Assembly (NCBI RefSeq): GCF_009649955.1
Contig: NZ_CP045875.1
Span: 1,407,501-1,471,500 of the forward strand
Source of the DNA: Heliorestis convoluta
GTDB lineage: Bacteria; Bacillota; Desulfitobacteriia; Heliobacteriales; Heliobacteriaceae
Reading direction: 5' to 3'
DNA length: 64,000 nt
Positions within the stretch are counted from its first letter, which is position 1. Each line of letters starts with the position of its first letter. Positions 1 through 64,000 of this stretch are shown here, piece after piece. Below the pieces are notes generated by a model. It did no database searches, had not been told where the DNA came from, and worked only from the letters and a program-made list of their open reading frames with translations. The position numbers and the translations under genes are program-made.

Positions 1-627
1 TGCTTTAATGCCATCTACAGAACCCATATAGATGGGATACCAAAGACCTCCACGAGCATAAGAAAAATTTGAAACCTGAATAATAATATCAAAATTACTT
101 GTTTGTGGAGTGAAATCAAAAGTAACAGGTCGGTATTCTGGTATAAAGTTAGCTTTGTTCGCACTGACTTGACCATTCGACGCAAGCAATTGATCATCTA
201 TGTAAAGACTATAGGCAGTGGAAACTGTAGGCATTCTTATAGATAGGGGTTGTCCTTCATGAGCGTTGATAACTTTCAATCTATAAGTTGCATATCCAAA
301 GCCCGGCAGGTTCTTGTCATTGACTGTATAAGCATTCCATACTTTAGGTACTTGGGCCATCAAATCAGGTTCTACGTTGTTATTATGATTATGAAGATCA
401 TCGTAAGTAAGCAGTTTTGACCAGTAAAATTCCCATTCACCATTAAGGCTCATCATGCTATCATCGGTACTTGGATTCCAACCAGCAAGGTCTAGAGTAC
501 CGTCGTCAATGTTTTTTAGGGGATTGTAACCTTTTGCAAGTATGTAAAATGACCCCAATAGTAGGCTAACAATAATGAAACTCACTATGGCTTGTCTGTA
601 TATTTTTTTATTTTTGAATAATCTCAA
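1..627 (-). CDS. 7TMR-DISM-type sensor protein, N-terminal part (cut by window edge)
   Basis: Reading the minus strand from a TTG at 627 gives 209 open codons running off the left edge. GAGGTGG lies a few bases upstream and an in-frame TGA lies just before that, so this start is well placed. The protein opens with a basic stretch and one hydrophobic segment (about residues 10-30), a signal anchor. An extracellular domain follows with motifs LNGEWEFYW, GFGYATYRL, LYIDDQ, ASNGQV and GGLWYP. These are typical of the 7TMR-DISM extracellular carbohydrate-binding-like domain that precedes a seven-helix region in many bacterial sensor kinases and cyclases. The output domain is outside the window, so the signalling activity cannot be named. 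Confidence 0.8.
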   Translation of the reverse strand, partial: MRLFKNKKIYRQAIVSFIIVSLLLGSFYILAKGYNPLKNIDDGTLDLAGWNPSTDDSMMSLNGEWEFYWSKLLTYDDLHNHNNNVEPDLMAQVPKVWNAYTVNDKNLPGFGYATYRLKVINAHEGQPLSIRMPTVSTAYSLYIDDQLLASNGQVSANKANFIPEYRPVTFDFTPQTSNFDIIIQVSNFSYARGGLWYPIYMGSVDGIKA

Positions 628-660
628 AGTGCCACCTCACTTCTAGGCTCAGCACCAATA

Positions 661-699
661 AAAAAACATCTCATGTGACTTTTATAGCACGAGATGTTT
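661..699 (-). terminator. Hairpin terminator after the MNT/HEPN unit
   Basis: AAACATCTC at 664-672 pairs with GAGATGTTT at 691-699, and a run of A on the plus strand at 661-666 gives a U-run on the minus transcript. It would end transcripts coming from the MNT/HEPN pair. Confidence 0.5.
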
Positions 700-818
700 C
701 TTCTGCATTATTCTCTATTTCCCTTCTTTTGCAAGCAAAGTGTCCTCCTGTCACCGACGCCTGCCCATCGATTTACTCTTCTTGTGCCGTTCTTGGAGCT
801 ATATTTACAATAAAATCT

Positions 819-929
819 CTAACAAATTATTTCGATAGGAACAGGCTGCATCTTAAGAAGATACTCTGCACTCATTAAATCCATTTCTGCAAACTTTCGC
901 CATTCCTTTGCACTTGTTACATTATCCAT
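819..929 (-). pseudogene. Truncated HEPN-domain gene (36 codons)
   Basis: An ATG at 929 overlaps the stop of the MNT gene by 8 bases, the usual arrangement in MNT/HEPN pairs. The 36 residues contain EWRKFAEMDLMSAEYLL and end PIEIIC, which matches the start of HEPN proteins (pattern WL.FAE.DL.SAE.LL, then EIICYHCQQAAEK). A TAG replaces the codon after EIIC and the sequence beyond does not continue the family in any frame I read. The HEPN active region is therefore missing. It is probably a deletion remnant; a very short functional peptide is less likely. Confidence 0.65.
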
Positions 930-1245
930 AGACCACCATACCTTCCTGCGCTATTTGGCGCTCTATAGATGGAGTATACTTTCGTTGATCGGATTTGTTT
1001 TTCTTGCTAACTATTACATCTACTGGCATTGTTTTTTTATCCCTAATTGCTTTGTTTATCAGTTTCATCGCATCGATTTCTCGAATATCAGCATCCTCTT
1101 TTATTACAACAAAAATATCTAAGTCTGAATCAGCATGTGGTGTACCAGTTGCATAGGAACCGAAAAGAAATATCTGTTCCACAGGGACAATCCTTATAAT
1201 AGCGTCTATAAGTATTTGTAATTCTTCCTGTATTATCTTATCCAA
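922..1245 (-). CDS. MNT-domain nucleotidyltransferase (antitoxin type)
   Basis: This is a small protein of the minimal nucleotidyltransferase (MNT) family. FLFGSYATGTPHADSDLDIFVV holds the GS...DxD nucleotide and metal-binding motif. In intact MNT/HEPN modules the MNT protein neutralises the HEPN ribonuclease, often by adding AMP to it. A longer frame begins at 1308, but GGAGG lies 7-8 bases before a TTG at 1245, so I take LDKIIQEE as the N-terminus, giving about 107 residues as is normal for the family. The partner gene downstream is truncated, so this may be an orphan antitoxin. Confidence 0.75.
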   Translation of the reverse strand: MDKIIQEELQILIDAIIRIVPVEQIFLFGSYATGTPHADSDLDIFVVIKEDADIREIDAMKLINKAIRDKKTMPVDVIVSKKNKSDQRKYTPSIERQIAQEGMVVYG

Positions 1246-1470
1246 CCTCAACACCTCCGCTTGCTTTCCATTTCCACTAATTTTAATACAGTAATTGCCA
1301 ATAGTCAATAATTTGATAGGTGCGTGTCAGGGGTACTTTTATTGATATGACATGACGTCCTGAGTCATACACCATCTACCCTATCTCCTCAACCCCTTCA
1401 AAAATCCCCATCATCTAATCCGTCAACTCACCCTTCTACCTTCACCTCCCGACCTGTTACCACCAACATA

Positions 1471-1545
1471 AAAAACAAGGGTTTCCAAGCACCTAGAACC
1501 GCTGGCCGTAAAACGCCCAAAAAGTTCAATACTCGGAAACCCTTT
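1471..1545 (-). terminator. Long-loop terminator downstream of rlmD
   Basis: AAGGGTTTCC (1477-1486) pairs with GGAAACCCTT (1535-1544) across a loop of about 48 bases. On the minus strand the stem is followed by GTTTTTTATG. It lies directly downstream of the minus-strand methyltransferase gene. In the rest of 1246-1568 I see no gene. Confidence 0.5.
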
Positions 1546-1568
1546 ATTTATAGGCATTTTCAACTGCC

Positions 1569-2987
1569 TTACTTCTCATCCCTTGACATCAATACCACAC
1601 ACTCGAGGTGACCTGTCTGCGGAAACAGATCAACAGGCGTAACCTTTTTGATAGACCATCCTCGCTGCGTTAGAAAAATCGTATCACGAACTAGACTGGC
1701 TGGATCGCAGCTTACATAGACAATTCGTTGTGGATTCATGGCATCGACAGCGGCCAATACTGTTTCAGAACAGCCTTTGCGCGGTGGATCGAGGAGACAG
1801 ACATCGTAGGTGACGCCTTCCTCTACGAAAGCAGGCAAAAGTTCTTCTACTTTGCCAGCAAGAAATTCTACATGACCCACCTCATTGCGCAGGGCGTTTT
1901 CCTTGCCATCTTCTACAGCTTGTACAACTTCTTCAACACCTGTAACAGAGCGACAATGGGGCGCTACATAAAGACTGATGGATCCCACACCACAGTATGC
2001 ATCAAGTACCTTTTCATTTCCTGTCAATTGAGCAGCCTCTAAAACCAGCTGGTACAGTCGATCGCTTTGCTCTGGATTCACTTGTAAAAAACTCGCTGGA
2101 CCGACTTGTAATTCCAAGGCTTTTTCTGTGGAACTCTCTATATTTTCAAGAAGCATCTTTTCTCCCAGATAAAAGGGGAAATATTCTCCTAGAACAGGTC
2201 CTTTATCATTTTTATTACGATTGATGTAGAAAGACTGCAAAGACGGTTCTTCTTTCATCAGCTTTTGGGCCAGTTCTCCACAGAGATCTTGATAATTCTT
2301 TTTCCAACGCTCTAAGACTAGAATCATCATCAAGGAAGTGGCTTGTTCTGCAGAATCATCACTGGAAGAACGAACTGATTTGATCAAGACATGCTTAATG
2401 GGCAATTTTTTCTCGCGATCAACAGCAGGAAGAAAAGTACGAAAGAGCTTGAGCAAGCGGGAAAAAACAGGAGGAATCAATAGACAGCCATCATACTCTA
2501 TCAATTGCCGACTGGCTCGGCGATAATAGCCTATCTGAAGAGGCTTTCCGACTTGCCAAGTTACATGCATCTGTACCTTATTACGATAATTCCAAGGATT
2601 CGTTGCACCTACGATAGGATCGATAGGTAGATCATAAAAAGAGCCGAGACGTTGAAAAGTATCTTTCAAAGACTGCTCTTTCAACTGTAACTGTCTTTGA
2701 TAATCCATCATCTGTAATTGACAACCACCACATTGCCCAAAAACCGGACAAGGAGCTTTTATTCTTTCCTGCGCTGGTTCTATCACTTCGAGAAGCTCTG
2801 CACGACCATACTTTTTTTTGACTTCACGGATCTTCGCTTTTACTCGATCCCCAATAAAGGTATAAGGGATAAAAAGGGCCATGCCATTATGCCGCGCGAC
2901 TCCTTCCCCCTGTAAAGTTTCACCTACAATTTCAAAGCTATCTACGTGACCAACTCTTATCAGATCTGCTTGATTCAATTCTTTCAT
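1569..2987 (-). CDS. rlmD: 23S rRNA (uracil-5-)-methyltransferase, RlmD/RumA family
   Basis: This SAM-dependent enzyme methylates C5 of a uracil in 23S rRNA. It has 472 residues, normal for RlmD-type proteins. A TRAM domain fills the first 65 or so residues. Then comes the iron-sulfur cluster motif CPVFGQCGGCQLQ, and a Rossmann methyltransferase domain with DAYCGVGSIS and LLDPPRKGC. VYVSCDPASLVRD carries the catalytic cysteine region. The start at 2987 gives a complete TRAM domain; AGGAAAGGA lies rather far upstream. Low-GC bacteria carry several paralogues of this family (RlmCD, TrmFO-independent types), so the exact target uracil is uncertain. Confidence 0.9.
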   Translation of the reverse strand: MKELNQADLIRVGHVDSFEIVGETLQGEGVARHNGMALFIPYTFIGDRVKAKIREVKKKYGRAELLEVIEPAQERIKAPCPVFGQCGGCQLQMMDYQRQLQLKEQSLKDTFQRLGSFYDLPIDPIVGATNPWNYRNKVQMHVTWQVGKPLQIGYYRRASRQLIEYDGCLLIPPVFSRLLKLFRTFLPAVDREKKLPIKHVLIKSVRSSSDDSAEQATSLMMILVLERWKKNYQDLCGELAQKLMKEEPSLQSFYINRNKNDKGPVLGEYFPFYLGEKMLLENIESSTEKALELQVGPASFLQVNPEQSDRLYQLVLEAAQLTGNEKVLDAYCGVGSISLYVAPHCRSVTGVEEVVQAVEDGKENALRNEVGHVEFLAGKVEELLPAFVEEGVTYDVCLLDPPRKGCSETVLAAVDAMNPQRIVYVSCDPASLVRDTIFLTQRGWSIKKVTPVDLFPQTGHLECVVLMSRDEK

Positions 2988-3143
2988 TGTTGGTTCCCAT
3001 TCCTTTCCTGACTCTCATAGAAAATTCTACATTTCATGGACCTTATGATACCATTTCATCTTTACAAGCATGTTCAAATGCTAATTCATGGAAAATCGAA
3101 CCCCTTTTGTTTAGCCTTTATCGGTAGAAGTGATACTAACAGC

Positions 3144-3818
3144 ATGAGTGAACAATATTCTTTCGAAGATGGCCAAGCCTACGATGATCTCTATCACTGG
3201 ATCTGGCAATTTCGAAAAATTCTATCGGGAGACTGTGCTCGTCAGGAACGACAACTTCCCATTTCAGACCAATACATCGATTTAAGCAAAGGCCTTTTAC
3301 TGGAAGACCCTGCTATTTTAGAGCCAATCATCCTTCCTGAGCTTGATTGTGTCACTGTTGCCTTTGAGCAACTTCTTCAGGCTATGGCTGAACACCGCTG
3401 GGTTAGAGTTCGCTATGGCATTAATGAGTTTCTAAAAGTCTATCTCTATCATATCCTGCAGAGCACCTCAACAGAAGATACAAAAAAAGAAACAACTCGT
3501 TATTTGTCGGTCATTCGACATATTTTTGAATACGGTCTCTCGCCTTCCTTTCCTTTTACAGAAAGCTTATGGTCTTTTTTAAGTACCTGCTTAGAAACAA
3601 CAGGTCTAACTCTCGCTCGATATGACCAATGGCAAGCCATTGAAGTCTTGTTATTGGAGACAGCCACAATGGGTCGACTAGCTGCTCGTGAAGGTTTACA
3701 AACAGCGCCGCTTCAACATTTTTTTCGCCGTCTGGAAAATCAATGTCGCCTCCAAGGTGATGAAGAAAAGAAAATCGCCAACCTCGCTCGCAACCTGCGC
3801 TTTAACCTGGAGGTGTGA
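3144..3818 (+). CDS. Protein of unknown function
   Basis: I do not recognise this family. The frame is open from 3036, but the first 36 residues look like non-coding sequence and no ribosome site precedes them, so I prefer the ATG at 3144 (MSEQYSFEDGQ), also with a weak site. The product is about 224 residues, soluble, mostly helical in character, with acidic N-terminal and basic C-terminal parts and no signal peptide. Its stop lies 10 bases before the GTG of the following membrane-protein gene, and a GGAGGTG overlaps its end, so the two are probably one operon. It is divergent from rlmD. Confidence 0.6.
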   Translation: MSEQYSFEDGQAYDDLYHWIWQFRKILSGDCARQERQLPISDQYIDLSKGLLLEDPAILEPIILPELDCVTVAFEQLLQAMAEHRWVRVRYGINEFLKVYLYHILQSTSTEDTKKETTRYLSVIRHIFEYGLSPSFPFTESLWSFLSTCLETTGLTLARYDQWQAIEVLLLETATMGRLAAREGLQTAPLQHFFRRLENQCRLQGDEEKKIANLARNLRFNLEV

Positions 3819-3827
3819 GGTGCTACT

Positions 3828-4892
3828 GTGTTTTCACTAGAACAATTTCTATCTTTTCTCGGCTCGGCGGCTGCAGGCTTATTAACGCTGCTCGGCTCAA
3901 CAGGTATCTTCGTCTCTTTGGTCGTTCAGCGACGAATGGAGCGTTTGCAGACCATTTTAGAAGATTTCCTTGAACTTCCTTATTCAGAAAACAAAAATTT
4001 AGCCGGTTCTATGGTTCATCTTGTTCGAAAATATCAAATGCACTATCTTTTTCCCAATCGGCCCGGTCGTACCATACTTTTGTATCTTGACTTTACGCTT
4101 ACCATCATTGCTACTTTATGGCTTACGATTTTAGTATTAACCTTTGAATGGCCCCTGCAGCCTTTTTTTTGGTTTCAATGCCTACTTCTACTCTTAATCT
4201 CTGGCAATATTTATCTTTTTCGTCGACTTTTACAACAGACCATTAGCCCTACAGAAAACCCACTTTTTAACCCCATTATTCCAGCACCCTATCGACTGCG
4301 AAGCATCTCTTACCTTTCACGGTATGTAAATGTTTCGGTAAAATCGGTGTTACAGCAAGCTAGATTTGCTTTAGCAATTACGGAAAAAGGAGAATTGCGC
4401 CTAAAGCAAGAGCTGTCCTTTGATGATTTCTACTATTTTCTATACTGCCATGAAAAAGAGTTCATCGCTTGGGGAGAGCTACGTCTGCACTTTCCATCTG
4501 ATCCAATCACGAAAAAACCAATCCCGCTTCAACGAAATATAGAAATTCCACTGGCGCAACTCTCGGAAGAGACCATGGGCTCACCGCAGGACATTCTTCA
4601 TATCACTTTCTATGTTTTTCCCCAAGGTGAAAAACATCCTATACAGTATGACTTTCTCTTGAACCAGGAAGATAGAAGCTACCACTCACGGCCTTTTCCA
4701 GAAATGACAGTGCAATCTTCCATTGTCTTTCAAGTGAAAGAAAAGCAGTTGTTCCTCTTAGAAGGAGAAAATCAATTGCCTCACCACACTCTGTACACCC
4801 ATACCTACCAATGGGATGGCCAACGCTATTACAGCGAAAAACCGGCAGAGGGTAAACCCTGCCGGTGTGTCGCATCACCTGAGATATGCTAG
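3828..4892 (+). CDS. Membrane protein of unknown function
   Basis: The start is a GTG at 3828 with GGAGGTGTGAGGTG just upstream, inside the end of the preceding gene. The 354 residues show a hydrophobic helix near residues 8-28 and a pair of helices at about 85-140, then a soluble C-terminal half of about 200 residues rich in beta-like sequence. No catalytic motif is evident. It is co-oriented and nearly contiguous with the gene at 3144. The stop overlaps the convergent amidohydrolase-like gene by four bases, and the last codons contain that gene's terminator hairpin. Confidence 0.65.
   Translation: MFSLEQFLSFLGSAAAGLLTLLGSTGIFVSLVVQRRMERLQTILEDFLELPYSENKNLAGSMVHLVRKYQMHYLFPNRPGRTILLYLDFTLTIIATLWLTILVLTFEWPLQPFFWFQCLLLLLISGNIYLFRRLLQQTISPTENPLFNPIIPAPYRLRSISYLSRYVNVSVKSVLQQARFALAITEKGELRLKQELSFDDFYYFLYCHEKEFIAWGELRLHFPSDPITKKPIPLQRNIEIPLAQLSEETMGSPQDILHITFYVFPQGEKHPIQYDFLLNQEDRSYHSRPFPEMTVQSSIVFQVKEKQLFLLEGENQLPHHTLYTHTYQWDGQRYYSEKPAEGKPCRCVASPEIC
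4836..4866 (-). terminator. Terminator for the minus-strand gene at 4889
   Basis: ACCGGCAG (4841-4848) pairs with CTGCCGGT (4859-4866). On the minus strand the stem is followed by TTTTTCGC. It sits within the last codons of the convergent plus-strand gene. Confidence 0.65.
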
Positions 4893-6520
4893 CGATTTCT
4901 CTGTAGAAACCGTCCTGGATACTGTTCTACCTGTTGACCTTCGCTATAGAGAAGTACACCATTGACAAAAAGGTACCGCAGCGGATATTGATTTGCGTCC
5001 TCACTGGGGAGATTCGTTGCTTCTGTAGAATCAGTCATGTCCAGAATATCATCTCTTTGTACTTGATGGGGAAGGTTTCGATAGCTCGATAAAAGCCTAG
5101 GATCGATGACGGTAAGATCGGCCCATTGATCTACTTCAATGGTGCCACGATCGGTTAAACCTAAAAAGCTAGCAGGCTCTAATGATAATTTTTTTGCAGC
5201 TTCTTCCCAAGAGACGAGTCCTTGTCCCACTTGACGATGTAAATAATCGAAGATAGGATTCTCATCGGTTCTTCCCGAAAGATCCCAATGCGTCGTTAAA
5301 AAAGTATAGGGTGACATAATAAATCGGTCATAGCGCTCCGGCTGAAAAAAGCGCACAACAACTTGTACAGAACCACGGGCCATTAAAGTTTGCGCTGTCG
5401 TCGCAACATCGCTTGAGCGCTCCATGGCCACCTCTGCTAAAGTTTTTCCAATGAGATTTGATTCGTTCTGACCATCGACAGCAACGATCTCAATCATTGA
5501 GGCAGGGTAACGCGCGAAAGCTCTTTGTAAAGGTTGACGCAGCCCCTCGCCTTGCGTCGCAGAAGGGTAGAAAACCATTCGAATAAACTGGCTTTCCTGC
5601 GCTTCCTGCAGAATTTCCGTAAGCACAGCAACCAAGCTTTCTTCAGCAGTAGCCAGATAGTCCCAAGGTGTTAACAAAATTGTAACCTCGGTCTCTTCTT
5701 GTAATCTGATTAACCGCTGTAACAAAGCCACAGGATCTTGTGGATCTAAGGGCATGGAAAGAATCAATACCTTATCCTGTTCTTTCAATATAGTGGCTAA
5801 TATTCTCACATCATCATAGGTTAACTTTCTGCCCGGCGCTTGATCAAAGTCGATATAAAGACCCATCGCACCGGCTGCCATCGCTTTTTGAACTTCTCTC
5901 TGAAGCTCATAATTGACGAGTCCATGATTCTGGGCCAGTTGATAGCTATTATACAGAAAATCATGCTCCTCCATCAAAGCATCTCCATAGTCTAAATCAT
6001 AAAAGAGGTCATAGGGCTCAAGAAACTCGGCCAGCCCTTTATACCCTGTCACCAAAGCACGATTGACAGGCCAGGGGTTTTTCCCTTGCCTTTGTAACAC
6101 GGAGATTCCATGATCCGAACTCAATTCACCAAAACCAGCCAAAACTGACGTAACGCCTTGTTGTACTAGCTTTTCAAAGTCCTGGCCCTGAGCCCGATCC
6201 AGATCAGCCGGTGAGTAAAGATCAACAAATCCGGGCAGGATGTACAAGTCAGTGGCATCTATGACTTGTACATGAGCAGGTGGCTCAATAATTCCTATGA
6301 ATCGGATCTTCCCTTTGCGCAAAGCTATATCACCTTGATATATTTCGCCACCGGTACCATCAATGATTGTACCGTTTTTTAGGACGTAATCATAGTCAAA
6401 AGCGCGCTCACCCAACTCAATTCCGTATTCATCTAGTAGAGCTACGCCACCATAGATCGCAGCAAAAGATAGCGCAAACAGTATCAACAAGGCTGTTGTT
6501 AGAATGAGTAAACGCTTCAA
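4889..6520 (-). CDS. Membrane-anchored amidohydrolase-like protein lacking metal ligands
   Basis: The fold signature is that of the N-acyl-D-amino-acid deacylase / dihydroorotase group: an N-terminal beta domain (YDYVLKNGTIIDGTG, GDIALRKGKI), then ILPGFVDLYSPAD, GVTSVLAG, and a C-terminal GKTLAEVA ... ASFLGLTDRGTIEVDQWADLTVIDP. The usual HxH metal pair after PGF.D is replaced by Y-S, and the late GSDG aspartate region reads TTHWD, so hydrolase activity is doubtful. One N-terminal membrane helix is present. AAAGGAGG lies six bases before a TTG at 6520, which overlaps the TGA of the upstream protease gene; a GTG at 6547 is a poorer start. The two genes are translationally coupled. Confidence 0.75.
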   Translation of the reverse strand: MKRLLILTTALLILFALSFAAIYGGVALLDEYGIELGERAFDYDYVLKNGTIIDGTGGEIYQGDIALRKGKIRFIGIIEPPAHVQVIDATDLYILPGFVDLYSPADLDRAQGQDFEKLVQQGVTSVLAGFGELSSDHGISVLQRQGKNPWPVNRALVTGYKGLAEFLEPYDLFYDLDYGDALMEEHDFLYNSYQLAQNHGLVNYELQREVQKAMAAGAMGLYIDFDQAPGRKLTYDDVRILATILKEQDKVLILSMPLDPQDPVALLQRLIRLQEETEVTILLTPWDYLATAEESLVAVLTEILQEAQESQFIRMVFYPSATQGEGLRQPLQRAFARYPASMIEIVAVDGQNESNLIGKTLAEVAMERSSDVATTAQTLMARGSVQVVVRFFQPERYDRFIMSPYTFLTTHWDLSGRTDENPIFDYLHRQVGQGLVSWEEAAKKLSLEPASFLGLTDRGTIEVDQWADLTVIDPRLLSSYRNLPHQVQRDDILDMTDSTEATNLPSEDANQYPLRYLFVNGVLLYSEGQQVEQYPGRFLQRNR

Positions 6521-7113
6521 AAGGCGCCTCCTTTCATTAGCCACCACATAAGAGTAAGGCTACTAAAATTCCACACGCCATGGGCTAGTACAGCTACCAT
6601 CAAGCTCCCCTGCTGTAAAGCAGCCCGTCCGATCAGATAAGACGCACCATAAAGGGGAAGAAAACGCAAAGGATCTAGGTGAAGCAAGGCAAAAAAGAAA
6701 GACGTCAAATGAAGCGCCCACCTTGTTCCCCATCGAATTTGCAACGTTGGTAAAAGGAAGCCACGAAAAAATATTTCCTCCGCCACAGGCGCTATTACGA
6801 CAATGGCCAAAGCGATTAGCACAATTTGGTATGGACGAAAGACAAAGTCTTTGAAAATATTTTCGATAAGATGAGGCGCTACAGGAAAAAGTAAACTTGT
6901 TAGCGCACCCAAAAGCAGTACCAGTAGAAAAACTTTAAGCCCTAAAGTCACTCCTTCAAAAATAGTCTTTCCGTTTATTTTCCAAGGAAGAGGCAAAGTT
7001 GACTTCTTCCCTATCCATCGGGCGCCTCCATAGGCTAGAAGGATAAAAAAAACAGCCAACGTAAGGCTTTGAAAAAACATGATTTCTGCCATACTGTTAA
7101 AGATATTAAACAT
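6517..7113 (-). CDS. CPBP family intramembrane metalloprotease (CAAX/Abi type)
   Basis: A multi-helix membrane protein of 198 residues with the family motifs EEIFFRGFLLP (EExxxR), FALLHLDPL (FxxxH) and HGVWNF (HxxxN). In this family the glutamates and histidines form a membrane-embedded active site. Members include CAAX prenyl endopeptidases and proteins for bacteriocin self-immunity or protein maturation. The start at 7113 has no clear ribosome site; the methionine at residue 8 is an alternative. Its stop overlaps the start of the amidohydrolase-like gene, implying a two-gene operon and perhaps a shared membrane role. Confidence 0.85.
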   Translation of the reverse strand: MFNIFNSMAEIMFFQSLTLAVFFILLAYGGARWIGKKSTLPLPWKINGKTIFEGVTLGLKVFLLVLLLGALTSLLFPVAPHLIENIFKDFVFRPYQIVLIALAIVVIAPVAEEIFFRGFLLPTLQIRWGTRWALHLTSFFFALLHLDPLRFLPLYGASYLIGRAALQQGSLMVAVLAHGVWNFSSLTLMWWLMKGGAF

Positions 7114-7193
7114 AGCATTGTAATTTTCGAGACAGTGGAGTGAAATCCCTGCCCCTTAATCATATTTAAAAAATTTGGAGGAGGTGCCTTCAT

Positions 7194-7928
7194 TTGCTTT
7201 CTTCTATTACCGTCGGCTTGGTCCTTTTTCTAGTATTGCTACTTGCAACGACAGCTTTGTTCACCTATTCAAGGTACCAACAAAAAGAAGCTCGACGGCC
7301 ACAGGATACCCCGAAAAAAAGAAATTTTGCCGAAGAATTCGCCAATGATCTGACACCTTTGATACCGAAGCAAAGGTTTGATCATCAGCTTCCACCACTC
7401 CCTCATCGTTATGAGCAAGATTTTATTACATTACTATCTCGATCACCCTACTCGCTCTACGGTTACTGGGAAGTATCGGCGCACCTAGAAGAGCAAGTTA
7501 AGAATGATTGGGACTCTCAGACTTGGACGGAAAGTCCTTTCGTGTTACGCTTCTACGATATTACCGCTACAGACAATCTTGAAGAAGCGCCCTATGAGGA
7601 GTATTACATCTCCGGTCATGATGATCACTGGTATTTTAACAAGCTACAACCAGCACACAAATATTGTTTTGCCATTGGTCGATTGTTACCAAATCGCTTT
7701 GTTCCTTTGCTCATCTCGAATGAAGCAATAACACCGGCTGATAGTCCCTCGTCTATTATCGATCCAGAGTGGCCACCGCTAGCAGGCTTAGAGGTGCTGT
7801 ATGAAGTTACCAATAGGGACAAGGGTGTTTCTCCTGTAACTGGCTGGGGCATTACCTCACCAGCTGGTCCATGGAGTATTCATAAAAAAGAGCAACCCTG
7901 TAAGAGGGAGGTCGTTGGAGATTCATAA
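7194..7928 (+). CDS. DUF4912 domain protein
   Basis: A TTG at 7194 follows GGAGGAGGTG. One N-terminal membrane helix (residues 3-23) is followed by a linker and a DUF4912 domain, seen as PYSLYGYWEV, LRFYDITA, WYFNKLQPAHKYCFAIGRL and the closing IDPEWP. DUF4912 proteins commonly sit beside GH57 branching enzymes; their function is unknown, though the domain resembles a carbohydrate-associated beta sandwich. The 3' end overlaps the branching-enzyme gene by 14 bases, so the two are co-translated. Confidence 0.85.
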   Translation: MLSSITVGLVLFLVLLLATTALFTYSRYQQKEARRPQDTPKKRNFAEEFANDLTPLIPKQRFDHQLPPLPHRYEQDFITLLSRSPYSLYGYWEVSAHLEEQVKNDWDSQTWTESPFVLRFYDITATDNLEEAPYEEYYISGHDDHWYFNKLQPAHKYCFAIGRLLPNRFVPLLISNEAITPADSPSSIIDPEWPPLAGLEVLYEVTNRDKGVSPVTGWGITSPAGPWSIHKKEQPCKREVVGDS

Positions 7929-9519
7929 AGGAATGGTAGCCTTTGTTCTTCATGCCCATTTGCCTTTCGTACGGCATCCCGACCGTGAAGATTATTTGGA
8001 AGAACGTTGGCTTTTTGAAGCAATTACAGAATGCTATTTGCCTCTATTAAAAGTATTTGAGGGCTGGCATCGCGATGGCATACCAGCCCGTTTTACAATG
8101 ACGATGAGCCCTACCCTGATGACGATGCTTGCCGATCCCTTATTGCAAGAACGTTACAGCAAGCACCTAGATAACCTTACATTATTAGGTGAACTAGAAA
8201 TCGATCGAACGGAAGAAGACAGGGCTTATGCTCACCTAGCCCATCTTTATCGGCATCGTTTTTATGAAGCGCAACAAGTTTTTGAGCATCGTTATGGATG
8301 CGATCTTATCGGTGCTTTTCGAGGATTAATGCAAAAAGGCGTCATTGAAATCATCCCTTGTCCTGCTACACATGGCTATTTGCCTCTGATGCGTCTACAA
8401 CAAGAAGCTCAAGTTGCCCAAATCGCTGTAGCTGTTGATACCTACGAGCATTACTTCCACCAAAAGCCAAAAGGCATTTGGCTATCTGAGTGCGCCTATC
8501 ATGAAGGCTTAGAAAATCGTTTGGCACAATTCGGCATTCAATACTTTCTTACAGATGCACACGGTATCCTTTATGCCACGCCGAGACCACGCTATGGTCT
8601 CTATGCTCCCATCCAAACACCAGCTGGGGTAGCAGCCTTTGGTCGCGACCTGGAATCGTCACGGCAAGTCTGGAGCCGCGAAGAAGGATATCCAGGCGAT
8701 GGCGATTATCGAGAATACTATCGAGATATAGGATTCGATTTGGACTTTGAATATGTGCGCCCCTTTATTCATCCTGAAGGATTAAGACTCCACACAGGAT
8801 TTAAGTACCATCGTATTACAGAGCGAGATTCCGATCACAAAGAACCTTATGTACCCACTTGGGCTGAAGCAAAAACATCTCTCCATGCTGGCGACTTTCT
8901 CTTCAATCGAAGCAAACAAATCGAATACTTAAACCAAGTGATTCCCGATCGTGAACCGATTATCATCTGCCCTTACGATGCTGAACTTTTCGGGCATTGG
9001 TGGTACGAAGGTCCTCTCTTTCTCGATCAAGTTGGTCGCCAGGCGCAACAAGTCAGCCCTGGAATAGAATTTGTAACTCCTTCAGACTATCTGAAAAAGT
9101 ACCCTCGTATCCAACCATCAACGCCTTGCGAGTCCAGTTGGGGTGCCGATGGCTACCACGAAGTGTGGTTAGAAGATAGCAACCACTGGCTCTATCGCCA
9201 CCTTCACAAAGCGGCTGAAAGAATGATCGGCCTCTCCAAGGAGCGACCTCATACGGAAGGTCTGCAACGAAGAGCCCTCAATCAAATGGCTCGTGAGCTA
9301 CTTCTCGCCCAAAGCAGTGACTGGGCTTTTATCATGAAAACAAATACAACTGTCCAGTATGCTATCAATCGCTCCGTATACCATCTTAATAATTGCTCAT
9401 TGCTTTACGATATGGTTACCGGTGAAAAGCCTCTGCGTGAAGAACTGGTTAGCGAGCTAGAAGAAGTGAATCCAGTTTTTCCTCGCATGGATTATCGTTT
9501 GTATAGTGGACAAGTCTAG
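7915..9519 (+). CDS. GH57 family 1,4-alpha-glucan branching enzyme (DUF1957 type)
   Basis: Predicted to make alpha-1,6 branches in glycogen-like alpha-glucan. At 534 residues it has the size of the GH57/DUF1957 branching enzymes. Visible conserved regions are HAHLPFV near residue 13, WLSECAYHEG near 187 (nucleophile glutamate) and YDAELFGHWWYEG near 354 (acid/base aspartate), then the C-terminal helical DUF1957 domain. The start is the TTG at 7915 with GGGAGG only three bases away; the ATG at 7933 is possible. It follows the DUF4912 gene and faces a GT4 glucan synthase. Confidence 0.9.
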   Translation: MEIHKGMVAFVLHAHLPFVRHPDREDYLEERWLFEAITECYLPLLKVFEGWHRDGIPARFTMTMSPTLMTMLADPLLQERYSKHLDNLTLLGELEIDRTEEDRAYAHLAHLYRHRFYEAQQVFEHRYGCDLIGAFRGLMQKGVIEIIPCPATHGYLPLMRLQQEAQVAQIAVAVDTYEHYFHQKPKGIWLSECAYHEGLENRLAQFGIQYFLTDAHGILYATPRPRYGLYAPIQTPAGVAAFGRDLESSRQVWSREEGYPGDGDYREYYRDIGFDLDFEYVRPFIHPEGLRLHTGFKYHRITERDSDHKEPYVPTWAEAKTSLHAGDFLFNRSKQIEYLNQVIPDREPIIICPYDAELFGHWWYEGPLFLDQVGRQAQQVSPGIEFVTPSDYLKKYPRIQPSTPCESSWGADGYHEVWLEDSNHWLYRHLHKAAERMIGLSKERPHTEGLQRRALNQMARELLLAQSSDWAFIMKTNTTVQYAINRSVYHLNNCSLLYDMVTGEKPLREELVSELEEVNPVFPRMDYRLYSGQV

Positions 9520-9537
9520 GTCTCGGTCTAGGCGGTG

Positions 9538-9648
9538 ATGATTTGTATGTATAAACGTTTGGCGCTTGTAATTGTTGCTTCTTTGCTTTATGTTGGGTCG
9601 ATTTATGTGGGCGTGAATTTGTTTTTGTACTGGGCTATGTCTAAGTGA
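9538..9648 (+). CDS. Small single-helix membrane peptide (33-36 residues)
   Basis: A short reading frame lies just after the branching enzyme. ATG codons at 9538 and 9547 share the frame, and AGGCGGTG is upstream. The peptide from 9547 is MYKRLALVIVASLLYVG then SIYVGVNLFLYWAMSK: a short basic head, one helix of about 26 hydrophobic residues with Y, N and W, and a short polar tail. That is a plausible type of small membrane subunit. I cannot assign a function. It is too short for coding statistics and could be chance, but the clean topology and ribosome site argue for a gene. Confidence 0.5.
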   Translation: MICMYKRLALVIVASLLYVGSIYVGVNLFLYWAMSK

Positions 9649-9726
9649 TCTTTCACGCAATTTTCATCTTTAGTTGTGCCCGACCGGGCATGCCTGGTTA
9701 CTTCGAAAATAGTTACCCTGTGTTGG

Positions 9727-9839
9727 GGGCAGGCGTTATGAATTCCTTCCGAACGGACTCATCCCACGCCATGAGCGGCAGCAAGCTGCCGATGGCTGAG
9801 GTCTGAAGTCCTCTCTACAGGAATTCATAACGCCTGCCC
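9727..9839. repeat. Hairpin repeat A1
   Basis: Perfect 20-base arms (9727-9746 and 9820-9839; GGGCAGGCGTTATG... against its complement) enclose an inner structure: GGACT/AGTCC, GCCAT/ATGGC and an apical CGGCAG-CAAG-CTGCCG stem-loop. The interior is almost identical to that of A2 at 28197-28270 in inverse orientation. Confidence 0.85.
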
Positions 9840-9981
9840 TAGTTACATCTTGCTGGTTGAGACGAACCAATTGCCTATTGCAAATACAACAGCCAGTTGC
9901 GTATAGCCAGTTGCGTATACATAGCAGGAAGTTACGCCAAGTTATTCCAACGGCGGGAGTAACAATCAGCAAAAACCTTCT

Positions 9982-10096
9982 GGGCCAGGGCATCACGCTT
10001 TCCGCAGCGGGACTTGGGACCTCAGCTGTCGCCAGCTTGCTGGCGGTAACAGCGTGGGACCAGTCCAGAGCGGAGGAAAGCGTGATGCCCTGGCCC
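9982..10096. repeat. Hairpin repeat B1
   Basis: Perfect 22-base arms (9982-10003 and 10075-10096; core GCATCACGCTTTCC) enclose an interior with the apical stem CGCCAGC-TT-GCTGGCG. It shares its plan with the A hairpins when read in reverse complement, with paired substitutions in the stems. Confidence 0.85.
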
Positions 10097-10184
10097 CTCT
10101 ACAAGGTTTCTCTATCATCCCTCGTCGTAACACAGATGGACCATGCAACACATCTATCTCAATGAAGAGGCAACGAACCCCCTT

Positions 10185-11432
10185 TTACGCTCGTTGCAAA
10201 AGCTGTGCCAGACGCTTTCTACCTAGATCTATAGGATGTACATTAGAAGGTTTGACATCAGGCTGTTCAAATACTTGCTCATAAACAGAGGCCGTTTTTT
10301 CGGCGATGGCCGACCAAGCATAGACGTCTTGGACTTCTTGGTAAGCGTTGCGAACCATATAGTCGACAAGACCTGGATCGGATAGAACACGATGAATCTG
10401 TTGGGCCAGTGAAGATGGTTGGTTTACATAGGCTTTCAAGCCATTTCGGCCATGATGGATAATCTCGCTGAGTCCGCCTGTATCAGATGCAACAACCGGT
10501 GTTTCGGCGGCCATGGCTTCTAAGGCAACGATTCCAAAAGGCTCGTAATAACTGGGAAATACAGCAACGTCAGCGGTGCGCATGAGGCCTACTTTTGTCG
10601 AATCATCGATATAGCCGGTGAGCATTACTTTTTCACCAACACCCATACGGTGTGACAAATGACGAAGGTAGTTCATTTGTGTGCCTGTACCTGCAATTAT
10701 GACTTTCACATAAGGTTGCTGTTGTAGTAGTTCTGGCAGGGCTTGAATCAGCACTTGAATTCCTTTTTCCCAGACCAATCGTCCTACATAGAAGATAATT
10801 TTTTCATGATCAGCAGCAAAGTCGGAACGACGGAAGTTATCGCCAACTTTATCAGCATGAAAATCAGCAGGATGAACGCCATTGGGGATAATATCTAACT
10901 TATCACCAGGTATTTGGAAGATACGTTCCAGTTCACCCCTCATATGTTGACTGCAGACGATTATCTTTTTGGCTTCATAGCAAAGCCACCATTCTATCTG
11001 GCTGATGTATCGATGGAGATCATTATGAAGGCCATTGTGACGGCCCCATTCGGTCGCATGAATGGTTGCAACGAGAGGCTTGTTCCAACTTTGCTTTAAG
11101 AGGCGAGCGCTAAAAGCAGCCAACCAATCATGGGAGTGAATAATATCAAAAGGACCAAAGCGCTTTTCGATGGCAATGGCTTTTTCTACAAAATGAAAAT
11201 TCAAGTGATGTATATAACCAATAAAATCTAAAGACCATAAACCGGCTGGTTGAATGCGATGAACTGTAACACCACGATCATTTTCTTCCTCTGGCAAATC
11301 ATCGCCGCCCTGGGTAATGACATGTACTTCATGTCCGAGACGGACGAGCTCGCCTGTTAAACCATGAACGTGTGGCGCCAGTCCACCTACAATTTTTGGG
11401 GGGTATTCCCAAGACAACATAAGAATTTTCAA
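10185..11432 (-). CDS. GT4 family glycosyltransferase, probable alpha-glucan (glycogen) synthase
   Basis: The 415-residue GT-B fold protein starts MKILMLSWEYPPKIVGGLAPHV, the sugar-nucleotide glucan-synthase type N-terminus, and has DIIHSHDWLAAF. The C-terminal half has FYVGRLVWEKGIQVL, PSYYEPFGIVALEAMAA and TPVVASDTGGLSEII, the donor-binding EX7E region. It lies near, and faces, the GH57 branching enzyme and follows a starch-binding CBM25 gene on the same strand, so a role in alpha-glucan synthesis is likely. The start is a TTG at 11432 with AGGAGG 11 bases upstream. Other GT4 roles, such as exopolysaccharide synthesis, cannot be excluded. Confidence 0.85.
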   Translation of the reverse strand: MKILMLSWEYPPKIVGGLAPHVHGLTGELVRLGHEVHVITQGGDDLPEEENDRGVTVHRIQPAGLWSLDFIGYIHHLNFHFVEKAIAIEKRFGPFDIIHSHDWLAAFSARLLKQSWNKPLVATIHATEWGRHNGLHNDLHRYISQIEWWLCYEAKKIIVCSQHMRGELERIFQIPGDKLDIIPNGVHPADFHADKVGDNFRRSDFAADHEKIIFYVGRLVWEKGIQVLIQALPELLQQQPYVKVIIAGTGTQMNYLRHLSHRMGVGEKVMLTGYIDDSTKVGLMRTADVAVFPSYYEPFGIVALEAMAAETPVVASDTGGLSEIIHHGRNGLKAYVNQPSSLAQQIHRVLSDPGLVDYMVRNAYQEVQDVYAWSAIAEKTASVYEQVFEQPDVKPSNVHPIDLGRKRLAQLLQRA

Positions 11433-11462
11433 AGCCTAAATAACCTCCTGCTCGAGCAAAAA

Positions 11463-11495
11463 AAGTATAGAATTGGAAGGGGCCTTAGGCCCCTT
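11463..11495 (-). terminator. Strong terminator after the CBM25 gene
   Basis: AAGGGGCC-TTA-GGCCCCTT at 11477-11495, followed on the minus strand by a U-run (TTTTTTT at about 11457-11465). It overlaps the stop of the CBM gene and separates it from the GT4 gene. Confidence 0.75.
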
Positions 11496-11859
11496 ACCCG
11501 TTGTGCACCTGGAAGGTCCAGTTTACGCCGGCGTTGTTATCCCAGTTCTGAGCCGAATCGTGGAAACATAGATGAAGATTGCCGCTTTGTTCAACCGGTA
11601 TCACTTTCGCCCATCCCCAGCCTACCTTTTCCATACGATGATCGTTTACACTGTTCCATTGGTCTGATTGACCATAGCCTGTGTGTAAATAGACTTGATC
11701 CGCTCCACTATCATTTAACATACCGGAATAGAAGACGGTGATCTCTTGCCCTGCTGTAATCGGAAGAGGATCGACGCGCACACCACCAGAATAGGTGTTT
11801 TGGCTCATGACTTCTAAACGATTATCAGCACTGAAATTACTATACTTCAGATTGGACAC
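11494..11859 (-). CDS. Stand-alone CBM25-like starch-binding domain protein
   Basis: The 121 residues are essentially one carbohydrate-binding module. The pattern ITVFYSGML ... VYLHTGYG ... WNSVNDHRME ... WGWAKVIPV ... LHLCFHDSAQNWDNNAGVNW matches family 25 modules, which bind alpha-glucan. There is no signal peptide and no catalytic domain, so the product is probably cytoplasmic and may bind the storage glucan made by its neighbours. The start is a GTG at 11859 with GGAGG seven bases upstream. It has its own terminator, so it is a separate transcript upstream of the GT4 gene. Confidence 0.8.
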   Translation of the reverse strand: MSNLKYSNFSADNRLEVMSQNTYSGGVRVDPLPITAGQEITVFYSGMLNDSGADQVYLHTGYGQSDQWNSVNDHRMEKVGWGWAKVIPVEQSGNLHLCFHDSAQNWDNNAGVNWTFQVHNG

Positions 11860-12010
11860 ACCATCACCTCCGTAAATTTTCAGAGCCTTCCAGGTAGGTG
11901 CTTTCCACCCTTCTTAGTATGGGATGAGTAGAGGCTCACTATGAATCTTTAAGCCAGAAAAGTTTAAGAGAAAAGAGCAATGAATACCCCTGTTCAAGAA
12001 AAAGAAGCAA

Positions 12011-12051
12011 AAAAAAGACCTGCAAGCCAGCGCTTTGGCTTACAGGTCTTT
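12011..12051 (-). terminator. Terminator after nifV
   Basis: AAAGACCTG-C-AAGCCA pairs with TTGGCTT-A-CAGGTCTTT (12014-12051) with one mismatch, followed on the minus strand by eight U. It lies 60 bases past the nifV stop. Confidence 0.8.
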
Positions 12052-12111
12052 CTATCACTTATCAATATTCTTTTGGTCCTTAAGACCTATCTTTACTATC
12101 AGATCTTCGAT

Positions 12112-13248
12112 CTAGTGATCAGGATAGCCGTAAAGCTCTTCATAAACATACATAATCTCTTTATCAAAGAGAGTACGCTTTAGCTCAACAGCAGCAGTCC
12201 GGACTTTTTCCAGAATTTTAGCAGCTTGCTCTTCTGTGATATCGATCTCGAACTGACGGAATTTTGCTTTAATGGATGCAGTACCGGAGTGCTTACCAAT
12301 GACGATCTGGCGCTCCAGACCGACTTCTTCCGGTGTAATAACTTCATAAGTCTGTGGGTTCTTCATGGCGCCGTCAGCATGAATACCTGATTCATGGGCA
12401 AACATGTTCGTGCCAACGATAGCTTTCCAAGACGGTAAGAAGCGACCAGACGCGCGAGCTACATAATCACAAACTTCATGGAACTTGTTCGTCTTGAAGC
12501 CGAGGTCAATACCTTCAATATGCTTAAGAGCCATAACAACTTCTTCTAAAGCTGCGTTACCAGCACGCTCACCGAGACCATTCACAGTAACACCCACATG
12601 AGTTGCGCCTGCTTTTACGCCGGCTAAAGCGTTTGCAGTTGCAAGACCAAAGTCATCGTGAGTGTGCATCTCAACATCAATATCTACAGCTTCACGTAAC
12701 TTCTTAATTCTCTCATAAATTACGAAAGGCTCTAAGATACCTACTGTATCGCAATAACGAATCCGATCAGCACCTGCTTTTTTCGCTTCCGTAGCGAACT
12801 GAATCAGGAATTCAAGATCAGAGCGAGAAGCATCTTCGGCATTTACAGAGATGTACATGCCCTGGGACTTGGCAAACTCTGTTGCCTTGATCATGGATTC
12901 TAGAACCCATTCTCTTGAAGTCTGCAACTTGTATTGAATATGGATATCAGATGTAGAGATAGAAATCGCTACAGCATCACAACCACAGTCAACAGAATGT
13001 TGGATGTCAGAAATAACTGCACGGTTCCAGCCCATAATACTAGCCTTAAGGCCTAGTTTCACAATGTCCTTGATAGCCTGCTTTTCGTCGCCGCCCATGA
13101 CAGGAATACCAGCTTCAATCTGATGTACTCCTAGATCATCAAGCATTCTAGCAATACGGATTTTTTCTTTGTTCGCAAAAACTACACCAGCTGTTTGCTC
13201 CCCGTCACGCAGGGTTGTGTCTACAATAATGATGTCTTTTTTAGCCAA
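12112..13248 (-). CDS. nifV: Homocitrate synthase NifV
   Basis: Condenses acetyl-CoA with 2-oxoglutarate to give homocitrate, the organic ligand of the nitrogenase FeMo cofactor. At 378 residues it has the length of NifV. Motifs are IIVDTTLRDGEQTAGV (active-site R-D), IEAGIPVMGG, the metal ligands MHTHDDFGLATAN, and NGLGERAGNAALEEV. A TTG at 13248 follows GGGGTGAGGG. It is bounded by its own promoter and terminator and has no nif neighbour here. 2-Isopropylmalate synthase is the main alternative, but the length and the MGG motif favour NifV, which would imply a diazotroph. Confidence 0.85.
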   Translation of the reverse strand: MAKKDIIIVDTTLRDGEQTAGVVFANKEKIRIARMLDDLGVHQIEAGIPVMGGDEKQAIKDIVKLGLKASIMGWNRAVISDIQHSVDCGCDAVAISISTSDIHIQYKLQTSREWVLESMIKATEFAKSQGMYISVNAEDASRSDLEFLIQFATEAKKAGADRIRYCDTVGILEPFVIYERIKKLREAVDIDVEMHTHDDFGLATANALAGVKAGATHVGVTVNGLGERAGNAALEEVVMALKHIEGIDLGFKTNKFHEVCDYVARASGRFLPSWKAIVGTNMFAHESGIHADGAMKNPQTYEVITPEEVGLERQIVIGKHSGTASIKAKFRQFEIDITEEQAAKILEKVRTAAVELKRTLFDKEIMYVYEELYGYPDH

Positions 13249-13303
13249 AAACCCTCACCCCTTGCAAGTATTGTAATTCCTGATGCTTTTGATAGACCTT
13301 ATC

Positions 13304-13331
13304 ATTTTAGCATAAAATAAAAATCACGCAA
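13304..13331 (-). promoter_or_regulatory. Putative sigma-A promoter of nifV
   Basis: On the minus strand TTGCGT (13331-13326), 16 bases, then TAAAAT (13309-13304), followed by about 55 bases to the nifV start. Confidence 0.45.
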
Positions 13332-13393
13332 GACACTTCTTCCTTATAATGGTATGTATTGGAGTATCTCATACTAGATTCTATACAGAATTA

Positions 13394-13609
13394 TCAATAC
13401 AACAATTGTACAGCCTTAATTCTTTGTAATGGAATCATCCAACTTTGTGCATCTACCATATCGTCAGGACGAACATGCACATAGAGATGCTCCATCTTTA
13501 AGACATAAAAAGACTTTACAGAACCATCAAGGAAGTGGACTTGCACCCTTTTTTCCTGTTCGGCTGCTTCTTCCAGAATACGGAAGACATCGGCTCGAAT
13601 CAATCCCAT
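13394..13609 (-). CDS. Small protein of unknown function (SH3-barrel-like)
   Basis: The 71 residues have a short helix (VFRILEEAAEQ) and then alternating beta-like stretches: RVQVHFLDGSVKSFYV, YVHVRPDD, SWMIPLQRIKAVQLL. The pattern recalls small Sm-like or SH3 barrels, but I recognise no family. AGAGGA lies eight bases before the ATG. It is about 40 bases downstream of the peroxiredoxin gene and probably co-transcribed with it. Confidence 0.6.
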   Translation of the reverse strand: MGLIRADVFRILEEAAEQEKRVQVHFLDGSVKSFYVLKMEHLYVHVRPDDMVDAQSWMIPLQRIKAVQLLY

Positions 13610-13650
13610 GCGCTTGATTCCTCTCCCTATCCTATCCTTGAAAGCAACCT

Positions 13651-14124
13651 TTATGCTTGCCCTTGTAGCGTTCTCAATACTTGCTGGGCATGCCCGGCAG
13701 CTTTCACTTTGCGAAAGATATGCGAAAGAGAACCGTCAGAATCGATCACAAAAGTAGAGCGTTCTACCCCGATAGTCTTCTTACCATACATGGTCTTCTC
13801 TTTGAGAACCTGGTAGAGAGCGCTAACGGAACGGTCTTCATCGCTAACAAGCAAAAAAGGAAGATCATGCTTGACGATAAACTTCTGATGGGAGGAAGGG
13901 GTATCTCGGCTAATGCCTACAATGACTTTATTAAGAGCTTTAAACTCTTCGTAAAGGTCACGAAATTCTACAGCTTCTTTGGTACAGCCTGCTGTGTTAT
14001 TTTTAGAATAAAAGAAGAGCACCACACCTTGCCCGCGCAAGGCGCTTAAAGTAAAGTCGTTACCGTCGGAAGCAGGCCGCGTAAAGTCAGGCGCCGCTTG
14101 ACCTATCTCGAGTTCAGCTGTCAT
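13651..14124 (-). CDS. bcp: Peroxiredoxin, BCP/PrxQ family
   Basis: Thiol peroxidase that reduces hydrogen and alkyl peroxides. The 157 residues carry VVLFFYSKNNTAGCTKEAVEFRD with the peroxidatic cysteine in AGCTKE. The resolving cysteine that many BCP proteins have five residues later is a valine here, so it would act as a 1-Cys enzyme or use another thiol. The usual F-Y-P at the start of the motif is F-Y-S. A good GGGAGGA site precedes the ATG at 14124. Confidence 0.9.
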   Translation of the reverse strand: MTAELEIGQAAPDFTRPASDGNDFTLSALRGQGVVLFFYSKNNTAGCTKEAVEFRDLYEEFKALNKVIVGISRDTPSSHQKFIVKHDLPFLLVSDEDRSVSALYQVLKEKTMYGKKTIGVERSTFVIDSDGSLSHIFRKVKAAGHAQQVLRTLQGQA

Positions 14125-14238
14125 AACTACAATCCTCCCAGCTTTCCGAACAGGAATTGTATACTGTTTTCTCTTTAGAGTACGCTTTCTCCTGCATAAA
14201 CAGTCATCAAAAACAATAAATGGAAGTTATTATTTTCA

Positions 14239-15045
14239 TTAACTTTCCCCATCAAAGAATGGCAGTTTTCTCAACCTATATACCGCTTCTAAAATAACCT
14301 CAACTGGAACAGCATTATTATACTCCAAAATCAAGGCTGGCGATGCGGTACTTTCGGCTAAGGCTTGCCATATCGGTTCCCATTCAATCGTCCCTTTTCC
14401 GATGGGAAGATGTAGATCAGAATGGCCATCATTGTCATGAAGATGCAAGCCTGCGAGCTTCGTTCCTAGACGACGAATCACAGAGGGAATATCCCAACCG
14501 TTAATGTGAGCATGCCCTACATCGAGCAAAGCTTGTGCAGCTACCTGCTCTTGCAGTAAAGCGATATAGGCTTCTTGACCAAAAATCTCCCCGTCTCCAT
14601 GACCTATATTTTCAATGGCCAATGGAATTCCCAATCGATGGGCTTTGCCTGCTAACAAAGACAAGGCTTGCTTAATTCGCTGTCTTGCTAACGTTGTATC
14701 AAAGATTTGCGTTGAACTTGCATTGGGATGAATCGTCACATGATCGCATTGTAACTCCACAGCAATTTGCAAAAAATCTTTGTATGTATCAAGCGATATT
14801 TCACGAATCGCAGGGTGGTTCTCTGAAGCAAGATTCAGATCATAAAAAGGTGCATGAAGACTCCGTGGTCCCTTATAGTGTCGCAGCCATTCCTTCGTCT
14901 GCTCAAAATCCGATTCTGGGTCTCGCCAACAAGGTCTCTCGGCAAAGATTTCGATACCAATCTCTTCATCCATGCACTTTTTTAGATCCTCTTTGTCCCG
15001 TAATGAAAGCGTACTTACAAAGATACGTTTCCTCTTTAAGACCAT
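14239..15045 (-). CDS. TIM-barrel sugar isomerase/epimerase family (AP endonuclease 2 fold)
   Basis: About 268 residues. Motifs of the xylose-isomerase-like TIM barrel are SLHAPFYDLNL, HVTIHPNAS, IPLAIENIGHGDG, LLDVGHAHI, LHLHDNDGHSD and LILEYNN, which supply metal-binding H, E and D residues. The family holds sugar-phosphate isomerases, inosose dehydratases and nucleases, and I cannot choose the substrate. A longer frame starts at 15072, but GGAGGAGG lies six bases before the ATG at 15045. It follows addA with 120 bases between. Confidence 0.8.
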   Translation of the reverse strand: MVLKRKRIFVSTLSLRDKEDLKKCMDEEIGIEIFAERPCWRDPESDFEQTKEWLRHYKGPRSLHAPFYDLNLASENHPAIREISLDTYKDFLQIAVELQCDHVTIHPNASSTQIFDTTLARQRIKQALSLLAGKAHRLGIPLAIENIGHGDGEIFGQEAYIALLQEQVAAQALLDVGHAHINGWDIPSVIRRLGTKLAGLHLHDNDGHSDLHLPIGKGTIEWEPIWQALAESTASPALILEYNNAVPVEVILEAVYRLRKLPFFDGES

Positions 15046-15166
15046 GGTTCGCCTCCTCCAAGTCGACAACATCTTCCATCAGAGAAATGTTAAAGCTCTT
15101 TCTATAAATTTCTTTCTCCACACTCTGACAAATTCCTGCCACGCTTTTTGAAGGACAAAGTTGTTA

Positions 15167-18100
15167 TTATATTTGCAACGCTTTTCCAATGGAGAAAAAG
15201 TAGATATGTCGCTCCTGTGGCTTCTGGCTCCACGCTTCGACCAAAGCTCTTTCGTACCAATCAAGTTGGGAACGATACTTTCGCTTCATCTCTTGCAACC
15301 ACAGCTCTTGATCAGGGTTTTTTTGCCGATCCGATTTATAGTCGAGTAAGATCCATTGACCCTTTTCTTCAAAAAGACAGTCAATCACACCTTGTAGCAC
15401 AATCTTTTCACCTTTTCCATCTTCTTCGCCTTGTACCACCTTATGACCTCTCTGTATCCTTCCTACTTCTCGCGCCTCTGGACAAGATCGAATAAAGGCT
15501 TCGAATTCAGGGAGAGGCAAAGCCAAGCTAAAGGGCACTTCGCGCAGAACCGTAGAAGCAGAAAGAAGTCGCTTCCCTAAAGGGCTTTGGAAAAACTGAT
15601 AAATCTCTTGATCCGAAAGGGCTTGTCGCTGCTCTTTACGAAGCACTTCTCGAAGAACAAGATCATCAATTTGTCGACCAATCGCAGACAGTGATAGATC
15701 TCCTGCCAGCGCGATATGCTGCATCACCAGGTGAATGGCCGAGCCTCTTTCAGAGCCTGAAAGAGCGCTTTTTTTCTGCAAAAATTGAGGCCGCTCTTGA
15801 AAGTACATTTCCAAAGAGTTGCTTTGCCTTTCTGGAAGTAGAGTCTTCTCATCGACAAAACCAGGTTCTTCCGGGCGGGTAAACCAGTTTTTCAATTGGC
15901 TGATCGACACTTTTACAGGCAAGCCTGCTTTTGCCTCATAGCCATAGTTCCACTGCAGATAGGGGCTTAGGTCCTCACTATTTGTAAAAGGTTCAAAGGC
16001 TCGGACTTTTTCTATCTTTTCTTGAAGAGAAAGCTTATCTTGAGCCTGCTCTTTCTCTTCAGCAACTGTTGTCCTGTTGGACTGGTGAAAATCGCGAGAA
16101 GTACTGTAATAAAGAGACCAGCAAGAATTCATCCAAGGCTTGCTCATAGTACTTCTGGCTATCTCCCTCCCTACTTCCTCTTCTCCAGATGCTTGCTTCG
16201 CTCCCTGTTCATCTTGTGCTCCTTCTGCCCACTTCTTAATAATCTGGCCATCAGGGTGCGCTGCTAGAACCGGTCCTATCCAGTCAAGAAAGCTAGAAGC
16301 CCGCAACAGATTCTGATCGGCCAAGGGTTTGCCCAGTTCTACCTCTTGTTGACACCACTTTTGCGCTGTTTTTACACGATCGGCCACAGTTCCTACCAGA
16401 ATCAGTTTTTCTTTCGCTCTCGTTACAGCCACATAGAGAACGCGCATCTCTTCAGCCAAGGTCTCTTTATAAATCTTTCGTTCAATGGCCAGTTTTGCTA
16501 TCGAAGGATAGTGATAGCGCCCTTCTGGTTGTAGAACAAGAGGGCCTAGGCCCAACTCTTTATGCAGCAAGAGCTTTTGTTTGCCCTCTCTTAGGTTAAA
16601 ACGATTGCCCAGAGAAGGGACAAAAACAATGGGAAATTCCAGCCCTTTGCTCTTATGAATGGACATAATTCGCACAACATTCTCTTTTTCCCCAAGAGCT
16701 CGTGCTGTTCCGAAGTCGCCACCTTGATCTTGCAGTCGCTCGATAAAGCGCAAAAAGCGAAACAAACCGCGAAAACTTGTCTTTTCAAACTGTAAAGCCC
16801 GAGAATAAAAGGCTCTTAAATTGGCTTGTCTCTGGTGTCCGCCCACCATTGCTCCAACATAATCGTAAAAGCCTGTTTCTCCATAGATCTGCCAAATCAA
16901 GGTTGCTAGAGGTCCGCTTCGAGCCAGGGTGCGCCATTTTTCTAGCTTTTGTAAAAAAGAAAGAACCTTCCCCAGAAGCGCATCAGAGAGGGAGGCCTCG
17001 TTTCCTCCTTCTCGGGAATAAGCAAGCAAGGCCTCATAGAAGGCACCCTCTTGTTCGTACAGTCGTAACGTGGCCAGTTCCGCTGCCGTAAAGCGAAAAA
17101 GAGGGGACCGTAAAGTGGCCGCAAGAGGAATATCCTGGCTAGGATTGTCGATCACTTTTAATAAGGCCATCATAACGGACACTTCCGTTGCTTCAAAATA
17201 GCCAGAACCGACTTCCGCATAAGCAGGAATTTCCATAGCGCGGAACTCATCAACAAACACATTGGCCCGGCCTTTCGTAGCGCGCAGTAAAATTACAATA
17301 TCTAGATAGGTCGCTTGCCGGTACGTGCCCTTTTCTTTGTCATAGACATACTCCGATGCGACCAACTGTTCAATGCGACGGCCGATCAGGCGTGCCTCTA
17401 GCTGTGTACGCTCCAGCTCAACCTTTTCATCAAAGCCATCATCATTTCTTTCATCGCCAAGAGCTTCTTCTTGCCCCTCAACACCAGTCCTTTCTGCTTC
17501 CTCATCAGACCCTTCTTGATCTTCTTTGTTCTGAAGCAAGTAGAATTCAATGGGTCCGTCACCAAGATGGGTGGAATCCTGGGGATAAAAAGCTCCACTT
17601 TGTAGAAACGCCTTTTCATCATACGTCATTTCACCAGCATAGGCTGTCATAATGTGCTGAAAAAGAAAGTTAACACCCTCTAGTATATTGGCGCGACTGC
17701 GAAAATTTTTCGCCAGATCAATTTTTCTACCGCCCTTTTCCTTCTCTAACACTGCCTCTTCATAAGGTTGAAAAGCACCGTACTTTTGAAGGAAAAGACT
17801 GGGCTCTGCGAGACGAAAGCGATAGATGCTTTGCTTGACATCACCGACCATAAAGCGGTTCTCTTGAGACAAAAACTCTAAGATAGTTTCTTGTACCCGA
17901 TTGATATCTTGATATTCATCGACAAGAACTTCCACGTAATGTTTCGATAGCTCTTTCGCAATCGGTGAAGGCTTCCAGAGGCCAGAATCTACTTCCTCGC
18001 TGAGCAAAGCAAGGCATTTATGTTCTAGATCGTTAAAGTCAAGAAGACGCTTTTCTTCCTTTCGCGCTTGATAGGAATTGGCAAAATCTAAGGTTAGTTC

Positions 18101-19144
18101 CACGAACAACGCCATCTCTGGCCCTAGCTTCTCTAGCTCTTTCACCATCTCATTGGGATGGCGAGAAAAGTATTTTTTCTCCATATCCCGTAGCTTGTCT
18201 TTACAATGGTTTCTCTTTGCTTTAACTTCTTCTTTCCGCGCTTCGTCTACTTGAACTCTCTTACTCGGCAATCTCTTGAAAGCAAGATGAACAAAGCCCT
18301 CGTATAAAGAGAGCCAAGATTTTTTACAAGCTTGCTGCAAATCTTGAAGCTGATGCAATTCCTCTTGCACAATTTCTTCATAGTGATAAGGCCCTGGTGC
18401 TTGGCAAAGAGCGAGCGCTCCTGCTAGTTCCTGGGCCAAGGCTTCTAAATCCATGGCCAGATCTTCACGCAACAGGGCAAACCAAGGTATATCATCAATC
18501 GATTGCTGCTGCACCTGGTCAAAAAGATTGACAATCTGCTGTAACCAAGTAAAAGGTTGCGGTTGGCTTTGCGCACGTTCATAGAGCTTACGAACCACTT
18601 CTTGCAAGGCACTGTCATCCCGATCGCTGCCGTAGGCATCTAAAAGTCGGTCAAAAGCGTCTGCTTTCTCTTGTTCTACAATACCTGCACCTATCTTGTC
18701 ATAAAAATCTTCAAAGACTTGATCAAGCCCATCTTGTTGCAACAAGGCACTTTCTGTCTCATCAGCAATGCGAAAAGAAGGGTCTAGCTCTAAGCGATAA
18801 TAGTGCTTTCGTACCAACTCCAAGCAATAGGAGTGAAGTGTCGTAATAGAAGCTCTGTTGAGCAGGACCAGTTGTCGCCGCAGGTGTCCATTTTCTGGTT
18901 CTTGATGAAGTGCTTTCGTTACAGCCTCTCGAATCCGTTCTCTCATCTCTGCGGCGGCTGCATTGGTAAAAGTCAGAACGAGCAAGCGATCGACATCAAG
19001 GCCTTCTCGAATGTAGCCAATAATTCGTTCTACAAGCACAGCCGTCTTACCCGCACCAGCGGCAGCCGCTACCAACAAGTTAGAACGGCGCGCTGTAATA
19101 GCCTGCCACTGCTCATCAGTCCACCGACTCTCTCGCTGTAACAT
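15167..19144 (-). CDS. addA: ATP-dependent helicase/nuclease AddA
   Basis: Subunit A of the AddAB double-strand-break resection complex, the Gram-positive counterpart of RecBCD. At about 1,325 residues it is slightly long for the family. UvrD-like helicase motifs: VAAAAGAGKTAVLVERI (Walker A), LVLTFTNAAAAEMRERI, VDEYQDIN (Walker B), VKQSIYRFR, IMSIHKSKGLEFPIV and VAVTRAKEKL. The C-terminal RecB-type nuclease has LLDYKSDR. Two charged low-complexity inserts lie mid-protein. AGGAGG is eight bases before the ATG at 19144, which shares one base with the addB stop (TGATG), so the two are coupled. Confidence 0.95.
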   Translation of the reverse strand: MLQRESRWTDEQWQAITARRSNLLVAAAAGAGKTAVLVERIIGYIREGLDVDRLLVLTFTNAAAAEMRERIREAVTKALHQEPENGHLRRQLVLLNRASITTLHSYCLELVRKHYYRLELDPSFRIADETESALLQQDGLDQVFEDFYDKIGAGIVEQEKADAFDRLLDAYGSDRDDSALQEVVRKLYERAQSQPQPFTWLQQIVNLFDQVQQQSIDDIPWFALLREDLAMDLEALAQELAGALALCQAPGPYHYEEIVQEELHQLQDLQQACKKSWLSLYEGFVHLAFKRLPSKRVQVDEARKEEVKAKRNHCKDKLRDMEKKYFSRHPNEMVKELEKLGPEMALFVELTLDFANSYQARKEEKRLLDFNDLEHKCLALLSEEVDSGLWKPSPIAKELSKHYVEVLVDEYQDINRVQETILEFLSQENRFMVGDVKQSIYRFRLAEPSLFLQKYGAFQPYEEAVLEKEKGGRKIDLAKNFRSRANILEGVNFLFQHIMTAYAGEMTYDEKAFLQSGAFYPQDSTHLGDGPIEFYLLQNKEDQEGSDEEAERTGVEGQEEALGDERNDDGFDEKVELERTQLEARLIGRRIEQLVASEYVYDKEKGTYRQATYLDIVILLRATKGRANVFVDEFRAMEIPAYAEVGSGYFEATEVSVMMALLKVIDNPSQDIPLAATLRSPLFRFTAAELATLRLYEQEGAFYEALLAYSREGGNEASLSDALLGKVLSFLQKLEKWRTLARSGPLATLIWQIYGETGFYDYVGAMVGGHQRQANLRAFYSRALQFEKTSFRGLFRFLRFIERLQDQGGDFGTARALGEKENVVRIMSIHKSKGLEFPIVFVPSLGNRFNLREGKQKLLLHKELGLGPLVLQPEGRYHYPSIAKLAIERKIYKETLAEEMRVLYVAVTRAKEKLILVGTVADRVKTAQKWCQQEVELGKPLADQNLLRASSFLDWIGPVLAAHPDGQIIKKWAEGAQDEQGAKQASGEEEVGREIARSTMSKPWMNSCWSLYYSTSRDFHQSNRTTVAEEKEQAQDKLSLQEKIEKVRAFEPFTNSEDLSPYLQWNYGYEAKAGLPVKVSISQLKNWFTRPEEPGFVDEKTLLPERQSNSLEMYFQERPQFLQKKSALSGSERGSAIHLVMQHIALAGDLSLSAIGRQIDDLVLREVLRKEQRQALSDQEIYQFFQSPLGKRLLSASTVLREVPFSLALPLPEFEAFIRSCPEAREVGRIQRGHKVVQGEEDGKGEKIVLQGVIDCLFEEKGQWILLDYKSDRQKNPDQELWLQEMKRKYRSQLDWYERALVEAWSQKPQERHIYFFSIGKALQI

Positions 19145-22100
19145 CAAAAACGCCTCCTATCGTAGCCACCTGAGCCATCGATGCCAAGAATTCCTTCCTT
19201 GTTGCCTTTTGCGCACTGGCTTAGATCGTACATAACCGATCTTTCGTGACTCGAACTTTGCCCCACTTTTTCTATCTTTGACCAAATGGCCTCGCTCGGC
19301 TCATCAAGGAGAATTCGATACTGGTTCTCATCTAGCAACAAGTCGAACTGACAGACCGCTTTATAAGCGCAAAAAGTACAAGCCACCCTTTCTTTTCTTT
19401 TGTAGGGATCAATGGCAATGGAGCCATCAAGAATGGCTTCCCCCATCTGACGAAAAAGTTGATGCAAGTACGTACGTAGCTTTTGAAACTGATCTAACGT
19501 CATAATAGAAGAGCGGCTATCGAAAGTACCATCTTTTTTTAAAGCGACTGGTAAAATATCAGAAAAACCAAAGAGATCGCGATCCATAAGACGAACCGCA
19601 TCGGGATCAGCCAAAAGCACCCCTTGCATTTTCAGCTTTTTGATCAAAGATTTTGCCGCCTCTTCCGGTGCGATAGGCCCTTGTTGTGTCAACATGGGGT
19701 TTTGCACCGTAAAATAAAGCATACCACCGGGATGAATCAGGTGATGATCGGAACGGTTGAAAAGATAAGGTCCTGCAGCAAGCGCCACATCGAGGTAGGC
19801 CAGTAACTGCAGTCTCAGTCCATGATACATCTCAGCAAGCTCTAGACGGCTGAAGCTCGATTTGTAATCAACAATGCGCAGCAAAGAGCGATCGTTGCCA
19901 TCATAGCCATCAATGCGATCAATCCGACCGACTAGCTCTAAAGAGCGTCCTTGTGATAACGGCACGATTAAAGGTGGCAAGCCTTGCCCCGGTCCAAAAG
20001 ACGCTTCTAAGCGCAAGGGTCGGAAGGAGCCACGACGCAACTGCTCTGTCATCGTCCAAGTGGCACGGCCTACCGTTTTTTGCAATCGTCGTTGCAAATA
20101 GCGAAGACGAGCCGAACTAAGTAGAATTTCATTCTGTAGCTGCGGCGCCAAGGAAGATACAATGGTCTTGCTCAAATCCCCACATTGCCCTTCTGTCATG
20201 GACGCCCAGTCTAACTTTTTCTCGAACACTTGCTCACCAAAAATCTTCATCGCTTCATGGAAGAACTGCCCTAGATCGGGTGCCTGCAACCGGAAAAGAG
20301 AACGCTCTTTTAATCGCAAGCCATGAGAAAGAAAGTGAGAAAAAGGACAGCTCGCAAACTGCTCAATCCGTGAAATTCCGGTACGCAATTTTTTTCCGTA
20401 GAGCTTTTTGCTTAGCTCTACTGTCAGGGGCGGTTCCTGGTTGTGATGCCACAGACCAGGCACAATTCCCTCTAGCTCAGAGCGCCATGATGCTTGCCGA
20501 ACAAACCAATCATAAAGCTTCCACCAAAAGGGCGCCATCGCTCGGCCAGCAAAAGCTTCTCGCAAAGGTGGCATCAGATACGAAAGAGCACGGCGAGGAT
20601 GATATAGATATTCCTGCAACAACCTTTCTTCTTCTTCTTCGAATAAAGGTGGCTCTACAAAGTACGTCTTTTCTTCCACTTGCTCATAAAGCTCTCGAAT
20701 CCGCGCGACAATCGAAGAAGGCATCATCGCTTTGCCTTCTTCATCGGCCAGGGGATAGGTCACAAAGAGGCGTTCGCTCGCTCGAGTTAAAGCGACATAG
20801 ACAAGATACTGTTCTTCAAAAAGACGGCGGCGACTGCCTGGTGCTAGCTCTAAGCCGCTTAACACTTTTAACCGCTCTCGCTCTCCATCATCGAAGATCC
20901 CATCTTCTTGTACGCGCGCTGGAAAAATACCATCAGAAGCACCAATCAGAAAAGCGGCCTTTACTTCAGGGCTGCGAGAGCGATTCAGAGAAGCAATCAG
21001 AACTTGATCATATTCCGGCGGAATCAAGCCTAAGGTAAGACTTTCTAGACCGGCCTCTATGACAAGGCGATAGGTGGCAAGATCCATCTCCTGATCGTCA
21101 AAAGCTTCTACCACTTGATCGAATAGATCAACGATGGCTTTCCAGATCTGACGATGAGTCCTTGCTTCTTCCAGCAAGCCCTCCTCTTCGGCTTGATCAC
21201 TCCAACGAGCCAAAGTTGCTGGTACCTGTAGCTCCATAAGCAATTCGTACAAAGCCGCTGTAATGGCTCGAACTTCTCCTTTTTTTTCGACTTTCTGCTG
21301 AAAAACGAGCAAAGCGTGACGAGCCTTATCTCGAGCCTCATTGACAGCAACGAGCCGCTCTAGATCTTTTCGCTGTCTCTCTAGATCTTCTTCTTTGCCT
21401 GTTATCTTCCGTTGAAAGACCCAGGGCTGCTGATCACGCCAGCGATAGCCGCGAATGCCATGAGCGAGTACATAATTTTCCAATCGATCGACTTCTTCCC
21501 GCTCTAAGGGAACCAAGTCGGTCTTCAGATAGCGAAAAAGAGGCTCATAAGACCAATCAAAGTGTAGAGCATCTAAAGCAGAACGAAGCAATTCTACCAG
21601 CGGATGATGCTGTACGGGACGCTTGCGATCAAGGAAAAAAGGAATATCAAAATCTTGAAAAACAGCGGCGATCAGATCATGATAAGGCTCCATATCGCGA
21701 ACAAAAAGAGCCATCTCACGCCATCGATAGCCCTCATCGCGGCTCAAACGCAAAATTTCCCGAGCCACACCCTCTATCTCACTTCTTCGATTCACAGCAC
21801 CACCTACTACAAGACCAGAAGCAGGCCCTGGCAGCACTGGCGTAAGGCGGTGGAAATAAGCGCGCTCTAGATGCTGTAGTACGTGATTCTGCAAGCGATA
21901 GAGCTTGCGTTGCACGACAGTTTCTTCTACAGGCACTTGTAATTGCTGTGATAGTTCGATCAACTGTTGATATGTTTGGGCCGTACGATAAAAAGGATCG
22001 GTCTCATCGGATGCACGCTCGATTGTGGTAGCATCGAGCGTTAGCGTTATATTGACTTGATGACAGCACTTCATCAAAGCGCCAAGTACCTGCAACTCCT

Positions 22101-22740
22101 GTGGTGTAAAGCCTGCAAAGCCATCAACCCAGATCGTACCGTCTCGTAAAGTCTCTGATTGAGGCAGCTTTTGAGCTAGTAAAGTTAAGTAATCATCAGG
22201 ATCGGTATATGTATGAGCTAAAAAGGCAGAAAAAGACTCATAAATCAAAGCCAAGTCTTGTAGCTTATGGGCCAGCAAATTGTTGCCTTCTTTTTCTTTG
22301 ACCTGATTATAGCTCTGTAGCAGACTTTCCCCATTGACTTGATATAATTTTAACTCTGTTAAAGTGCCCGCCAAGGCATCGGCAAAGCCAGGCCGTTCAG
22401 CAGAACGATGAAAAATACGTAAATCCTCTTTCTTCGCTTCTACGATCTGGCGAAGAACCATCCGCTTCCCTATCTCACCAATGGGCAACCGAGCAGCGCC
22501 ACCGACTTCCTGCAAGATACGCCAGGCCAGACGACGAAAACTATAGACTTGGCCTCGAATGGTACCACGCAGTTCTGGCGTAGACAAAAGGGCTCGTTCT
22601 GTCTGAAAGGAAGCTTGTTCTGGAACGAGCAGTACCAGTGCTTTTCCCTGTCTTGAACAATGAAGAGCCCTTCTCGCTTCTTGCAAACAAAGATGGGTCT
22701 TACCTGTGCCAGCTCGTCCAAGGATCAACCGAAGCCCCAA
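19144..22740 (-). CDS. addB: ATP-dependent helicase/nuclease AddB
   Basis: Subunit B of AddAB, 1,198 residues. GRAGTGKTHLC is the N-terminal Walker A. The C-terminal nuclease has RIVDYKSS and is held by an iron-sulfur cluster whose cysteines appear as FASCPFSHFL and CTFCAYKAVCQFD. The start is a TTG at 22740, with AAGGAGGTG about eight bases upstream. It is the first gene of the addBA pair; the gap to ppk2, which is divergent, is about 180 bases. Confidence 0.95.
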   Translation of the reverse strand: MGLRLILGRAGTGKTHLCLQEARRALHCSRQGKALVLLVPEQASFQTERALLSTPELRGTIRGQVYSFRRLAWRILQEVGGAARLPIGEIGKRMVLRQIVEAKKEDLRIFHRSAERPGFADALAGTLTELKLYQVNGESLLQSYNQVKEKEGNNLLAHKLQDLALIYESFSAFLAHTYTDPDDYLTLLAQKLPQSETLRDGTIWVDGFAGFTPQELQVLGALMKCCHQVNITLTLDATTIERASDETDPFYRTAQTYQQLIELSQQLQVPVEETVVQRKLYRLQNHVLQHLERAYFHRLTPVLPGPASGLVVGGAVNRRSEIEGVAREILRLSRDEGYRWREMALFVRDMEPYHDLIAAVFQDFDIPFFLDRKRPVQHHPLVELLRSALDALHFDWSYEPLFRYLKTDLVPLEREEVDRLENYVLAHGIRGYRWRDQQPWVFQRKITGKEEDLERQRKDLERLVAVNEARDKARHALLVFQQKVEKKGEVRAITAALYELLMELQVPATLARWSDQAEEEGLLEEARTHRQIWKAIVDLFDQVVEAFDDQEMDLATYRLVIEAGLESLTLGLIPPEYDQVLIASLNRSRSPEVKAAFLIGASDGIFPARVQEDGIFDDGERERLKVLSGLELAPGSRRRLFEEQYLVYVALTRASERLFVTYPLADEEGKAMMPSSIVARIRELYEQVEEKTYFVEPPLFEEEEERLLQEYLYHPRRALSYLMPPLREAFAGRAMAPFWWKLYDWFVRQASWRSELEGIVPGLWHHNQEPPLTVELSKKLYGKKLRTGISRIEQFASCPFSHFLSHGLRLKERSLFRLQAPDLGQFFHEAMKIFGEQVFEKKLDWASMTEGQCGDLSKTIVSSLAPQLQNEILLSSARLRYLQRRLQKTVGRATWTMTEQLRRGSFRPLRLEASFGPGQGLPPLIVPLSQGRSLELVGRIDRIDGYDGNDRSLLRIVDYKSSFSRLELAEMYHGLRLQLLAYLDVALAAGPYLFNRSDHHLIHPGGMLYFTVQNPMLTQQGPIAPEEAAKSLIKKLKMQGVLLADPDAVRLMDRDLFGFSDILPVALKKDGTFDSRSSIMTLDQFQKLRTYLHQLFRQMGEAILDGSIAIDPYKRKERVACTFCAYKAVCQFDLLLDENQYRILLDEPSEAIWSKIEKVGQSSSHERSVMYDLSQCAKGNKEGILGIDGSGGYDRRRF

Positions 22741-22922
22741 TAGAAGACACCTCCTTGATTCTTAACATATCTTGACAGATTAATAAAAAGCAATTCGTCA
22801 AAGGAAAAAGCAAACCCTTTTTTACCCTATTATCATTTCTAAGAAAAGGAATCGCCTACGCAGTGAAGAATAAAGTAGGTAATAAAAGAAAAAGAGAATT
22901 AGGAACAAACGGAGGTTTGATG

Positions 22923-23642
22923 ATGCGACTTGCTGATATTGATCTAACGCAGCGTTTAAACCGAGCCGAATATCAGGAAAAATTATCTCAATTACAATTG
23001 GCTCACTTACAATACCAAGCGATGATGATCGAAAAAGATGTAGCCATTATCATGGTTTTTGAAGGCTGGGACGCCTCTGGCAAAGGCGGTGCTATAAAAA
23101 GAATTACAGAGAAACTAGATCCACGAACCTACGAAGTTCACCCGATAGGCGCCCCTACACCCATAGAACTACAGCACCACTACATGCGACGTTTCTGGGT
23201 GCGGCTACCTCGTCATGGACAAATGGCTTTGTTTGACCGCAGTTGGTATGGCCGCGTTCTCGTAGAAAGAGTTGAGAAACTATGCGAGAAAGAAGCATGG
23301 CGACGGGCCTATCGAGAAATTAATGAGTTCGAAAGGCTCTTGCTCGATGACAAAACACTGCTGCTGAAGTTTTTTCTTCATATCAGTCCAGAAGAACAAT
23401 TGAAACGGTTCAAAGACAGAGAAGAAAACCCCTACAAAAGATGGAAAATCACCAGCGAAGACTGGCGCAATCGGGACAAGTGGGCAGAGTACCACAAGGC
23501 AATTGATGAAATGCTAGAAAAAACGCATACAGCCACAGCACCCTGGTACCTCATCCCTTTTGAAGATAAAAAGTATGGACGCATTCGAATCATGGAAATT
23601 ATCCTTCAACGATATAAGCGTTTTTTCAAATATGTACTCTAG
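22923..23642 (+). CDS. ppk2: Polyphosphate kinase 2 family protein
   Basis: Uses polyphosphate to phosphorylate nucleotides. About 239 residues form a one-domain PPK2: Walker A GWDASGKGGAIKRI, then LDPRTYEVHPIGAPTPIE, FWVRLPRHGQMALFDRSWYGRVLVERVE and the lid residues. The ending W.LIPFEDKKYGRIR is usual. GGAGG is seven bases before the ATG at 22923; a second ATG directly precedes it. Whether the preferred acceptor is NMP or NDP cannot be read from sequence alone. Confidence 0.9.
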   Translation: MRLADIDLTQRLNRAEYQEKLSQLQLAHLQYQAMMIEKDVAIIMVFEGWDASGKGGAIKRITEKLDPRTYEVHPIGAPTPIELQHHYMRRFWVRLPRHGQMALFDRSWYGRVLVERVEKLCEKEAWRRAYREINEFERLLLDDKTLLLKFFLHISPEEQLKRFKDREENPYKRWKITSEDWRNRDKWAEYHKAIDEMLEKTHTATAPWYLIPFEDKKYGRIRIMEIILQRYKRFFKYVL

Positions 23643-23764
23643 CCGCAGGCTCTTTACGTATGGTATAGAATAGAACTCTCTGAGCATCTCGAAAGGCTCT
23701 CCCAAGTTAAAAAAGGACTCCCCCCTAAGTCTCTTGTAGTCCTCTTTACGACAGGAGGAAAGAC

Positions 23765-24793
23765 ATGCAACCAACTATTAAAAGAATACGATCTGCCTCG
23801 GCTCGAATTGGAATGGAACTAGCCAATGATGTTTTCTCTCCCACAGGTTCTGTAATCGCCAACAAAGGAGAACGCTTGAACGTTCGGCTCTTACACATGA
23901 TTCGAATGCACAATATAGAATATCTCTATATCATTGTTGGCGAAAAGATTAACCCGGAAGAGTATCTCAATATTGAGAGACAAAGCATGATACAATTCTC
24001 AGAAGCTTATAAGGCAACAGAGTCTGAAGTAAAAAAGAGCATGCAAGGCATATGTCAAGGCGAAAAAGTAGAAGCTCATTGTTTTTTTGAAATCACCGAT
24101 AAGGTTATGCATTCCCTCGAAAAGCCAGAAGAAATTCTCAAGTATTTGTACGCTCTACGAGCAGACCGAAGTACCACCTTTACGCACAGTTTAAACGTAT
24201 CGATTGTAAGCAACCTTATAGGAACGTGGTTACACTATGGGCCAGCGCAGATTAAAGAACTGACCATCGCAGCTCTTCTTCATGATATCGGTAAAACTAT
24301 AAGGAGTTATCACCCAGAGCAAGATTATCACTTCCATCCCCTTATAGGGCACGATCTGCTTCAAAAGCACAATTATCCCGCATCGATTGCCAACGCAGTC
24401 CTTTTTCATCATGAAACCCTCGATGGCACTGGCTTTCCCATGAAAATAAAGTGGGGAGAAATTCCTGAGTACGCCCGTATTATTGCCATCGCCAATTTTT
24501 ATGACAATCAAACAACAGGTGGCAAGACTTATCAAGAACGGCCCCATCCTTATAAAGTTCTACAACTCTTAGAAAGAGATGGGTTCACACGCTTTGACTC
24601 AACCTACATGAACACCTTCATGAAAAGAATTGCACACTATTACCAAAATGCCTGGGTTCGCCTTAGCGATGGAAGAAAAGGCAAAATCGTCTTTATTAAC
24701 GAATATGCACTCTCTTCACCGATTGTAGATATAGCCGGAGAATTGGTAAACCTCTATAGTAGAAAAGACATAACCATTGATCGTATCCTGTAA
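23765..24793 (+). CDS. HD-GYP domain protein (probable c-di-GMP phosphodiesterase)
   Basis: The 342 residues have an N-terminal SVIANKGERLN-type strand region common in Firmicute HD-GYP proteins, then an HD-GYP domain with HSLNVS, LLHDIGKT, HPLIGHDLL, LFHHETLDGTGFPMKI and ARIIAIANFYDNQTT. The signature HHExxxGxGYP reads HHETLDGTGFP, a tolerated variation. Predicted to break down cyclic di-GMP. CAGGAGG precedes the ATG by six bases. Monocistronic, with a bidirectional terminator at its end. Confidence 0.85.
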   Translation: MQPTIKRIRSASARIGMELANDVFSPTGSVIANKGERLNVRLLHMIRMHNIEYLYIIVGEKINPEEYLNIERQSMIQFSEAYKATESEVKKSMQGICQGEKVEAHCFFEITDKVMHSLEKPEEILKYLYALRADRSTTFTHSLNVSIVSNLIGTWLHYGPAQIKELTIAALLHDIGKTIRSYHPEQDYHFHPLIGHDLLQKHNYPASIANAVLFHHETLDGTGFPMKIKWGEIPEYARIIAIANFYDNQTTGGKTYQERPHPYKVLQLLERDGFTRFDSTYMNTFMKRIAHYYQNAWVRLSDGRKGKIVFINEYALSSPIVDIAGELVNLYSRKDITIDRIL

Positions 24794-24802
24794 AGAGTAA
24801 AA

Positions 24803-24836
24803 AAAAGAGCTACCTCTTAGCGTAGGTAGCTCTTTT
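24803..24836. terminator. Bidirectional terminator
   Basis: AAAAGAGCTACCT (24803-24815) pairs with AGGTAGCTCTTTT (24824-24836). Both sides have T/A runs, so it can serve the HD-GYP gene and the convergent gene at 24841. Confidence 0.8.
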
Positions 24837-24840
24837 TCCA

Positions 24841-25206
24841 TTAAACAAAATCAGCCAATACTTTTTTCTGATCCTTTTCCGTCCAAGCACAATCGGGCAT
24901 GCTTTTTTCCTTAAGCCTGTCCAAAGGGTCGAGATCATTTTGACAGCAGCCATGGGTTGTACGAGCATGTAACTCAGCAAGCTTCGCATCGTTAAAACGA
25001 TCTGTCGTAGACAAATAACCGGTGATTCTCCGAACACGAACAATGGGGCTCGTTCCAATAACTCGAAGAGCCATTTGCCCTTCCTCTTCCAAAACTTCTA
25101 CTGTATGGGGGTTATAAATCTTCTCTTCTTGCACCATCTTCTTCGCTTCAGCAAGCACAAGCTGCTCTTGTTCTTTCGTCAGTGTCAGGGCCGAATGAAT
25201 GATCAT
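24841..25206 (-). CDS. Stand-alone NrdD C-terminal-like (glycyl-radical-type) domain protein
   Basis: About 121 residues. The segment VRVRRITGYLSTTDRFNDAKLAELHARTTHG resembles the extreme C-terminus of class III anaerobic ribonucleotide reductase, where the R..GY.. glycine bears the radical. The rest of NrdD is absent, so the protein may be a radical-domain relative, a spare part or a regulator. A CCQNDLD segment with two cysteines and another cysteine (MPDCAW) follow. GGAGG lies eight bases before the ATG at 25206; the frame opens three codons earlier. The assignment is from pattern memory, not alignment. Confidence 0.55.
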   Translation of the reverse strand: MIIHSALTLTKEQEQLVLAEAKKMVQEEKIYNPHTVEVLEEEGQMALRVIGTSPIVRVRRITGYLSTTDRFNDAKLAELHARTTHGCCQNDLDPLDRLKEKSMPDCAWTEKDQKKVLADFV

Positions 25207-25406
25207 GGCCGCCACCTCCCCTAGTTATCTATCTCTATTGTGCCGATTGGGCCATCTTTTGTCAACGCTAATTATTATTATTATTGACCCCTTTTCCTTC
25301 TTCTCATTCAGCTATAAAAAAGGTGAAATAAGCTGGAATTATTAACCATATCTTTTCGACAACATATACATAATAGTGAACCTATAGCTAGAAGGGAGGG
25401 ATTATC

Positions 25407-25532
25407 ATGTTCCCACCAGAAAAACCGAAGCCTCGCGTTATCAGCGTAACTCTTCGTCCTGGGGACCGCCTCGTTGTAAGCTGTGATCGAAGAAAAAGAA
25501 AAAAATCTTGCTGCCGTCCCATCTTAATGTAG
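25407..25532 (+). CDS. Small basic protein, 41 residues, unknown
   Basis: An ATG follows AGAAGGGAGGG at good spacing. The product begins MFPPEKPKPRVISVTLRPG and continues to a K/R-rich segment with three cysteines (C-D-R-R, then S-C-C-R-P). It is not recognised. The charge pattern and ribosome site favour a real gene. A hairpin and a decaying 16-bp tandem repeat follow directly. Confidence 0.5.
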   Translation: MFPPEKPKPRVISVTLRPGDRLVVSCDRRKRKKSCCRPILM

Positions 25533-25541
25533 TTGATTTTA

Positions 25542-25605
25542 CTGTAGCCCGATCCTGCTGTAGTCCGATCCTGCTGTAACCTATTCCTACTGTAGAACTA
25601 TCTAG
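25542..25605. repeat. Four 16-bp tandem repeat units
   Basis: Units begin at 25542, 25558, 25574 and 25590. The first two (CTGTAGYCCGATCCTG) differ at one base; the third and fourth have decayed. The last unit runs into the inverted repeat TAGAACTAT-CTAGA-AATAGTTCTA. Confidence 0.75.
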
Positions 25606-25639
25606 AAATAGTTCTACTCTACAATCATAAATCCTTTAC

Positions 25640-25685
25640 AAGAAAGAAACCGCTAAGAGATATTTCTCTATGCGGTTTCTTTCTT
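25640..25685. terminator. Terminator at the end of the sulfite reductase gene
   Basis: AAGAAAGAAACCGC (25640-25653) pairs perfectly with GCGGTTTCTTTCTT (25672-25685). The stop codon of the reductase gene lies in the loop and right arm. Confidence 0.7.
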
Positions 25686-27158
25686 CCCTATTTTCTTTTT
25701 GATGTACTCTGTAAGGGCTCTGACTATATCTTTTTCGAGGACGACAGCCACTTCTTCCGTGCATAGACCACTTTCTTGGTTTTTTTCATAGATAGTGAAA
25801 GCTTCGACCACGTTGCCATCGAGGGCTACTTTTTTTCCTTGCAAGCCAATATCAGCAAGATGGCGATGACCACAGCTGTGAGGACAACCTACAAGATGAA
25901 TGCGTAGTGGCGGAACTTCTATACCTTCTTCTGCAAAATTCTGGTCAAGCTTTTGCACCCATTGATAGAGCTTTTCTTTGGTATCAATAGTGCTGTACTT
26001 ACAATATTGCCCACCAGTGCAAGCAAGAGACTGGCCTGTCAAAGCAGCCGGTTGAAGAGGCAACTCTTGGAAAATCTCTTCTTCTTGAAGCTCTCTTTTT
26101 TTATAAAAAGGAATATGGGTGATCAGTATATTCTGACCATAGCCAATACGCAACTCGCCAACCCCATACCGATCTGCAAGGCTTGAAAGCACCTGTAACT
26201 GAACCGCAGTGAATCGTCCCATGGGAATATGAACACCGAGAAAATCATAGCCCTTTTGCTTTTGTCGATGAAAACCATAGTAAGGGCCAGGACGCTCTGT
26301 TTCTACAGCACTTATGCCTCGGCTAGGTAGTTCATATCCTACATATCGGATCAACTCTTGTTGAAATTTCGTTAGGCCCCATTGTTGTACCACATGCTTT
26401 AAGCGCGCTTTTTGCCTGTTTTCACGGCAGCCATAATCGCGAAAAAGAGCGACAGCGGCAGCAGAAAGAGGTACCACTTGATGAGGCTCTACGAAAAGAT
26501 CCAACTCCTGTGCCACCATAGCGTCTCGCGATAAACCACCACCCACATGAACGTGAAAACCAAAAACAGAATCTTCATCAACCTTTTTATAAGCTGGTGT
26601 AAAAGCAAGGCACTGAATCTTCTCATGACCTTGTAAAACAGCACTGGCTGTCAAAGCAATTTTGAACTTACGAGGCAAGTCCGTGCAACTTCGATCTTGT
26701 TGAAAAAACTGATAAAGCCCTTGAACCAGCCCCCTCGTATCTAGGAACTCCTGGGGATCAATGCCTGCTAGTAAATTGCCTGTAATATTTCTCGTCCGAT
26801 CGCCGCCAGAACCACTGGTCGCAAGGGCTACTTCATCAAGCTTCTTTAATATATCAGGAATATCTTGCAGACGCAGATTATGAAATTGCACAGCCTGGCG
26901 CGTCGTAATCGAAAGACGCCCATCACCATAGGTCGAAGCAATGCGAGCTAGCATTCTCCCTTGTTGACTGCTGAGCAGACCTGCCGGAATATTCACCCGC
27001 AAAAAAAGGAGGCCTTTTTCTTTCGGTTTATGAAAATAGATGCCTTCTTTCTTCAACCACTTCTGATCATGATCTTCGATTGGACCAACACCCGATTGCA
27101 GCAATCTTTGAATTTTTTCTATAGTTTCATAGGTTTTACTGTTCGTAACGAGATTCAT
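25668..27158 (-). CDS. Ferredoxin-type sulfite (or nitrite) reductase, siroheme-4Fe4S protein
   Basis: About 496 residues with two ferredoxin-like half domains and two siroheme domains. The cluster and siroheme ligands appear as ACTGGQYCKYST and LVGCPHSCGHRHLADIG. The family reduces sulfite to sulfide or nitrite to ammonia with six electrons. Its neighbours are cysC, a sulfate permease, sat and cysH, so assimilatory sulfite reduction is the best reading. The frame opens at 27194, but GGGAGG and GAAGGG precede the ATG at 27158, giving MNLVTNSKTYE. Last gene of the cluster, with a terminator at its end. Confidence 0.85.
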   Translation of the reverse strand: MNLVTNSKTYETIEKIQRLLQSGVGPIEDHDQKWLKKEGIYFHKPKEKGLLFLRVNIPAGLLSSQQGRMLARIASTYGDGRLSITTRQAVQFHNLRLQDIPDILKKLDEVALATSGSGGDRTRNITGNLLAGIDPQEFLDTRGLVQGLYQFFQQDRSCTDLPRKFKIALTASAVLQGHEKIQCLAFTPAYKKVDEDSVFGFHVHVGGGLSRDAMVAQELDLFVEPHQVVPLSAAAVALFRDYGCRENRQKARLKHVVQQWGLTKFQQELIRYVGYELPSRGISAVETERPGPYYGFHRQKQKGYDFLGVHIPMGRFTAVQLQVLSSLADRYGVGELRIGYGQNILITHIPFYKKRELQEEEIFQELPLQPAALTGQSLACTGGQYCKYSTIDTKEKLYQWVQKLDQNFAEEGIEVPPLRIHLVGCPHSCGHRHLADIGLQGKKVALDGNVVEAFTIYEKNQESGLCTEEVAVVLEKDIVRALTEYIKKKIGKKETA

Positions 27159-27218
27159 CTGCCCTTCGCCTCCCAGGTTACTTATAATAAGCAATCGGAC
27201 TAGCCTGCTAGGTCCCCA

Positions 27219-27809
27219 CTACACAATCGAACGCTTTTTCAAATATTGCACCACTTGATCTACACTCTCATCTAAACTAAAACGATCCGTCTCAATAGTA
27301 AGAGCAGGCGCCGTCGGCTCTTCATAAGGCGAGCTAATACCTGTAAAAAAGGGAATCTTGCCAGCACGTGCTTTTTGATAAAGACCTTTCGGATCTCGTC
27401 GTTCACACTCTTCCAAAGAGCATTTTACATAGATTTCAATAAACTCTTCCTCCGCTACAAGCTGGCGAACCTGGTCCCGATCTTCACGAAAAGGTGAGAT
27501 AAAAGCCGTTAAAACCACAATCCCAGCATCAACAAAAAGCTTAGACACTTCACCAATACGACGGATATTTTCCTGACGATCTTGATCAGAAAAGCCTAAA
27601 TCTTTGTTCAGACCGTGACGTACATTATCACCATCTAGAAGATAGCTATGAACTTTCTTTTCATACAGCTTGCGCTCCACAGCATTGGCCAACGTCGATT
27701 TGCCCGAACCAGACAACCCGGTAAACCATAAGATAGCGCTTTTATGACCTTTTTGTTTTTGTCTCTCGTCCTTAGAAAGGACCGTTTCATGCCAAAATAT
27801 ATTATTCAT
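27219..27809 (-). CDS. cysC: Adenylylsulfate (APS) kinase
   Basis: Phosphorylates APS to PAPS. 196 residues. [18 protein letters not shown] is the P-loop. [34 protein letters not shown] and FISPFREDR are the APS-binding segments of CysC. GGAGGAGG precedes the ATG. It is 60 bases upstream of the sulfite reductase gene on the same strand. With cysH reading as an APS reductase, CysC may supply PAPS for other sulfations or a parallel route. Confidence 0.95.
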
Positions 27810-27938
27810 TACAAAAACCTCCTCCGTTAATAACCCAACTGCCTACCAACAGCCTATTTACGAACCCCATGCCCATTCGGGTACAAACAAAGAGCAAAAT
27901 TAACTATCGCTAATTACCTTGGGGGTACTTTACCTAGG

Positions 27939-28052
27939 GGCCAGGTCATCACGCTTTCCTCCGCTCTGGACTGGTCCCACGCTGTTACCGCCAGCAAAGC
28001 TGGCGACAGCTGAGGTCCCAAGTCCCGCTACGGAAAGCGTGATGCCCAGTCC
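27939..28052. repeat. Hairpin repeat B2
   Basis: Arms 27939-27959 and 28032-28052 share the core ATCACGCTTTCC and its complement, with a few mismatches at their outer ends. The interior is nearly identical to the reverse complement of B1. Confidence 0.8.
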
Positions 28053-28175
28053 CAGAGGTTTTTTTGCTGATTGTTACTCCCCTTGGCATTGCTTTGTGTA
28101 AATTTCTGCTATATACGTAACTGCCTGTATTTTTCAATAAGCCATTTGGTTATTCACAGCCAGCAAGATGTACCT

Positions 28176-28291
28176 GGGTCAGGACTTATTCATTCCTGGA
28201 GAGAGGACTTCAGACCTCAGCCATCGGCAGCTTTGCTGCCGCTCATGGCGTGGGATGAGTCCGTTCGGAAGGAATGAATAAGTCCTGACCC
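28176..28291. repeat. Hairpin repeat A2
   Basis: Perfect 21-base arms (28176-28196 and 28271-28291; GGGTCAGGACTTATTC... with its complement). The interior 28197-28270 matches the reverse complement of the A1 interior with only a few differences, although the arms differ at many positions. Confidence 0.85.
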
Positions 28292-28314
28292 CACCACAGG
28301 GTATCTATTTCGTG

Positions 28315-29388
28315 CTATATCCCCCCACCTTGATCATGAATCGCCCGTCTCTCCTGCTGAATCGACTTCGCCAAACTAATAGCACCGACAGTAGCAATAA
28401 AAAGACTTGCCAAGACGAGTAAAGTATAATAATCGGCTTTGATAAAAAGCTGAATAAAACCGTAAGAAAGAACCAGAGACAGCAGAGGCGAAACAACCCA
28501 AACTTTAAGAATTTGCTTAATAATCCCTTTTTGCCAGAGCATAAAACCTTGACGCGCTGTTCCGATGCCCATAATCCCTGAGGTAGTCACTTGCGTCAGA
28601 GGTACAGGCAAACCGAAAATGGAAGCAATAATAACAAGGCCGCCGCCCGTAAAAGATACAGCACTCCCTTGAAGCAGCGTTAGATTGGTAATGCGCTTGC
28701 CATTTGTTTCGAGCACTCTTCCTCCCATTAAAAGAGCACCGACGGCAACGAAAAGTCCACCGTAGAGAACGCCATTGTTCACATCTATCATACCAGCTCC
28801 AACGAGGGGACCAACGGCGTTGGCCACGTTGTTCATTCCGGCTGCGAAGGCTTCTAAGGTGCCTGCTGTAATGAGCAAGATGACGAGGGGCTTTTTCCAC
28901 TTGCCTTCCCCTTTGAGCTGGGGCCAACGCTTTTCCATTTTCAGAACGAATTTGCCAAAAAAGTAAGACAACGAAAAAGCCACGATGGGCGTTATTACCC
29001 AGAAAGAGACAATCAAAGCGAGCTTGTCGTAATAGAGAGCTTGAAAAGCAATCCCTGCACCCACTATAGAGCCTACGACAACTTCACTCGTTGACAAAGG
29101 GATGGCCATAAGATTGGCAATAAACAAAGTTAAGCAGGCAGCAGCCAAAATAATAACGACCAATTCTACCGTTACAATGGAAGAGGGAATGATGCCAGAG
29201 CCGATGGTGCGAACAACTTCACCACCGGCTAAAGCACCCAGGAAAACAGCAATGGCTACTACGAGTAGGGCTGTTCTTTTTTTCAATGCGCCGCTTCCAT
29301 AAGCGGGGCCCATGGACGCAGCCGTTCCACTCGCGCCAATATTCATGGCGAAAAAGAAGGCTACGGCAAAGGCAATATAGATAAGCAT
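28315..29388 (-). CDS. cysP: PiT-family permease, probable sulfate permease CysP
   Basis: An integral membrane protein of 357 residues with about ten helices and the two PiT repeats. The signatures appear as AMNIGASGTAASMGPAYGSGAL in the first half and GMNNVANAVGPLVGAGMID in the second. PiT proteins usually carry phosphate, but in Bacillus subtilis the PiT member CysP carries sulfate. Here it lies between cysC and sat, so sulfate is the likely substrate. AGGTGA precedes the ATG at 29388. The compound repeat directly follows its stop. Confidence 0.8.
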   Translation of the reverse strand: MLIYIAFAVAFFFAMNIGASGTAASMGPAYGSGALKKRTALLVVAIAVFLGALAGGEVVRTIGSGIIPSSIVTVELVVIILAAACLTLFIANLMAIPLSTSEVVVGSIVGAGIAFQALYYDKLALIVSFWVITPIVAFSLSYFFGKFVLKMEKRWPQLKGEGKWKKPLVILLITAGTLEAFAAGMNNVANAVGPLVGAGMIDVNNGVLYGGLFVAVGALLMGGRVLETNGKRITNLTLLQGSAVSFTGGGLVIIASIFGLPVPLTQVTTSGIMGIGTARQGFMLWQKGIIKQILKVWVVSPLLSLVLSYGFIQLFIKADYYTLLVLASLFIATVGAISLAKSIQQERRAIHDQGGGI

Positions 29389-29464
29389 GGGCTGTCACCT
29401 GCTTTTTATCAATCTACGCTAGCAATCCACTTTTCTATCATAGAAGAGGCAGTCTTACTAGAAA

Positions 29465-30598
29465 TCAATCTTTCTCCTGCAAGCCTTTAATCAAGACTTG
29501 AGCCACTTCGGCTCTTGTAAATTCTGGTGGCGGTACAATGCCCTGATGTAGCATCTCGCGAACTTTAGTCCCTGAAAGCGTTAGATGATGTTCTTTCCCG
29601 TGGGGGCAAGTCTTCGAAGAGGCCATGTTACCGCATTTTTTGCAGAAAAAGGTGTGTTCAAAAAATAAAGGTCGAATGCCCAGTTCATGGCTGTTGAAAT
29701 TTTTGAAAATTTCCTGGGCTTCATAGGTGCCATAGTAGTTGCCCACACCGGCATGATCCCGTCCTACAATAAAGTGTGTGCAGCCATAATTTTTACGTAC
29801 TAAGGCATGAAAGACAGCTTCTCGCGGTCCGGCGTAGCGCATGGCCGCTGGGAAAAAGGCCATGAAGACACGATCCTGGGGATAGTAGTTTTCTAGAAGT
29901 ACTTGATAGCTTTCTGTTCTGATTTCTGCAGAAATATCATCAGACTTGGTCTCACCAACCAGTGGATTGAGAAACAATCCATCAACAATCTCTAACGCTG
30001 CTTTTTGAATATATTCATGGGCTCGATGAACAGGGTTGCGTGTCTGAAAGCCCACAATCCGCTCCCAGTTGCGACGAGCAAATTCCGCTCTTGTCTCGGC
30101 TGGCGTGAGATAGAACTGTTGAAACTTTTGACGCTGTAAGGGCTGAAGTACAACAACATCACCGGCTAGGTAGATATCGCCTCGCTCGAAAAGCCTTTTC
30201 ACACCGGGATGGTCTAGATCAGTTGTCTTATAGGCCTGGTAGGCTTCTTCTTTTTTGTCAGGACGAAACTTTTCTTCTACCGCTAGCACACCGTAGACAT
30301 CACCCTGGTAGGTAAGCTTCACTTTGCTGCCCAGAGGAATCTTTTGGGCCACTGCTTCTGTTACGGGTAGTGTAATGGGTAGAGGCCAGATGGAGCCGTT
30401 TTGTAAACGCATAGACTGAAGAACTTGATTGTAATCTTGCTGATTCATAAAGCCACGCAAAGGACTATAACCACCGTTACCGAGTAGCTCCAAATCAGAA
30501 AGAGCATAAAAATCAATTTCTACCGCTTCTGTAAGGGCACTTATGTCGTAGGTTGGGTTAAGCAGATTCACAAGTTCCGATTTTTTAGACAAGGTCAT
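29465..30598 (-). CDS. sat: Sulfate adenylyltransferase (ATP sulfurylase)
   Basis: Makes APS from sulfate and ATP. About 377 residues of the monofunctional ATP-sulfurylase type. The active-site stretch [15 protein letters not shown] and [17 protein letters not shown] are present, plus a C-terminal zinc-ribbon-like [16 protein letters not shown] and [18 protein letters not shown] lies eight bases before the ATG at 30598; a GTG three codons earlier is too close to the site. It lies between cysH and cysP on one strand. Confidence 0.95.
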
Positions 30599-30686
30599 AT
30601 AGGACACTCCTTTTTATCTTTTTGCTATATAGCCACTTTATCAAGATCAAAGCACGTCACGAGGAACCCTCCTTATTCAGGACACC

Positions 30687-31400
30687 TTATCGGTGTAGGC
30701 CACACTCTGTCTTACTTTGACCGGCCCAACGACCGGCTCGGCTATCGCCATCTTCATCAACAGGCGCTGTACAAGGTGCACAGCCTATACTAGGATAGCG
30801 TTGATCATGTAGTTCGTTATAAGGCAACTGGTGCAAGCGGATATACATCCACACTTCCTCCCAGGTCCAATGAATGAGAGGGCATACTTTGACTTTGCCA
30901 AATCGATTGTCTGGATTGATAAACTGAATATGTTGCCTTGTCTGGCTTTGTTCTCGGCGCAAGCCTGAAAGCCAGGCGCTATAGTTATGCAGCGCTTTCT
31001 CTAAAGGAACCATCTTGCGAATCTGGCAACAGCGGTCCGGCTCTTTCTTCCAAAGTTCAGGACTTTCTTTTTGAGCTTGTTCTTGCAGTGTTATCGTTGC
31101 TTTTACCATTTCAATCTTCAGTTCAGGGTAACGAGCTTTCACTGCATCAATAAGTTGATACGTTTCTGGAAAATGCAAGTCTGTATCAATAAAAATAAGC
31201 TCAGCTTTGGGATTGACTTTGCTAATGAGATCAATGAGAACCATTGCTTCAGCACCAAAGCTACAAGCATAGACTAGGTCCTTACCCCAACGTTCGTAGG
31301 CCCAGCGAAGAACGAACACTGTGTCTTGTTCGGCCAGAGACTGGTTCAATGATTCGTAATCTTCTGTAGTGAGATTTTGATAAGAAAGTTGCTTCTCCAT
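30687..31400 (-). CDS. cysH: Thioredoxin-dependent APS reductase (CysH family)
   Basis: Reduces APS to sulfite and AMP. 237 residues. The PP-loop region is CSFGAEAMVLIDL. Cysteine pairs CCQIRKMVPLEKAL and YPSIGCAPCTAPV ligate the 4Fe-4S cluster that separates APS reductases from PAPS reductases. The catalytic C-terminal motif KTECGLH is present. GGAGGTG lies five bases before the ATG. It heads the run cysH, sat, cysP, cysC, sulfite reductase, about 120 bases downstream of yezD with a hairpin between. Confidence 0.95.
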   Translation of the reverse strand: MEKQLSYQNLTTEDYESLNQSLAEQDTVFVLRWAYERWGKDLVYACSFGAEAMVLIDLISKVNPKAELIFIDTDLHFPETYQLIDAVKARYPELKIEMVKATITLQEQAQKESPELWKKEPDRCCQIRKMVPLEKALHNYSAWLSGLRREQSQTRQHIQFINPDNRFGKVKVCPLIHWTWEEVWMYIRLHQLPYNELHDQRYPSIGCAPCTAPVDEDGDSRAGRWAGQSKTECGLHR

Positions 31401-31430
31401 GGGAACACCTCCACGCTATCTGTATAGACA

Positions 31431-31467
31431 AAAAAGCGCCATTGACACTTCTTTATGTCACTGGCGC
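31431..31467 (-). terminator. Terminator or attenuator between yezD and cysH
   Basis: GCGCCATTGACA (31436-31447) pairs with TGTCACTGGCGC (31456-31467) with one mismatch. On the minus strand it is followed by TTTTTTG. It could end yezD transcripts or modulate read-through into cysH. Confidence 0.7.
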
Positions 31468-31518
31468 CTCTAGTATTTCTAGTCGGCACAATTGAGAATA
31501 TGTTCCTTTTACCTGAAC

Positions 31519-31698
31519 TCACTTTAGCCTGATTTTTTCATTCTTTTCTAGTTGAATAACTTGCCCATCTTGCACCACCAGGGTGATGGTGCCATAGCGA
31601 AGGGAGGCGAGCATCTTTTCAAGATGTTGATACAATAAGCTGTCAGGAGCCTCCTTCAGTTGTCCTTGCTCTTTGCTTGTGACGGCTTTTTTGATCAT
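31519..31698 (-). CDS. yezD: YezD/DUF2292 family small protein
   Basis: A 59-residue reading frame. The C-terminal half, MLASLRYGTITLVVQDGQVIQLEKNEKIRL, has the pattern of the DUF2292/YezD family, whose members often lie next to sulfur-assimilation genes; their function is unknown. GGAGG lies eight bases before the ATG at 31698. It is the first gene after a near-consensus promoter and precedes cysH, so it is probably the leader gene of the sulfate-assimilation unit. Confidence 0.8.
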   Translation of the reverse strand: MIKKAVTSKEQGQLKEAPDSLLYQHLEKMLASLRYGTITLVVQDGQVIQLEKNEKIRLK

Positions 31699-31765
31699 CC
31701 GGCATGCCTCCAGTTCCTTATTTTTAATCCCGAGTATTCATATCGGTTTTCCTATGTTTAATCTT

Positions 31766-31794
31766 ATTGTAGCGACTGGGCTTTCTGCTGTCAA
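31766..31794 (-). promoter_or_regulatory. Near-consensus sigma-A promoter of the yezD-cysH unit
   Basis: On the minus strand TTGACA (31794-31789), a 17-base spacer, then TACAAT (31771-31766). The start of transcription would be about 60 bases before the yezD ATG. I saw no S-box (SAM riboswitch) core in the leader. Confidence 0.75.
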
Positions 31795-31836
31795 CGGGTC
31801 TTCGTGAAAAAAACTAGAAAAAGTGCAAAAAAAAAA

Positions 31837-31882
31837 GACAAGGTCTTTTCCTCTGAATAAGATCAGAGGAAAAGACCTTGTC
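31837..31882 (-). terminator. Strong terminator after ppiB
   Basis: A perfect 20-bp stem (31837-31856 with 31863-31882) and a 6-base loop, followed on the minus strand by ten U. About 100 bases separate it from the ppiB stop, and that gap holds the hairpin-free repeat copy. Confidence 0.9.
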
Positions 31883-31896
31883 AAATACCTGATTCC

Positions 31897-31979
31897 GTTG
31901 GGGCTACTTTATACAGGCCTGGTCATCACGCTGTCACAACCAGCAAAATCTACCTGCCCCCACCACAAGATATTGTCGC
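31897..31979. repeat. Compound repeat, copy 3, lacking both hairpins
   Basis: GGGGCTACTTTATACAGG and CCTGGTCATCACGCTG match the left end of copy 2; CAACCAGCAAAATCTACCTG then CCCCACCACAAGATATTG match its spacer end and right end. Hairpin A is missing exactly between TACCTG and CCCACC. Most of hairpin B and of the spacer are also gone. It lies just after the ppiB stop. Confidence 0.7.
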
Positions 31980-31984
31980 ACTAA

Positions 31985-32419
31985 TTATTCTACTTCTTCA
32001 ATTGTAACCTTCGTCATTCTATCGCCTCGACGAATATCATCAACAACCTCAAGCCCTTCTACAACACGACCAAATACCGTATGATTGCCATCTAGGTGTG
32101 GCTGGGGGCTGTGGCAGACAAAGAATTGACTGCCTCCTGTATCACGGCCTGCATGAGCCATGGAGAGGGATCCACGCATATGCTTATTCGGGTTGTTCTG
32201 AACTTCGCAGGGAATGGTATATCCAGGTCCACCAGAACCTGTTCCATTGGGGCAACCACCCTGAATAACGAAGTCAGGAATCACACGGTGAAAGGTTAAG
32301 CCATCGTAATAGCCTTCCTTAATCAGCTTTTCAAAGTTGGCCACTGTGCCAGGGGCGTCTTTTTCATAGAGTTCAACTACCATAGTTCCTTTTTCTGTCT
32401 CAATGATTGCTTTTTTCAC
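31985..32419 (-). CDS. ppiB: Cyclophilin-type peptidyl-prolyl cis-trans isomerase
   Basis: Catalyses proline isomerisation during protein folding. 144 residues, a minimal cytoplasmic cyclophilin with no signal peptide. Motifs are [47 protein letters not shown] and [14 protein letters not shown]. The start is a GTG at 32419 with TTGGAGG eight bases upstream. Monocistronic. Confidence 0.95.
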
Positions 32420-32578
32420 TTGAAGGCCTCCAAATCTCCGAAAGTAGTAATCTTACAAGAAAGATTCCATTGCTTAGTATAGCACGATAGAAGCAGAATC
32501 AAAAATTTTTATCAGTAGAGGGATATAGTTCCTCCTGCAGGGCAGAGAAAGTATGCTTGTCTATCCTTTTTCGACCTC

Positions 32579-33337
32579 TTATCTTCTTGTAGGGCCTTTG
32601 GTATTGCCTTTTTTCTTGCTATTTTTCTTTTTGCCACGCTTGCGGGCCTCTTTGCCAGGGGACGATCTCATGCCTATTTTCTTCTGTGCTTCTTCATCGC
32701 CTTGTTCGGCTGCCTTTCTATACCACTGCAGCGCTTCTTCTGGCGATGCTATCGTGCCAATGCCTTCTTCAAGCATAAAAGCTAGGTTGAATTGGCTGTC
32801 TACATGACCTTGTTCTGCGGCTTGGCGATACCAATGCAGCGCTTCTTGATCGTTTTTTTCGACGCCTTCGCCGATAGAAAGCATCATAGCCAATTGGAAT
32901 TGTCCTTCAGCATGGCCTTGCTCTGCAGCTTTCCGAAACCAGCCTAAAGCTTTTTGTCCATCCGCTTCTACAGTAGTGCCTTCCGCGTAAATTTCGCCTA
33001 GTCGAACCTGGGCCTCTACCACGCCTTGGCCAGCGGCGGCTTCGTACCAACGCAGTGCTTCTGCGTCATTCTGAGAGACACCCCAGCCATCTTCATACAT
33101 CGTAGCTAGAGCCAATTGGGCCATGCTGTGGCCTTGTTGGGCTGCTTTTTCGTACCAGCGAAAAGCTTCTTTGCCACTTTCTCGTAGGCCTCGTCCTTCT
33201 TCGAAGCATTGGGCTAGGTGGTACTGTGCTTCGGCATCGCCTGATTCAGCTTGTTCTTGTATATAAGGTAGCGATAGTTTTTCATGAGACTTTTCTTTTT
33301 CATCTTTTGCTTCTATTTCTACTTTGTCATCTATCAT
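32579..33337 (-). CDS. Sel1-like repeat protein
   Basis: 252 residues with about five or six Sel1/TPR-like repeats of 36 residues, each with A..LA.M...G.G....D..EAL.WYRKAAEQG. Such helical solenoids hold protein partners. The tail is strongly basic (GKEARKRGKKKNSKKKGN), which may contact nucleic acid or be a disordered anchor. No signal peptide. The gene is alone between ppiB and a histidine kinase gene on the same strand. Confidence 0.85.
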   Translation of the reverse strand: MIDDKVEIEAKDEKEKSHEKLSLPYIQEQAESGDAEAQYHLAQCFEEGRGLRESGKEAFRWYEKAAQQGHSMAQLALATMYEDGWGVSQNDAEALRWYEAAAGQGVVEAQVRLGEIYAEGTTVEADGQKALGWFRKAAEQGHAEGQFQLAMMLSIGEGVEKNDQEALHWYRQAAEQGHVDSQFNLAFMLEEGIGTIASPEEALQWYRKAAEQGDEEAQKKIGMRSSPGKEARKRGKKKNSKKKGNTKGPTRR

Positions 33338-33390
33338 CGTTGCTAGGCCTCTCTTTTCTTAGAATACCGACTAGAGCCATTCTAGCCGAT

Positions 33391-35127
33391 CTACGCACTA
33401 TCTGACTGGTACAAGGGGAGATAAATCGTTACTTCTGTCCCTTTATTCTTCCCTTCGCTGTAAAGTTCTATTGTTCCTTCTAATTTATGAATCGTTAATT
33501 GGCACAAAGCAAGTCCCATGCCCAGACCACTGTACCTGCGACTTGCTGTACCATCAACTTGAACAAACTTTTGAAAAAGTCGCTTTTGTTCTTCTGGTTC
33601 AATGCCAATTCCCGTATCGGTGATGACAAAGGCGATATGGTTGTCTCTTTTTTCTGCTTTAATTGTGATCGTACCTGAAGATGTAAACTTGATTGCATTT
33701 TGCAATACATGCATAAGCACGCGAAGTACTTTTTCGTAATCTGTTTCCAGTCGTAGTTTTTCCACTTGAGGTTCCACAACAACAGTCAAGCCTTTCTGTA
33801 TCGGCTGACTTTCTACATAGTTATGAAGAGCATCCATGAGTAGTTCTACATCTACAAGGGCTTTCTCAAAGCTTTCTGTGCCTGATTCCATTTTGGCTAG
33901 GGTTAAGATATTGGTAATGATCGTAAGTAATTCTTGGCCGTTTTTTTCGATTATATCAACGAATTCTACCAGTTGTTGTGAATCTTCAAATTCTCCGTCT
34001 TTGATTAACTGAGAAAAGCCAATCACAGCATTGAGGGGCGTCCGTAATTCATGAGAAATATTGGATAGAAATTCATTTTTCAGTTGTTCAGTTTGCAGTA
34101 GCTTTTCATTCAGTTTTTCAAGATGTTGGGCATGAAGTTTTAACGCTTCATTCTGTTCTACAATAATCCTTTCTTGCTCTTTTCTTTCTGTAATATCATG
34201 CTTCACACCAAGAAAATGGGTCGTTACACCTCGATCATTCTTAATGGGTGTGACCAATACTTCTTCCCAATAGAGTGTGCCATCTTTCTTTTTATTTAAA
34301 ATTTCACCGCTCCAATCTTGGCCGGAACGTATTGTTTTCCACATTTCGCGATATTGTTCTTCTGGTGTTTCTCCCGATTGGAAAATCTTAGGGTTGTTAC
34401 CAATCACTTCGTGACTATCATAGCCCGTCAGTTGAAAGCATTGATCGTTGGCATATTCTATGGTACCTTGCTGATCTGTAATTAACAAAGTATTAGAAGA
34501 TTGCCGTACTGCTTCTGAGAGCTTGCGCAGTTGATCGTTACAATAGATTCGTTCAGTCACATCGCGGACAATGCCTTCCACGCCAATGGTCTTTCCTTGA
34601 GCATCACGAAGCGGTACAGCTCGTAAGCTAAGCCAGATCCACTTGTCTTCTCTATTCTTGCAACGATAGTAATGGGTTTTATGGTTGGGGTGTTCTATGT
34701 ATTTTTTGAATTGTTCCTGATCTTCTGGGTGAATGCGTTCATAGAGCAATTCTGGATAGGCATAACATTCTTTGGCTTTATAACCCAAGATTCGCTCCAC
34801 AGCAGGACTGATAAATTGCAAAGTTAAAGTAGGGTAAAAAAGATAGCGGAAAATAATATCTTCTGCATTTTCCGCCAACAGACGAAGGGAATCTTCTGAG
34901 AAAAGGAGGGCATTTTTCATAGTTTCTATCTTTTCCGTATAATATTGAATCATGAAAAAGAGCATCAGACCTGTCGTAATAACAAAGAAAAGCCCTTTGT
35001 ATATTTCAACAGTGGGAAAGTCTTTACTATCTAAGAACAGCTTTATGACGAGTATATCGGTTGTCACAATCCAAAATGAAGCAGCAATAAGGTAAGCAAG
35101 AGTAACCTTGAGTGACAATTTCTTCAC
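33391..35127 (-). CDS. PAS-domain sensor histidine kinase
   Basis: 578 residues. Two membrane helices (about residues 8-30 and 43-63) with only a short external loop, so the signal is probably sensed inside the cell or membrane. Two PAS/PAC domains follow (about 75-195 and 200-315; FRYLF..TLQFISPAVERILGY, NTLLITDQQGTIEYANDQCF, GVKHDITERK). Then a HisKA box with NISHELRTPLNAVIGFS and a HATPase with LQNAIKFTSSG, ITDTGIGIEPEE and GLGMGLALC. The start is a GTG at 35127 without a clear ribosome site, so it is uncertain. No response regulator lies beside it. Confidence 0.9.
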   Translation of the reverse strand: MKKLSLKVTLAYLIAASFWIVTTDILVIKLFLDSKDFPTVEIYKGLFFVITTGLMLFFMIQYYTEKIETMKNALLFSEDSLRLLAENAEDIIFRYLFYPTLTLQFISPAVERILGYKAKECYAYPELLYERIHPEDQEQFKKYIEHPNHKTHYYRCKNREDKWIWLSLRAVPLRDAQGKTIGVEGIVRDVTERIYCNDQLRKLSEAVRQSSNTLLITDQQGTIEYANDQCFQLTGYDSHEVIGNNPKIFQSGETPEEQYREMWKTIRSGQDWSGEILNKKKDGTLYWEEVLVTPIKNDRGVTTHFLGVKHDITERKEQERIIVEQNEALKLHAQHLEKLNEKLLQTEQLKNEFLSNISHELRTPLNAVIGFSQLIKDGEFEDSQQLVEFVDIIEKNGQELLTIITNILTLAKMESGTESFEKALVDVELLMDALHNYVESQPIQKGLTVVVEPQVEKLRLETDYEKVLRVLMHVLQNAIKFTSSGTITIKAEKRDNHIAFVITDTGIGIEPEEQKRLFQKFVQVDGTASRRYSGLGMGLALCQLTIHKLEGTIELYSEGKNKGTEVTIYLPLYQSDSA

Positions 35128-35391
35128 TGTAGAGGAAAATTGTTCTTTTTTGATACCATTCAGAAGAATTCACTCCTTTATGAAAACCGTGAAATCATGT
35201 ACATTTATTATTTTATCAGTTTACACAAAAATATCATGAGAAAATTGTCCGAAGGTGTCGAAAAAACCTTAATTATACTTTTCTCATACAAAGATTTTCA
35301 CGACCTTCTCTGTACAAAAAGGATTCTCTAAGCTTTTGTTGAATTGGTAAAAAAAATCAATGCCCTTCCAAATTGAAAGTAGGTGCCTTTG

Positions 35392-36042
35392 ATGACAAAG
35401 AACAGGATGATAGAAGAGTTTAAGATAGCGTTGCTGTCTATGAATCATTTGTACTCAAGAGAACTATTACAAGGGTGGGTGCGCCAATTTACAGCTATGG
35501 AGGTCATTGAGGAGCTTATCGTTCCTGTGATGCATGAGATTGGTATAGGCTTTGAAGAAGGTGAAGTCGCCCTCTCCCAAGTCTATATGACCTCTCGCCT
35601 TTGTGAAGAGCTGGTTCAAGAACTGCTACCTGTCGCGAAAGTAGAGTACAAAAAAGAACCTCGGCTCGGTATTGCTGTCATTGCTGATCAACATTTGTTA
35701 GGCAAACGTATTGTTGCAGCAACACTGCGCGGAGCAGGGTATTATGTCCATGATTATGGCGGCGGCCTTCTTCCAGAAGAATTGGCCCAGAAAGTTATGG
35801 ACGATCGAATCGATATCTTGCTTCTATCATCACTCATGCTACATTCGGCTTTACGGATTAAAGAAGTCAAGGCAGAGCTTCTACGAATGAACTATTCCAT
35901 ACCGATTGTTGTCGGCGGTGCTCCTTTTACCTTTGACTCGCTTTTATGGCAAAAAGTTGGTGCAGATAGTATGGCAAAAACAGCCAGCGACGCCTTGATG
36001 CTGGTGAAAAAATGGGAAAAGGAGATGAGCATGCATGGATAA
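35392..36042 (+). CDS. Cobalamin-binding corrinoid protein of a methyl-transfer system
   Basis: About 216 residues. A helical cap domain (ALLSMNHLYSRELLQGW ... VIEELIVPVMHEIG) is followed by a B12-binding Rossmann domain with DQHLLGKRIV (the DxHxxG cobalt-ligand histidine) and SSLMLHS. Such proteins carry the methyl group in MtaC/MtbC-type systems. AGGTG lies six bases before the ATG at 35392. The 3' end overlaps the methyltransferase gene by 8 bases, so they are coupled. Confidence 0.85.
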   Translation: MTKNRMIEEFKIALLSMNHLYSRELLQGWVRQFTAMEVIEELIVPVMHEIGIGFEEGEVALSQVYMTSRLCEELVQELLPVAKVEYKKEPRLGIAVIADQHLLGKRIVAATLRGAGYYVHDYGGGLLPEELAQKVMDDRIDILLLSSLMLHSALRIKEVKAELLRMNYSIPIVVGGAPFTFDSLLWQKVGADSMAKTASDALMLVKKWEKEMSMHG

Positions 36043-37093
36043 AATGACTTCCTTAGAACGTGTCTTATGCGCTCTCGGTCATCGTGAGGCAGATCGCGTT
36101 CCTGTTTTTCTTTTGTTAACCATGCATGGTGCCAAAGAGCTGGGTTTAACGATAGAAGAATATTTTTCCCGACCGGACTATGTGGCAGAAGGACAATTGC
36201 GTATGCAGGCTCGTTACGGCCACGACTGTTTCTACGCCTTTTACTATGCGGCCTTAGAGTGCGAAGCTTTTGGCAGCGCTACCTTCTTCGTAGAAGACGG
36301 TCCGCCGAATGTTAAGGAGCCTTTCTTAACGAGAGAAAAGATTGATACCCTTAGCGTTCCTTCTGTTGTAGAGAGTAAACCACTGACTCGTGTATTAGAA
36401 ACGATTGCCCTTCTGAAGGAAAAATCAGATGGCACCATTCCCATTATTGGCGTGGTTATATCACCCTTTTCTTTACCTATTATGCAAATGGGCTTTGAAG
36501 CCTATCTGAATCTTCTCTGGGAAGATCAAGAGCGCTTTCACCGTCTCATGGCGATCAACGAAGCTTTTGCTTTTTCCTGGGGGCAAGCACAGCTTGATGC
36601 TGGCGCGACGGCTCTTTGTTATTTTGATCCTTTTAGCTCTTCTTCTATGATTCCACGTGAGACCTTCTTACAGACAGGCTATCCCATTGCTTGCCGTATG
36701 CTCAAGCAGTGGCAAGCACCCGTGGCTATACATATGGCTTCAGGACGTTGTATGCCTATTGTTGATAAGTTGTTAGAGACAGGTACGGGTGCTATCGGCG
36801 TCAGTGTTCTTGAAGACTTGGGTCAATTAAAAGAAGCATGTCGTCACCAAGCCACTGTGTTTGGCAACTTAAATGGTCTTGCCATGTGCAATTGGACTTT
36901 GCAAGAGACTGAAGAAGCGGTTCGCCGCGCCCTTGCCCAAGCAGCGCCTGGAGGCGGCTTTATTCTCAGCGACAATCATGGTGAAATCCCTTGGTATGTG
37001 TCTGATGATACACTGATGACAATTATGGAAACAGTAAGAAAATGGGGACGTTATCCGATAAATTGGATTGGAACTGACGAAGATGGACGATGA
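36035..37093 (+). CDS. Uroporphyrinogen-decarboxylase-family methyltransferase (MtaA/CmuA type)
   Basis: 352 residues of the URO-D/MtaA superfamily: MTSLERVLCALGHREADRVPVF at the start, GPPNVKEPF, SPFSLPIMQMG, and IHMASGRC, where H and C are likely zinc ligands. The ending is GGGFILSDNHGEIPWYVSDD. Members move methyl groups between corrinoid proteins and thiols or tetrahydrofolate. It overlaps the corrinoid protein gene and the hybrid kinase gene. The methyl donor cannot be told from this locus because no MtaB/MttB-type substrate methyltransferase is present. Confidence 0.85.
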   Translation: MDKMTSLERVLCALGHREADRVPVFLLLTMHGAKELGLTIEEYFSRPDYVAEGQLRMQARYGHDCFYAFYYAALECEAFGSATFFVEDGPPNVKEPFLTREKIDTLSVPSVVESKPLTRVLETIALLKEKSDGTIPIIGVVISPFSLPIMQMGFEAYLNLLWEDQERFHRLMAINEAFAFSWGQAQLDAGATALCYFDPFSSSSMIPRETFLQTGYPIACRMLKQWQAPVAIHMASGRCMPIVDKLLETGTGAIGVSVLEDLGQLKEACRHQATVFGNLNGLAMCNWTLQETEEAVRRALAQAAPGGGFILSDNHGEIPWYVSDDTLMTIMETVRKWGRYPINWIGTDEDGR

Positions 37094-39362
37094 AACAAAA
37101 GAAAGCGTTACTAAGATAAAGTATTGGTTCTGTCGACAATTGCAAAGAGAAGTTGAGAAAGTTGCAGCTGAAGAAGGTCTGCTGCCGATACAGCAAAACT
37201 TTTTCGCCCCTATTTGTCATCTTACCAAAGATAAAAGGAAAACTCCATTTCCCGTCTCTGCTCTTTCTACAGAAAAAAACATTGTTCTCTGCGGTCACTG
37301 TTATCGTCTTCTTTCTAGGAAAGAAGACGATACTGATTTATCGAAGCTAGAATTTTTCTCCCTAGACAACTGCTTTTATCTTTTTGCAAACCCATCGATC
37401 ATTGATCATTTCATTGATCAGGGACAATTTTTGCTTTTGCCAGCCTGGCTGGATCGCTGGGAAAGATATTTGCAAGCATGGGGATTTGATCAGACCGGTG
37501 CTCGTCTTTTCTTTCAAGAGTCTGTGAAAGGATTCTTGCTATTGGACACTTTCTGTTATCCCAATAGCAAAGAAAAAGCCCAAGAGCTGTCCCACTACAT
37601 TGGCCTACCCTGCGAAATTATACCTGTAGGCTTGGACTATCTACGTCTTCATGTCAAGAATCTGTTATTGCAGCAACAGCAGGTGCTCGAACGCAATAAA
37701 GCGATGAAGCGAATCGCTCAAGCCAATCGTAAATCAAGTGACTATGCCATGGCACTTGATATTCTTATGAACACAAGGTCCTTTATGACGGAAAAAGAAG
37801 CAACGCAGCATTTAGAAGATCTTTTTCGTTTGCTCTTTGCTGCTGATACAGTTCATTATCACGATTGGTGCTATTTGTCAGCGAAGAACAGTGGCTATTT
37901 TTTAGAAGAAGATTCGAAGGGTTTTTACTTTCACCTTACCTATCGCCAAGAAGTATTAGGTACAATGGAAGTGAAAAACCTACCTTTTTCTTCTTATCTT
38001 CAAGATTATCTGAATCTAGCAATTTCACTATCTGGTGTATGTGGCCTCACTATCGCCAATGCTCAAAAGTTTGAGCGGATTAAAGAAGTAGAGAAATCTC
38101 TGCGCCATGCAAAAAAACAAGCCGAGCAAGCCAGCGAAGCAAAAAGTTCCTTCCTCGCCAATATGAGCCATGAAATTCGTACACCCCTGCATGGGATTTT
38201 TGGCATACTAGAGGTTTTGCAAGATTCACAACTTGGGAAAGAGCAGAAAGAACTTTTACAGTTGGTTCAAAATTCAGCCAAAGTATTGCTTACGATTCTT
38301 AATGATGTACTGGATCTATCAAAAATTGAAGCGAAAAAGATTGTTCTTGAGTACAAACCTCTTGACGTAAAACAGTTGCTACAAGAAGTAAAAGCACTGC
38401 TATCCTATTCCTACCAATCGAAATCTCTTCTGTTTCATATCCATGTAGACTCTGCTGTACCTACCGAGATGCTTGTTGATCCTGCTCGCTTACGTCAAGT
38501 TCTTTACAATTTGACGAGCAATGCCATTAAATTTACGGAAGAAGGTACCATAGAACTGACTGTAGATCTTGTTGATTGCCAAGATTCATCTCTAACGGAA
38601 AAGGGCCGCTTTACCAAGAAGTTTTCTTCCTATGTTCGCTTTCAAATTCGTGACACCGGTATTGGTATCGCGCCTGAGAAGATACCTTATCTTTTTGAAG
38701 CATTTACACAAGCCGATAGTTCTATTACACGGAAATACGGTGGCACAGGACTGGGCCTTACCATTTCGAAAGAGTTTGTCACATTAATGGGTGGTGAAAT
38801 GGGTGTGGAAAGCGAAGTGGAGAAAGGTTCTCTTTTCTGGTTTACCATACCCCTAGTATCATCGTCACACCTTTCTTCTCGGGAGGACGAAGAGGACCGG
38901 GACGATAAGGAGGATAGTGCGATAAGCGCTGCTGCCCTTTCTTCTACTGAGGATGGGCTCTCTATAACAGAAGTTTATCCCTTGCTCGTAGTAGATGATA
39001 ATCCGGTGAACCGCAAATTGACACATCTACAATTGTCAAAGCTTGGTTATACACAAATAGCCGATGCAAGCAATGGAGAAGAAGCCGTAGAGAAAGTGTC
39101 TCGTGACCGTTATTCTCTCATCCTTATGGATCTACAAATGCCGGAATTGGATGGGTATGAAGCGACGCGGTTGATCCGACAAGATGAGCAAGCAAGGGAG
39201 CTCTCGCCTGTCCCTATCGTTGCCATGACAGCCCATGCCATGGAAGACGAACAGAGCCGTTGTCTAGAAGTAGGGATGAACGATTTTATTACCAAGCCTG
39301 TGAATTTAGAGACTCTAGAGAAGGTGCTACAGAAATGGCTGTCTAGAGCGACAAAAACTTGA
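37083..39362 (+). CDS. Hybrid sensor histidine kinase linked to the corrinoid operon
   Basis: About 759 residues, no membrane helix. The N-terminal ~200 residues are an unrecognised cytosolic module with several cysteines ([21 protein letters not shown]) and [25 protein letters not shown]-like region and a coiled coil follow, then HisKA ([16 protein letters not shown]), HATPase ([35 protein letters not shown]) and a C-terminal receiver domain ([45 protein letters not shown]). The ATG at 37083 overlaps the methyltransferase gene; a TTG at 37068 is the alternative. The coupling suggests it senses the corrinoid or methyl status. Confidence 0.85.
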
Positions 39363-39382
39363 TTGTTAGAGTTCTGTGAAAG

Positions 39383-39414
39383 AAGACCTTTGCCTATGAC
39401 CGGTAAGGGTCTTT
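39383..39414 (+). terminator. Terminator after the hybrid kinase gene
   Basis: AAGACC-T-TTGCC pairs with GGTAA-G-GGTCTT (39383-39412), followed by TTTT. It closes the corrinoid operon. Confidence 0.55.
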
Positions 39415-39441
39415 TGTGTTTATAAAACCATGCCATAGAAG

Positions 39442-39475
39442 CAAAAAAAGCTTTCCGTTCCTGCGGAGAGCTTTT
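39442..39475 (-). terminator. Terminator after the second HD-GYP gene
   Basis: AAAAGCTTTCCG and CGGAGAGCTTTT (39446-39475) form a stem with one mismatch; the minus strand continues with seven U. Confidence 0.65.
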
Positions 39476-39494
39476 CATGAGCTTATATTCGTAC

Positions 39495-40544
39495 TTAGCG
39501 AGCAATAACGATATGGGAGTTCTCAATTTCTTTCAAGTCAAGCTTTTTATTAACAGCACCATTTTTTAAGGTAAAGACAACTGGGCGGTTGGGTAATGCA
39601 TCGTTTTGAGAAACGACAATGGCATTTTCTCCTGTTGATAGTTTGACGATCATACCGTTAGAGTAAAGGGTTACTGAATCCTGAAATAATTTTATTATCC
39701 TAGGATCAAATTGCTTGCCCGATCCTTGCACAACATACTCATAGGCTTCTAAAGAGCTCCAAGCTGGACGTTGAGGACGTTCTGAAGTTAGAGCATCATA
39801 AACATCGGCGACAGCACTAATTCTTCCAAATAAGTGAATATCATTTTTTGAGACAGCCCTGGGATAGCCTGATCCATTAAATCGTTCTTGGTGTTGTAAA
39901 GCTACATGAGCAGCGAGTACTGCATTGCATGTCTTAATTAAGTCATATCCTATTTTGGAGTGTTGCTTGATCTTTTCATATTCCTCTTTCGTAAGAGGTC
40001 CTGGCTTATTCAAGATTTCTTTATCTATCTCTAGCTTCCCTACATCATGAAGAATGGCACCGATTCCAAGATTGCGAAGGGTGTCTACATTCATCCCTAA
40101 CTTAATGCCAATGGCTAAAGAGATGGCCGCTACAGACAGACTATGGGTATAGGTGTATTCATCGTAATGTTTAATCATTTGTATATCGAGCATAATATTG
40201 CGATTCTTCAGCATATCATAAATAATGCTTTCTACAGTGCCTTCTATTTCTTTAAGGCAAAAGTTCTTTTTCAAACCTACATTATTCAAAGTTTTCCTGA
40301 TATCGGTAATTGAAAACTGAACCGTTTCTTGAGAAATTGCATTTTCCACACTCACCAATTCTAGGCCTGGTGTTTCAATGCAGATATAGTCGACTCCCAT
40401 TCTTTTTAAGCGATCTACATATTTGGATGTTAATTTGACACCCTTCCCAAGAAGTACGCTTCCTTTTTCATCAAGAATAGGAAGAGCGAGAACACAGCCA
40501 TCTTCAACCATTTTAAGGGGAATTCTTTGCAACGCTTTTGGCAT
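39495..40544 (-). CDS. HD-GYP domain protein (probable c-di-GMP phosphodiesterase)
   Basis: 349 residues. The N-terminus (DGCVLALPILDEKGSVLLGKGVKLTSKYVDRLKRMGV) is the usual domain before HD-GYP in this phylum. The catalytic domain has THSLSVAAISLAIG, AILHDVGKLEID, HSKIGYDLI, ALQHQERFNGSGYPRAV and GRISAVADVYDALTSERPQRPAW. All HD and GYP residues are present, so it should be active. Divergent from the rRNA/tRNA block, which begins about 135 bases upstream of its start. Confidence 0.9.
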   Translation of the reverse strand: MPKALQRIPLKMVEDGCVLALPILDEKGSVLLGKGVKLTSKYVDRLKRMGVDYICIETPGLELVSVENAISQETVQFSITDIRKTLNNVGLKKNFCLKEIEGTVESIIYDMLKNRNIMLDIQMIKHYDEYTYTHSLSVAAISLAIGIKLGMNVDTLRNLGIGAILHDVGKLEIDKEILNKPGPLTKEEYEKIKQHSKIGYDLIKTCNAVLAAHVALQHQERFNGSGYPRAVSKNDIHLFGRISAVADVYDALTSERPQRPAWSSLEAYEYVVQGSGKQFDPRIIKLFQDSVTLYSNGMIVKLSTGENAIVVSQNDALPNRPVVFTLKNGAVNKKLDLKEIENSHIVIAR

Positions 40545-40679
40545 CAGTGATTACACCTCTCTCTTAATCTACTAGTGTATAGGAGTAAGGTGTTACATGT
40601 GTAGAACTTTTCCTGTTAATCTTTATTCGTTATGAAGAATATATTTCCTGCTATTTTAGGGTGGCATGGGGGGTTAACA

Positions 40680-41006
<327 letters not shown>

Positions 41007-41011
41007 AAAAT

Positions 41012-41197
41012 TATGGGTGAGCCTGATAAAGCTCTTAATTGACTTTTTTTGATAACTTTTGTATTTATAATGAAGGTTTCGAAAAACCATCACCGAATCT
41101 GCAAAAGCTCTCAGAATTGATTGGTTTGTCGTAAGCCCGAAAGCTTCGACATTTTCGCACGCTTGACTTGTTTACAACTGTTTGATTTTCAAGGACC
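41012..41197 (-). promoter_or_regulatory. rRNA operon leader, copy A
   Basis: From GGTCCTTGAAAATCAAACAG (41197 downwards) to GGCTCACCCAT before the 16S start. It is nearly identical to 51497-51683 upstream of the other 16S fragment. This would be the transcribed leader with the processing and antitermination region. Confidence 0.75.
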
Positions 41198-41230
41198 GGT
41201 TTGTTTTGCCCTCTTGTTGGGCGGAAATAC

Positions 41231-41260
41231 ATAGTATCATGTTTGTCATCGTTTTGTCTA
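41231..41260 (-). promoter_or_regulatory. Possible rRNA operon promoter, copy A
   Basis: Minus strand TAGACA (41260-41255), 18 bases, TACTAT (41236-41231), about 225 bases before the 16S start. No consensus beyond that. Confidence 0.35.
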
Positions 41261-41363
41261 CTGGTTCTTTTTGGCAACTCCGCCGTTAAAACAAAGCTTA
41301 CCAAATCGTCCATTCTAAGTGCTGTAAGTGTTGGTTCTGATGCTACATTAATTAAAGTAGCAA

Positions 41364-41438
41364 TGGAGCGGAAGACGAGATTCGAACTCGCGACCCTCGC
41401 CTTGGCAAGGCGATGCTCTACCACTGAGCCACTTCCGC
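41364..41438 (-). tRNA. tRNA-Gly (GCC)
   Basis: Cloverleaf with anticodon loop TTGCCAA, encoded CCA, last gene of cluster A. Nearly the same sequence lies at 54089-54163. Confidence 0.95.
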
Positions 41439-41441
41439 AAG

Positions 41442-41524
41442 TGGTGCGGTCGAGAGGACTTGAACCTCCACGGTTGCCCGCTGGAACCTAAATCCAGTGC
41501 GTCTGCCAATTCCGCCACGACCGC
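41442..41524 (-). tRNA. tRNA-Leu (TAG)
   Basis: Long variable arm, anticodon loop TTTAGGT, acceptor GCGGTCG/CGACCGC, encoded CCA. Not present in cluster B, which has Leu(CAG) at the matching place. Confidence 0.93.
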
Positions 41525-41546
41525 AAATAAAATTGTATAGTAAAGA

Positions 41547-41622
41547 TGGAGCCAGCGACAGGAATTGAACCCGCAACCTACTGATTACAAGTCAGTTGCT
41601 CTACCGATTGAGCTACGCTGGC
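41547..41622 (-). tRNA. tRNA-Thr (TGT)
   Basis: Anticodon loop TTGTAAT, acceptor GCCAGCG/CGCTGGC, encoded CCA. Confidence 0.95.
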
Positions 41623-41630
41623 AAACAAGA

Positions 41631-41721
41631 TGGCGGAGTGGGAGGGATTTGAACCCTCGCTGGACTTACGCCCACTAACGGTTTAGCAAACCGTCCTCTT
41701 CAGCCGCTTGAGTACCACTCC
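41631..41721 (-). tRNA. tRNA-Ser (GCT)
   Basis: Class II with long variable arm, anticodon loop TTGCTAA, acceptor GGAGTGG/CCACTCC, encoded CCA. Confidence 0.95.
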
Positions 41722-41728
41722 ATATAAA

Positions 41729-41805
41729 TGGCGGAGCTGACGGGATTCGAACCCGCGGTCTCCTGCGTGACAGGCAGGCATGTTAGGCCTCTACACCACA
41801 GCTCC
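41729..41805 (-). tRNA. tRNA-Asp (GTC)
   Basis: Anticodon loop CTGTCAC, acceptor GGAGCTG/CAGCTCC, discriminator G, encoded CCA. Confidence 0.95.
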
Positions 41806-41811
41806 ATTTTT

Positions 41812-41887
41812 TGGTGGGCGATGACAGGATCGAACTGCCGACCCCCTGCTTGTAAGGCAGGTGCTCTCCCAGCTGAGCTAATCGCCC
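41812..41887 (-). tRNA. tRNA-Val (TAC)
   Basis: Anticodon loop CTTACAA, acceptor GGGCGAT/ATCGCCC, encoded CCA. Confidence 0.95.
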
Positions 41888-41895
41888 TAAATAAT

Positions 41896-41971
41896 TGGTG
41901 ACCCGTAGGGGATTCGAACCCCTGTTACCGCCGTGAAAGGGCGGTGTCTTAGACCACTTGACCAACGGGCC
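41896..41971 (-). tRNA. tRNA-Glu (TTC)
   Basis: Anticodon loop CTTTCAC, acceptor GGCCCGT/ACGGGTC with one G-T pair, encoded CCA. Confidence 0.95.
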
Positions 41972-41976
41972 CTACA

Positions 41977-42052
41977 TGGTGATCCATGCTGGACTCGAAC
42001 CAGCGACACCCTGATTAAAAGTCAGGTGCTCTACCAACTGAGCTAATGGATC
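41977..42052 (-). tRNA. tRNA-Lys (TTT)
   Basis: Anticodon loop CTTTTAA, acceptor GATCCAT/ATGGATC, encoded CCA. Confidence 0.95.
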
Positions 42053-42057
42053 TTATA

Positions 42058-42132
42058 TGGCTGGGGAGGCTGGATTCGAACCAACGAATGGCGGAGTCAA
42101 AGTCCGCTGCCTTACCACTTGGCTACACCCCA
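42058..42132 (-). tRNA. tRNA-Gln (TTG)
   Basis: Anticodon loop TTTGACT, U1-A72 acceptor TGGGGTG typical of tRNA-Gln, one T-T mismatch in the stem shared with the cluster B copy, encoded CCA. Confidence 0.93.
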
Positions 42133-42137
42133 AAAAT

Positions 42138-42221
<84 letters not shown>

Positions 42222-42229
42222 AAGGAAGA

Positions 42230-42305
<76 letters not shown>

Positions 42306-42313
42306 ATACTAAA

Positions 42314-42390
42314 TGGTGGACGATGACGGAATCGAACCGCCGACCCCTTGCATGTCAAGCAAGTACTCTAACCAGCTGAGCTAATCGTCC
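42314..42390 (-). tRNA. tRNA-Val (GAC)
   Basis: Anticodon loop TTGACAT, acceptor GGACGAT/ATCGTCC, encoded CCA. Confidence 0.93.
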
Positions 42391-42400
42391 AGTGTTTTTT

Positions 42401-42477
42401 TGGTAGCGGTGGTAGGATTTGAACCTACGACCCTACGGGTATGAACCGTATGCTCTGACCAACTGAGCTACACCGCC
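42401..42477 (-). tRNA. tRNA-Met (CAT), elongator type
   Basis: Anticodon loop TTCATAC, acceptor GGCGGTG with ACCA end. The sequence resembles elongator Met; a lysidine-modified Ile(CAT) cannot be fully excluded. Confidence 0.88.
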
Positions 42478-42485
42478 AAATACCG

Positions 42486-42572
42486 TGGTGCCGAAGGCCG
42501 GGGTCGAACCGGCACGAAGTTTCCCTCACTGGTTTTTGAGACCAGCGCGTCTGCCAATTCCGCCACTTCGGC
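42486..42572 (-). tRNA. tRNA-Leu (CAA)
   Basis: Long variable arm, anticodon loop CTCAAAA, anticodon stem CTGGT/ACCAG intact here, acceptor GCCGAAG/CTTCGGC, encoded CCA. Confidence 0.95.
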
Positions 42573-42597
42573 ATATTACATATAGCTGTTATATAAT

Positions 42598-42672
<75 letters not shown>

Positions 42673-42673
42673 A

Positions 42674-42750
42674 TGGGGTGGCTGATGGGACTTGAACCCA
42701 CGAGTGCCGGAGCCACAATCCGGTGCGTTAACCACTTCGCCACAACCACC
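42674..42750 (-). tRNA. tRNA-His (GTG)
   Basis: Anticodon loop TTGTGGC, extra G-1 opposite discriminator C as expected for His, encoded CCA. Confidence 0.95.
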
Positions 42751-42783
42751 ATAATATAATTTCTTAGAACTCTAACTTTAAAG

Positions 42784-42860
<77 letters not shown>

Positions 42861-42863
42861 CTA

Positions 42864-42937
42864 TGGAGCGGGTGATGGGAATCGAACCCACGTAGCTAGC
42901 TTGGAAGGCTAGAGCTTTACCATTAAGCTACACCCGC
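42864..42937 (-). tRNA. tRNA-Gly (TCC)
   Basis: Anticodon loop CTTCCAA, acceptor GCGGGTG/CACCCGC, encoded CCA. Confidence 0.95.
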
Positions 42938-42951
42938 ATTTTTAAGAGATA

Positions 42952-43028
42952 TGGTCGGGGTGACACGACTTGAACGTGCGGCCTCCTGCTCCCAAGGCAG
43001 GCGCTCCACCAAACTGAGCTACACCCCG
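42952..43028 (-). tRNA. tRNA-Pro (TGG)
   Basis: Anticodon loop CTTGGGA, acceptor CGGGGTG/CACCCCG, encoded CCA. Confidence 0.93.
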
Positions 43029-43037
43029 ATTCTTCTA

Positions 43038-43129
43038 TGGCGGAGAAAGAGGGATTCGAACCCTCGAGACGGTTTTGCCGCCTACACGATTTCCAATCGT
43101 GCGCCTTCGACCAACTCGGCCATCTCTCC
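43038..43129 (-). tRNA. tRNA-Ser (GGA)
   Basis: Class II, anticodon loop TTGGAAA, acceptor GGAGAGA paired with TTTCTCC through one G-T wobble; cluster B has the Watson-Crick form. Confidence 0.95.
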
Positions 43130-43137
43130 TGATAAAT

Positions 43138-43213
43138 TGGTTGCGGGGACAGGACTTGAACCTGTGACCTTCGGGTTATGAGCCCGACGAGCTGCCAGCT
43201 GCTCCACCCCGCG
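43138..43213 (-). tRNA. tRNA-fMet (CAT), initiator
   Basis: Anticodon loop CTCATAA, stem GGG/CCC before the loop, and a C1-A72 mismatch (CGCGGGG/CCCCGCA), the initiator marks. Confidence 0.95.
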
Positions 43214-43219
43214 TCATTA

Positions 43220-43295
43220 TGGCTCCTCGAGTAGGACTCGAACCTACAACCTACCGGTTAACAGCCGGTTGCTCTACCGATTGAGCTATCGAGGA
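43220..43295 (-). tRNA. tRNA-Asn (GTT)
   Basis: Anticodon loop CTGTTAA, acceptor TCCTCGA/TCGAGGA, encoded CCA. First gene of cluster A after the 23S fragment. Confidence 0.95.
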
Positions 43296-43374
43296 ATATT
43301 GTTTTAGCTCAATGATTCTTTTCAGAGTATATTCCTGAAAACTACACAGAGAAATAATAGCGATGTAAAGAGTA

Positions 43375-43554
<180 letters not shown>

Positions 43555-43555
<1 letters not shown>

Positions 43556-43670
43556 CTTCCCACTACGTAAGTAGGTAAGACCCCAGGAAGATGACCTGGT
43601 TGATCGGCTCGAGATGGAAGCGCTGTGAGGCGTGTAGTTGACGAGTACGAATCGGTCGAGGACTTAACCT
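43555..43670 (+). rRNA. 23S rRNA, 3' fragment (about 115 nt), plus strand
   Basis: Begins at ACTTCCCACTACGTAAGTAGG and ends GAGGACTTAACCT, a second 23S 3' end pointing away from the minus-strand fragment. A terminator and then adhE follow it; no 5S is present. Confidence 0.9.
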
Positions 43671-43786
43671 ACTCTATTACATCGCAAATTGCTTGGGGAT
43701 TAAACCCCGCGGAAACTCAGAAACAATTCTGACAATTCGCGGTTACGTTAAAACCCTTCTCTGTGTAGCTTTCAAGGAATAAGTGA

Positions 43787-43820
43787 AGACCTTGTTGTTC
43801 GTGATAACAGCAAGGTCTTT
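43787..43820 (+). terminator. Terminator after the plus-strand 23S fragment
   Basis: AGACCTTG-T-TGTT pairs with AACA-G-CAAGGTCT, followed by TTTTTG. A near copy is found at 49033-49090. Confidence 0.7.
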
Positions 43821-44039
43821 TTGTTTGTGCATCATTACTTTATAAAACGACTTTGCCACCACTGAGGTACCCAGAAAAATCCTTTTAATTTTGATTATCA
43901 TTCTGCGGAACATAGAATAGAATAGACAGGGAATCAAAGGAATTTGTCGAAGTTACATTTTATAAATGCTATGTTATTTCTTTTGCAACGACCACAAAGA
44001 CTAGTCTTGTTTTTTAATGATTTCTACAAGGAGGTTCCT

Positions 44040-46607
44040 TTGAAAGAAATGGATGCAATTGATAGCTTAGTCTCTAATGGACAGCGAGCTTTAGAACAGT
44101 TTTTAGACCTTGATCAAGACCAAGTAGACCGTATCGTTCATGCCATGGCCATGGCGGGATTAGAACAGCGAATGCCTTTGGCCAAGCTGGCCTATGAAGA
44201 AACAGGCCGTGGTGTCTATGAAGACAAGATTATCAAAAATACCTTTGCCACGGAATCAGTTTATCACAGCATTAAGTATCACAAGACTGTTGGCGTAATC
44301 GGTGTCAATGAATTTGACGATTATGAAGAAGTTGCTGAACCGGTCGGGGTGATAGCTGCGCTTACGCCAGTGACCAACCCTACTGCTACAACCTTATTTA
44401 AGTCTCTCATTGCCATGAAGACTAGAAATCCAATTATTTTTTCTTTTCACCCATCAGCTCAGAAGAGCAGTGCTGCTGCTGCGAAAGTCGTTCGAGATGC
44501 AGCCATTGAGGCAGGGGCGCCAGAACATTGTATTCAGTGGATAGAAAAGCCTTCTATAGAAGCAACCAATGGACTCATGAAGCATCCAGGCGTTAATTTA
44601 ATTCTAGCGACAGGCGGAGCGAGCATGGTCTTGGCTGCATATAGCTGTGGCAAACCTGCCCTCGGTGTTGGGCCCGGCAATGTACCTTGTTATATTGAAA
44701 AGACTGCCAATTTGCGCCGGGCCGTAACAGATCTGATTATGTCTAAGACTTTTGATAACGGCATGATCTGCGCTTCTGAACAAGCTGTAATCGTTGATCA
44801 AGCCATTGCCAGAGACTTTGAAAAGCTAATGAAAGAAAACAACTGCTATTTTCTATCGGAAGATGAAGCGTCTCTCTTAGAAAAAATGGCGCTTAACGAA
44901 GAAAAGTGTTCTATCAATGCAAATATTGTTGGCAAATCAGCCTACCAAATTGCCGAGATGGCAGGCTTTTCTGTACCAGAAGGAACAAAAATTCTATTAG
45001 CGTCTCTAGAAGGAGTTGGACCGAATTATCCTCTTTCGAGGGAAAAGTTAAGTCCCATTCTGGCTTATTATATTGCAAACAATGCTGGCGAAGGTATTGA
45101 TCGAGCCGAAGAAATGGTTCGCTTTGGAGGGATGGGTCATTCGGCTGTTATCCATTCCGAAAATCCAGAAGTGGTGCATGCTTTTTCTCGACGCATTAAG
45201 ACAGGGCGCCTCATTGTTAATGCACCAGCAAGCCAAGGTGCCATCGGAGAAATTTACAATGCCAATACACCTTCATTAACCTTAGGGTGTGGAACTTTTG
45301 GCGGGAACTCCACATCCGCCAATGTGTCAGTGGTGAATTTAATTAACAAAAAAAGGGTGGCAAAGCGGCGAGAAAAAATGCAATGGTTTAAAATACCTGA
45401 ACGAATCTACTTTCAATTTGGTGCCATTGGCTATCTAGAAAAAATGCCTGATATACAAAGAGCCTTTATCGTAACCGATCCAGTTATGATGGAACAAGGT
45501 TATGTCGCTCGCGCACTTCATTACTTGCGGAAACGTCATGACTACGTGAATAGTAAAATTTTTTCCGAAGTAGAGCCCGATCCTTCTGTGGATACAGTGA
45601 TGCGTGGTTGTCGCATGATGAATGAGTTTCAACCGGATGTCATCATCGCTTTAGGTGGTGGTTCTGTTATGGATGCTGCCAAAGGCATGTGGCTTTTTTA
45701 TGAACATCCTAACACGGACTTCGCTGCCTTACGGTTGAATTTTATGGATATCCGTAAGAGAGTCTATAAGTTTCCCAAGCTTGGTTCTAAAGCAAGATTT
45801 GTTGCCGTTCCGACTACATCAGGAACGGGATCAGAAGTGACTTCTTTTGCCGTTATTACAGATAAAGAGAAAAACATCAAATATCCCTTGGCTGATTATG
45901 AACTGACGCCTGATGTGGCCATTATTGATCCCGAATTCGTCATGACAGTGCCACCAAAAGTCACCGTTGACACGGGGATGGATGTATTAACCCATGCCGT
46001 AGAAGCTTATGTATCCGTCTTAGCATCTGATTATACCGATGCTTTGGCTATAAAAGCCATCCAGATGGTATTTGAATACCTGCCTCGGGCTTATAGGAAT
46101 GGAGGAGACAGACAAGCTCGTGAGAAAATGCATAACGCTTCTTGCATTGCTGGTATGGCCTTCACAAACGCTTTTCTTGGTGTCAATCACAGTATAGCTC
46201 ACCAGTTAGGTGCCGCTTTCCACATTCCACACGGTCGAGCCAATGCCATTTTACTTCCTCATACGATTGCTTATAACGCTCGTCGTCCTACCAAATTTAC
46301 TTCCTTTCCCAATTATGAATCTTATGTAGCGGACCAGCGTTATGCAGAAATTGCTCGCATGATTGGTTTGCAAGCCAATTCTGTAGAAGAAGGTGTGCAA
46401 TCTCTGATTAAGGCTGTGCGTCAGTTGATGCGAGAATTGGAGATGCCTTTATCGATTGCCCAGTGCGGTGTGGAAAAGCAAAGATTCCTGCATATGGTAC
46501 CGGAGCTGGCCGAGCGAGCCTTCGATGATCAGACGACAACGGCCAATCCAAGGATGCCGCTTGTTAGTGAAATTCAGGAAATACTGCTTCGGGCTTATGA
46601 AGATTGA
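44040..46607 (+). CDS. adhE: Bifunctional acetaldehyde/alcohol dehydrogenase AdhE
   Basis: Turns acetyl-CoA into acetaldehyde and then ethanol with NADH, regenerating NAD in fermentation. About 855 residues, the usual AdhE size. The N-terminal aldehyde dehydrogenase part has GVIAALTPVTNPT, LGVGPGNVP and the catalytic cysteine in FDNGMICASEQ. The C-terminal iron-dependent alcohol dehydrogenase has ALGGGSVMDAAKGM, DVLTHAVEAYVS and AFHIPHGRANA with the iron histidines. AAGGAGG lies five bases before a TTG at 44040, so I reject the longer frame from 43944. A terminator follows at 46698. Confidence 0.93.
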   Translation: MKEMDAIDSLVSNGQRALEQFLDLDQDQVDRIVHAMAMAGLEQRMPLAKLAYEETGRGVYEDKIIKNTFATESVYHSIKYHKTVGVIGVNEFDDYEEVAEPVGVIAALTPVTNPTATTLFKSLIAMKTRNPIIFSFHPSAQKSSAAAAKVVRDAAIEAGAPEHCIQWIEKPSIEATNGLMKHPGVNLILATGGASMVLAAYSCGKPALGVGPGNVPCYIEKTANLRRAVTDLIMSKTFDNGMICASEQAVIVDQAIARDFEKLMKENNCYFLSEDEASLLEKMALNEEKCSINANIVGKSAYQIAEMAGFSVPEGTKILLASLEGVGPNYPLSREKLSPILAYYIANNAGEGIDRAEEMVRFGGMGHSAVIHSENPEVVHAFSRRIKTGRLIVNAPASQGAIGEIYNANTPSLTLGCGTFGGNSTSANVSVVNLINKKRVAKRREKMQWFKIPERIYFQFGAIGYLEKMPDIQRAFIVTDPVMMEQGYVARALHYLRKRHDYVNSKIFSEVEPDPSVDTVMRGCRMMNEFQPDVIIALGGGSVMDAAKGMWLFYEHPNTDFAALRLNFMDIRKRVYKFPKLGSKARFVAVPTTSGTGSEVTSFAVITDKEKNIKYPLADYELTPDVAIIDPEFVMTVPPKVTVDTGMDVLTHAVEAYVSVLASDYTDALAIKAIQMVFEYLPRAYRNGGDRQAREKMHNASCIAGMAFTNAFLGVNHSIAHQLGAAFHIPHGRANAILLPHTIAYNARRPTKFTSFPNYESYVADQRYAEIARMIGLQANSVEEGVQSLIKAVRQLMRELEMPLSIAQCGVEKQRFLHMVPELAERAFDDQTTTANPRMPLVSEIQEILLRAYED

Positions 46608-46697
46608 ATAGAAGATCGATAGAAAAATGTCACTTAAAGTAAAGGCTCGTTGTGATGTAGTTCTGAGTAATTCAAGGAATCATAAAAAGGGAGACTT

Positions 46698-46722
46698 AGG
46701 GAGGCTTTGACCTCCCTTTTTT
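46698..46722 (+). terminator. Terminator after adhE
   Basis: AGGGAGG-CTTTGA-CCTCCCT followed by six T. Confidence 0.8.
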
Positions 46723-46769
46723 ATGTTGCAATACGAACATAAAAGAATTTTTTTGTCGACAAAGGACAA

Positions 46770-46784
46770 TTATAACAATAGTAA
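46770..46784 (+). promoter_or_regulatory. Possible PerR-like box upstream of ahpC
   Basis: TTATAACAATAGTAA resembles the Per box TTATAATNATTATAA with a few mismatches. It lies about 60 bases before the ahpC start, next to a TATAAA at 46788 that could be the -10. Confidence 0.3.
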
Positions 46785-46843
46785 GGATATAAAATCTGAA
46801 AGCAAAGAAGTCCCTTTAAGAAAAATGTAGGAGGAAATCTGAG

Positions 46844-47407
46844 ATGTCATTAATCGGCACTGAGGTAAAACCATTTAAAACGCAAGCTTATCACAACGGA
46901 AATTTTATAGAAGTTACAGAAGAAGATTTTAAGGGTAAGTGGAGTATCCTTTGCTTTTATCCTGCCGACTTTACTTTCGTATGTCCAACAGAACTAGAGG
47001 ATTTACAGAATCATTATGAGGATTTGAAGAAGCTTGGCGTTGAAGTTTATTCTGTTTCAACAGACACTCATTTTACACACAAAGCGTGGCACGACAGTTC
47101 AAAAGCGATTGGAAAGATTACGTATATTATGATTGGAGATCCGTCACATACGCTATCTAGAAACTTTGACGTATTAATCGAATCTTCTGGCCTTGCTGAT
47201 CGCGGCACATTCATAATTGATCCTGATGGTGTCGTGCAAGGCGTTGAAATTAATGCAGGTGGAATTGGTCGAGATGCAAGTACTCTTGTCAACAAAATCA
47301 AGGCAGCACAATATGTTCGAAGCAATCCTGGTGAAGTTTGTCCAGCGAAATGGCAAGAAGGAGCCGCTACACTGAAGCCAAGTCTTGATCTCGTAGGCAA
47401 GATTTAA
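46844..47407 (+). CDS. ahpC: Alkyl hydroperoxide reductase subunit C (typical 2-Cys peroxiredoxin)
   Basis: 187 residues, the normal AhpC length. The peroxidatic cysteine is in [17 protein letters not shown] and the resolving cysteine in [11 protein letters not shown]. Detoxifies hydrogen peroxide and organic peroxides using AhpF. GGAGG precedes the ATG at 46844. ahpF begins 12 bases after its stop, so they form one operon. Confidence 0.97.
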
Positions 47408-47418
47408 GGATCACCATC

Positions 47419-48948
47419 ATGCAACTAGACGCTGAAATTAAGGAACAACTTGGTCAATACCTAGAGTTGCTGGAGAACAACGTGCTCATCAAGGTGAGTG
47501 CTGGCTCTGATAATGTATCGAAGGACATGATGGCTCTACTTGATGAAATCGCCAACATGTCACCAAAAATTACGGTAGAGAAAACAGCGTTAGCAAGAAC
47601 GCCAAGCTTTAGTGTAAATCCTATCGGTGAAGATAGTGGTGTAACTTTTGCAGGAATTCCTTTAGGGCATGAATTCACTTCACTGGTATTAGCTTTGCTG
47701 CAAGTGAGTGGCAGACCTCCAAAGATTGATCAGAAATTAATAGAGCAAATTAAAAGGATCCAAGGGGAATACCATTTTGAAACGTACATCAGCCTAGAGT
47801 GCCACAACTGTCCAGAAGTTGTACAAGCTCTAAACGTAATGAGTATTTTCAATAAGGGTATTACCCACACCATGATAGACGGTGCTACCTTTAGAGATGA
47901 AGTAGAAAAAAATAACATCATGGCTGTACCAACCATTTATCGTAATGGTGAGTATTTCAGCAGTGGTCGGATGACACTTGAAGAAATTCTTGCTAAGATG
48001 GGCAATATTGTGGATGTTTCAGATTTTGATAGGAAAGAGCCCTTTGATGTGCTTGTTGTTGGAGGTGGGCCTGCCGGAGTTAGCGCAGCGATTTATGCAG
48101 CACGTAAAGGCATTCGCACAGGCATTGTGGCAGAACGCTTCGGTGGCCAGGTCATGGACACCATGAGCATTGAGAACTTTATCAGTGTAAAATATACAGA
48201 AGGGCCCAAATTAGCAGCTAGCTTTAGGGAACACGTCGAAAATTATGATATTGATGTGATGAATCTACAACGGGCACGTAGCTTAGAGAAAAAGGAATTC
48301 ATCGAGATTACACTTGAAAATGGTGCTGTTTTAAAGAGTAAGACGGTCATCATAGCTACGGGCGCTCGTTGGAGAGATTTAGGCGTACCAGGAGAAGCTG
48401 AATTCAAGAACAAAGGTGTAGCCTACTGCCCTCACTGTGACGGGCCTATATTTAAAGGAAAAGACGTAGCAGTCATTGGCGGTGGTAATTCTGGCATTGA
48501 AGCGGCCATTGATCTTGCAGGCATTGTAAAACATGTAACTGTGCTTGAGTTCATGCCAGAGTTGAAAGCCGATGCAGTGCTTCAAGAGCGTCTATACAGT
48601 TTGTCCAATGTCGCTGTTCTTAAAAATGTGCAAGTAAAAGAAATTACCGGTACAGATAAAGTGAATGGTCTTACCTATTTGGAGCGAGAACCAGGAACGG
48701 TTAAGCATATTGATTTGCAGGGCCTATTCATCCAGATAGGGTTGTTGCCAAATACAGATTGGTTAGGCGATAAAGTGGAACGGAATCGTATCGGTGAAAT
48801 CATCGTTGATAGCTATGGTGCTACCAACCTTCCCGGTCTATTTGCTGCGGGAGATTGTACCAACAGCCCCTATAAACAAATTGTTATTTCTATGGGCTCA
48901 GGCGCCAATGCGGCCTTAAGTGCATTTGATTATTTAATAAGAAACTAA
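47419..48948 (+). CDS. ahpF: Alkyl hydroperoxide reductase subunit F
   Basis: Flavoprotein that passes electrons from NADH to AhpC. 509 residues. The N-terminal double thioredoxin fold has the active CHNC ([13 protein letters not shown]). Then FAD binding ([21 protein letters not shown]), NAD binding ([18 protein letters not shown]), the redox pair YCPHCDGP and the C-terminal [17 protein letters not shown]. It begins with GGATCACCATC upstream and is probably translated through coupling with ahpC. Confidence 0.97.
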
Positions 48949-49032
48949 TTTCGGAAACTACAAATTAATTCTTCAGCAGAAAAGTCAGAATAAAGACTAA
49001 TCAATAAATAAAAAATAGATTGTGTAACTTTT

Positions 49033-49090
49033 AAGGAATAAGTGAAAGCCTTGCTGTTCGCGTTAACAGCAAGGCTTTCACTTATTCCTT
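49033..49090. terminator. Perfect 26-bp inverted repeat after ahpF
   Basis: Arms 49033-49058 and 49065-49090 are exact complements (AAGGAATAAGTGAAAGCC... ) around the loop CGCGTT. The left part resembles the tail and terminator after the 23S fragment at 43774-43820. No long U-run follows, so it may be a terminator scar or another hairpin. Confidence 0.7.
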
Positions 49091-49438
49091 GACATGACTG
49101 CTAGGCCGTCTCTAAAGACCGCTTACAAGTTTGAAGCTTTTCATAAAACGAAACCATCAAGATAGCATAAAGCTATTTTTTAATAAGGCTGACCTTATCA
49201 ATAGTCGCTAAAAAATAGAATCAAGATTTTGCCTATGCTACTGGCTTATCGGTTAGACTTTTGTCAAAAAGATTGATCGGATGAAACTGCTTAGTTCGAA
49301 GTAAACGTAAGAAAAATTTTCATTTTTGCAGGATTTTGCAAGACAATGTATAGAAATATATTCAAGAGCCTCTTGGCCTTTTTACGCCACTTCTTTGTTT
49401 ATCCATATACATTTTTGTCAAGCTGAAAGGAATTAATC
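49091..49438. other. Intergenic stretch without a recognised gene
   Basis: About 350 bases, AT-rich, with no open frame of note. GAAAGGAATTAATC at the end is the ribosome site of the DUF1294 gene. I see no riboswitch or tRNA in it. Confidence 0.5.
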
Positions 49439-49708
49439 ATGACACTTGCCATCTATATATTATGGAACGTCATTGCTTTTTTTCTCGTTGGCTATGATAA
49501 AAGACAAGCTCAAAAAGGGGGCCAGCGCATTCAAGAAAAGACTTTCTTTTATGATGCTTTTTTCCTTGGTGCCGCTGGCGTTCTTTTTGGGCTTTACTTT
49601 TTTCACCACAAGACAAAGCATCGATCATTTGTGATCATCATACCTTTGTTGTTACTTTGGAATCTAGCTGTACTTTATTATTTATGGATACAAGGGGTAT
49701 TGTTCTAG
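49439..49708 (+). CDS. DUF1294 family membrane protein
   Basis: 89 residues with two or three membrane helices. The family pattern is visible: NVIAFFLVGYDKRQAQKGGQRIQEKTFF, LGAAGVLFGLYFFHHKTKHRSF. Its function is unknown; it is widespread in Firmicutes. AAAGGA lies six to eight bases before the ATG. Convergent with the CoA-transferase genes. Confidence 0.85.
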   Translation: MTLAIYILWNVIAFFLVGYDKRQAQKGGQRIQEKTFFYDAFFLGAAGVLFGLYFFHHKTKHRSFVIIIPLLLLWNLAVLYYLWIQGVLF

Positions 49709-49736
49709 CTTACAATTATGATACAAGACCTTTTAT

Positions 49737-50465
49737 CTAGAGGGAAAATTCCGCATACCGAATTCCTTGCGGATCAACTCTTTCTAAAGCAACTAGCTCT
49801 CTTTCAGTCGGTGCTGCTGCAATCGCGAAGTCAGCACTTTTTAACAGTTCAAATTCTGTTTTATCTGCAACTTCCTCCCAAGATACATTGGCACGAAGAC
49901 GCCATACTTTTAAGAGACCATCTTCTTTGGAAAAAATACAAAGAGGCGTTACCACTTTATCGACTCGCCCTGAGGCCGTACGAAAAGAAAGATCTTTAAC
50001 AAAAGATCGACGATCGTGTTTGGTTCGCCACAGAATAACACGTTGTGCCGTTGGCATAATGACGGCACTACCGGCGCCACCGGGCAAGCGTACTTTAGGT
50101 TGATCAAAATCACCGATAACACTCATATTAATGTCGCCGTGGATATCTATTTGTACGCCACTAAGAAAAGCAGTATTTAATTGACCACGAGCAGACAAAT
50201 CAAAAATCTCTGCTAAAGAAAAATAGCTAGTAGCGCCTTCAGTTAGTTTTGGATGGACTGTCGATTCTTTCAGGCTTGAAGGCTCTGCGTTAACAGCGCC
50301 AGCAATACTCAGATATACCAGGTTGGGAGCATCTAATGCGCGGGCTAAAAGAATGGATACCATTGGTAGTGGTGATGCCAAACCATGAAAAACAATTTCA
50401 CCATTACGTAACAAACGAGCCATCGAAAGAGCCATCCAGTCGGCTTGTTGGCGTAACTCAGTCAT
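49737..50465 (-). CDS. CoA-transferase family I, beta subunit (glutaconate-type)
   Basis: 242 residues. The conserved IFHGLASPLPMVSILLARALDAPNL, FLSGVQIDIHGDINMSVIGDF and VRLPGGAGSAVIMPTAQRVILW match the beta subunits of glutaconate CoA-transferase-like enzymes. The glutamate that normally forms the CoA ester is not apparent in its usual SENG context. The ATG at 50465 shares one base with the alpha-subunit stop (TAATG). The substrate acid is unknown. Confidence 0.8.
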   Translation of the reverse strand: MTELRQQADWMALSMARLLRNGEIVFHGLASPLPMVSILLARALDAPNLVYLSIAGAVNAEPSSLKESTVHPKLTEGATSYFSLAEIFDLSARGQLNTAFLSGVQIDIHGDINMSVIGDFDQPKVRLPGGAGSAVIMPTAQRVILWRTKHDRRSFVKDLSFRTASGRVDKVVTPLCIFSKEDGLLKVWRLRANVSWEEVADKTEFELLKSADFAIAAAPTERELVALERVDPQGIRYAEFSL

Positions 50466-51259
50466 TACTTCACCTCCTCGAGGTACTCGGGCAAATCTTT
50501 CGATTGCAAGGAAAGATAGTGTCGAATGGCATGGCTATCGTAATCGTACTCACCAAAGCAACTACCTGGAAATGCGCCTTTGGGACTTTCGACGACGGAA
50601 TGCACAAGAAAGCCTGGAATATGTACAGCATCGGGTTTTTTTTGAAAACAACTGCTTTTTACAATTCTTTCTGTCGTTATGATTACAGCACGAGCTGCTC
50701 GGCTCATTAGTAGATCTTCGTAATGAGGCCCAATAATAGAAGCGTTGCCTTCTAAATCAGCTTCCTGTGCATGAATGATAGCCCAATCAGGGCGCAGACG
50801 TTGAACAAGTACGACTTCTTTACCACTGCCGAAAGGATCTTTTTGCACCAAAAAGTTACGAACACGAAGCAAATCACTTTTGCCTAATGAGGCAAATGGC
50901 ATAAAAGGGATTCCGAAAGCCGCTGCCCTCAAGCCTGCAATAACCGTGTAACAAGCATGTTCAAGTGCTTGTACAGTTCCAGCTTCGACAGCTGCGCGAT
51001 AATTTTGTGCTAAACCAAACTCACTTTCAAAACCAACAAAGCCTGCATGAACAGCTTTTACAGATTGACTCAAACATAATAAATCCACATCATAGGCACC
51101 GGCTGTTTTGATTAAAGTCAGCTTTTTTTTCTTCTGTCTAGCCAGCTCTCTGACAAAAGAGCCAGGAAAGCGGTGAATACTGTTGCCTCCGAGCGCAATT
51201 GATTGTCCATCTTGAATGAGCTGACCGGCGCTGCTCAGATCGATTTGCTTGTTTATCAT
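50465..51259 (-). CDS. CoA-transferase family I, alpha subunit (glutaconate-type)
   Basis: 264 residues. IQDGQSIALGGNSIHRFPGSFVRELARQKKK is the N-terminal glycine-rich part; GFVGFESEFGLAQNYRAAVEAG, AAAFGIPFMPFASLGKSDLL and DWAIIHAQEADLEGNASIIGPHYEDLLMSRAA are family motifs. With the beta subunit it should move CoA between carboxylic acids. GGGAGG precedes the ATG at 51259. The pair forms a two-gene operon next to the rRNA leader of locus B, in the opposite direction. Confidence 0.85.
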   Translation of the reverse strand: MINKQIDLSSAGQLIQDGQSIALGGNSIHRFPGSFVRELARQKKKKLTLIKTAGAYDVDLLCLSQSVKAVHAGFVGFESEFGLAQNYRAAVEAGTVQALEHACYTVIAGLRAAAFGIPFMPFASLGKSDLLRVRNFLVQKDPFGSGKEVVLVQRLRPDWAIIHAQEADLEGNASIIGPHYEDLLMSRAARAVIITTERIVKSSCFQKKPDAVHIPGFLVHSVVESPKGAFPGSCFGEYDYDSHAIRHYLSLQSKDLPEYLEEVK

Positions 51260-51403
51260 AAAAAACCTCCCTTTTCTTTACTAAGCACAAATCCACCTTG
51301 AAGAGAATGTATTCTAGGATACCCCTCCTAAACCTTCTTTTGGAAAAAACATATAGAATAAAAAATATCAATAAAAAACTTTTCTATTGGAAAAAAAAGA
51401 TGG

Positions 51404-51432
51404 TTGCATTTTGAATACAGTTATGTGATAAT
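51404..51432 (+). promoter_or_regulatory. Putative rRNA operon promoter, copy B
   Basis: TTGCAT, 17 bases, GATAAT, about 65 bases before the conserved leader and 320 bases before the 16S start. Confidence 0.55.
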
Positions 51433-51496
51433 ACTTCTTGTCGCCGCGAGCAAGCGCCGACAGAAAACGACAAAAAACGCTTTTCAGTAAGCCTTT

Positions 51497-51683
51497 GGTC
51501 CTTGAAAATCAAACAGTTGTAAACAAGTCAAGCGTGCGAAAATGTCGAAGCTTTTGGGCTTACGACAAACCAATCAATTCTGAGAACTTTTGCAGATTCG
51601 GTGATGGTTTTTCGAAACCTTCATTATAAACACAAAAGTTATCAAAAAGAAGTCAAGTAAGAGCTTTATCAGGCTCACCCATA
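51497..51683 (+). promoter_or_regulatory. rRNA operon leader, copy B
   Basis: Nearly identical to the leader at 41012-41197. Between it and the 16S start lies an extra segment of about 65 bases (51684-51749) containing a hairpin (TGACGCCA-TTTA-TGGCG), absent from copy A. Confidence 0.75.
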
Positions 51684-51751
51684 TATAAGGAATGCAAAGG
51701 AAGTTCACTGCTGACGCCATTTATGGCGCAGCGAACTCCAAAACATCCTTT

Positions 51752-51847
51752 TTTGGAGAGTTTGATCCTGGCTCAGGACGAACGCTGGCGGCATGCCTAA
51801 CACATGCAAGTCGAACGGAGCTTCAAAGTAGCTTGCTACTTTGTGCA
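51752..51847 (+). rRNA. 16S rRNA, 5' fragment (about 95 nt) fused to 23S
   Basis: GGAGAGTTTGATCCTGGCTC to helix 6 (AGTAGCTTGCTACTTTGTG) and then directly 23S sequence. The junction sits at AGCG, a short overlap shared by both RNAs. Helix 6 differs in sequence from the fragment at 40680-41006. Confidence 0.9.
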
Positions 51848-52033
<186 letters not shown>

Positions 52034-52142
52034 TGAATATTACATTGTAGTATAATACTCTGGTAACTCTGAGTTAACGCTTTCTTCTCTGTGCAGTTTT
52101 CAGGGAATAAACCCTAGAAAATCTCATTTGAGATAGCAATAT

Positions 52143-52218
52143 TCCTCGATAGCTCAATCGGTAGAGCAACCGGCTGTTAACCGGTAGGTTGTAGGTTCGA
52201 GTCCTACTCGAGGAGCCA
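52143..52218 (+). tRNA. tRNA-Asn (GTT)
   Basis: First gene of cluster B; anticodon loop CTGTTAA; same as 43220-43295. Confidence 0.95.
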
Positions 52219-52224
52219 TAATGA

Positions 52225-52300
52225 CGCGGGGTGGAGCAGCTGGCAGCTCGTCGGGCTCATAACCCGAAGGTCACAGGTTCAAGTCCTGTCCCCGCAACCA
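52225..52300 (+). tRNA. tRNA-fMet (CAT), initiator
   Basis: C1-A72 mismatch, loop CTCATAA, GGG/CCC stem; encoded CCA. Confidence 0.95.
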
Positions 52301-52308
52301 ATTTATCA

Positions 52309-52400
52309 GGAGAGATGGCCGAGTTGGTCGAAGGCGCACGATTGGAAATCGTGTAGGCGGCAAAACCGTCTCGAGGGTTCGAATCCCTCTCTCTCCGCCA
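52309..52400 (+). tRNA. tRNA-Ser (GGA)
   Basis: Class II, loop TTGGAAA; acceptor fully paired GGAGAGA/TCTCTCC. Confidence 0.95.
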
Positions 52401-52409
52401 TAGAAGAAT

Positions 52410-52486
52410 CGGGGTGTAGCTCAGTTTGGTGGAGCGCCTGCCTTGGGAGCAGGAGGCCGCACGTTCAAGTCGTGTCACCCCGACCA
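52410..52486 (+). tRNA. tRNA-Pro (TGG)
   Basis: Loop CTTGGGA, acceptor CGGGGTG/CACCCCG, encoded CCA. Confidence 0.93.
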
Positions 52487-52500
52487 TTTTTCTTAAAAAT

Positions 52501-52574
52501 GCGGGTGTAGCTTAATGGTAAAGCTCTAGCCTTCCAAGCTAGCTACGTGGGTTCGATTCCCATCACCCGCTCCA
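52501..52574 (+). tRNA. tRNA-Gly (TCC)
   Basis: Loop CTTCCAA, acceptor GCGGGTG/CACCCGC, encoded CCA. Confidence 0.95.
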
Positions 52575-52577
52575 TAG

Positions 52578-52654
<77 letters not shown>

Positions 52655-52688
52655 CTTTTCAGTTGGCGTTCTAAAGAAAATATATTAT

Positions 52689-52765
52689 GGTGGTTGTGGC
52701 GAAGTGGTTAACGCACCGGATTGTGGCTCCGGCACTCGTGGGTTCAAGTCCCATCAGCCACCCCA
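52689..52765 (+). tRNA. tRNA-His (GTG)
   Basis: Loop TTGTGGC with G-1 and discriminator C; encoded CCA. Confidence 0.95.
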
Positions 52766-52766
52766 T

Positions 52767-52841
<75 letters not shown>

Positions 52842-52866
52842 ATTATATAACAGTTATATGTAATAT

Positions 52867-52953
52867 GCCGAAGTGGCGGAATTGGCAGACGCGCTGGTCT
52901 CAAAAACCTGTGAGGGAAACTTCGTGCCGGTTCGACCCCGGCCTTCGGCACCA
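52867..52953 (+). tRNA. tRNA-Leu (CAA)
   Basis: Long variable arm, loop CTCAAAA. The anticodon stem reads CTGGT/ACCTG, so one base pair is broken relative to cluster A. Confidence 0.92.
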
Positions 52954-52961
52954 CAGTATTT

Positions 52962-53038
52962 GGCGGTGTAGCTCAGTTGGTCAGAGCATACGGTTCATAC
53001 CCGTAGGGTCGTAGGTTCAAATCCTACCACCGCTACCA
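52962..53038 (+). tRNA. tRNA-Met (CAT), elongator type
   Basis: Loop TTCATAC, acceptor GGCGGTG, ACCA end; as at 42401-42477. Confidence 0.88.
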
Positions 53039-53046
53039 AAAACACT

Positions 53047-53123
53047 GGACGATTAGCTCAGCTGGTTAGAGTACTTGCTTGACATGCAAGGGGTCGGCGG
53101 TTCGATTCCGTCATCGTCCACCA
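53047..53123 (+). tRNA. tRNA-Val (GAC)
   Basis: Loop TTGACAT, acceptor GGACGAT/ATCGTCC, encoded CCA. Confidence 0.93.
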
Positions 53124-53131
53124 TTTAGTAT

Positions 53132-53207
<76 letters not shown>

Positions 53208-53215
53208 TCTTCCCT

Positions 53216-53299
<84 letters not shown>

Positions 53300-53304
53300 T
53301 TTTT

Positions 53305-53379
53305 TGGGGTGTAGCCAAGTGGTAAGGCAGCGGACTTTGACTCCGCCATTCGTTGGTTCGAATCCAGCCTCCCCAGCCA
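53305..53379 (+). tRNA. tRNA-Gln (TTG)
   Basis: Loop TTTGACT, U1-A72 acceptor, encoded CCA. Confidence 0.93.
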
Positions 53380-53384
53380 TATAA

Positions 53385-53460
53385 GATCCATTAGCTCAGT
53401 TGGTAGAGCACCTGACTTTTAATCAGGGTGTCGCTGGTTCGAGTCCAGCATGGATCACCA
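53385..53460 (+). tRNA. tRNA-Lys (TTT)
   Basis: Loop CTTTTAA, acceptor GATCCAT/ATGGATC, encoded CCA. Confidence 0.95.
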
Positions 53461-53465
53461 TGTAG

Positions 53466-53541
53466 GGCCCGTTGGTCAAGTGGTCTAAGACACCGCCCTT
53501 TCACGGCGGTAACAGGGGTTCGAATCCCCTACGGGTCACCA
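53466..53541 (+). tRNA. tRNA-Glu (TTC)
   Basis: Loop CTTTCAC, acceptor GGCCCGT/ACGGGTC, encoded CCA. Confidence 0.95.
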
Positions 53542-53548
53542 AAATATT

Positions 53549-53624
53549 GGGCGATTAGCTCAGCTGGGAGAGCACCTGCCTTACAAGCAGGGGGTCGGCA
53601 GTTCGATCCTGTCATCGCCCACCA
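53549..53624 (+). tRNA. tRNA-Val (TAC)
   Basis: Loop CTTACAA, acceptor GGGCGAT/ATCGCCC, encoded CCA. Confidence 0.95.
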
Positions 53625-53631
53625 AAAAAAT

Positions 53632-53708
53632 GGAGCTGTGGTGTAGAGGCCTAACATGCCTGCCTGTCACGCAGGAGACCGCGGGTTCGAATCCCGTCAG
53701 CTCCGCCA
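53632..53708 (+). tRNA. tRNA-Asp (GTC)
   Basis: Loop CTGTCAC, acceptor GGAGCTG/CAGCTCC, encoded CCA. Confidence 0.95.
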
Positions 53709-53715
53709 TTTATAT

Positions 53716-53806
53716 GGAGTGGTACTCAAGCGGCTGAAGAGGACGGTTTGCTAAACCGTTAGTGGGCGTAAGTCCAGCGAGGGTTCAAATCCCTCCCACT
53801 CCGCCA
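53716..53806 (+). tRNA. tRNA-Ser (GCT)
   Basis: Class II, loop TTGCTAA, acceptor GGAGTGG/CCACTCC, encoded CCA. Confidence 0.95.
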
Positions 53807-53814
53807 CGACGTTT

Positions 53815-53890
<76 letters not shown>

Positions 53891-53899
53891 CTTTTCTTA

Positions 53900-53976
53900 C
53901 GGGGCGTAGCTCAGCTTGGTAGAGCGCTACCTTGGGGTGGTAGAGGTCGCACGTTCAAGTCGTGTCGCTCCGACCA
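53900..53976 (+). tRNA. tRNA-Pro (GGG)
   Basis: Anticodon stem CTACC/GGTAG with loop TTGGGGT; acceptor CGGGGCG/CGCTCCG with one wobble. Only in cluster B. Confidence 0.92.
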
Positions 53977-53997
53977 TTCAAAAAACCCCAAACACTT

Positions 53998-54084
53998 GCG
54001 GTCGTGGCGGAATTGGCAGACGCGCTAGATTCAGGTTCTAGTGGTCGCAAGGCTGTGGAGGTTCAAGTCCTCTCGACCGCACCA
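53998..54084 (+). tRNA. tRNA-Leu (CAG)
   Basis: Long variable arm, stem CTAGA/TCTAG with loop TTCAGGT, acceptor GCGGTCG/CGACCGC. Only in cluster B. Confidence 0.93.
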
Positions 54085-54088
54085 TTAA

Positions 54089-54163
54089 GCGGAAGTGGCT
54101 CAGTGGTAGAGCATCGCCTTGCCAAGGCGAGGGTCGCGAGTTCGAATCTCGTCTTCCGCTCCA
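54089..54163 (+). tRNA. tRNA-Gly (GCC)
   Basis: Loop TTGCCAA, acceptor GCGGAAG/CTTCCGC, encoded CCA; matches 41364-41438. Confidence 0.95.
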
Positions 54164-54166
54164 TTC

Positions 54167-54241
54167 GCGCCCGTAGCTCAGTGGATAGAGCACTGGTCTC
54201 CGGAACCAGGTGCGCAAGTTCGATTCTTGCCGGGCGCACCA
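54167..54241 (+). tRNA. tRNA-Arg (CCG)
   Basis: Stem CTGGT/ACCAG with loop CTCCGGA, acceptor GCGCCCG/CGGGCGC, encoded CCA. Only in cluster B. Confidence 0.94.
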
Positions 54242-54254
54242 TTTGTTGTGATAT

Positions 54255-54330
54255 AGGGGAGTAGCTCAACTGGCAGAGCGGCGGTCTCCAAAACCGTAGG
54301 TTGCGGGTTCAAGTCCTGTCTCCCCTGCCA
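54255..54330 (+). tRNA. tRNA-Trp (CCA)
   Basis: Loop CTCCAAA, acceptor AGGGGAG/CTCCCCT, encoded CCA. Last tRNA of cluster B; an integrase gene begins 180 bases on. Confidence 0.95.
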
Positions 54331-54426
54331 AAACCTTTGAAACCATTGATGGCTCGGTCTTTGTGGGCTTTTAGTAAGCTTCAAGTAAAGCACCGAAAAA
54401 TCGTTAAAACTGCGATAAAATTGAGT

Positions 54427-54466
54427 AAACCGTTGGCCTATTTACAAAGTAGGTCAGCGGTTTTTT
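54427..54466 (+). terminator. Terminator after tRNA cluster B
   Basis: AAACCG-T-TG-G-CCTA pairs with TAGG-T-CA-G-CGGTTT, followed by a T-run (TTTTTT). Confidence 0.7.
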
Positions 54467-54512
54467 CGTTATTTCTGGCCAGAAAACTTGTCAGAAAGGC
54501 GATGAAAAGACG

Positions 54513-55469
54513 ATGAGAAAAATGAAAGAATTGTCCGTAACTTACGACAGTTGGGAAGCAGCGATGGAAGATTTTCTTTTTCAAAAAGAAAGTGAGAACC
54601 TTCGTCCTCGAACCATCGAAGATTACAGAAGCCACATTAGCCGTTTCTTCCGTAACCACCCAGAAGCTTTCGGTGGCTCTAAGCAAGCATTAACTACAGC
54701 AGTTAAAGAACACTTTTCCGGCACCAAGTCCAATAACTACTTTAACGGCAAGCTGCGTACCTTATCGCCATTTTTCCGGTGGCTACACAGCCAAGGCGTA
54801 ATTCCCTGCAATCCTTTAGAAAATATTAAGGGCAAGAAGCAGACGAATCGTATCGTTGAGTTATCGACAGAGACGTTAAAAGAGTTATTACAGCAGCCAA
54901 ACCGTCAAACCTTTGCAGGGCTAAGGGATTATACGTTGATGCTTACGTCCATCGAAGTAGCTGCTAGGCCCAATGAGCTTCTGTCGTTAACTCCCAATGA
55001 CTACAATTTCCGATCTCGTGAGTTAATCATTCGTGAAGAACATGCTAAGACCCATGAACAGCGAACACTTCCGTTGCTTCCACAGGTGGCCAATGCGATC
55101 AATGAGTTTTTACGTTACAGGCCCGATGAATGGAACAGCGATGTATCGATCTTCTGTACGGAAGATGGCAGGAAGTTAGCTGTGGAAAGCTGGGGGAAGA
55201 AGGTTAAAGCGTATGGCAAGAATATTGATGTTCATGTAACGCCTTATATGTTCAGACACGCCTCAGCCTTGCATCATTTGCGAAATGGAGCAGATGTGTT
55301 TACGGTTCAACGTATTCTTGGTCATGCTGATTTGAATATGACGAAAAGGTACTTGGCTTTGACTCAAAGTGATGTGAGGGAGGTACACAGTTTGACTTCG
55401 CCAGTGAATGATATTTTGAATACAGGTAGAAAGAGAGTTAGGTCGTTGGCGAAGCAGGGGAAGAGGTAG
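54513..55469 (+). CDS. Tyrosine recombinase/integrase
   Basis: 318 residues. N-terminal SAM-like DNA-binding domain (MEDFLFQKESENLRPRTIEDYRSHISRFF), then the catalytic domain with the first arginine in EVAARPNELLSLT, the region TPYMFRHASALHHL and the nucleophile tyrosine in LGHADLNMTKRYLAL. The His of the HxxR motif reads Tyr (TPYMFRH), a variant seen in active members. It starts with no strong ribosome site, 180 bases after tRNA-Trp, so it may belong to an element integrated beside the tRNA array. Confidence 0.88.
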   Translation: MRKMKELSVTYDSWEAAMEDFLFQKESENLRPRTIEDYRSHISRFFRNHPEAFGGSKQALTTAVKEHFSGTKSNNYFNGKLRTLSPFFRWLHSQGVIPCNPLENIKGKKQTNRIVELSTETLKELLQQPNRQTFAGLRDYTLMLTSIEVAARPNELLSLTPNDYNFRSRELIIREEHAKTHEQRTLPLLPQVANAINEFLRYRPDEWNSDVSIFCTEDGRKLAVESWGKKVKAYGKNIDVHVTPYMFRHASALHHLRNGADVFTVQRILGHADLNMTKRYLALTQSDVREVHSLTSPVNDILNTGRKRVRSLAKQGKR

Positions 55470-55472
55470 GAT

Positions 55473-55503
55473 TGTTGTAGTTGACTGAATGACTGTTGTA
55501 GTT
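55473..55503. repeat. Direct repeat TGTTGTAGTT after the integrase gene
   Basis: Two copies, 55473-55482 and 55494-55503, 21 bases apart. GTTGTAGTT also occurs at 57925 and 57957 just before the second integrase gene. Confidence 0.4.
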
Positions 55504-55552
55504 AATTAATTGAGTCGTTTGAGTTAAGGCTGTAGTTATCAATATAGAAAGA

Positions 55553-55585
55553 GAGACCCGTCAGAAATGACTTCTGGCGGGTTTC
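55553..55585 (+). terminator. Terminator after the integrase gene
   Basis: GACCCGTCAGAA pairs with TTCTGGCGGGTTTC around a five-base loop, then TTGCT. Confidence 0.65.
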
Positions 55586-55763
55586 TTGCTATAGATCATA
55601 AGTAAGTAAATAACGCTAGCTCATTAAATATCAAGAATAGTAATATGAAAATGTCCTTTGATTTGTATAAATATTGTATGCAGTCAGCAGTAGAGAATAG
55701 TGTTCTATTTTTTAGCAGTTATACATACATTAAAGAGGAAATCTACTAAAGGGGGATTGACTG

Positions 55764-56501
55764 ATGACAATTATAAGATACAGCTCTGATTCACATAGCA
55801 CGGTGAAGTATATTAAGAATAATCTAGAGTTTATTGGTAACATAACTAGTTTTGAAGCGTACTTTAATGATGAAGATATCCCAGAGATTTATCGAAATGT
55901 TCCTGATGTATATCTGGTCGATGGAAAACGTAAAGATAGTTCAAAGAACTACACACTAATACTAAGAGACGACGAAAATGAGCAAGAAATATGGTTAGAC
56001 GGTGCTAATTGTGGATATGGTGGCAGTGGGCCATGTGCAACTGTTCAAATTTTGCAAACTTTAGGCATTAAGTATGATTACGAGAGAATTCATAAAGAAA
56101 AGATAATTAATGAGAAAAATCCCGTTTCGTTCCATGACCTAAACATGATAGTATATCGACCAGAAGATGTCATAGGAATACGACAAGAAAAAATTTTGAA
56201 AGTAAAAATGTCTTTTGAAAAAGCCTATCAAAAATATAATACTAAGAAGTCGTTAGAACAATTAGGAATTATACAACCTTTGAGTAATTTTCAACATGAA
56301 CATGATAATAACGGCGATATTGAAACTTATTACTTTGATAACTTACCCTATTCTACAAAAAAAGAATGGGCTGATTATACTACAAACAATGCATTAACAT
56401 TAAAACAAATTTACGCAAAACTAGACACTGAAACGATTGAAGATATCATTAGAGATATTTCTTATAACTACAGCGAAAGCATTGAAGTTGAGAAATTATA
56501 A
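55764..56501 (+). CDS. Protein of unknown function in the island
   Basis: 245 residues, AT-rich gene, no recognised family. AAAGGGGG precedes the ATG at 55764. The middle region has a glycine/cysteine stretch (LDGANCGYGGSGPCATVQILQTLGI) after a beta-like N-terminal part. The C-terminal part is charged and helical (EKAYQKYNTKKSLEQLG). It is flanked by integrase genes and terminators, so it may be cargo of the mobile element. Confidence 0.6.
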   Translation: MTIIRYSSDSHSTVKYIKNNLEFIGNITSFEAYFNDEDIPEIYRNVPDVYLVDGKRKDSSKNYTLILRDDENEQEIWLDGANCGYGGSGPCATVQILQTLGIKYDYERIHKEKIINEKNPVSFHDLNMIVYRPEDVIGIRQEKILKVKMSFEKAYQKYNTKKSLEQLGIIQPLSNFQHEHDNNGDIETYYFDNLPYSTKKEWADYTTNNALTLKQIYAKLDTETIEDIIRDISYNYSESIEVEKL

Positions 56502-56586
56502 ATGATTACTTCTTTTTCTATCAACAGAAAAAATTAAAGTATTTTCGCTTTCCTTTAAGTTAGTGTGCTGAATTTATCATAAAAAG

Positions 56587-56610
56587 AAACCCGTCAGTAA
56601 TGACGGGTTT
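56587..56610 (+). terminator. Terminator after the unknown island gene
   Basis: AAACCCGTCA-GTAA-TGACGGGTTT followed by T. The stem resembles the one at 55553-55585. Confidence 0.75.
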
Positions 56611-56717
56611 TTGCTGTACGTTGCCATTCTCGTAGAGCCAGTTGACTATAGTATCTCGTTTTTGCTTTCGACGGTCATCCTAGAAAGCCGTATTATATCG
56701 AAGCTATCGTTGTGTAG

Positions 56718-57905
56718 TTATCCTACCCCAATCTTCTCAACAGCGTTAGCTTTCGATTTCTGCGAAACTCCACCGTACTTCTCCATAAAATAATCCAAGC
56801 TATCAATCCCCATTAACTCCTGTATAACCTCTGGCCGGACATCCATCTCTAGCAGTTGAACAGCAAAGGTCTTTCGTAACGAAAATAGGCTATATAAAGG
56901 AAGGTTTGCTTTCACCAGCAGTTGATGAAACTTCCTCGTAAGATTCCGTTGCAGAACGGCTGTCCCTTTTGACGTCGTAACCACAAAGCCTGTATCTACA
57001 TATTGATCGCCAGTAAGTTGCCTATCATAATCCTGATAGACCTTCCATCGTTGCAATGCTTTGATAAGGTGGCTGTTTAATGGTATCTGCCGTTGACGAT
57101 CTTTTCTGTTCGCTTCTTGCAAAATAACTTTGTAGTTATTGCCGTTAACTACAGTTTCATCATCATTTCTAATCCTTACAGCCGATAAGCGAAGGTTGAT
57201 GATTTTTTTATCGAGATCCACGTCAACCCATCGAAGGGCTAGCAGTTCGCCAACTCGTAAGCCCGTTCCCAGTAGAAGTTGAAAAGCGATACACAGCCTG
57301 TCCTCTTTGGCGATGGCAAGGAAAGTGGCCATTTCCGTTGGACTCATATAGGCCATATCGGTGTTATCGTTATCATCTTCTTTTCGTGGCTTATGTACGG
57401 TGTCGGCAATGTTGACCGTTACATGACCTTCTTCAACAGCTTTCCGTAATGCCGACCTAGCTGTAATCAAAATCAACTCAACCATTCGATTGGATAAGCC
57501 TGATTGTAGTTTGTCGTTAAGTAAAGTTTGTAGTTGTGACGCTTCTAAAGCTGTAAGGGAACAGTGACCCAACGTAGGCTTTAGGTGGTTGTTTACGATG
57601 TAGCTGTGGTTCTCCCAAGTTCGTGGCCGGACGTTGGGTTTTACGTGGTCTCTTAGCCAAAGGTCTAGCCAATCGGAAAAGGACAGTTCTTTCGGTGGTT
57701 CTGGTACGGTGATGTTCGGTTGTAGTTGTTGGTCGGCAAGGACAGTGGCTTTCCAAGCTACGGCCTCGTCGTAATCCTTGAAGGATTTACGTTTGTAGTC
57801 GTGTTTGCCGTTGGATTTCTTTCCTACGTAGATTTGACTAATCCAGTAGCCGTCCTTACGTTGATAAATGCTGCCCTCGCCTTTACGGTTACGTTCCCTA
57901 GACAT
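56718..57905 (-). CDS. Phage/ICE-type tyrosine integrase, degenerate active site
   Basis: About 395 residues. N-terminal arm-binding domain (GEGSIYQRKDGYWISQIYVGKK), core-binding domain (FSDWLDLWLRDHVKPNVRPRTW) and catalytic domain with GTGLRVGELLALRWVDVD. The C-terminal motifs are altered: the HxxR region reads FSLRKTF without the histidine, and the LGH motif reads LMGIDS. A tyrosine remains in MEKYGG. The enzyme may be inactive or divergent. AAAGGAG lies eight bases before the ATG at 57905; the frame opens at 57923. Confidence 0.85.
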   Translation of the reverse strand: MSRERNRKGEGSIYQRKDGYWISQIYVGKKSNGKHDYKRKSFKDYDEAVAWKATVLADQQLQPNITVPEPPKELSFSDWLDLWLRDHVKPNVRPRTWENHSYIVNNHLKPTLGHCSLTALEASQLQTLLNDKLQSGLSNRMVELILITARSALRKAVEEGHVTVNIADTVHKPRKEDDNDNTDMAYMSPTEMATFLAIAKEDRLCIAFQLLLGTGLRVGELLALRWVDVDLDKKIINLRLSAVRIRNDDETVVNGNNYKVILQEANRKDRQRQIPLNSHLIKALQRWKVYQDYDRQLTGDQYVDTGFVVTTSKGTAVLQRNLTRKFHQLLVKANLPLYSLFSLRKTFAVQLLEMDVRPEVIQELMGIDSLDYFMEKYGGVSQKSKANAVEKIGVG

Positions 57906-58259
57906 AACGGCTGCTCCTTTCACAGTTGTAGTTGGTGGTTAACTGTTGTTGGGGCAGTTGTAGTTTATCTAGGGTGGGGGGAGAAGTGAAGTTAAAGTTG
58001 ATAGAAGCTATCTATGTTAAGATGAGTCGTGTGGGCGGAAAGATTGAAAACAAGCATGCTAAGGATGTGAAATGTTCGATTTGCGTAGTATGACTTAGGT
58101 AAAAAATGCAAAATAAAAGGTTATACTTAACAAAAAGTAAAATTATAATATTGAAGAATAATTTTAGGTTATTCATGGTTTATTCTACACAAATCGACAA
58201 ATTTCCCATAACAATTGTGGTAATATGATTTATAACAAGGTAAAAGGAGGGGATTTGTT
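57906..58259. other. AT-rich intergenic stretch with GTTGTAGTT repeats
   Basis: GTTGTAGTT occurs at 57925-57933 and 57957-57965. The rest is AT-rich and ends with AAAAGGAGG, the ribosome site of the next gene. A promoter for that gene should lie here, but I cannot fix it. Confidence 0.4.
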
Positions 58260-60116
58260 GTGTCTCTCAAGTACATCAAAATTAATAACTTTAGAGGACT
58301 AGATACTTTTTCTGCTTCAATCAGTGATGGCATGTTAATTATAGTTGGTCAAAACGATGTGGGAAAATCTTCTGCATTAAAAGCTATTCAAATTTTTTTA
58401 GAAGATGGGAGGCCTGCTCTTGATGATTTTCCCAAATTTAATCAAGATGCAATGATCGAAATCGAAATTCATTTTAACGTTTCAGGACTAGAAGAGTTAA
58501 AACACGAAAACTTACTTAAACTTAAGCAAATTTATAGAAAAGATAGTAATAAGGTTAATGTTCAAAAACAGCTTTATTCCAAGACATATAAGCCGACAGA
58601 AGAAGAATTGGATAGTTATAAAAGCTTGAAATCTATTGGGGAAAAACTTGGTGTTGAATTTCCAACTAGAAAACCTAGCAATGCTGATGAAATAGAAGAT
58701 CTTAAAAAAAGGGTAATTGCAGAAGTAGATTCATTGGAACCTTATGGATGGAACGAGCTTCAAAAAGAAGATTGGATTCAGGTAGAAAAATTACTTCCTG
58801 AAGTGTTATTTGTACCAGCAGCCCAAGACCACGACAATGAACAAAAAATGACAAGTGATTCTTCGGTTTTCGGAAAGTTATTTAGAGTTGGTATTAGAAA
58901 TTGGCTTAAAGTAGATCAGTCAAGTAAAAGTGCAATTAATACAATTGAAGGTCAAGTAAAATCTATTAATAGTAAGATATTGAAAATTGTAGAAGATAAA
59001 TTGAAAGAGCAAACACCATTAATAGAAGAGCTAAAACAAGAACTCGAGCCTCTTGATGTTAGTAAAGGATTTACGTTTACAATGTTTGTAAAAGATGGAC
59101 AAGGTATAGATACACCTTTATCACAAAGAGGAAGTGGTCTTCAACGTTCGGTTTTAATAGCTATACTTAGAGCTCAGAATGAAATTAACGACTTAATTAC
59201 TAAAATGAGCCATGAAAGTCAACAAGAAAATAATAGTGAGGATATTAAACCTACTTTATATATAATTGAAGAACCAGAAGCTTTTTTACATCTAGCAGCT
59301 CAAAAAGAGCTTTTCTACTCTTTAAAAGATTTATCTGAAAAAAGTGGACAAGTTTTTATTACCACACACTCAACGTTATTTATGGACGAAGCAGATATGC
59401 AAGATATTGTACTATTAACAAGACAAAACGGAAAAACAATCTCATTACAGCATATACCTGAAGAGCAGATTCACACTACTCTTGGAGAGTTGCGAGTTAG
59501 CGAATTACTAACAGGAAAAGTTTGCTGCATAGTTGAAGGAGTATCTGATAAACAAGTTTTTCAAAATTGGATTAAAAAATTAGGTTTCGATCCCAAAAGA
59601 CTGGGAATTCACTTTATAACAATGGATGGTTGTGCAAATGCCGAATATTATGCAAATGCAGATATTTTAATAGATTTTCAAATTCCTTTTGTCTTAATTC
59701 TTGATAGAGATAAACATGAAGATGGAAGAGATCCTGATAGAATAAAAAATCGAATTGAAGATAAGCATAGATGGCTTAGAGGTAAGGAAAGAATTAGAAT
59801 TTTAGACGGTGAGTTAGAAAACTACTTTGTGTTAGAAGCTGTATCAAACGTACTTAGAATTCCAATTGAACTGATAGATCCTGCGGAATATGATAATGAT
59901 CCAAAAGAGGCTATGGCTATAGCTAGACACAGAGCAGAAGAAGCAGGAAAAGTTGGCGTGCGTGTGTATAATGAAAAGCGTGATAGTAAAAAAATAGCTG
60001 AATTAATGACAAAGGAAGATATACTAGTTAGGGATGATATTAAAGAAGTAATAAAAATGTTGATAGAATTATCAGGTGAAGAGTTTATTGACGATTCACA
60101 GGATGATGTTGCCTAA
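58260..60116 (+). CDS. OLD-family ATP-dependent endonuclease (AAA ATPase plus TOPRIM)
   Basis: 618 residues. N-terminal ABC-like ATPase: INNFRGLDTF, Walker A VGQNDVGKSSALKAIQ, signature LSQRGSGLQRS, Walker B YIIEEPEAFLHL and the H-loop FITTHSTLFMD. C-terminal TOPRIM with CCIVEGVSDKQVF and LILDRDKHED supplying acidic metal ligands. OLD proteins defend against phage or act in DNA repair; GajA of Gabija is one. No UvrD-type partner (GajB) is adjacent, so this is a single-gene OLD or part of another system. A GTG at 58260 follows AAAAGGAGG at about ten bases. Confidence 0.88.
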   Translation: MSLKYIKINNFRGLDTFSASISDGMLIIVGQNDVGKSSALKAIQIFLEDGRPALDDFPKFNQDAMIEIEIHFNVSGLEELKHENLLKLKQIYRKDSNKVNVQKQLYSKTYKPTEEELDSYKSLKSIGEKLGVEFPTRKPSNADEIEDLKKRVIAEVDSLEPYGWNELQKEDWIQVEKLLPEVLFVPAAQDHDNEQKMTSDSSVFGKLFRVGIRNWLKVDQSSKSAINTIEGQVKSINSKILKIVEDKLKEQTPLIEELKQELEPLDVSKGFTFTMFVKDGQGIDTPLSQRGSGLQRSVLIAILRAQNEINDLITKMSHESQQENNSEDIKPTLYIIEEPEAFLHLAAQKELFYSLKDLSEKSGQVFITTHSTLFMDEADMQDIVLLTRQNGKTISLQHIPEEQIHTTLGELRVSELLTGKVCCIVEGVSDKQVFQNWIKKLGFDPKRLGIHFITMDGCANAEYYANADILIDFQIPFVLILDRDKHEDGRDPDRIKNRIEDKHRWLRGKERIRILDGELENYFVLEAVSNVLRIPIELIDPAEYDNDPKEAMAIARHRAEEAGKVGVRVYNEKRDSKKIAELMTKEDILVRDDIKEVIKMLIELSGEEFIDDSQDDVA

Positions 60117-60170
60117 TACTTCTACTAAAATTTACAAGCGAGTCTAAAAAGAGTATTATCTTTATTTTTT

Positions 60171-60204
60171 AGCGACCTCGTATTAAAGCGAAGTCGCTTT
60201 TTCC
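60171..60204 (+). terminator. Terminator after the OLD gene
   Basis: AGCGACCTCG pairs with CGAAGTCGCT (one mismatch) around TATTAAAG, followed by TTTTTCC. Confidence 0.65.
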
Positions 60205-60309
60205 ATTTTATTGAGAATTAAAAAGGAAGTTCTGTAAGTACGTCGAATTACTATCATAAACAGGATTTTCTGTAGCGAGTTGTTACCTACTGTATTTTCG
60301 AGGCTTGCA

Positions 60310-60960
60310 ATGAAATTAACCTCCTATCGTCTATCCTTCAACAGAAAACAATTCTACGGCTCTCTAGCCGTTTTTCTCTTTGCCACTGGTCTGCTCTTTC
60401 ATCTCATATCTGAAGTCAACACGCCTGCCCTTTTCTACGACGAACTCCCCAGTAGCTTCAAAACGATCAATTTTCGTTGGAACGACCAACCATGGCCACA
60501 GCATAAGTCAATGATAAAAACGGCAAACGGCCACATCGTGAATTGGCACGATATGACCGTCAATGAAGCTGTTGGACAATGGGCTAGCGATATGATTGCT
60601 AGAGGACTACCAGATCAGGTTTTTAACCGGGTCTGGACTATCATTCTGCCTAAAGATAGTGTTCCATTCCGTGACGCTTTTGGTATAGTATTACCTTTTC
60701 GTTGGGGTTATGTAGTTGTTATAGCTGGCCAATCGCGTGGGTTTAATCCTTATCTGCCAGAGATATTCGCTCATGAAGTCGGTCATATCTATGATTTTCG
60801 ATTAATGGAACATGAAAGCCGTCAACAATGGATGAATAGCAACGGCTTCGAAGGTCAATCAGTGGATGAATGGACAGTTGGTGGAATCGATAGTCCTAGC
60901 GAGATATTTGCAGATTGGGTTATGGAGCGATATGGTAGTGATATTGTAAAAGGAGATTAG
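60310..60960 (+). CDS. Membrane-anchored HExxH metallopeptidase-like protein
   Basis: About 216 residues with one N-terminal membrane helix (LAVFLFATGLLFHLI), so the rest probably faces outside. The zincin motif AHEVGHIYDF (HExxH) is followed about 30 residues later by DSPSEIFADW, where E or D could be the third zinc ligand. I cannot name a family. CGAGG lies about six bases before the ATG at 60310; a longer frame starts at 60280. The HNH gene begins two bases after its stop. A decayed copy of its middle part lies at 61685-61801. Confidence 0.7.
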   Translation: MKLTSYRLSFNRKQFYGSLAVFLFATGLLFHLISEVNTPALFYDELPSSFKTINFRWNDQPWPQHKSMIKTANGHIVNWHDMTVNEAVGQWASDMIARGLPDQVFNRVWTIILPKDSVPFRDAFGIVLPFRWGYVVVIAGQSRGFNPYLPEIFAHEVGHIYDFRLMEHESRQQWMNSNGFEGQSVDEWTVGGIDSPSEIFADWVMERYGSDIVKGD

Positions 60961-60962
60961 AT

Positions 60963-61673
60963 ATGTCTGAAAAACGCAATCCTGCTTGGCAACGAGATGA
61001 ATTGATTTTAGCGTTAGATCTATACATGCGAACGAACCCTCTACAAATAAGTGCATCGCATAGAGAAGTAATAGATCTAAGTGAAATATTAAATAGACTG
61101 CCTATTCACGGCATTAGACCAGATGCAACAAAATTTAGAAATTCAAACGGTGTTTATATGAAGCTATGTAATTTTTTGCGATTTGATCCAAGTTATCAGG
61201 GTACAGGTTTGCAAAGAGGTGGAAAACTAGAAGAAGAAATATGGAAGGAGTTCTTCCAAAAACCAGAACTCCTTCGTAAAGTAGCCTCAGCAATCAGAAA
61301 TAGTATCAACGAAACCACAAACACTGTCATTTATGAGGATGAAGACGAATTTCCAGAAGGAAAAGTATTGTTTAGACAGCATAAATATCGTGAGCGAAAC
61401 AGAGCGTTAGTTAGAAAAGCAAAAGCAAGGGCAATGAGGGAGTATGGAAGGCTACAATGCACAGTGTGTGATTTTGACTTTCATGAAACATACGGTGACC
61501 TTGGTGAGGGATACATAGAATGCCATCATACAGTCCCTGTATCTGAGTATGTGGGGGAAGTCAGAACAAAAGTTCAAGATGTAGTATTGGTATGTTCTAA
61601 CTGTCATCGTATGTTGCACAAAAGAAGACCGTGGTTAACAATAATGCAGTTGAAAGATGTTTTGAAGGTCTGA
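60963..61673 (+). CDS. HNH endonuclease-domain protein
   Basis: 236 residues. The N-terminal ~120 residues (NPAWQRDELILALDLYMR, DATKFRNSNGVYMKLCNFLRFDP) resemble the DNA-binding part of HNH restriction-type enzymes. The C-terminal HNH domain has LQCTVCDFDF, GYIECHHTVPVSEY and LVCSNCHRMLH, with four zinc cysteines and the catalytic histidine. Probably a restriction or McrA-like nuclease. AAAGGAG precedes the ATG. It lies next to a C5 methyltransferase and may use its modification as a self mark or as a target. Confidence 0.85.
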   Translation: MSEKRNPAWQRDELILALDLYMRTNPLQISASHREVIDLSEILNRLPIHGIRPDATKFRNSNGVYMKLCNFLRFDPSYQGTGLQRGGKLEEEIWKEFFQKPELLRKVASAIRNSINETTNTVIYEDEDEFPEGKVLFRQHKYRERNRALVRKAKARAMREYGRLQCTVCDFDFHETYGDLGEGYIECHHTVPVSEYVGEVRTKVQDVVLVCSNCHRMLHKRRPWLTIMQLKDVLKV

Positions 61674-61684
61674 CTTTAATATTA

Positions 61685-61801
61685 AACGGCAAACGGCCAC
61701 ATCGTGGATTGGCACGATATGACCGTCAATGAAGCTGTTGGCCTGTGGGTCAGCGATATGATTACTAAAGGATTAGTAGATTAGGTATTAACCGGGTCTG
61801 G
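61685..61801 (+). pseudogene. Decayed partial copy of the HExxH gene
   Basis: Matches 60519-60636 at roughly 85 per cent or more by eye. In frame it reads NGHIVDWHDMTVNEAVG, then a stop (TAG) where the intact gene has CAG, then a one-base deletion. No other part of the gene is present. Confidence 0.8.
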
Positions 61802-61823
61802 TTTGTCGTTCGTGGTTCTAACC

Positions 61824-63278
61824 TTAGACGTATTTTTTCAATTTGACTTTCGTCCCTAAGTGTTTGCTTTGAACTTTTTCTTTGACTATATTAATGCCGT
61901 GCAACTTTATTTTTCTTAAAGATGTTAATGATTCTCTTGGGGTGTTAATAGCCTCAATTATTTTTTCAGCTATTGCTCTTGCTAGCAACGGTGGAACAGC
62001 ATTTCCAACTTGGGTGTACTGAGGTACTTCGAATTTTCTTCTTTGTCCACCAGTAGTTCTTTTGCCTAAAAAAACAAAACTGTCATCAAACGATTGTAAT
62101 CGAGCCATTTCACGCACTGTAAGTATTCTGTCCTCAAATGGTGAGAGAAAATCATCGGGTAATGTTACCATTGTGGGAGCTAGGCTTGTACTAGATAATC
62201 TAATACGACTATTTTTTTTTGTTAATAAAGCCTCTAAGAGTTCTTCGGATAAATTCTTGCCTCTAAACACGTCTATGATTTCTCTAACAGTGTAGTTCTT
62301 ATGTAACCTTCTAGCACATTCTTGTAAAAGATAGGGATATCTTTCTAAATCAAGACCTTCTTCAAGGATTCTTTTTATTAGCATTGATGAACTTTCACCC
62401 TGCCGATACAATGAGAACCTTTGAATAATTAGTGAGTTGTGCTTAGATATTTCATGATTATGAATATTATTAAAGTTTGAAATAGAGATACCATTAAAAT
62501 TAGGTGTTCTACCTATTTTTGACTGTATTTGATAGCTAGTATCTTCTGGATTAAACTGAATGCGTAAGTCTGGATTTATGATGAGATCACCAAATGCATC
62601 AAGTACGGAAATTTTTTGGCCTTCTTCGGCAGTTATTGCTCTAGGATACAGAGGAGTTACTTGATTATGTAAGTAAGCTATAAATATTACTCTTCTCCTT
62701 CTTTGTGGAACCCCGTAATCCGAAGCATCAAGGACTTTAGGTTTTAATGTGTGATAACCAATTTCTTCAAACTCTTCTAATAGTATTTCAGGTAGAAGTA
62801 CGTCGTCAGCGTATTTCTTCTTTTTTACGCCTTCAAAGCCATACAGTTTAGTATCTAAAAAACCTTCAACATTTTCCATAACGACATATTTAGGGCGTAT
62901 TTCATCTACAATTCTTAAATACTCTCTAAAAAGAAAGTTTCTAGGATCGTCTTTTTTTCGTTGACCTGCTCTACTGAAACCTTGACACGGAGGTCCTCCA
63001 AAAATGGCGTCTATAGGAGGTATCTTTTTACTTCTAAATATCTCAAGATTTTCAATACTTCTCCTTATGCCCTCGCCAGTAAGCTCCTTTATATCTGCAA
63101 GTTCAAAATGAGTGTTCTTACCCTGAATATATCCAAGCTGTAGGTGTCGACTAGTATATGTTGCTTGGACAGATTCATTGATATCGCTTGAATATATAAT
63201 ATGAAATCCTGCTTGGAGTATACCTTCACTCATTCCTCCAGCACCACAGAATAAATCAATAGCTAATGGTTTATTCAT
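61824..63278 (-). CDS. DNA (cytosine-5-)-methyltransferase
   Basis: About 484 residues with the ordered C5-methyltransferase motifs: I LAIDLFCGAGGMSEGIL, IV FGGPPCQGFSRAG (catalytic cysteine), VI VVMENVEGFL, VIII QRRRRVIFIA, and X YTQVGNAVPPLLARAIAEKI. The long piece between VIII and IX (about residues 210-400) is the target-recognition region. It is divergent from the truncated gene at 63465, the usual setting of a type II restriction-modification system. GAGGTG lies about six bases before the ATG at 63278. Confidence 0.93.
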   Translation of the reverse strand: MNKPLAIDLFCGAGGMSEGILQAGFHIIYSSDINESVQATYTSRHLQLGYIQGKNTHFELADIKELTGEGIRRSIENLEIFRSKKIPPIDAIFGGPPCQGFSRAGQRKKDDPRNFLFREYLRIVDEIRPKYVVMENVEGFLDTKLYGFEGVKKKKYADDVLLPEILLEEFEEIGYHTLKPKVLDASDYGVPQRRRRVIFIAYLHNQVTPLYPRAITAEEGQKISVLDAFGDLIINPDLRIQFNPEDTSYQIQSKIGRTPNFNGISISNFNNIHNHEISKHNSLIIQRFSLYRQGESSSMLIKRILEEGLDLERYPYLLQECARRLHKNYTVREIIDVFRGKNLSEELLEALLTKKNSRIRLSSTSLAPTMVTLPDDFLSPFEDRILTVREMARLQSFDDSFVFLGKRTTGGQRRKFEVPQYTQVGNAVPPLLARAIAEKIIEAINTPRESLTSLRKIKLHGINIVKEKVQSKHLGTKVKLKKYV

Positions 63279-63464
63279 TTCTATCACCTCGTTCAAATAA
63301 AAACTTGTTATTCTTAATTACAACTTGTATAATTTAAAAAATGAATTTTTACATTTTATTATCCTATATTTTGATGAAAAAGTCCAGGGGTAAAATAGAA
63401 AATCGACATTCTTTTATCATAACAATTTTGTTGGAAGAAAAGCAAGTTTGAGGAGTGAATAAAA

Positions 63465-64000
63465 TTGTCGCAGACAATAATAGAACATCTCAGAAAAGAA
63501 GCAATAAATCATCTCTTTAGTCTTGATACAGTCCAAAATTGCTGGTCAATTTGGAAAGCCCAAATACAACAACAATTACCAGATCTAAATGCAATTAATG
63601 TACTGGACTTAGGGGATCATTTAAGTAATGTTTTTAGAAGTACAGGTGGAAATGGGCGAGGTCAAGGGGAAGTTTCAGGCGGAGGTACCGCATGGGAAGC
63701 GTTGATTTGTTGGTATATGAATCTTTGTTTATTAGAAAGTAGGACAGTGGTTGTAAAATTTAAAAAACGCTTAATACCAACCCCTATAAGGGAAGCACTG
63801 ATAGTCAGTTATGGAGCATCTCCGACATCGACTGAATCGGATTTAGTTGCTATTACATTTCCAGAAAAAGAAATTTACGCCGGAAATAAGTTAGATATAG
63901 TAGCTCGCGACCATGCCGGACAAATTATCCCAACAACTGTTGGAAGAAATAGGTTTAATTACGAAAAAATAATAGACTCTTTAGCTGACATAGATTTTAG
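63465..64000 (+). CDS. Probable type II restriction endonuclease, N-terminal part (cut by window edge)
   Basis: A TTG at 63465 follows GAGGAG. The frame stays open for 178 codons to the window edge: MSQTIIEHLRKEAINHLFSL, SGGGTAWEALICWYMNLCLL, RTVVVKFKKRLIP, and later NKLDIVARDH. I do not recognise the family. The divergent C5 methyltransferase suggests it is the cognate restriction enzyme. The gene is AT-rich like the rest of the island. Confidence 0.6.
   Translation, partial: MSQTIIEHLRKEAINHLFSLDTVQNCWSIWKAQIQQQLPDLNAINVLDLGDHLSNVFRSTGGNGRGQGEVSGGGTAWEALICWYMNLCLLESRTVVVKFKKRLIPTPIREALIVSYGASPTSTESDLVAITFPEKEIYAGNKLDIVARDHAGQIIPTTVGRNRFNYEKIIDSLADIDF

Follow-up and report, generated by a model that had tools for sequence, protein, structure and literature searches.

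A pair of inverted hairpins between convergent reading frames

The stretch of DNA analysed here (the window; 64,000 nucleotides, positions 1,407,501 to 1,471,500 of contig NZ_CP045875.1) belongs to a Heliorestis convoluta genome made up of a single contig of 3,218,981 bp; the published genome of H. convoluta HH-T has 3,218,981 bp (PMC7143216). Two hairpins of opposite sense, termed A and B, lie between convergent reading frames that end at positions 9519 (+) and 10185 (-). Their inverted-repeat arms, 9727-9759/9807-9839 for A and 9982-10008/10070-10096 for B, place both hairpins exactly where a preliminary description of this DNA had put them, and a second pair (27936-28293), set between two co-directional frames, brings the number of hairpins in the window to the four counted there. 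The features of both pairs, in window coordinates, are:

9660-9712 (+), approximate limits: 54-bp flanking module (TTTTCATC..TTGTGCCCGACCGGGCATG..ACTTCGAAAATAG), which adjoins many doublets and stands elsewhere in tandem
9727-9839 (+): hairpin A, whole with outer arms (inverted repeat; fold z -9.65; model match of 124.5 bits at 9724-9846)
9755-9811 (+): sequence-fixed core of hairpin A (GGACTCATCCCACGC...GCTGAGGTCTGAAGTCC), kept across copies (sequence reading)
9840-9981 (no strand): variable A-B linker with small inverted repeats of its own (doublet alignment)
9982-10096 (-): hairpin B, whole, in opposite sense to A (inverted repeat; fold; 117-bit model match)
10010-10066 (-): sequence-fixed core of hairpin B (sequence reading; copy comparison)
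27936-28059 (+): hairpin B of the second doublet (110.3-bit model match)
28170-28293 (-): hairpin A of the second doublet, with a different outer-arm sequence (GACTTATTCA) that keeps its self-complementarity (136.2-bit model match)

Copy number and distribution of the family

A genome-wide count in H. convoluta gave 137 occurrences of the core pattern TCCCACGC-N15-40-GCTGAGGT and none of the reversed control pattern. A covariance model (R2) that includes the outer stem identified 149 hairpins here; the sister species H. acidaminivorans has 15, and two genomes belonging to a different heliobacterial genus have five each, so that the search of the genome and its relatives proposed in the preliminary description spreads the family over four heliobacterial genomes and clearly contradicts the possibility, raised there too, that only the first copies exist. 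The covariance-model search found the hairpin in none of five other heliobacteria and, with stricter filters, in none of 74 other genomes of the class. A viral or plasmid origin was rejected, there being no match in viral contigs (searched with the exact core pattern), phages or plasmids. The repeated unit is about 115 nt in size, and the 149 H. convoluta copies have unrelated flanks.

The hairpins of H. acidaminivorans appear, as far as seen, to be solitary. Nine of the ten examined are clear of reading frames, and the tenth has lost its 3' arm and overlaps a frame. Their cores are 87% identical and their arms about 43%; although the outer arms differ from copy to copy, the right arm of the same copy is the best partner of the left arm in all nine cases tested (mean of -35.1 kcal/mol for own against -17.4 kcal/mol for swapped arms).

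Fold, core and stem covariation

Both hairpins tested fold with z values of -8 to -10 relative to dinucleotide shuffles on either strand and, since both strands fold well, folding alone does not tell which of them matters. The core can be written as GGACT..TCCCACGC-stem-loop-stem-GCTGAGGTC..AAGTCC, within which the TCCCAC and TGAGGT blocks are fixed though complementary only in part; the fixed blocks between covarying stems reported initially are partly non-complementary internal loops that stay unchanged across copies. The junctions between the core and the outer stem are largely fixed as well, and the outer stem beyond the core, about 20 bp long, is free to vary.

Covariation statistics, also proposed at the outset, were obtained from a plain MAFFT alignment, made without structure reference, of 25 diverse copies. 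In this set 88% of pair cells hold standard pairs as against 77% after shuffling, and the covariation score of 0.304 (0.137 shuffled) was reached by none of 500 shuffles, pairing and covariation both lying above all of them; sliding the partners by one to three columns lowers pairing to 34-46%. In a structure-fitted alignment of 38 copies, which leans toward the model, 93% of cells are paired and 323 cells are double-changed compared with 98 after shuffling. Compensatory changes had been announced for every stem; the stems do covary, but several pairs of the core (the CCCA/GC block) are invariant or nearly so, and some multi-copy variants are changed on one side of the apical stem with pairing broken there, so that the apical part tolerates change. 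The earlier proposal of a structure under selection is supported by the covarying stems, the fixed loops and the preference of arms for their own partner; some component of the cell appears to recognise the folded shape.

Private substitutions affect 16 of 7467 site-copies in the core and 57 of about 6985 in the linker, a roughly fourfold lower frequency in the core; the copies compared were picked by core similarity, and the resulting bias runs in the same direction as the result. With so few private changes the core seems to be either constrained in place or homogenised by conversion. Correction of imperfect palindromes by template switching is an established property, and template switching at a long DNA hairpin could keep its arms complementary with no selection on structure, in keeping with outer arms that are near-perfect palindromes and the most variable part of the unit. 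Such copying would, however, erase the partly non-complementary internal loops, yet these are the most conserved, and it leaves unexplained both the covarying inner stems between fixed blocks and the scarcity of private substitutions in the core; we consider it highly improbable as the source of the pattern.

Doublets and mosaic organisation in H. convoluta

The census of doublets covers the matches listed, 142 of 149, of which 72 are A hairpins. An inverted B hairpin about 240 bp away partners 58 of the 72 listed A hairpins, always in the arrangement A(+) then B(-) (58/58) and with a start-to-start distance of 230-254 bp in all but one of the 58; among the same matches 14 A and 12 B hairpins are solitary. 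Some solitary hairpins are deletion products, among them a B/A chimera (locus L154) and half-deleted B hairpins (L058, L097). A and B are 71% complementary across 80 nt, and no long conserved frame was seen in the doublet. Given this invariant arrangement of A and B, the pair seems to be the unit of spread, in the manner of BIMEs and REPINs. The 54-bp module flanks many doublets and occurs in tandem arrays too, doublets and modules together making up a BIME-like mosaic.

Several further repeats were noted around the doublets. The 54-bp module (9660-9712 of the window; C1:472498, 809474 and 2749821) has a small hairpin of its own (GTGCCC..GGGCA), and its core has 35 exact matches in the genome, mostly beside doublets and sometimes in tandem or alone. 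Another repeat, CACGGGGACGTTTCGTTTGGCA, adjoins many doublets (L010, L014, L058, L072 and other loci), and a 769-bp tandem duplication at L109/L111 (C1:3135120-3136253) contains the same doublet twice.

Neighbouring frames are convergent in 13 cases, divergent in four and co-directional in 11, which is the pattern of repeats that avoid promoters, and copies lie in either orientation relative to neighbouring genes. The excess of convergent neighbours, together with the T-run that follows many B hairpins and many of those of H. acidaminivorans, would suit bidirectional transcription terminators multiplied through recombination. Against this, the T-run begins several bases past the stem and none follows A, the terminator scan was negative on both hairpins, leaving an intrinsic terminator unsupported, and termination has no need of an elaborate fixed core; we give this explanation scarcely any credence.

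Relation to known repeat families

No Rfam family matches the hairpins: the comparison that had been suggested gave only sub-threshold eukaryotic models (best E 0.037), and a known RNA family was rejected with nothing at or above any gathering threshold. The preliminary statement that no named family has this core is correct as regards Rfam 15, but in their organisation the repeats belong to a known kind (BIME/REPIN/MITE). Literature searches turned up no account of them in heliobacteria, and a keyword search of the main text of the H. convoluta genome paper returned only transposase counts and one CRISPR.

REPINs and BIMEs are REP doublets tied to RAYT/TnpA_REP (PMC3116915, PMC8266576). The heliobacterial repeats resemble them in their high copy number, in being mostly intergenic, in consisting of imperfect palindromes with required unpaired positions, in the two related types forming inverted pairs around a linker (the A+/B- doublets that include 58 of the 72 listed A hairpins), in the mosaic built with further modules and in the presence of singlets beside doublets. 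However, REP units measure 20-40 nt and carry a GTAG or CGTC tag, whereas the heliobacterial unit measures about 115 nt and, in the printed copies inspected by eye, shows neither tag at a fixed position next to the hairpin. H. acidaminivorans is the one genome in which the REP transposase family exceeds its cut-off; in H. convoluta it stays below, and the H. acidaminivorans copy examined adjoins a different repeat. A RAYT-driven REP was rejected on this basis. In the loci examined no cognate RAYT/TnpA_REP gene is flanked by the hairpin, the GGGACGGTTC repeat flanking the gene instead. At locus L176 of H. acidaminivorans a gene for a REP-type tyrosine transposase lies between CACAGAGGGACGGTTCTTCTGTGCAC repeats and represents a separate REP system.

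Prokaryotic MITEs include ERIC, the Correia elements (NEMIS/CREE) and the bcr repeats of B. cereus; some such repeats are RNase substrates or parts of UTRs, and two bcr families have conserved secondary structures and were proposed as RNA elements (PMC10969869, PMC3446304). Like ERIC, Correia and bcr repeats, the heliobacterial hairpins are dispersed, non-coding, mostly intergenic and strongly folding, and A and B provide the non-coding terminal inverted repeats of a MITE (71% over 80 nt). MITEs, however, are characterised by terminal inverted repeats plus a target-site duplication, whereas each end of the heliobacterial doublet is a complete hairpin with a covarying stem. The adjoining 54-bp module obscures where the doublets end, and the search for target-site duplications established neither such a duplication nor a clean empty site. 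In a survey covering part of the IS families, all places where the left-end sequence of the doublet was found are at doublets or 54-bp modules, and no gene-bearing element with doublet ends was seen.

The subterminal hairpins of IS200/IS605 elements are recognised as folded single-stranded DNA, and in this they serve as a model for the mechanism proposed below. The sole such element found in H. convoluta, that with the single Y1 transposase (L031), has unrelated ends and lacks the hairpin, in contrast to this likeness; an IS200/IS605 palindrome or derivative was rejected.

Hairpins beside 23S rRNA genes

In the two species of the second genus nine of the ten hairpins directly follow the 3' end of a 23S rRNA, one of them a shortened 23S, and the tenth is found at a locus corresponding to one of the other nine. 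These hairpins stand upstream of CTCTGTGTAGTTTTC, which probably forms the 3' side of the stem used in 23S processing, and transcription of these 23S-linked copies is very probable. The neighbouring tRNAs and sequence indicate that the two species have the hairpin in the same five rRNA operons, a stable residence that looks vertical rather than mobile; most other rRNA operons examined have no hairpin. The comparison of own with swapped arms is weaker in this genus (own best in 4/9), the arms being alike between copies. The 23S trailers of H. acidaminivorans (L119, L127) vary: some have an insert in the form of another small hairpin and others lack one, so that the 23S trailer seems to accept inserts repeatedly.

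The position of these copies, nine after 23S ends and the tenth at a matching locus, speaks for a functional RNA element, ancestral in the 23S rRNA trailer and copied later to mRNA 3' ends, whose hairpin would act in transcripts either in processing by RNase III or another enzyme or as a stabiliser of mRNA 3' ends. Fixed loops with covarying stems are, besides, the classical RNA pattern, and a core constrained in place would be expected of such an element. On the other hand, either strand is used relative to neighbouring genes, a 3'-end element has no need of a fixed inverted doublet, and the hairpin is missing from most of the rRNA operons examined. An RNA made from one strand should also clearly favour G.U, yet the changes are nearly balanced: single-sided changes among the H. 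convoluta copies lead to G.T in 66 cases and to A.C in 54, and in the diverse set the 37 G.T against 22 A.C cells, an excess in the direction favoured by the fitted alignment, reduce to 13 against 15 distinct position classes. This balance argues weakly against an RNA acting from one strand. With copies lying in either orientation as well, a strand-specific regulatory RNA is less likely than a mobile repeat, and we regard the functional RNA element as unlikely.

A proposed mobile repeat read as a folded strand

The pairwise organisation, the dispersal in both orientations and the lack of a clear wobble bias favour a mobile DNA repeat that is read as a folded strand. Our preferred reading, with a probability of roughly 0.62, is that the hairpins are non-autonomous, REPIN/BIME-like mobile repeats of a new family limited to part of the Heliobacteriaceae, the folded strand being recognised by a protein. 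Several results speak against this reading: neither the REP transposase family nor the IS200/IS605-type element yielded a mobilising enzyme, no gene-bearing element shares the doublet ends in the survey made, and the residence in five rRNA operons of two species looks vertical. The basic unit would be a single hairpin of about 115 nt, with a sequence-fixed core, partly non-complementary internal loops and a long outer stem for which pairing would be the only requirement. The H. convoluta doublet, in which diverged A and B hairpins are placed head-to-head about 240 bp apart, would have spread to about 60 pairs plus remnants. We infer that an enzyme supplied in trans would bind the fixed internal loops of the folded single strand, which could be exposed in replication or extruded as a cruciform, and that the inverted hairpin pair would mark the ends of the element, as REPINs are thought to use the REP transposase. 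Insertion would occur mostly between genes, and at the transcript level the hairpins may then have a role too, for instance as sites for RNase III.

The most economical account is that of a REPIN-like non-autonomous repeat, one that would work like a REPIN but departs from it in two features, the unit size and tag and the linked RAYT. A more specific version, which we put forward tentatively and hold to be rather doubtful, is a paired-hairpin element moved by a non-RAYT enzyme that reads the fixed internal loops of a long folded strand, with any pairing sequence sufficing for the outer stems and the copies beside 23S perhaps serving as an rRNA processing signal.

Our verdict is that of a lineage-restricted variant of interspersed structured repeats with unusually clean covariation. 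REPIN-like biology would thereby be extended to a deep-branching photosynthetic Gram-positive family, with hairpins about three times longer than those of REPINs and without the usual transposase. The strong covariation offers a direct handle on what the recogniser reads and, with a dispersed form in one genus and an rRNA-operon form in another, the family would suit the study of selfish repeats turned into functional RNA parts.

Rearranged rRNA pieces and tRNA arrays in the window

Rearranged rRNA pieces were also observed in the window (51754-52023 (+), 43385-43700 and 40582-41001 (-)), comprising a 16S start fused to a 23S end, head-to-head 23S ends and a shortened 16S. Each piece adjoins a long tRNA array, and they may be pseudo-operons or reflect an assembly problem. 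Some 20 tRNA genes make up each of two nearly identical arrays, which lie in opposite orientation at 41367-43295 (-) and 52143-54327 (+).

Follow-up and report, generated by a model that had tools for sequence, protein, structure and literature searches.

Hairpins A1 and A2 of the photosynthetic bacterium Heliorestis convoluta are probably two copies of a dispersed, extragenic, REPIN-like and non-autonomous hairpin element, of which the core would be recognised and the arms would need only to pair. Both lie in the window, the whole 64,000-nucleotide stretch analysed here (positions 1,407,501-1,471,500 of the single 3,218,981-base contig). The element has a core of about 72 nt with invariant internal loops and covarying stems, and, outside it, arms of about 20 bp whose sequence varies between lineages without loss of pairing. 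Many unrelated loci carry arms, core and short flanks as a set, and the copies in H. convoluta mostly come as two paralogous hairpins in inverted orientation.

A preliminary description of this DNA had reported that A1 and A2 have near-identical interiors and different, yet exactly paired, arms, and this was confirmed. The interiors (72 nt in A2 and 71 nt in A1) show two differences, one substitution (G in GGAGAGA of A2, T in GTAGAGA of A1) and one indel (TTT versus TT in the apical loop). Each hairpin has perfectly complementary arms (22 bp in A2 and 21 bp in A1). Between the two hairpins, the arms differ by four substitutions over 22 positions and by one 1-nt indel, and every difference is mirrored on the opposite arm. 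The fold z-score on the plus strand was -12.1 for A2 and -10.0 for A1, and in both cases 0 of 200 shuffles was equally good. The interiors of the partner hairpins B1 and B2 are related to those of A1 and A2 and have the opposite orientation. The parts of the two composites are listed in Table 1.

Table 1. Parts of the hairpin element in the window (window positions; match, match to the covariance model)
Feature	Position	Strand	Remarks
A2, type-A hairpin, arm lineage II	28176..28291	+	Arms 28176-28197 and 28270-28291; match 28194-28275 (+), 93.7 bits
A2 interior, conserved core	28198..28269	+	Internal loops GACCTCAG and CGTGGGA
B2, type-B hairpin, paralogous to A2 and paired with it in inverted orientation	27938..28053	-	Match 27955-28036 (-), 81.1 bits
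B2-A2 spacer	28054..28175		Conserved in the composite consensus
A2 composite, left end	27912..27937		Begins aattaccttgggggtactt
A2 composite, right end	28292..28318		accacagggtatctatttcgtgcta
A1, type-A hairpin, arm lineage I	9727..9839	-	Arms 9819-9839 and 9727-9747; match 9742-9822 (-)
B1, type-B hairpin, partner of A1	9982..10096	+	Match 9999-10079 (+)
A1-B1 spacer	9840..9981		Homologous to the A2 spacer
A1 composite, right end	9661..9726		Merges with one of the 54-bp mini-repeats
Third remnant, without hairpins	31889..31985	+	Retains the left end, a portion of a B arm and the A flanks (CCTG joined to CCCCCACCACAAG); no A hairpin

An exact-pattern search of the H. convoluta genome found 137 hairpin copies and none for the reversed control, and a covariance model, built from 22 sequences of four genomes, gave at least 148 matches (150 candidates were scored, so a few more are possible). 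There are 54 inverted pairs, with B on the minus and A on the plus strand at a spacing of mostly about 240 bp (116-258), as well as unpaired copies. The hairpins are extragenic, 128 of the 137 being clear of ORFs of at least 120 aa whereas 343 of 400 random stretches overlapped one, and convergent, divergent and tandem gene settings are all found around them. In the composite consensus, conservation continues outside the hairpins, giving a unit of about 470 bp. Its ends match a distinct mini-repeat (TAACC..ATGCCCGGTCGGGCACAACCA..GATGAAAAT..ATTTTCGT, about 54 bp long), which occurs alone, in tandem or as composite ends (L090, L040, L099 and window 9661-9726).

Some copies are rearranged. The hairpin at 2796324 (L111) is chimeric, combining the arms and flanking stem of type A with the apical stem of type B, which points to sequence exchange between type-A and type-B hairpins. 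Copies 446015 and 2918180, and likewise 883178 and 2727817, have one outer flank identical and the other not, as if copies had recombined within the chromosome. In the third remnant of the window, the sequence at the A position (CCTG/CCCCC) has the pattern that would be expected if CCTG repeats at the foot of a hairpin had undergone slippage or deletion. The window also holds other repeats, namely five 108-bp repeats (32691-33171; period 36 aa) inside the ORF at 32579-33337, which we take to be Sel1-like, and a 113-nt direct repeat (60518-60630 and 61684-61796, 86% identical) flanking the ORF at 60963-61673.

The arms were compared in 133 of the 137 copies, comprising 54 of A lineage I, 9 of A lineage II and 70 of type B; the four left out have another arm register (1009535, 2201077 and 2836296) or are truncated (1652479). 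Perfect arms were found in 23 of the 133, that is, in 15 of 63 A copies (10 of lineage I and 5 of lineage II) and 8 of 70 B copies. The description of the arm pairs as exact complements thus holds for A1 and A2 but not for the family. At positions 10, 15 and 16, lineages I and II (to which A1 and A2, respectively, belong) have different base pairs, each change being mirrored, and smaller private differences are added to these. All three positions are paired in each of the 63 A copies, and no half-switched copy exists among them; position 17 is unpaired in 41 of the 54 lineage I copies. The same arm lineage is found at dozens of unrelated loci. Private arm alleles numbered 7 in A copies, 4 of them paired (two events), and 10 in B copies, 5 of them paired. 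The paired private changes include those of A2 at position 9 (C-G to A-T), copy 2918180 at position 4 and copy 2217451 at positions 14 and 16, and they fit unsampled propagated lineages and template switching alike.

Beyond H. convoluta, the covariance model matched H. acidaminivorans 13 times and two species of a second heliobacterial genus (G002 and G006) 5 times each, and it matched none of 78 other genomes (5 other genomes of the family and, with stricter filters, 73 further genomes of the class). As judged from the 82 genomes searched and one exact pattern run over genome contigs, the element appears confined to Heliorestis and this second genus. Plasmids and phages had no match to the A2 composite, and a search of viral contigs with one core pattern found nothing. 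Of the stem cells in the 22 sequences, 93.9% were paired compared with 83.3% after shuffling and 34-52% after sliding, and both sides had changed in 63 cells against 19.7 expected from shuffles. For paired cells, both-side cells and the covariation score, the real alignment was above each of the 500 shuffles and each slid version; its count of further pair types did not rise above the shuffles. The internal loops GACCTCAG and CGTGGGA were unchanged in 22 of 22 sequences, these having been found through that very pattern, and the second-genus copies found by the covariance model have a few loop changes, for example GACCCCAG.

Nine copies of H. acidaminivorans were compared in the same manner, leaving out a tenth exact-pattern copy (L132) with a broken 5′ side. 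Their interiors were 86% identical on average and their arms 54-58%, with 42-45% for shuffled arms, and the flanks were at the shuffled level. In one pair of copies (L130 and L137) the interiors were 99% and the arms 75% identical. Mean complementarity was 0.79 with the hairpin's own arm and 0.54 with the arms of other copies. The comparison of arm and interior divergence proposed in the preliminary description therefore gave arms that change faster and yet remain paired, throughout the family. Arms can be alike between species as well, since H. acidaminivorans copy L136 (2162) and H. convoluta copy 1009535 reached 0.80.

Of 32 spacers that follow 23S rRNA in the second genus, 9 contain the hairpin, immediately behind the 23S rRNA, and 23 do not. 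Filled spacers have arms and core together, and the arm sequence was missing at this position from all 23 empty spacers, two of which contain a matching 9-mer farther downstream. Eight rRNA spacers read in H. convoluta had no hairpin. One clean orthologous pair of filled spacers (L207/L230) showed three arm changes, none of them mirrored, and three interior changes; the remaining orthologous pairs are more divergent and may have undergone sequence exchange between operons. Equal rates in arms and interiors with many unpaired differences, the outcome that the preliminary description had set against its own claim, are thus seen for recent divergence (L207/L230) but not for deep divergence. The rRNA genes of the window itself are oddly arranged: the 5′ end of 16S rRNA runs straight into the last part of 23S rRNA (51754-52023), the 3′ part of 23S rRNA occurs at 43385-43675 as a near-palindrome, and the tRNA arrays at 41364-43295 and 52143-54330 are largely inverted copies of each other. 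This may reflect collapsed rRNA operons in the assembly.

The invariant loops, together with stems that are free in sequence but paired, suggest recognition of a folded core. A protein, or a factor acting at the RNA level, would recognise the unpaired bases of the core, and the arms would only have to form a stem, which would allow their sequence to change as long as each step is compensated. It would be the copies with intact pairing that are propagated, so that deep differences would be paired ones, and resting copies would gather unpaired changes; A1 and A2 would descend from arm lineages I and II, respectively. Selection on propagated lineages suffices to explain the arms, and the earlier argument that ordinary drift is insufficient is right for unconstrained drift. 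Against this explanation, private mirrored changes in single copies are more frequent than independent mutation should produce unless a lineage is unsampled, and arm and interior similarity were not significantly correlated in H. acidaminivorans (Mantel r = 0.22, P = 0.19).

What the sequence data record is dispersal, not movement. The search for a transposase covered Y1_Tnp, of which H. convoluta has one, an ordinary IS605-type TnpA with TnpB beside it, and no dedicated RAYT. There was none in G002 and G006, and H. acidaminivorans has three larger ones with no hairpin in the loci fetched around them. A Y1_Tnp insertion sequence as the source was rejected, because H. convoluta has only the IS605-type TnpA and the second genus has none. 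The composite ends are related inverted repeats; for 63 left ends, a right end followed within 600 bp in 40 cases and at 0.6-12 kb in 6, and 17 had none. This end-to-end pairing identified no gene-bearing element as an autonomous parent, and no target-site duplication was established.

The preliminary description had offered two origins for the matched arms, namely that they are acquired together from a target or that one arm templates the other. Acquisition from the target was rejected, since many unrelated loci share one arm lineage, arms are alike across species and the 23 hairpin-less spacers have no arm sequence at the site. The particular version in which the core inserts at the apex of a pre-existing palindrome, whose halves become the arms, would fit the nine different arm sets of the nine H. 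acidaminivorans copies, some no more alike than shuffled sequences, but is very hard to reconcile with the same observations or with the conservation that continues outside the arms, and we consider it highly improbable. Templating has more in its favour. According to the excerpt consulted of PMC8794818, template switching has been proposed to create and maintain hairpin stems through compensatory changes, so the process is a known one; replication would copy one quasipalindrome arm from the other, mirroring single-arm mutations, and the arms would drift in concert without selection. The private mirrored changes of A2, 2918180 and 2217451 and the lack of half-switched copies at positions 10, 15 and 16 are what it predicts. 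Nevertheless, perfect Watson-Crick pairing is lacking in the arms of 48 of 63 A copies and 62 of 70 B copies, the arm changes between L207 and L230 are not mirrored, and the internal loops, which remain unpaired and invariant in the 22 sequences from four genomes, should have been eroded by homogenisation too. Template switching is therefore doubtful as the main cause and stays as a secondary contributor. Less likely still is that the arms are renewed as a unit on copying, the core being recognised and one arm made or repaired on the other (hairpin-primed copying), so that each event could install a new matched stem around an unchanged core.

Instead of a DNA mobility signal, the hairpin could be a structured RNA, for instance a small RNA or a processing site such as one for RNase III, whose copies have spread by recombination and duplication. 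Its position directly downstream of 23S rRNA in the second genus means that it is presumably transcribed there, and conserved internal loops, covarying stems and the low fold z-scores of A1 and A2 (-10 to -12) are typical of, or consistent with, RNA. However, an RNA gene would not need anything like the roughly 150 near-identical copies that one genome contains, and the copies occur in every type of gene setting. A known RNA family was rejected because the hairpins had no Rfam match at the gathering threshold (the best at a relaxed threshold was a microRNA model, E = 0.031). Nor did the arms show the one-strand G.T excess that would separate RNA from DNA (15 G.T versus 12 A.C); in H. convoluta the wobble counts of A and B copies point in opposite directions and are dominated by single positions. 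We thus regard an RNA function as unlikely, and the REPIN-like element as the better explanation.

MITEs, ERIC and NEMIS carry one pair of terminal inverted repeats, whereas each composite end here is a long hairpin with an internal core, and no partner transposase or target duplication was identified. The element resembles these families, all named in the excerpt of PMC3116915, in being small, extragenic, palindromic and non-coding. Quasipalindrome template switching would account for the mirrored arm changes, but it is a mutation process that leaves dispersal and the invariant loops unexplained, and most copies keep mismatches. Of two heliobacterial genome papers (PMC7143216 and PMC9147875), that of H. 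convoluta does not contain the word hairpin and, in the portions consulted, mentions repeats for CRISPR only; our search found no paper on repetitive palindromic sequences of heliobacteria.

The closest resemblance is to REPINs and BIMEs, with which the heliobacterial element shares its extragenic location, high copy number, inverted doublets, conserved recognition parts and compensatory stem changes. REPINs are described in the same excerpt of PMC3116915 as a mobile hairpin family with compensatory stem changes, and a REP transposase, in the part consulted of PMC8266576, contacts bulge bases and has less specificity for the stem. In contrast, the heliobacterial unit is about 115 nt long compared with about 20-40 nt for REP, the flanks inspected have no common GTAG at the hairpin foot (a REP feature), the hairpin is single in H. 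acidaminivorans and in the second genus, where no inverted doublet was seen, and RAYT is absent both from H. convoluta, which has most of the copies, and from the second genus. By analogy, the element would work like a REPIN doublet; the dependence on RAYT was not found, and it is therefore REPIN-doublet-like rather than established as a REPIN. A core present in many copies within one genome, with several arm lineages, related species for comparison, and both filled and empty rRNA spacers in the same genome, offers a multi-copy natural experiment on the evolution of hairpin stems, in which selection for pairing and template switching predict different outcomes for arm changes in single copies. 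The element also points to a factor by which long hairpins would be dispersed in heliobacteria with no REP-associated transposase involved.

Follow-up and report, generated by a model that had tools for sequence, protein, structure and literature searches.

The locus under study lies in the window, the whole stretch of 64,000 nucleotides analysed here, which corresponds to G000:C1:1407501-1471500 of the single 3,218,981-base contig of Heliorestis convoluta. A short repeat remnant, copy 3, sits there between the stop codon (31985) of a gene that we take, from its sequence, to encode a cyclophilin-type peptidyl-prolyl isomerase and an inverted repeat at 31837-31882 that is probably the terminator of this gene. 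Two further copies of the same compound element occur in the window. Positions within the element are given relative to a 501-nt consensus, E, built from 58 full copies. Hairpins are named as they follow one another in copy 2: hairpin B (28176-28291) was called A2 in the original prediction, while hairpin A (27932-28059) presumably corresponds to the hairpin B of that text. The features are as follows.

9673..10101, minus strand: third element copy in the window (L093), E82-499, 89% identity to the consensus
27865..28317, plus strand: copy 2, full compound element, E14-473, 87% identity to the consensus
27932..28059, plus strand: hairpin A of copy 2, inverted repeat with a covariance model match; MFE -73.7 kcal/mol and z -8.4 for 27930-28062
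28060..28175, plus strand: spacer of copy 2, weakly folded in this copy (z -1.1)
28176..28291, plus strand: hairpin B of copy 2, 116 nt, inverted repeats with a covariance model match; z -11.0 for 28170-28296
31837..31882, minus strand: perfect inverted repeat of 20 bp, with a minus-strand T run, just beyond copy 3 (repeat search and sequence)
31888..31915, plus strand: left scaffold of copy 3, about E58-85 (BLAST against the consensus, E58-107, 84%)
31916..31932, plus strand: 17-nt remnant of the hairpin A 5' arm, GGCCTGGTCATCACGCT, read from the sequence; full copies have the same arm
31933..31956, plus strand: 24-nt remnant of the spacer 3' end, ending in TACCTG; E309-332, 92% to the consensus, pattern match with 1 mismatch
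31957..31984, plus strand: right scaffold of copy 3, beginning CCCCCACCACAAG and fused directly to TACCTG (sequence read)
31985..32419, minus strand: cyclophilin-type peptidyl-prolyl isomerase gene adjoining copy 3 (ORF)

Copy 3 extends over 31888-31984, beyond the limits 31897-31979 of the original prediction, with its right end touching the cyclophilin stop codon. L093 is probably copy 1 of the original prediction. In copy 2 the inner part of hairpin B approximates the reverse complement of the inner part of hairpin A, and the two hairpins are inverted relative to each other there as in the full copies elsewhere.

The element is widely dispersed in the H. convoluta genome. Parts of the stretch 31850-32030 match 52 other genome places at E values of 1e-3 or lower, which exceeds chance; the best value, 3.5e-9, belongs to 31888-31935, a segment of copy 3 that matches many genome copies. 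Merging the listed matches of searches with copy 3, copy 2 and four short patterns yielded 96 clusters of the compound repeat of about 500 nt, all of which were fetched and about 90 of which are real. Four of them (L046, L087, L096 and L125) could not be matched to the consensus by BLAST and probably represent very short remnants or chance pattern matches. The set of 96 is not exhaustive, the covariance model pointing to at least one additional place (2217421). BLAST with copy 2 recovered the 58 full copies in 57 loci. In their consensus, a C module containing a small palindrome precedes the left scaffold; hairpin A, spacer, hairpin B and right scaffold follow, and another C module closes the element. 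At a module scoring threshold of 0.55, against a shuffled maximum of 0.30, all eight modules were scored in 39 of the 96 clusters and none in 7, the other 50 falling into 24 partial patterns.

Terminator-like hairpins were found near an outer end of the element at 24 of 87 Heliorestis loci; of 87 control windows placed at a distance of 305-400 nt, 1 had such a hairpin. Since the controls probably lie mostly inside genes, the difference shows only that copies sit at gene ends. The C modules were considered as fresh target-site duplications and rejected in this role, being closer to C modules on the same side of other copies than to their own partners: 49 of the 58 full copies were placeable, and in the 11 with C on both sides the mean score was 11.1 between left modules and 13.7 between right modules, against 7.3 between a module and its own partner. 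The C module, with its palindrome TGCCCGGTCGGGCA, is also repeated beside or apart from hairpins in L064, L121 and L060. A further dispersed motif near GTGRCAARCGAAACGTCCCYGTGYCAC flanks many copies (e.g., L081, L103 and L086), and the variant hairpin tips AGCTACTGATRCGCTG and AGCTGCGTGAAAGGCTG recur in several copies of this genome (L048, L049, L053 and L132). By eye, the truncated copies L099 (G000:C1:1681647) and L128 (G000:C1:3035243) abut 16S rRNA-like sequence.

Copy 3 had been proposed to be a hairpin-free version of the compound element and a possible empty site. The observation at the core of that proposal is correct: TACCTG at 31951-31956 runs directly into CCCCCACCACAAG at 31957-31969, i.e., straight into CCCCACC, at the point where copy 2 holds hairpin B (31951-31969 compared with 28176-28291). 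The accompanying statement that copy 3 also lacks the other hairpin and much the greater part of the spacer is accurate as regards the spacer, but hairpin A is not cleanly absent, as 17 nt of its arm persist at 31916-31932. Between this arm and the right scaffold lies the spacer-end piece, GTCACAACCAGCAAAATCTACCTG, and the parts of copy 3 follow one another as in full copies: left scaffold, A arm, spacer end, right scaffold. The C module that terminates many full copies was not seen beside copy 3. The identity of copy 3 to the consensus or to other copies is 84-86%, compared with mostly 89-96% for full copies to the consensus, although few positions stand behind this figure, the parts being 17, 24 and 28 nt long.

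This composition bears directly on the reading of copy 3 as a pre-insertion site, where a scaffold would be yet to receive its hairpins. The clean join at hairpin B and the occurrence of the hairpin tip elsewhere without this scaffold would both suit such a history. On the side of hairpin A, however, it is refuted by the retained arm and the truncated spacer: a site that had never held hairpin A would not contain its arm, so copy 3 is not a never-occupied site. Nor do the other copies lend it support. Left scaffold and spacer end are the only modules scored in copy 3, a combination seen in no other cluster. Among the fetched clusters it alone passes from the spacer end into the right scaffold within 1 nt, while 77 listings place the two 100-119 nt apart, and no second hairpin-free scaffold with both ends was found among the 96 clusters.

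What the comparison of genome copies did reveal is a ragged series of deletions, the pattern that the original prediction had itself named as its refutation. The family displays many differing internal and terminal truncations. In L116 the base of hairpin A passes into the spacer end at a common GTCA with hairpin B kept, so that hairpin A and most of the spacer were lost at almost the same place as in copy 3. The loop of hairpin A is joined to the spacer end at a repeated CCAGCAAG in L047 and L081, the 5' half of A is fused to the 3' half of B in L097 and L065, and in L120 and L075 the arms of one hairpin are kept with the top gone; L044, L098, L115, L071 and L112 have termini at differing places. 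With all of this against it, a pre-insertion origin appears highly improbable, and the site claimed as empty is thereby removed from consideration. Copy 3 is best read as an ordinary deletion relic: we are confident, short of certainty, that it is a decayed deletion derivative of the dispersed compound element, lodged between the cyclophilin gene and its presumed terminator.

The steps of this decay can be outlined conditionally. A single slippage event between the CCTG repeats that bound the palindrome at its base (TACCTG...GCCTGACCCC) may have removed hairpin B, slippage across a palindrome between short repeats being a standard route to such a deletion product. The join is clean to within one base; it contains five C rather than four, and it is therefore the product of a CCTG-to-CCTG deletion only if one A-to-C change is admitted. 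A second deletion, for which homology was slight or absent, would have taken hairpin A and most of the spacer; for the join between the A arm and the spacer end, where no convincing repeat was found, any mechanism is a guess. After both deletions the remnant would have drifted.

A clean join of this kind could also result from precise excision, in which an enzyme, e.g., of the IS200/IS605 or RAYT type, would remove hairpin B and the donor site would be resealed. The join does fall at the base of the palindrome, and the genome does encode a Y1 transposase: the search with PF01797 returned one match in H. convoluta, a 136-aa TnpA beside a TnpB-like ORF, and three matches in the congener H. acidaminivorans, with ORFs of 240-308 aa. 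Of the two transposase types that the original prediction proposed to look for, the IS200/IS605 type is present, while no RAYT-type protein was found in the H. convoluta genome. The ends of the IS200/IS605 element nevertheless look, by eye, unlike the hairpins, and it was rejected as the obvious mobiliser. Since, moreover, such a join was seen only once among the fetched clusters and CCTG slippage would yield the same product with no enzyme needed, excision of hairpin B seems unlikely, and slippage during the decay of copy 3 is the route favoured here.

The corresponding place in the congener (H. acidaminivorans DSM 24790, NZ_WBXO01000002.1) offers a partial comparison. Its cyclophilin ortholog is 87% identical, with no element downstream and a different hairpin with a T run soon past the stop codon; the next gene differs, gene order being kept on one side only, so that this is not a strict empty-site comparison.

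The hairpins themselves have a distribution of their own. A DNA search of 40 relatives and the own genome found matches outside the latter in the congener alone, where 14 were recorded, all to hairpin parts only. A covariance model of the hairpin tip, R1, matches four of nine genomes of the family, with at least 149 matches among 150 scored candidates in H. convoluta, 13 in the congener and 5 each in G002 and G006, which represent another heliobacterial genus. Reading of the sequences showed the 3' end of 23S rRNA beside the hairpin in 9 of 10 fetched loci of G002 and G006, L169 being the exception, and Rfam confirmed 23S in both loci submitted (L161 and L170). In a sample of 398 genomes of the phylum the wider model R2 matches at least 10, own included (at least 9 of 397 others), with 10 or more scored matches in each of 6 of the 9 other genomes; given the strict filters, these counts are lower bounds. 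In one of these genomes, G404, the match is mostly to the innermost 35 positions, so that a different repeat may be involved; named relatives of its type carry 90-nt tandem arrays. Such inner-tip arrays, with a TATAAT-like box in each unit, were seen at L245 and L266, in Clostridium sp. D33t1 and Anaeromassilibacillus senegalensis. The exact tip pattern recovered 69 stretches in named genomes, all from Clostridia or other Firmicutes groups, one of them labelled Selenomonadales, and was absent from the viral contigs searched.

The conservation of the tip concerns its pairing. In the tip alignment 93.2% of cells are paired, against a shuffled mean of 84.5%, and 9 pairs changed on both sides, a number as high in 1 of 500 shuffles; the covariation score was reached by none of 500. 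Further pair types did not rise above shuffles (466 of 500 as high). Controls in which the structure was slid along the alignment were paired at 21-53%, a comparison that leans in favour of the structure because the latter was taken from one of the sequences. The outer stems vary among lineages yet, by eye, pair within each. Rfam 15 gave no match to the hairpins, whether at gathering level across the window or, within 27800-32100, at E <= 5, nor was there an Rfam match over the hairpins in the sampled loci of other genomes, and their identity as a known RNA was rejected for this reason. The passages on repeats and palindromes in PMC7143216, which covers H. convoluta HHT, do not describe the repeat. 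As far as the literature searches and Rfam show, the hairpin family appears undescribed.

It had further been suggested that the hairpins are mobile units within a scaffold repeat. Judging by these distributions, the suggestion is supported in a modified form: the hairpins are separable units, as the tip occurs without this scaffold in the congener, in other heliobacteria and, with other outer stems, in distant Clostridia. The tip is probably a separable Clostridia repeat, structured and of older origin, that was copied to many intergenic sites, with outer stems specific to each lineage.

In four of the other genomes, G149, G407, G369 and G073, the hairpin lies inside a short element ending in CAGCTTGTAGACAAA ... 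TTTGTCGACGGTCTG or close variants. G149 carries the tip in 142-nt, ORF-free elements with inverted-repeat ends, and the terminal inverted repeat (TIR) pattern matches there 54 and 43 times, compared with 2 and 8 for the reversed control. Among 30 copies examined in this genome the paired ends lie 141-144 nt apart in 17 and further apart in 13. The longer elements have the same ends and other internal sequence, one folding with z -7.0; structured cores of 265 and 408 nt with the ends of the hairpin elements were seen at L316, L318, L314 and L323.

Direct repeats surround many of these elements. Of 22 copies from the four genomes, 5 lacked clear ends, and 11 of the other 17 have a direct repeat scoring at least 10 outside both ends, a score reached by 0 of 272 mismatched left-right pairs. 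The 30 copies of G149 scored at least 10 in 17 cases, 5-9 in 6, 1 in 1 and 0 in 6; 0 of 870 mismatched pairs reached 10, the maximum being 4. These two sets overlap, as 10 of the 30 are among the 22 and 9 of those among the 17. By element length, scores of at least 10 were obtained in 14 of 17 copies of 141-144 nt, 1 of 7 of 199-203 nt, 1 of 4 of 264-268 nt and 1 of 2 of 408 nt. The flanking repeats in G149 are 16-28 nt long, and most resemble terminator stem-loops in appearance. Across 92 tip sites of other genomes the direct-repeat scan placed repeats consistently for the CATGTATTAT subfamily alone. G182 shares this stem type; the 3 of its loci that were scanned showed no such repeat, and its 10 copies were excluded from the 22-copy count. 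In G149, insertion accompanied by duplication of a terminator-like hairpin is thus likely on sequence grounds. In Heliorestis, where the C modules flanking full copies were compared, no pattern of this kind emerged. Its 15 scanned regions with an unpaired TIR contained no obvious autonomous element, ORFs having been listed for 7 and judged by eye.

It is tempting to combine these observations into a single proposal, to which we assign an even chance: an undescribed, non-autonomous mobile family of Clostridia, with a conserved bulged hairpin, would target intrinsic terminators and duplicate the whole terminator hairpin, and in Heliorestis an inverted pair of its hairpins would have been captured. 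The hairpin itself, and no fixed ruler, would then determine the length of the duplication, and insertion would leave a terminator on both sides and hence be nearly harmless. The captured pair would have become part of the composite of about 500 nt, which spread to some 90 sites and is now decaying. If true, this would offer a directly testable case of target recognition by way of a folded hairpin, with insertion at the places where it harms least. The structured repeat is common to several Clostridia families and has no match in Rfam. As a hairpin family it is worth following: its tip is conserved, its outer stems differ between lineages, and in the lineage of G149 its elements are flanked by duplicated terminator-like hairpins.

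Several known systems share features with these elements. Passages of PMC3116915 describe REPINs as REP doublets of inverted palindromic units, and PMC3733652 concerns REP palindromes that are tagged at one end with GTAG or CGTC. REPINs and BIMEs resemble the Heliorestis element in their many extragenic copies, in the two inverted palindromic units with a spacer and in compensatory stem changes. The Heliorestis units, however, are hairpins of about 115-130 nt with a conserved multi-bulge tip, not REPs of 20-40 bp, the composite measures about 500 nt, and its genome yielded no RAYT. The G149 elements, being 142 nt long, free of ORFs, bounded by terminal inverted repeats and flanked by direct duplications, are comparable to bacterial MITEs; they differ from these in that the duplicated stretch is a whole terminator-like hairpin of 16-28 nt, that other, long cores have the same ends, and that no partner transposase was found.

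Group IIC introns are self-splicing, prefer sites at intrinsic terminators and insert beside a stem-loop without duplicating it. They are similar to the G149 elements in their sites at terminators and are set apart by this description and by the lack of an Rfam match to the latter. Intervening sequences of rRNA are similar to the hairpin of G002 and G006 in lying in rRNA operons, but this hairpin is located past the 3' end of 23S rRNA, in the spacer, and not inside an rRNA gene.

The window itself also contains truncated rRNA operons and tRNA arrays. Near 51754-52023 on the plus strand, a 16S 5' end is joined to a 23S 3' end; a partial 16S is located at 40582-41001 on the minus strand, and a 23S 3' end near 43385-43670, also on the minus strand, appears inverted and duplicated. 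Next to these rRNA fragments lie two long tRNA arrays, at 41367-43295 (minus strand) and 52143-54327 (plus strand), which are oriented in opposite directions and closely match each other in scores and order.
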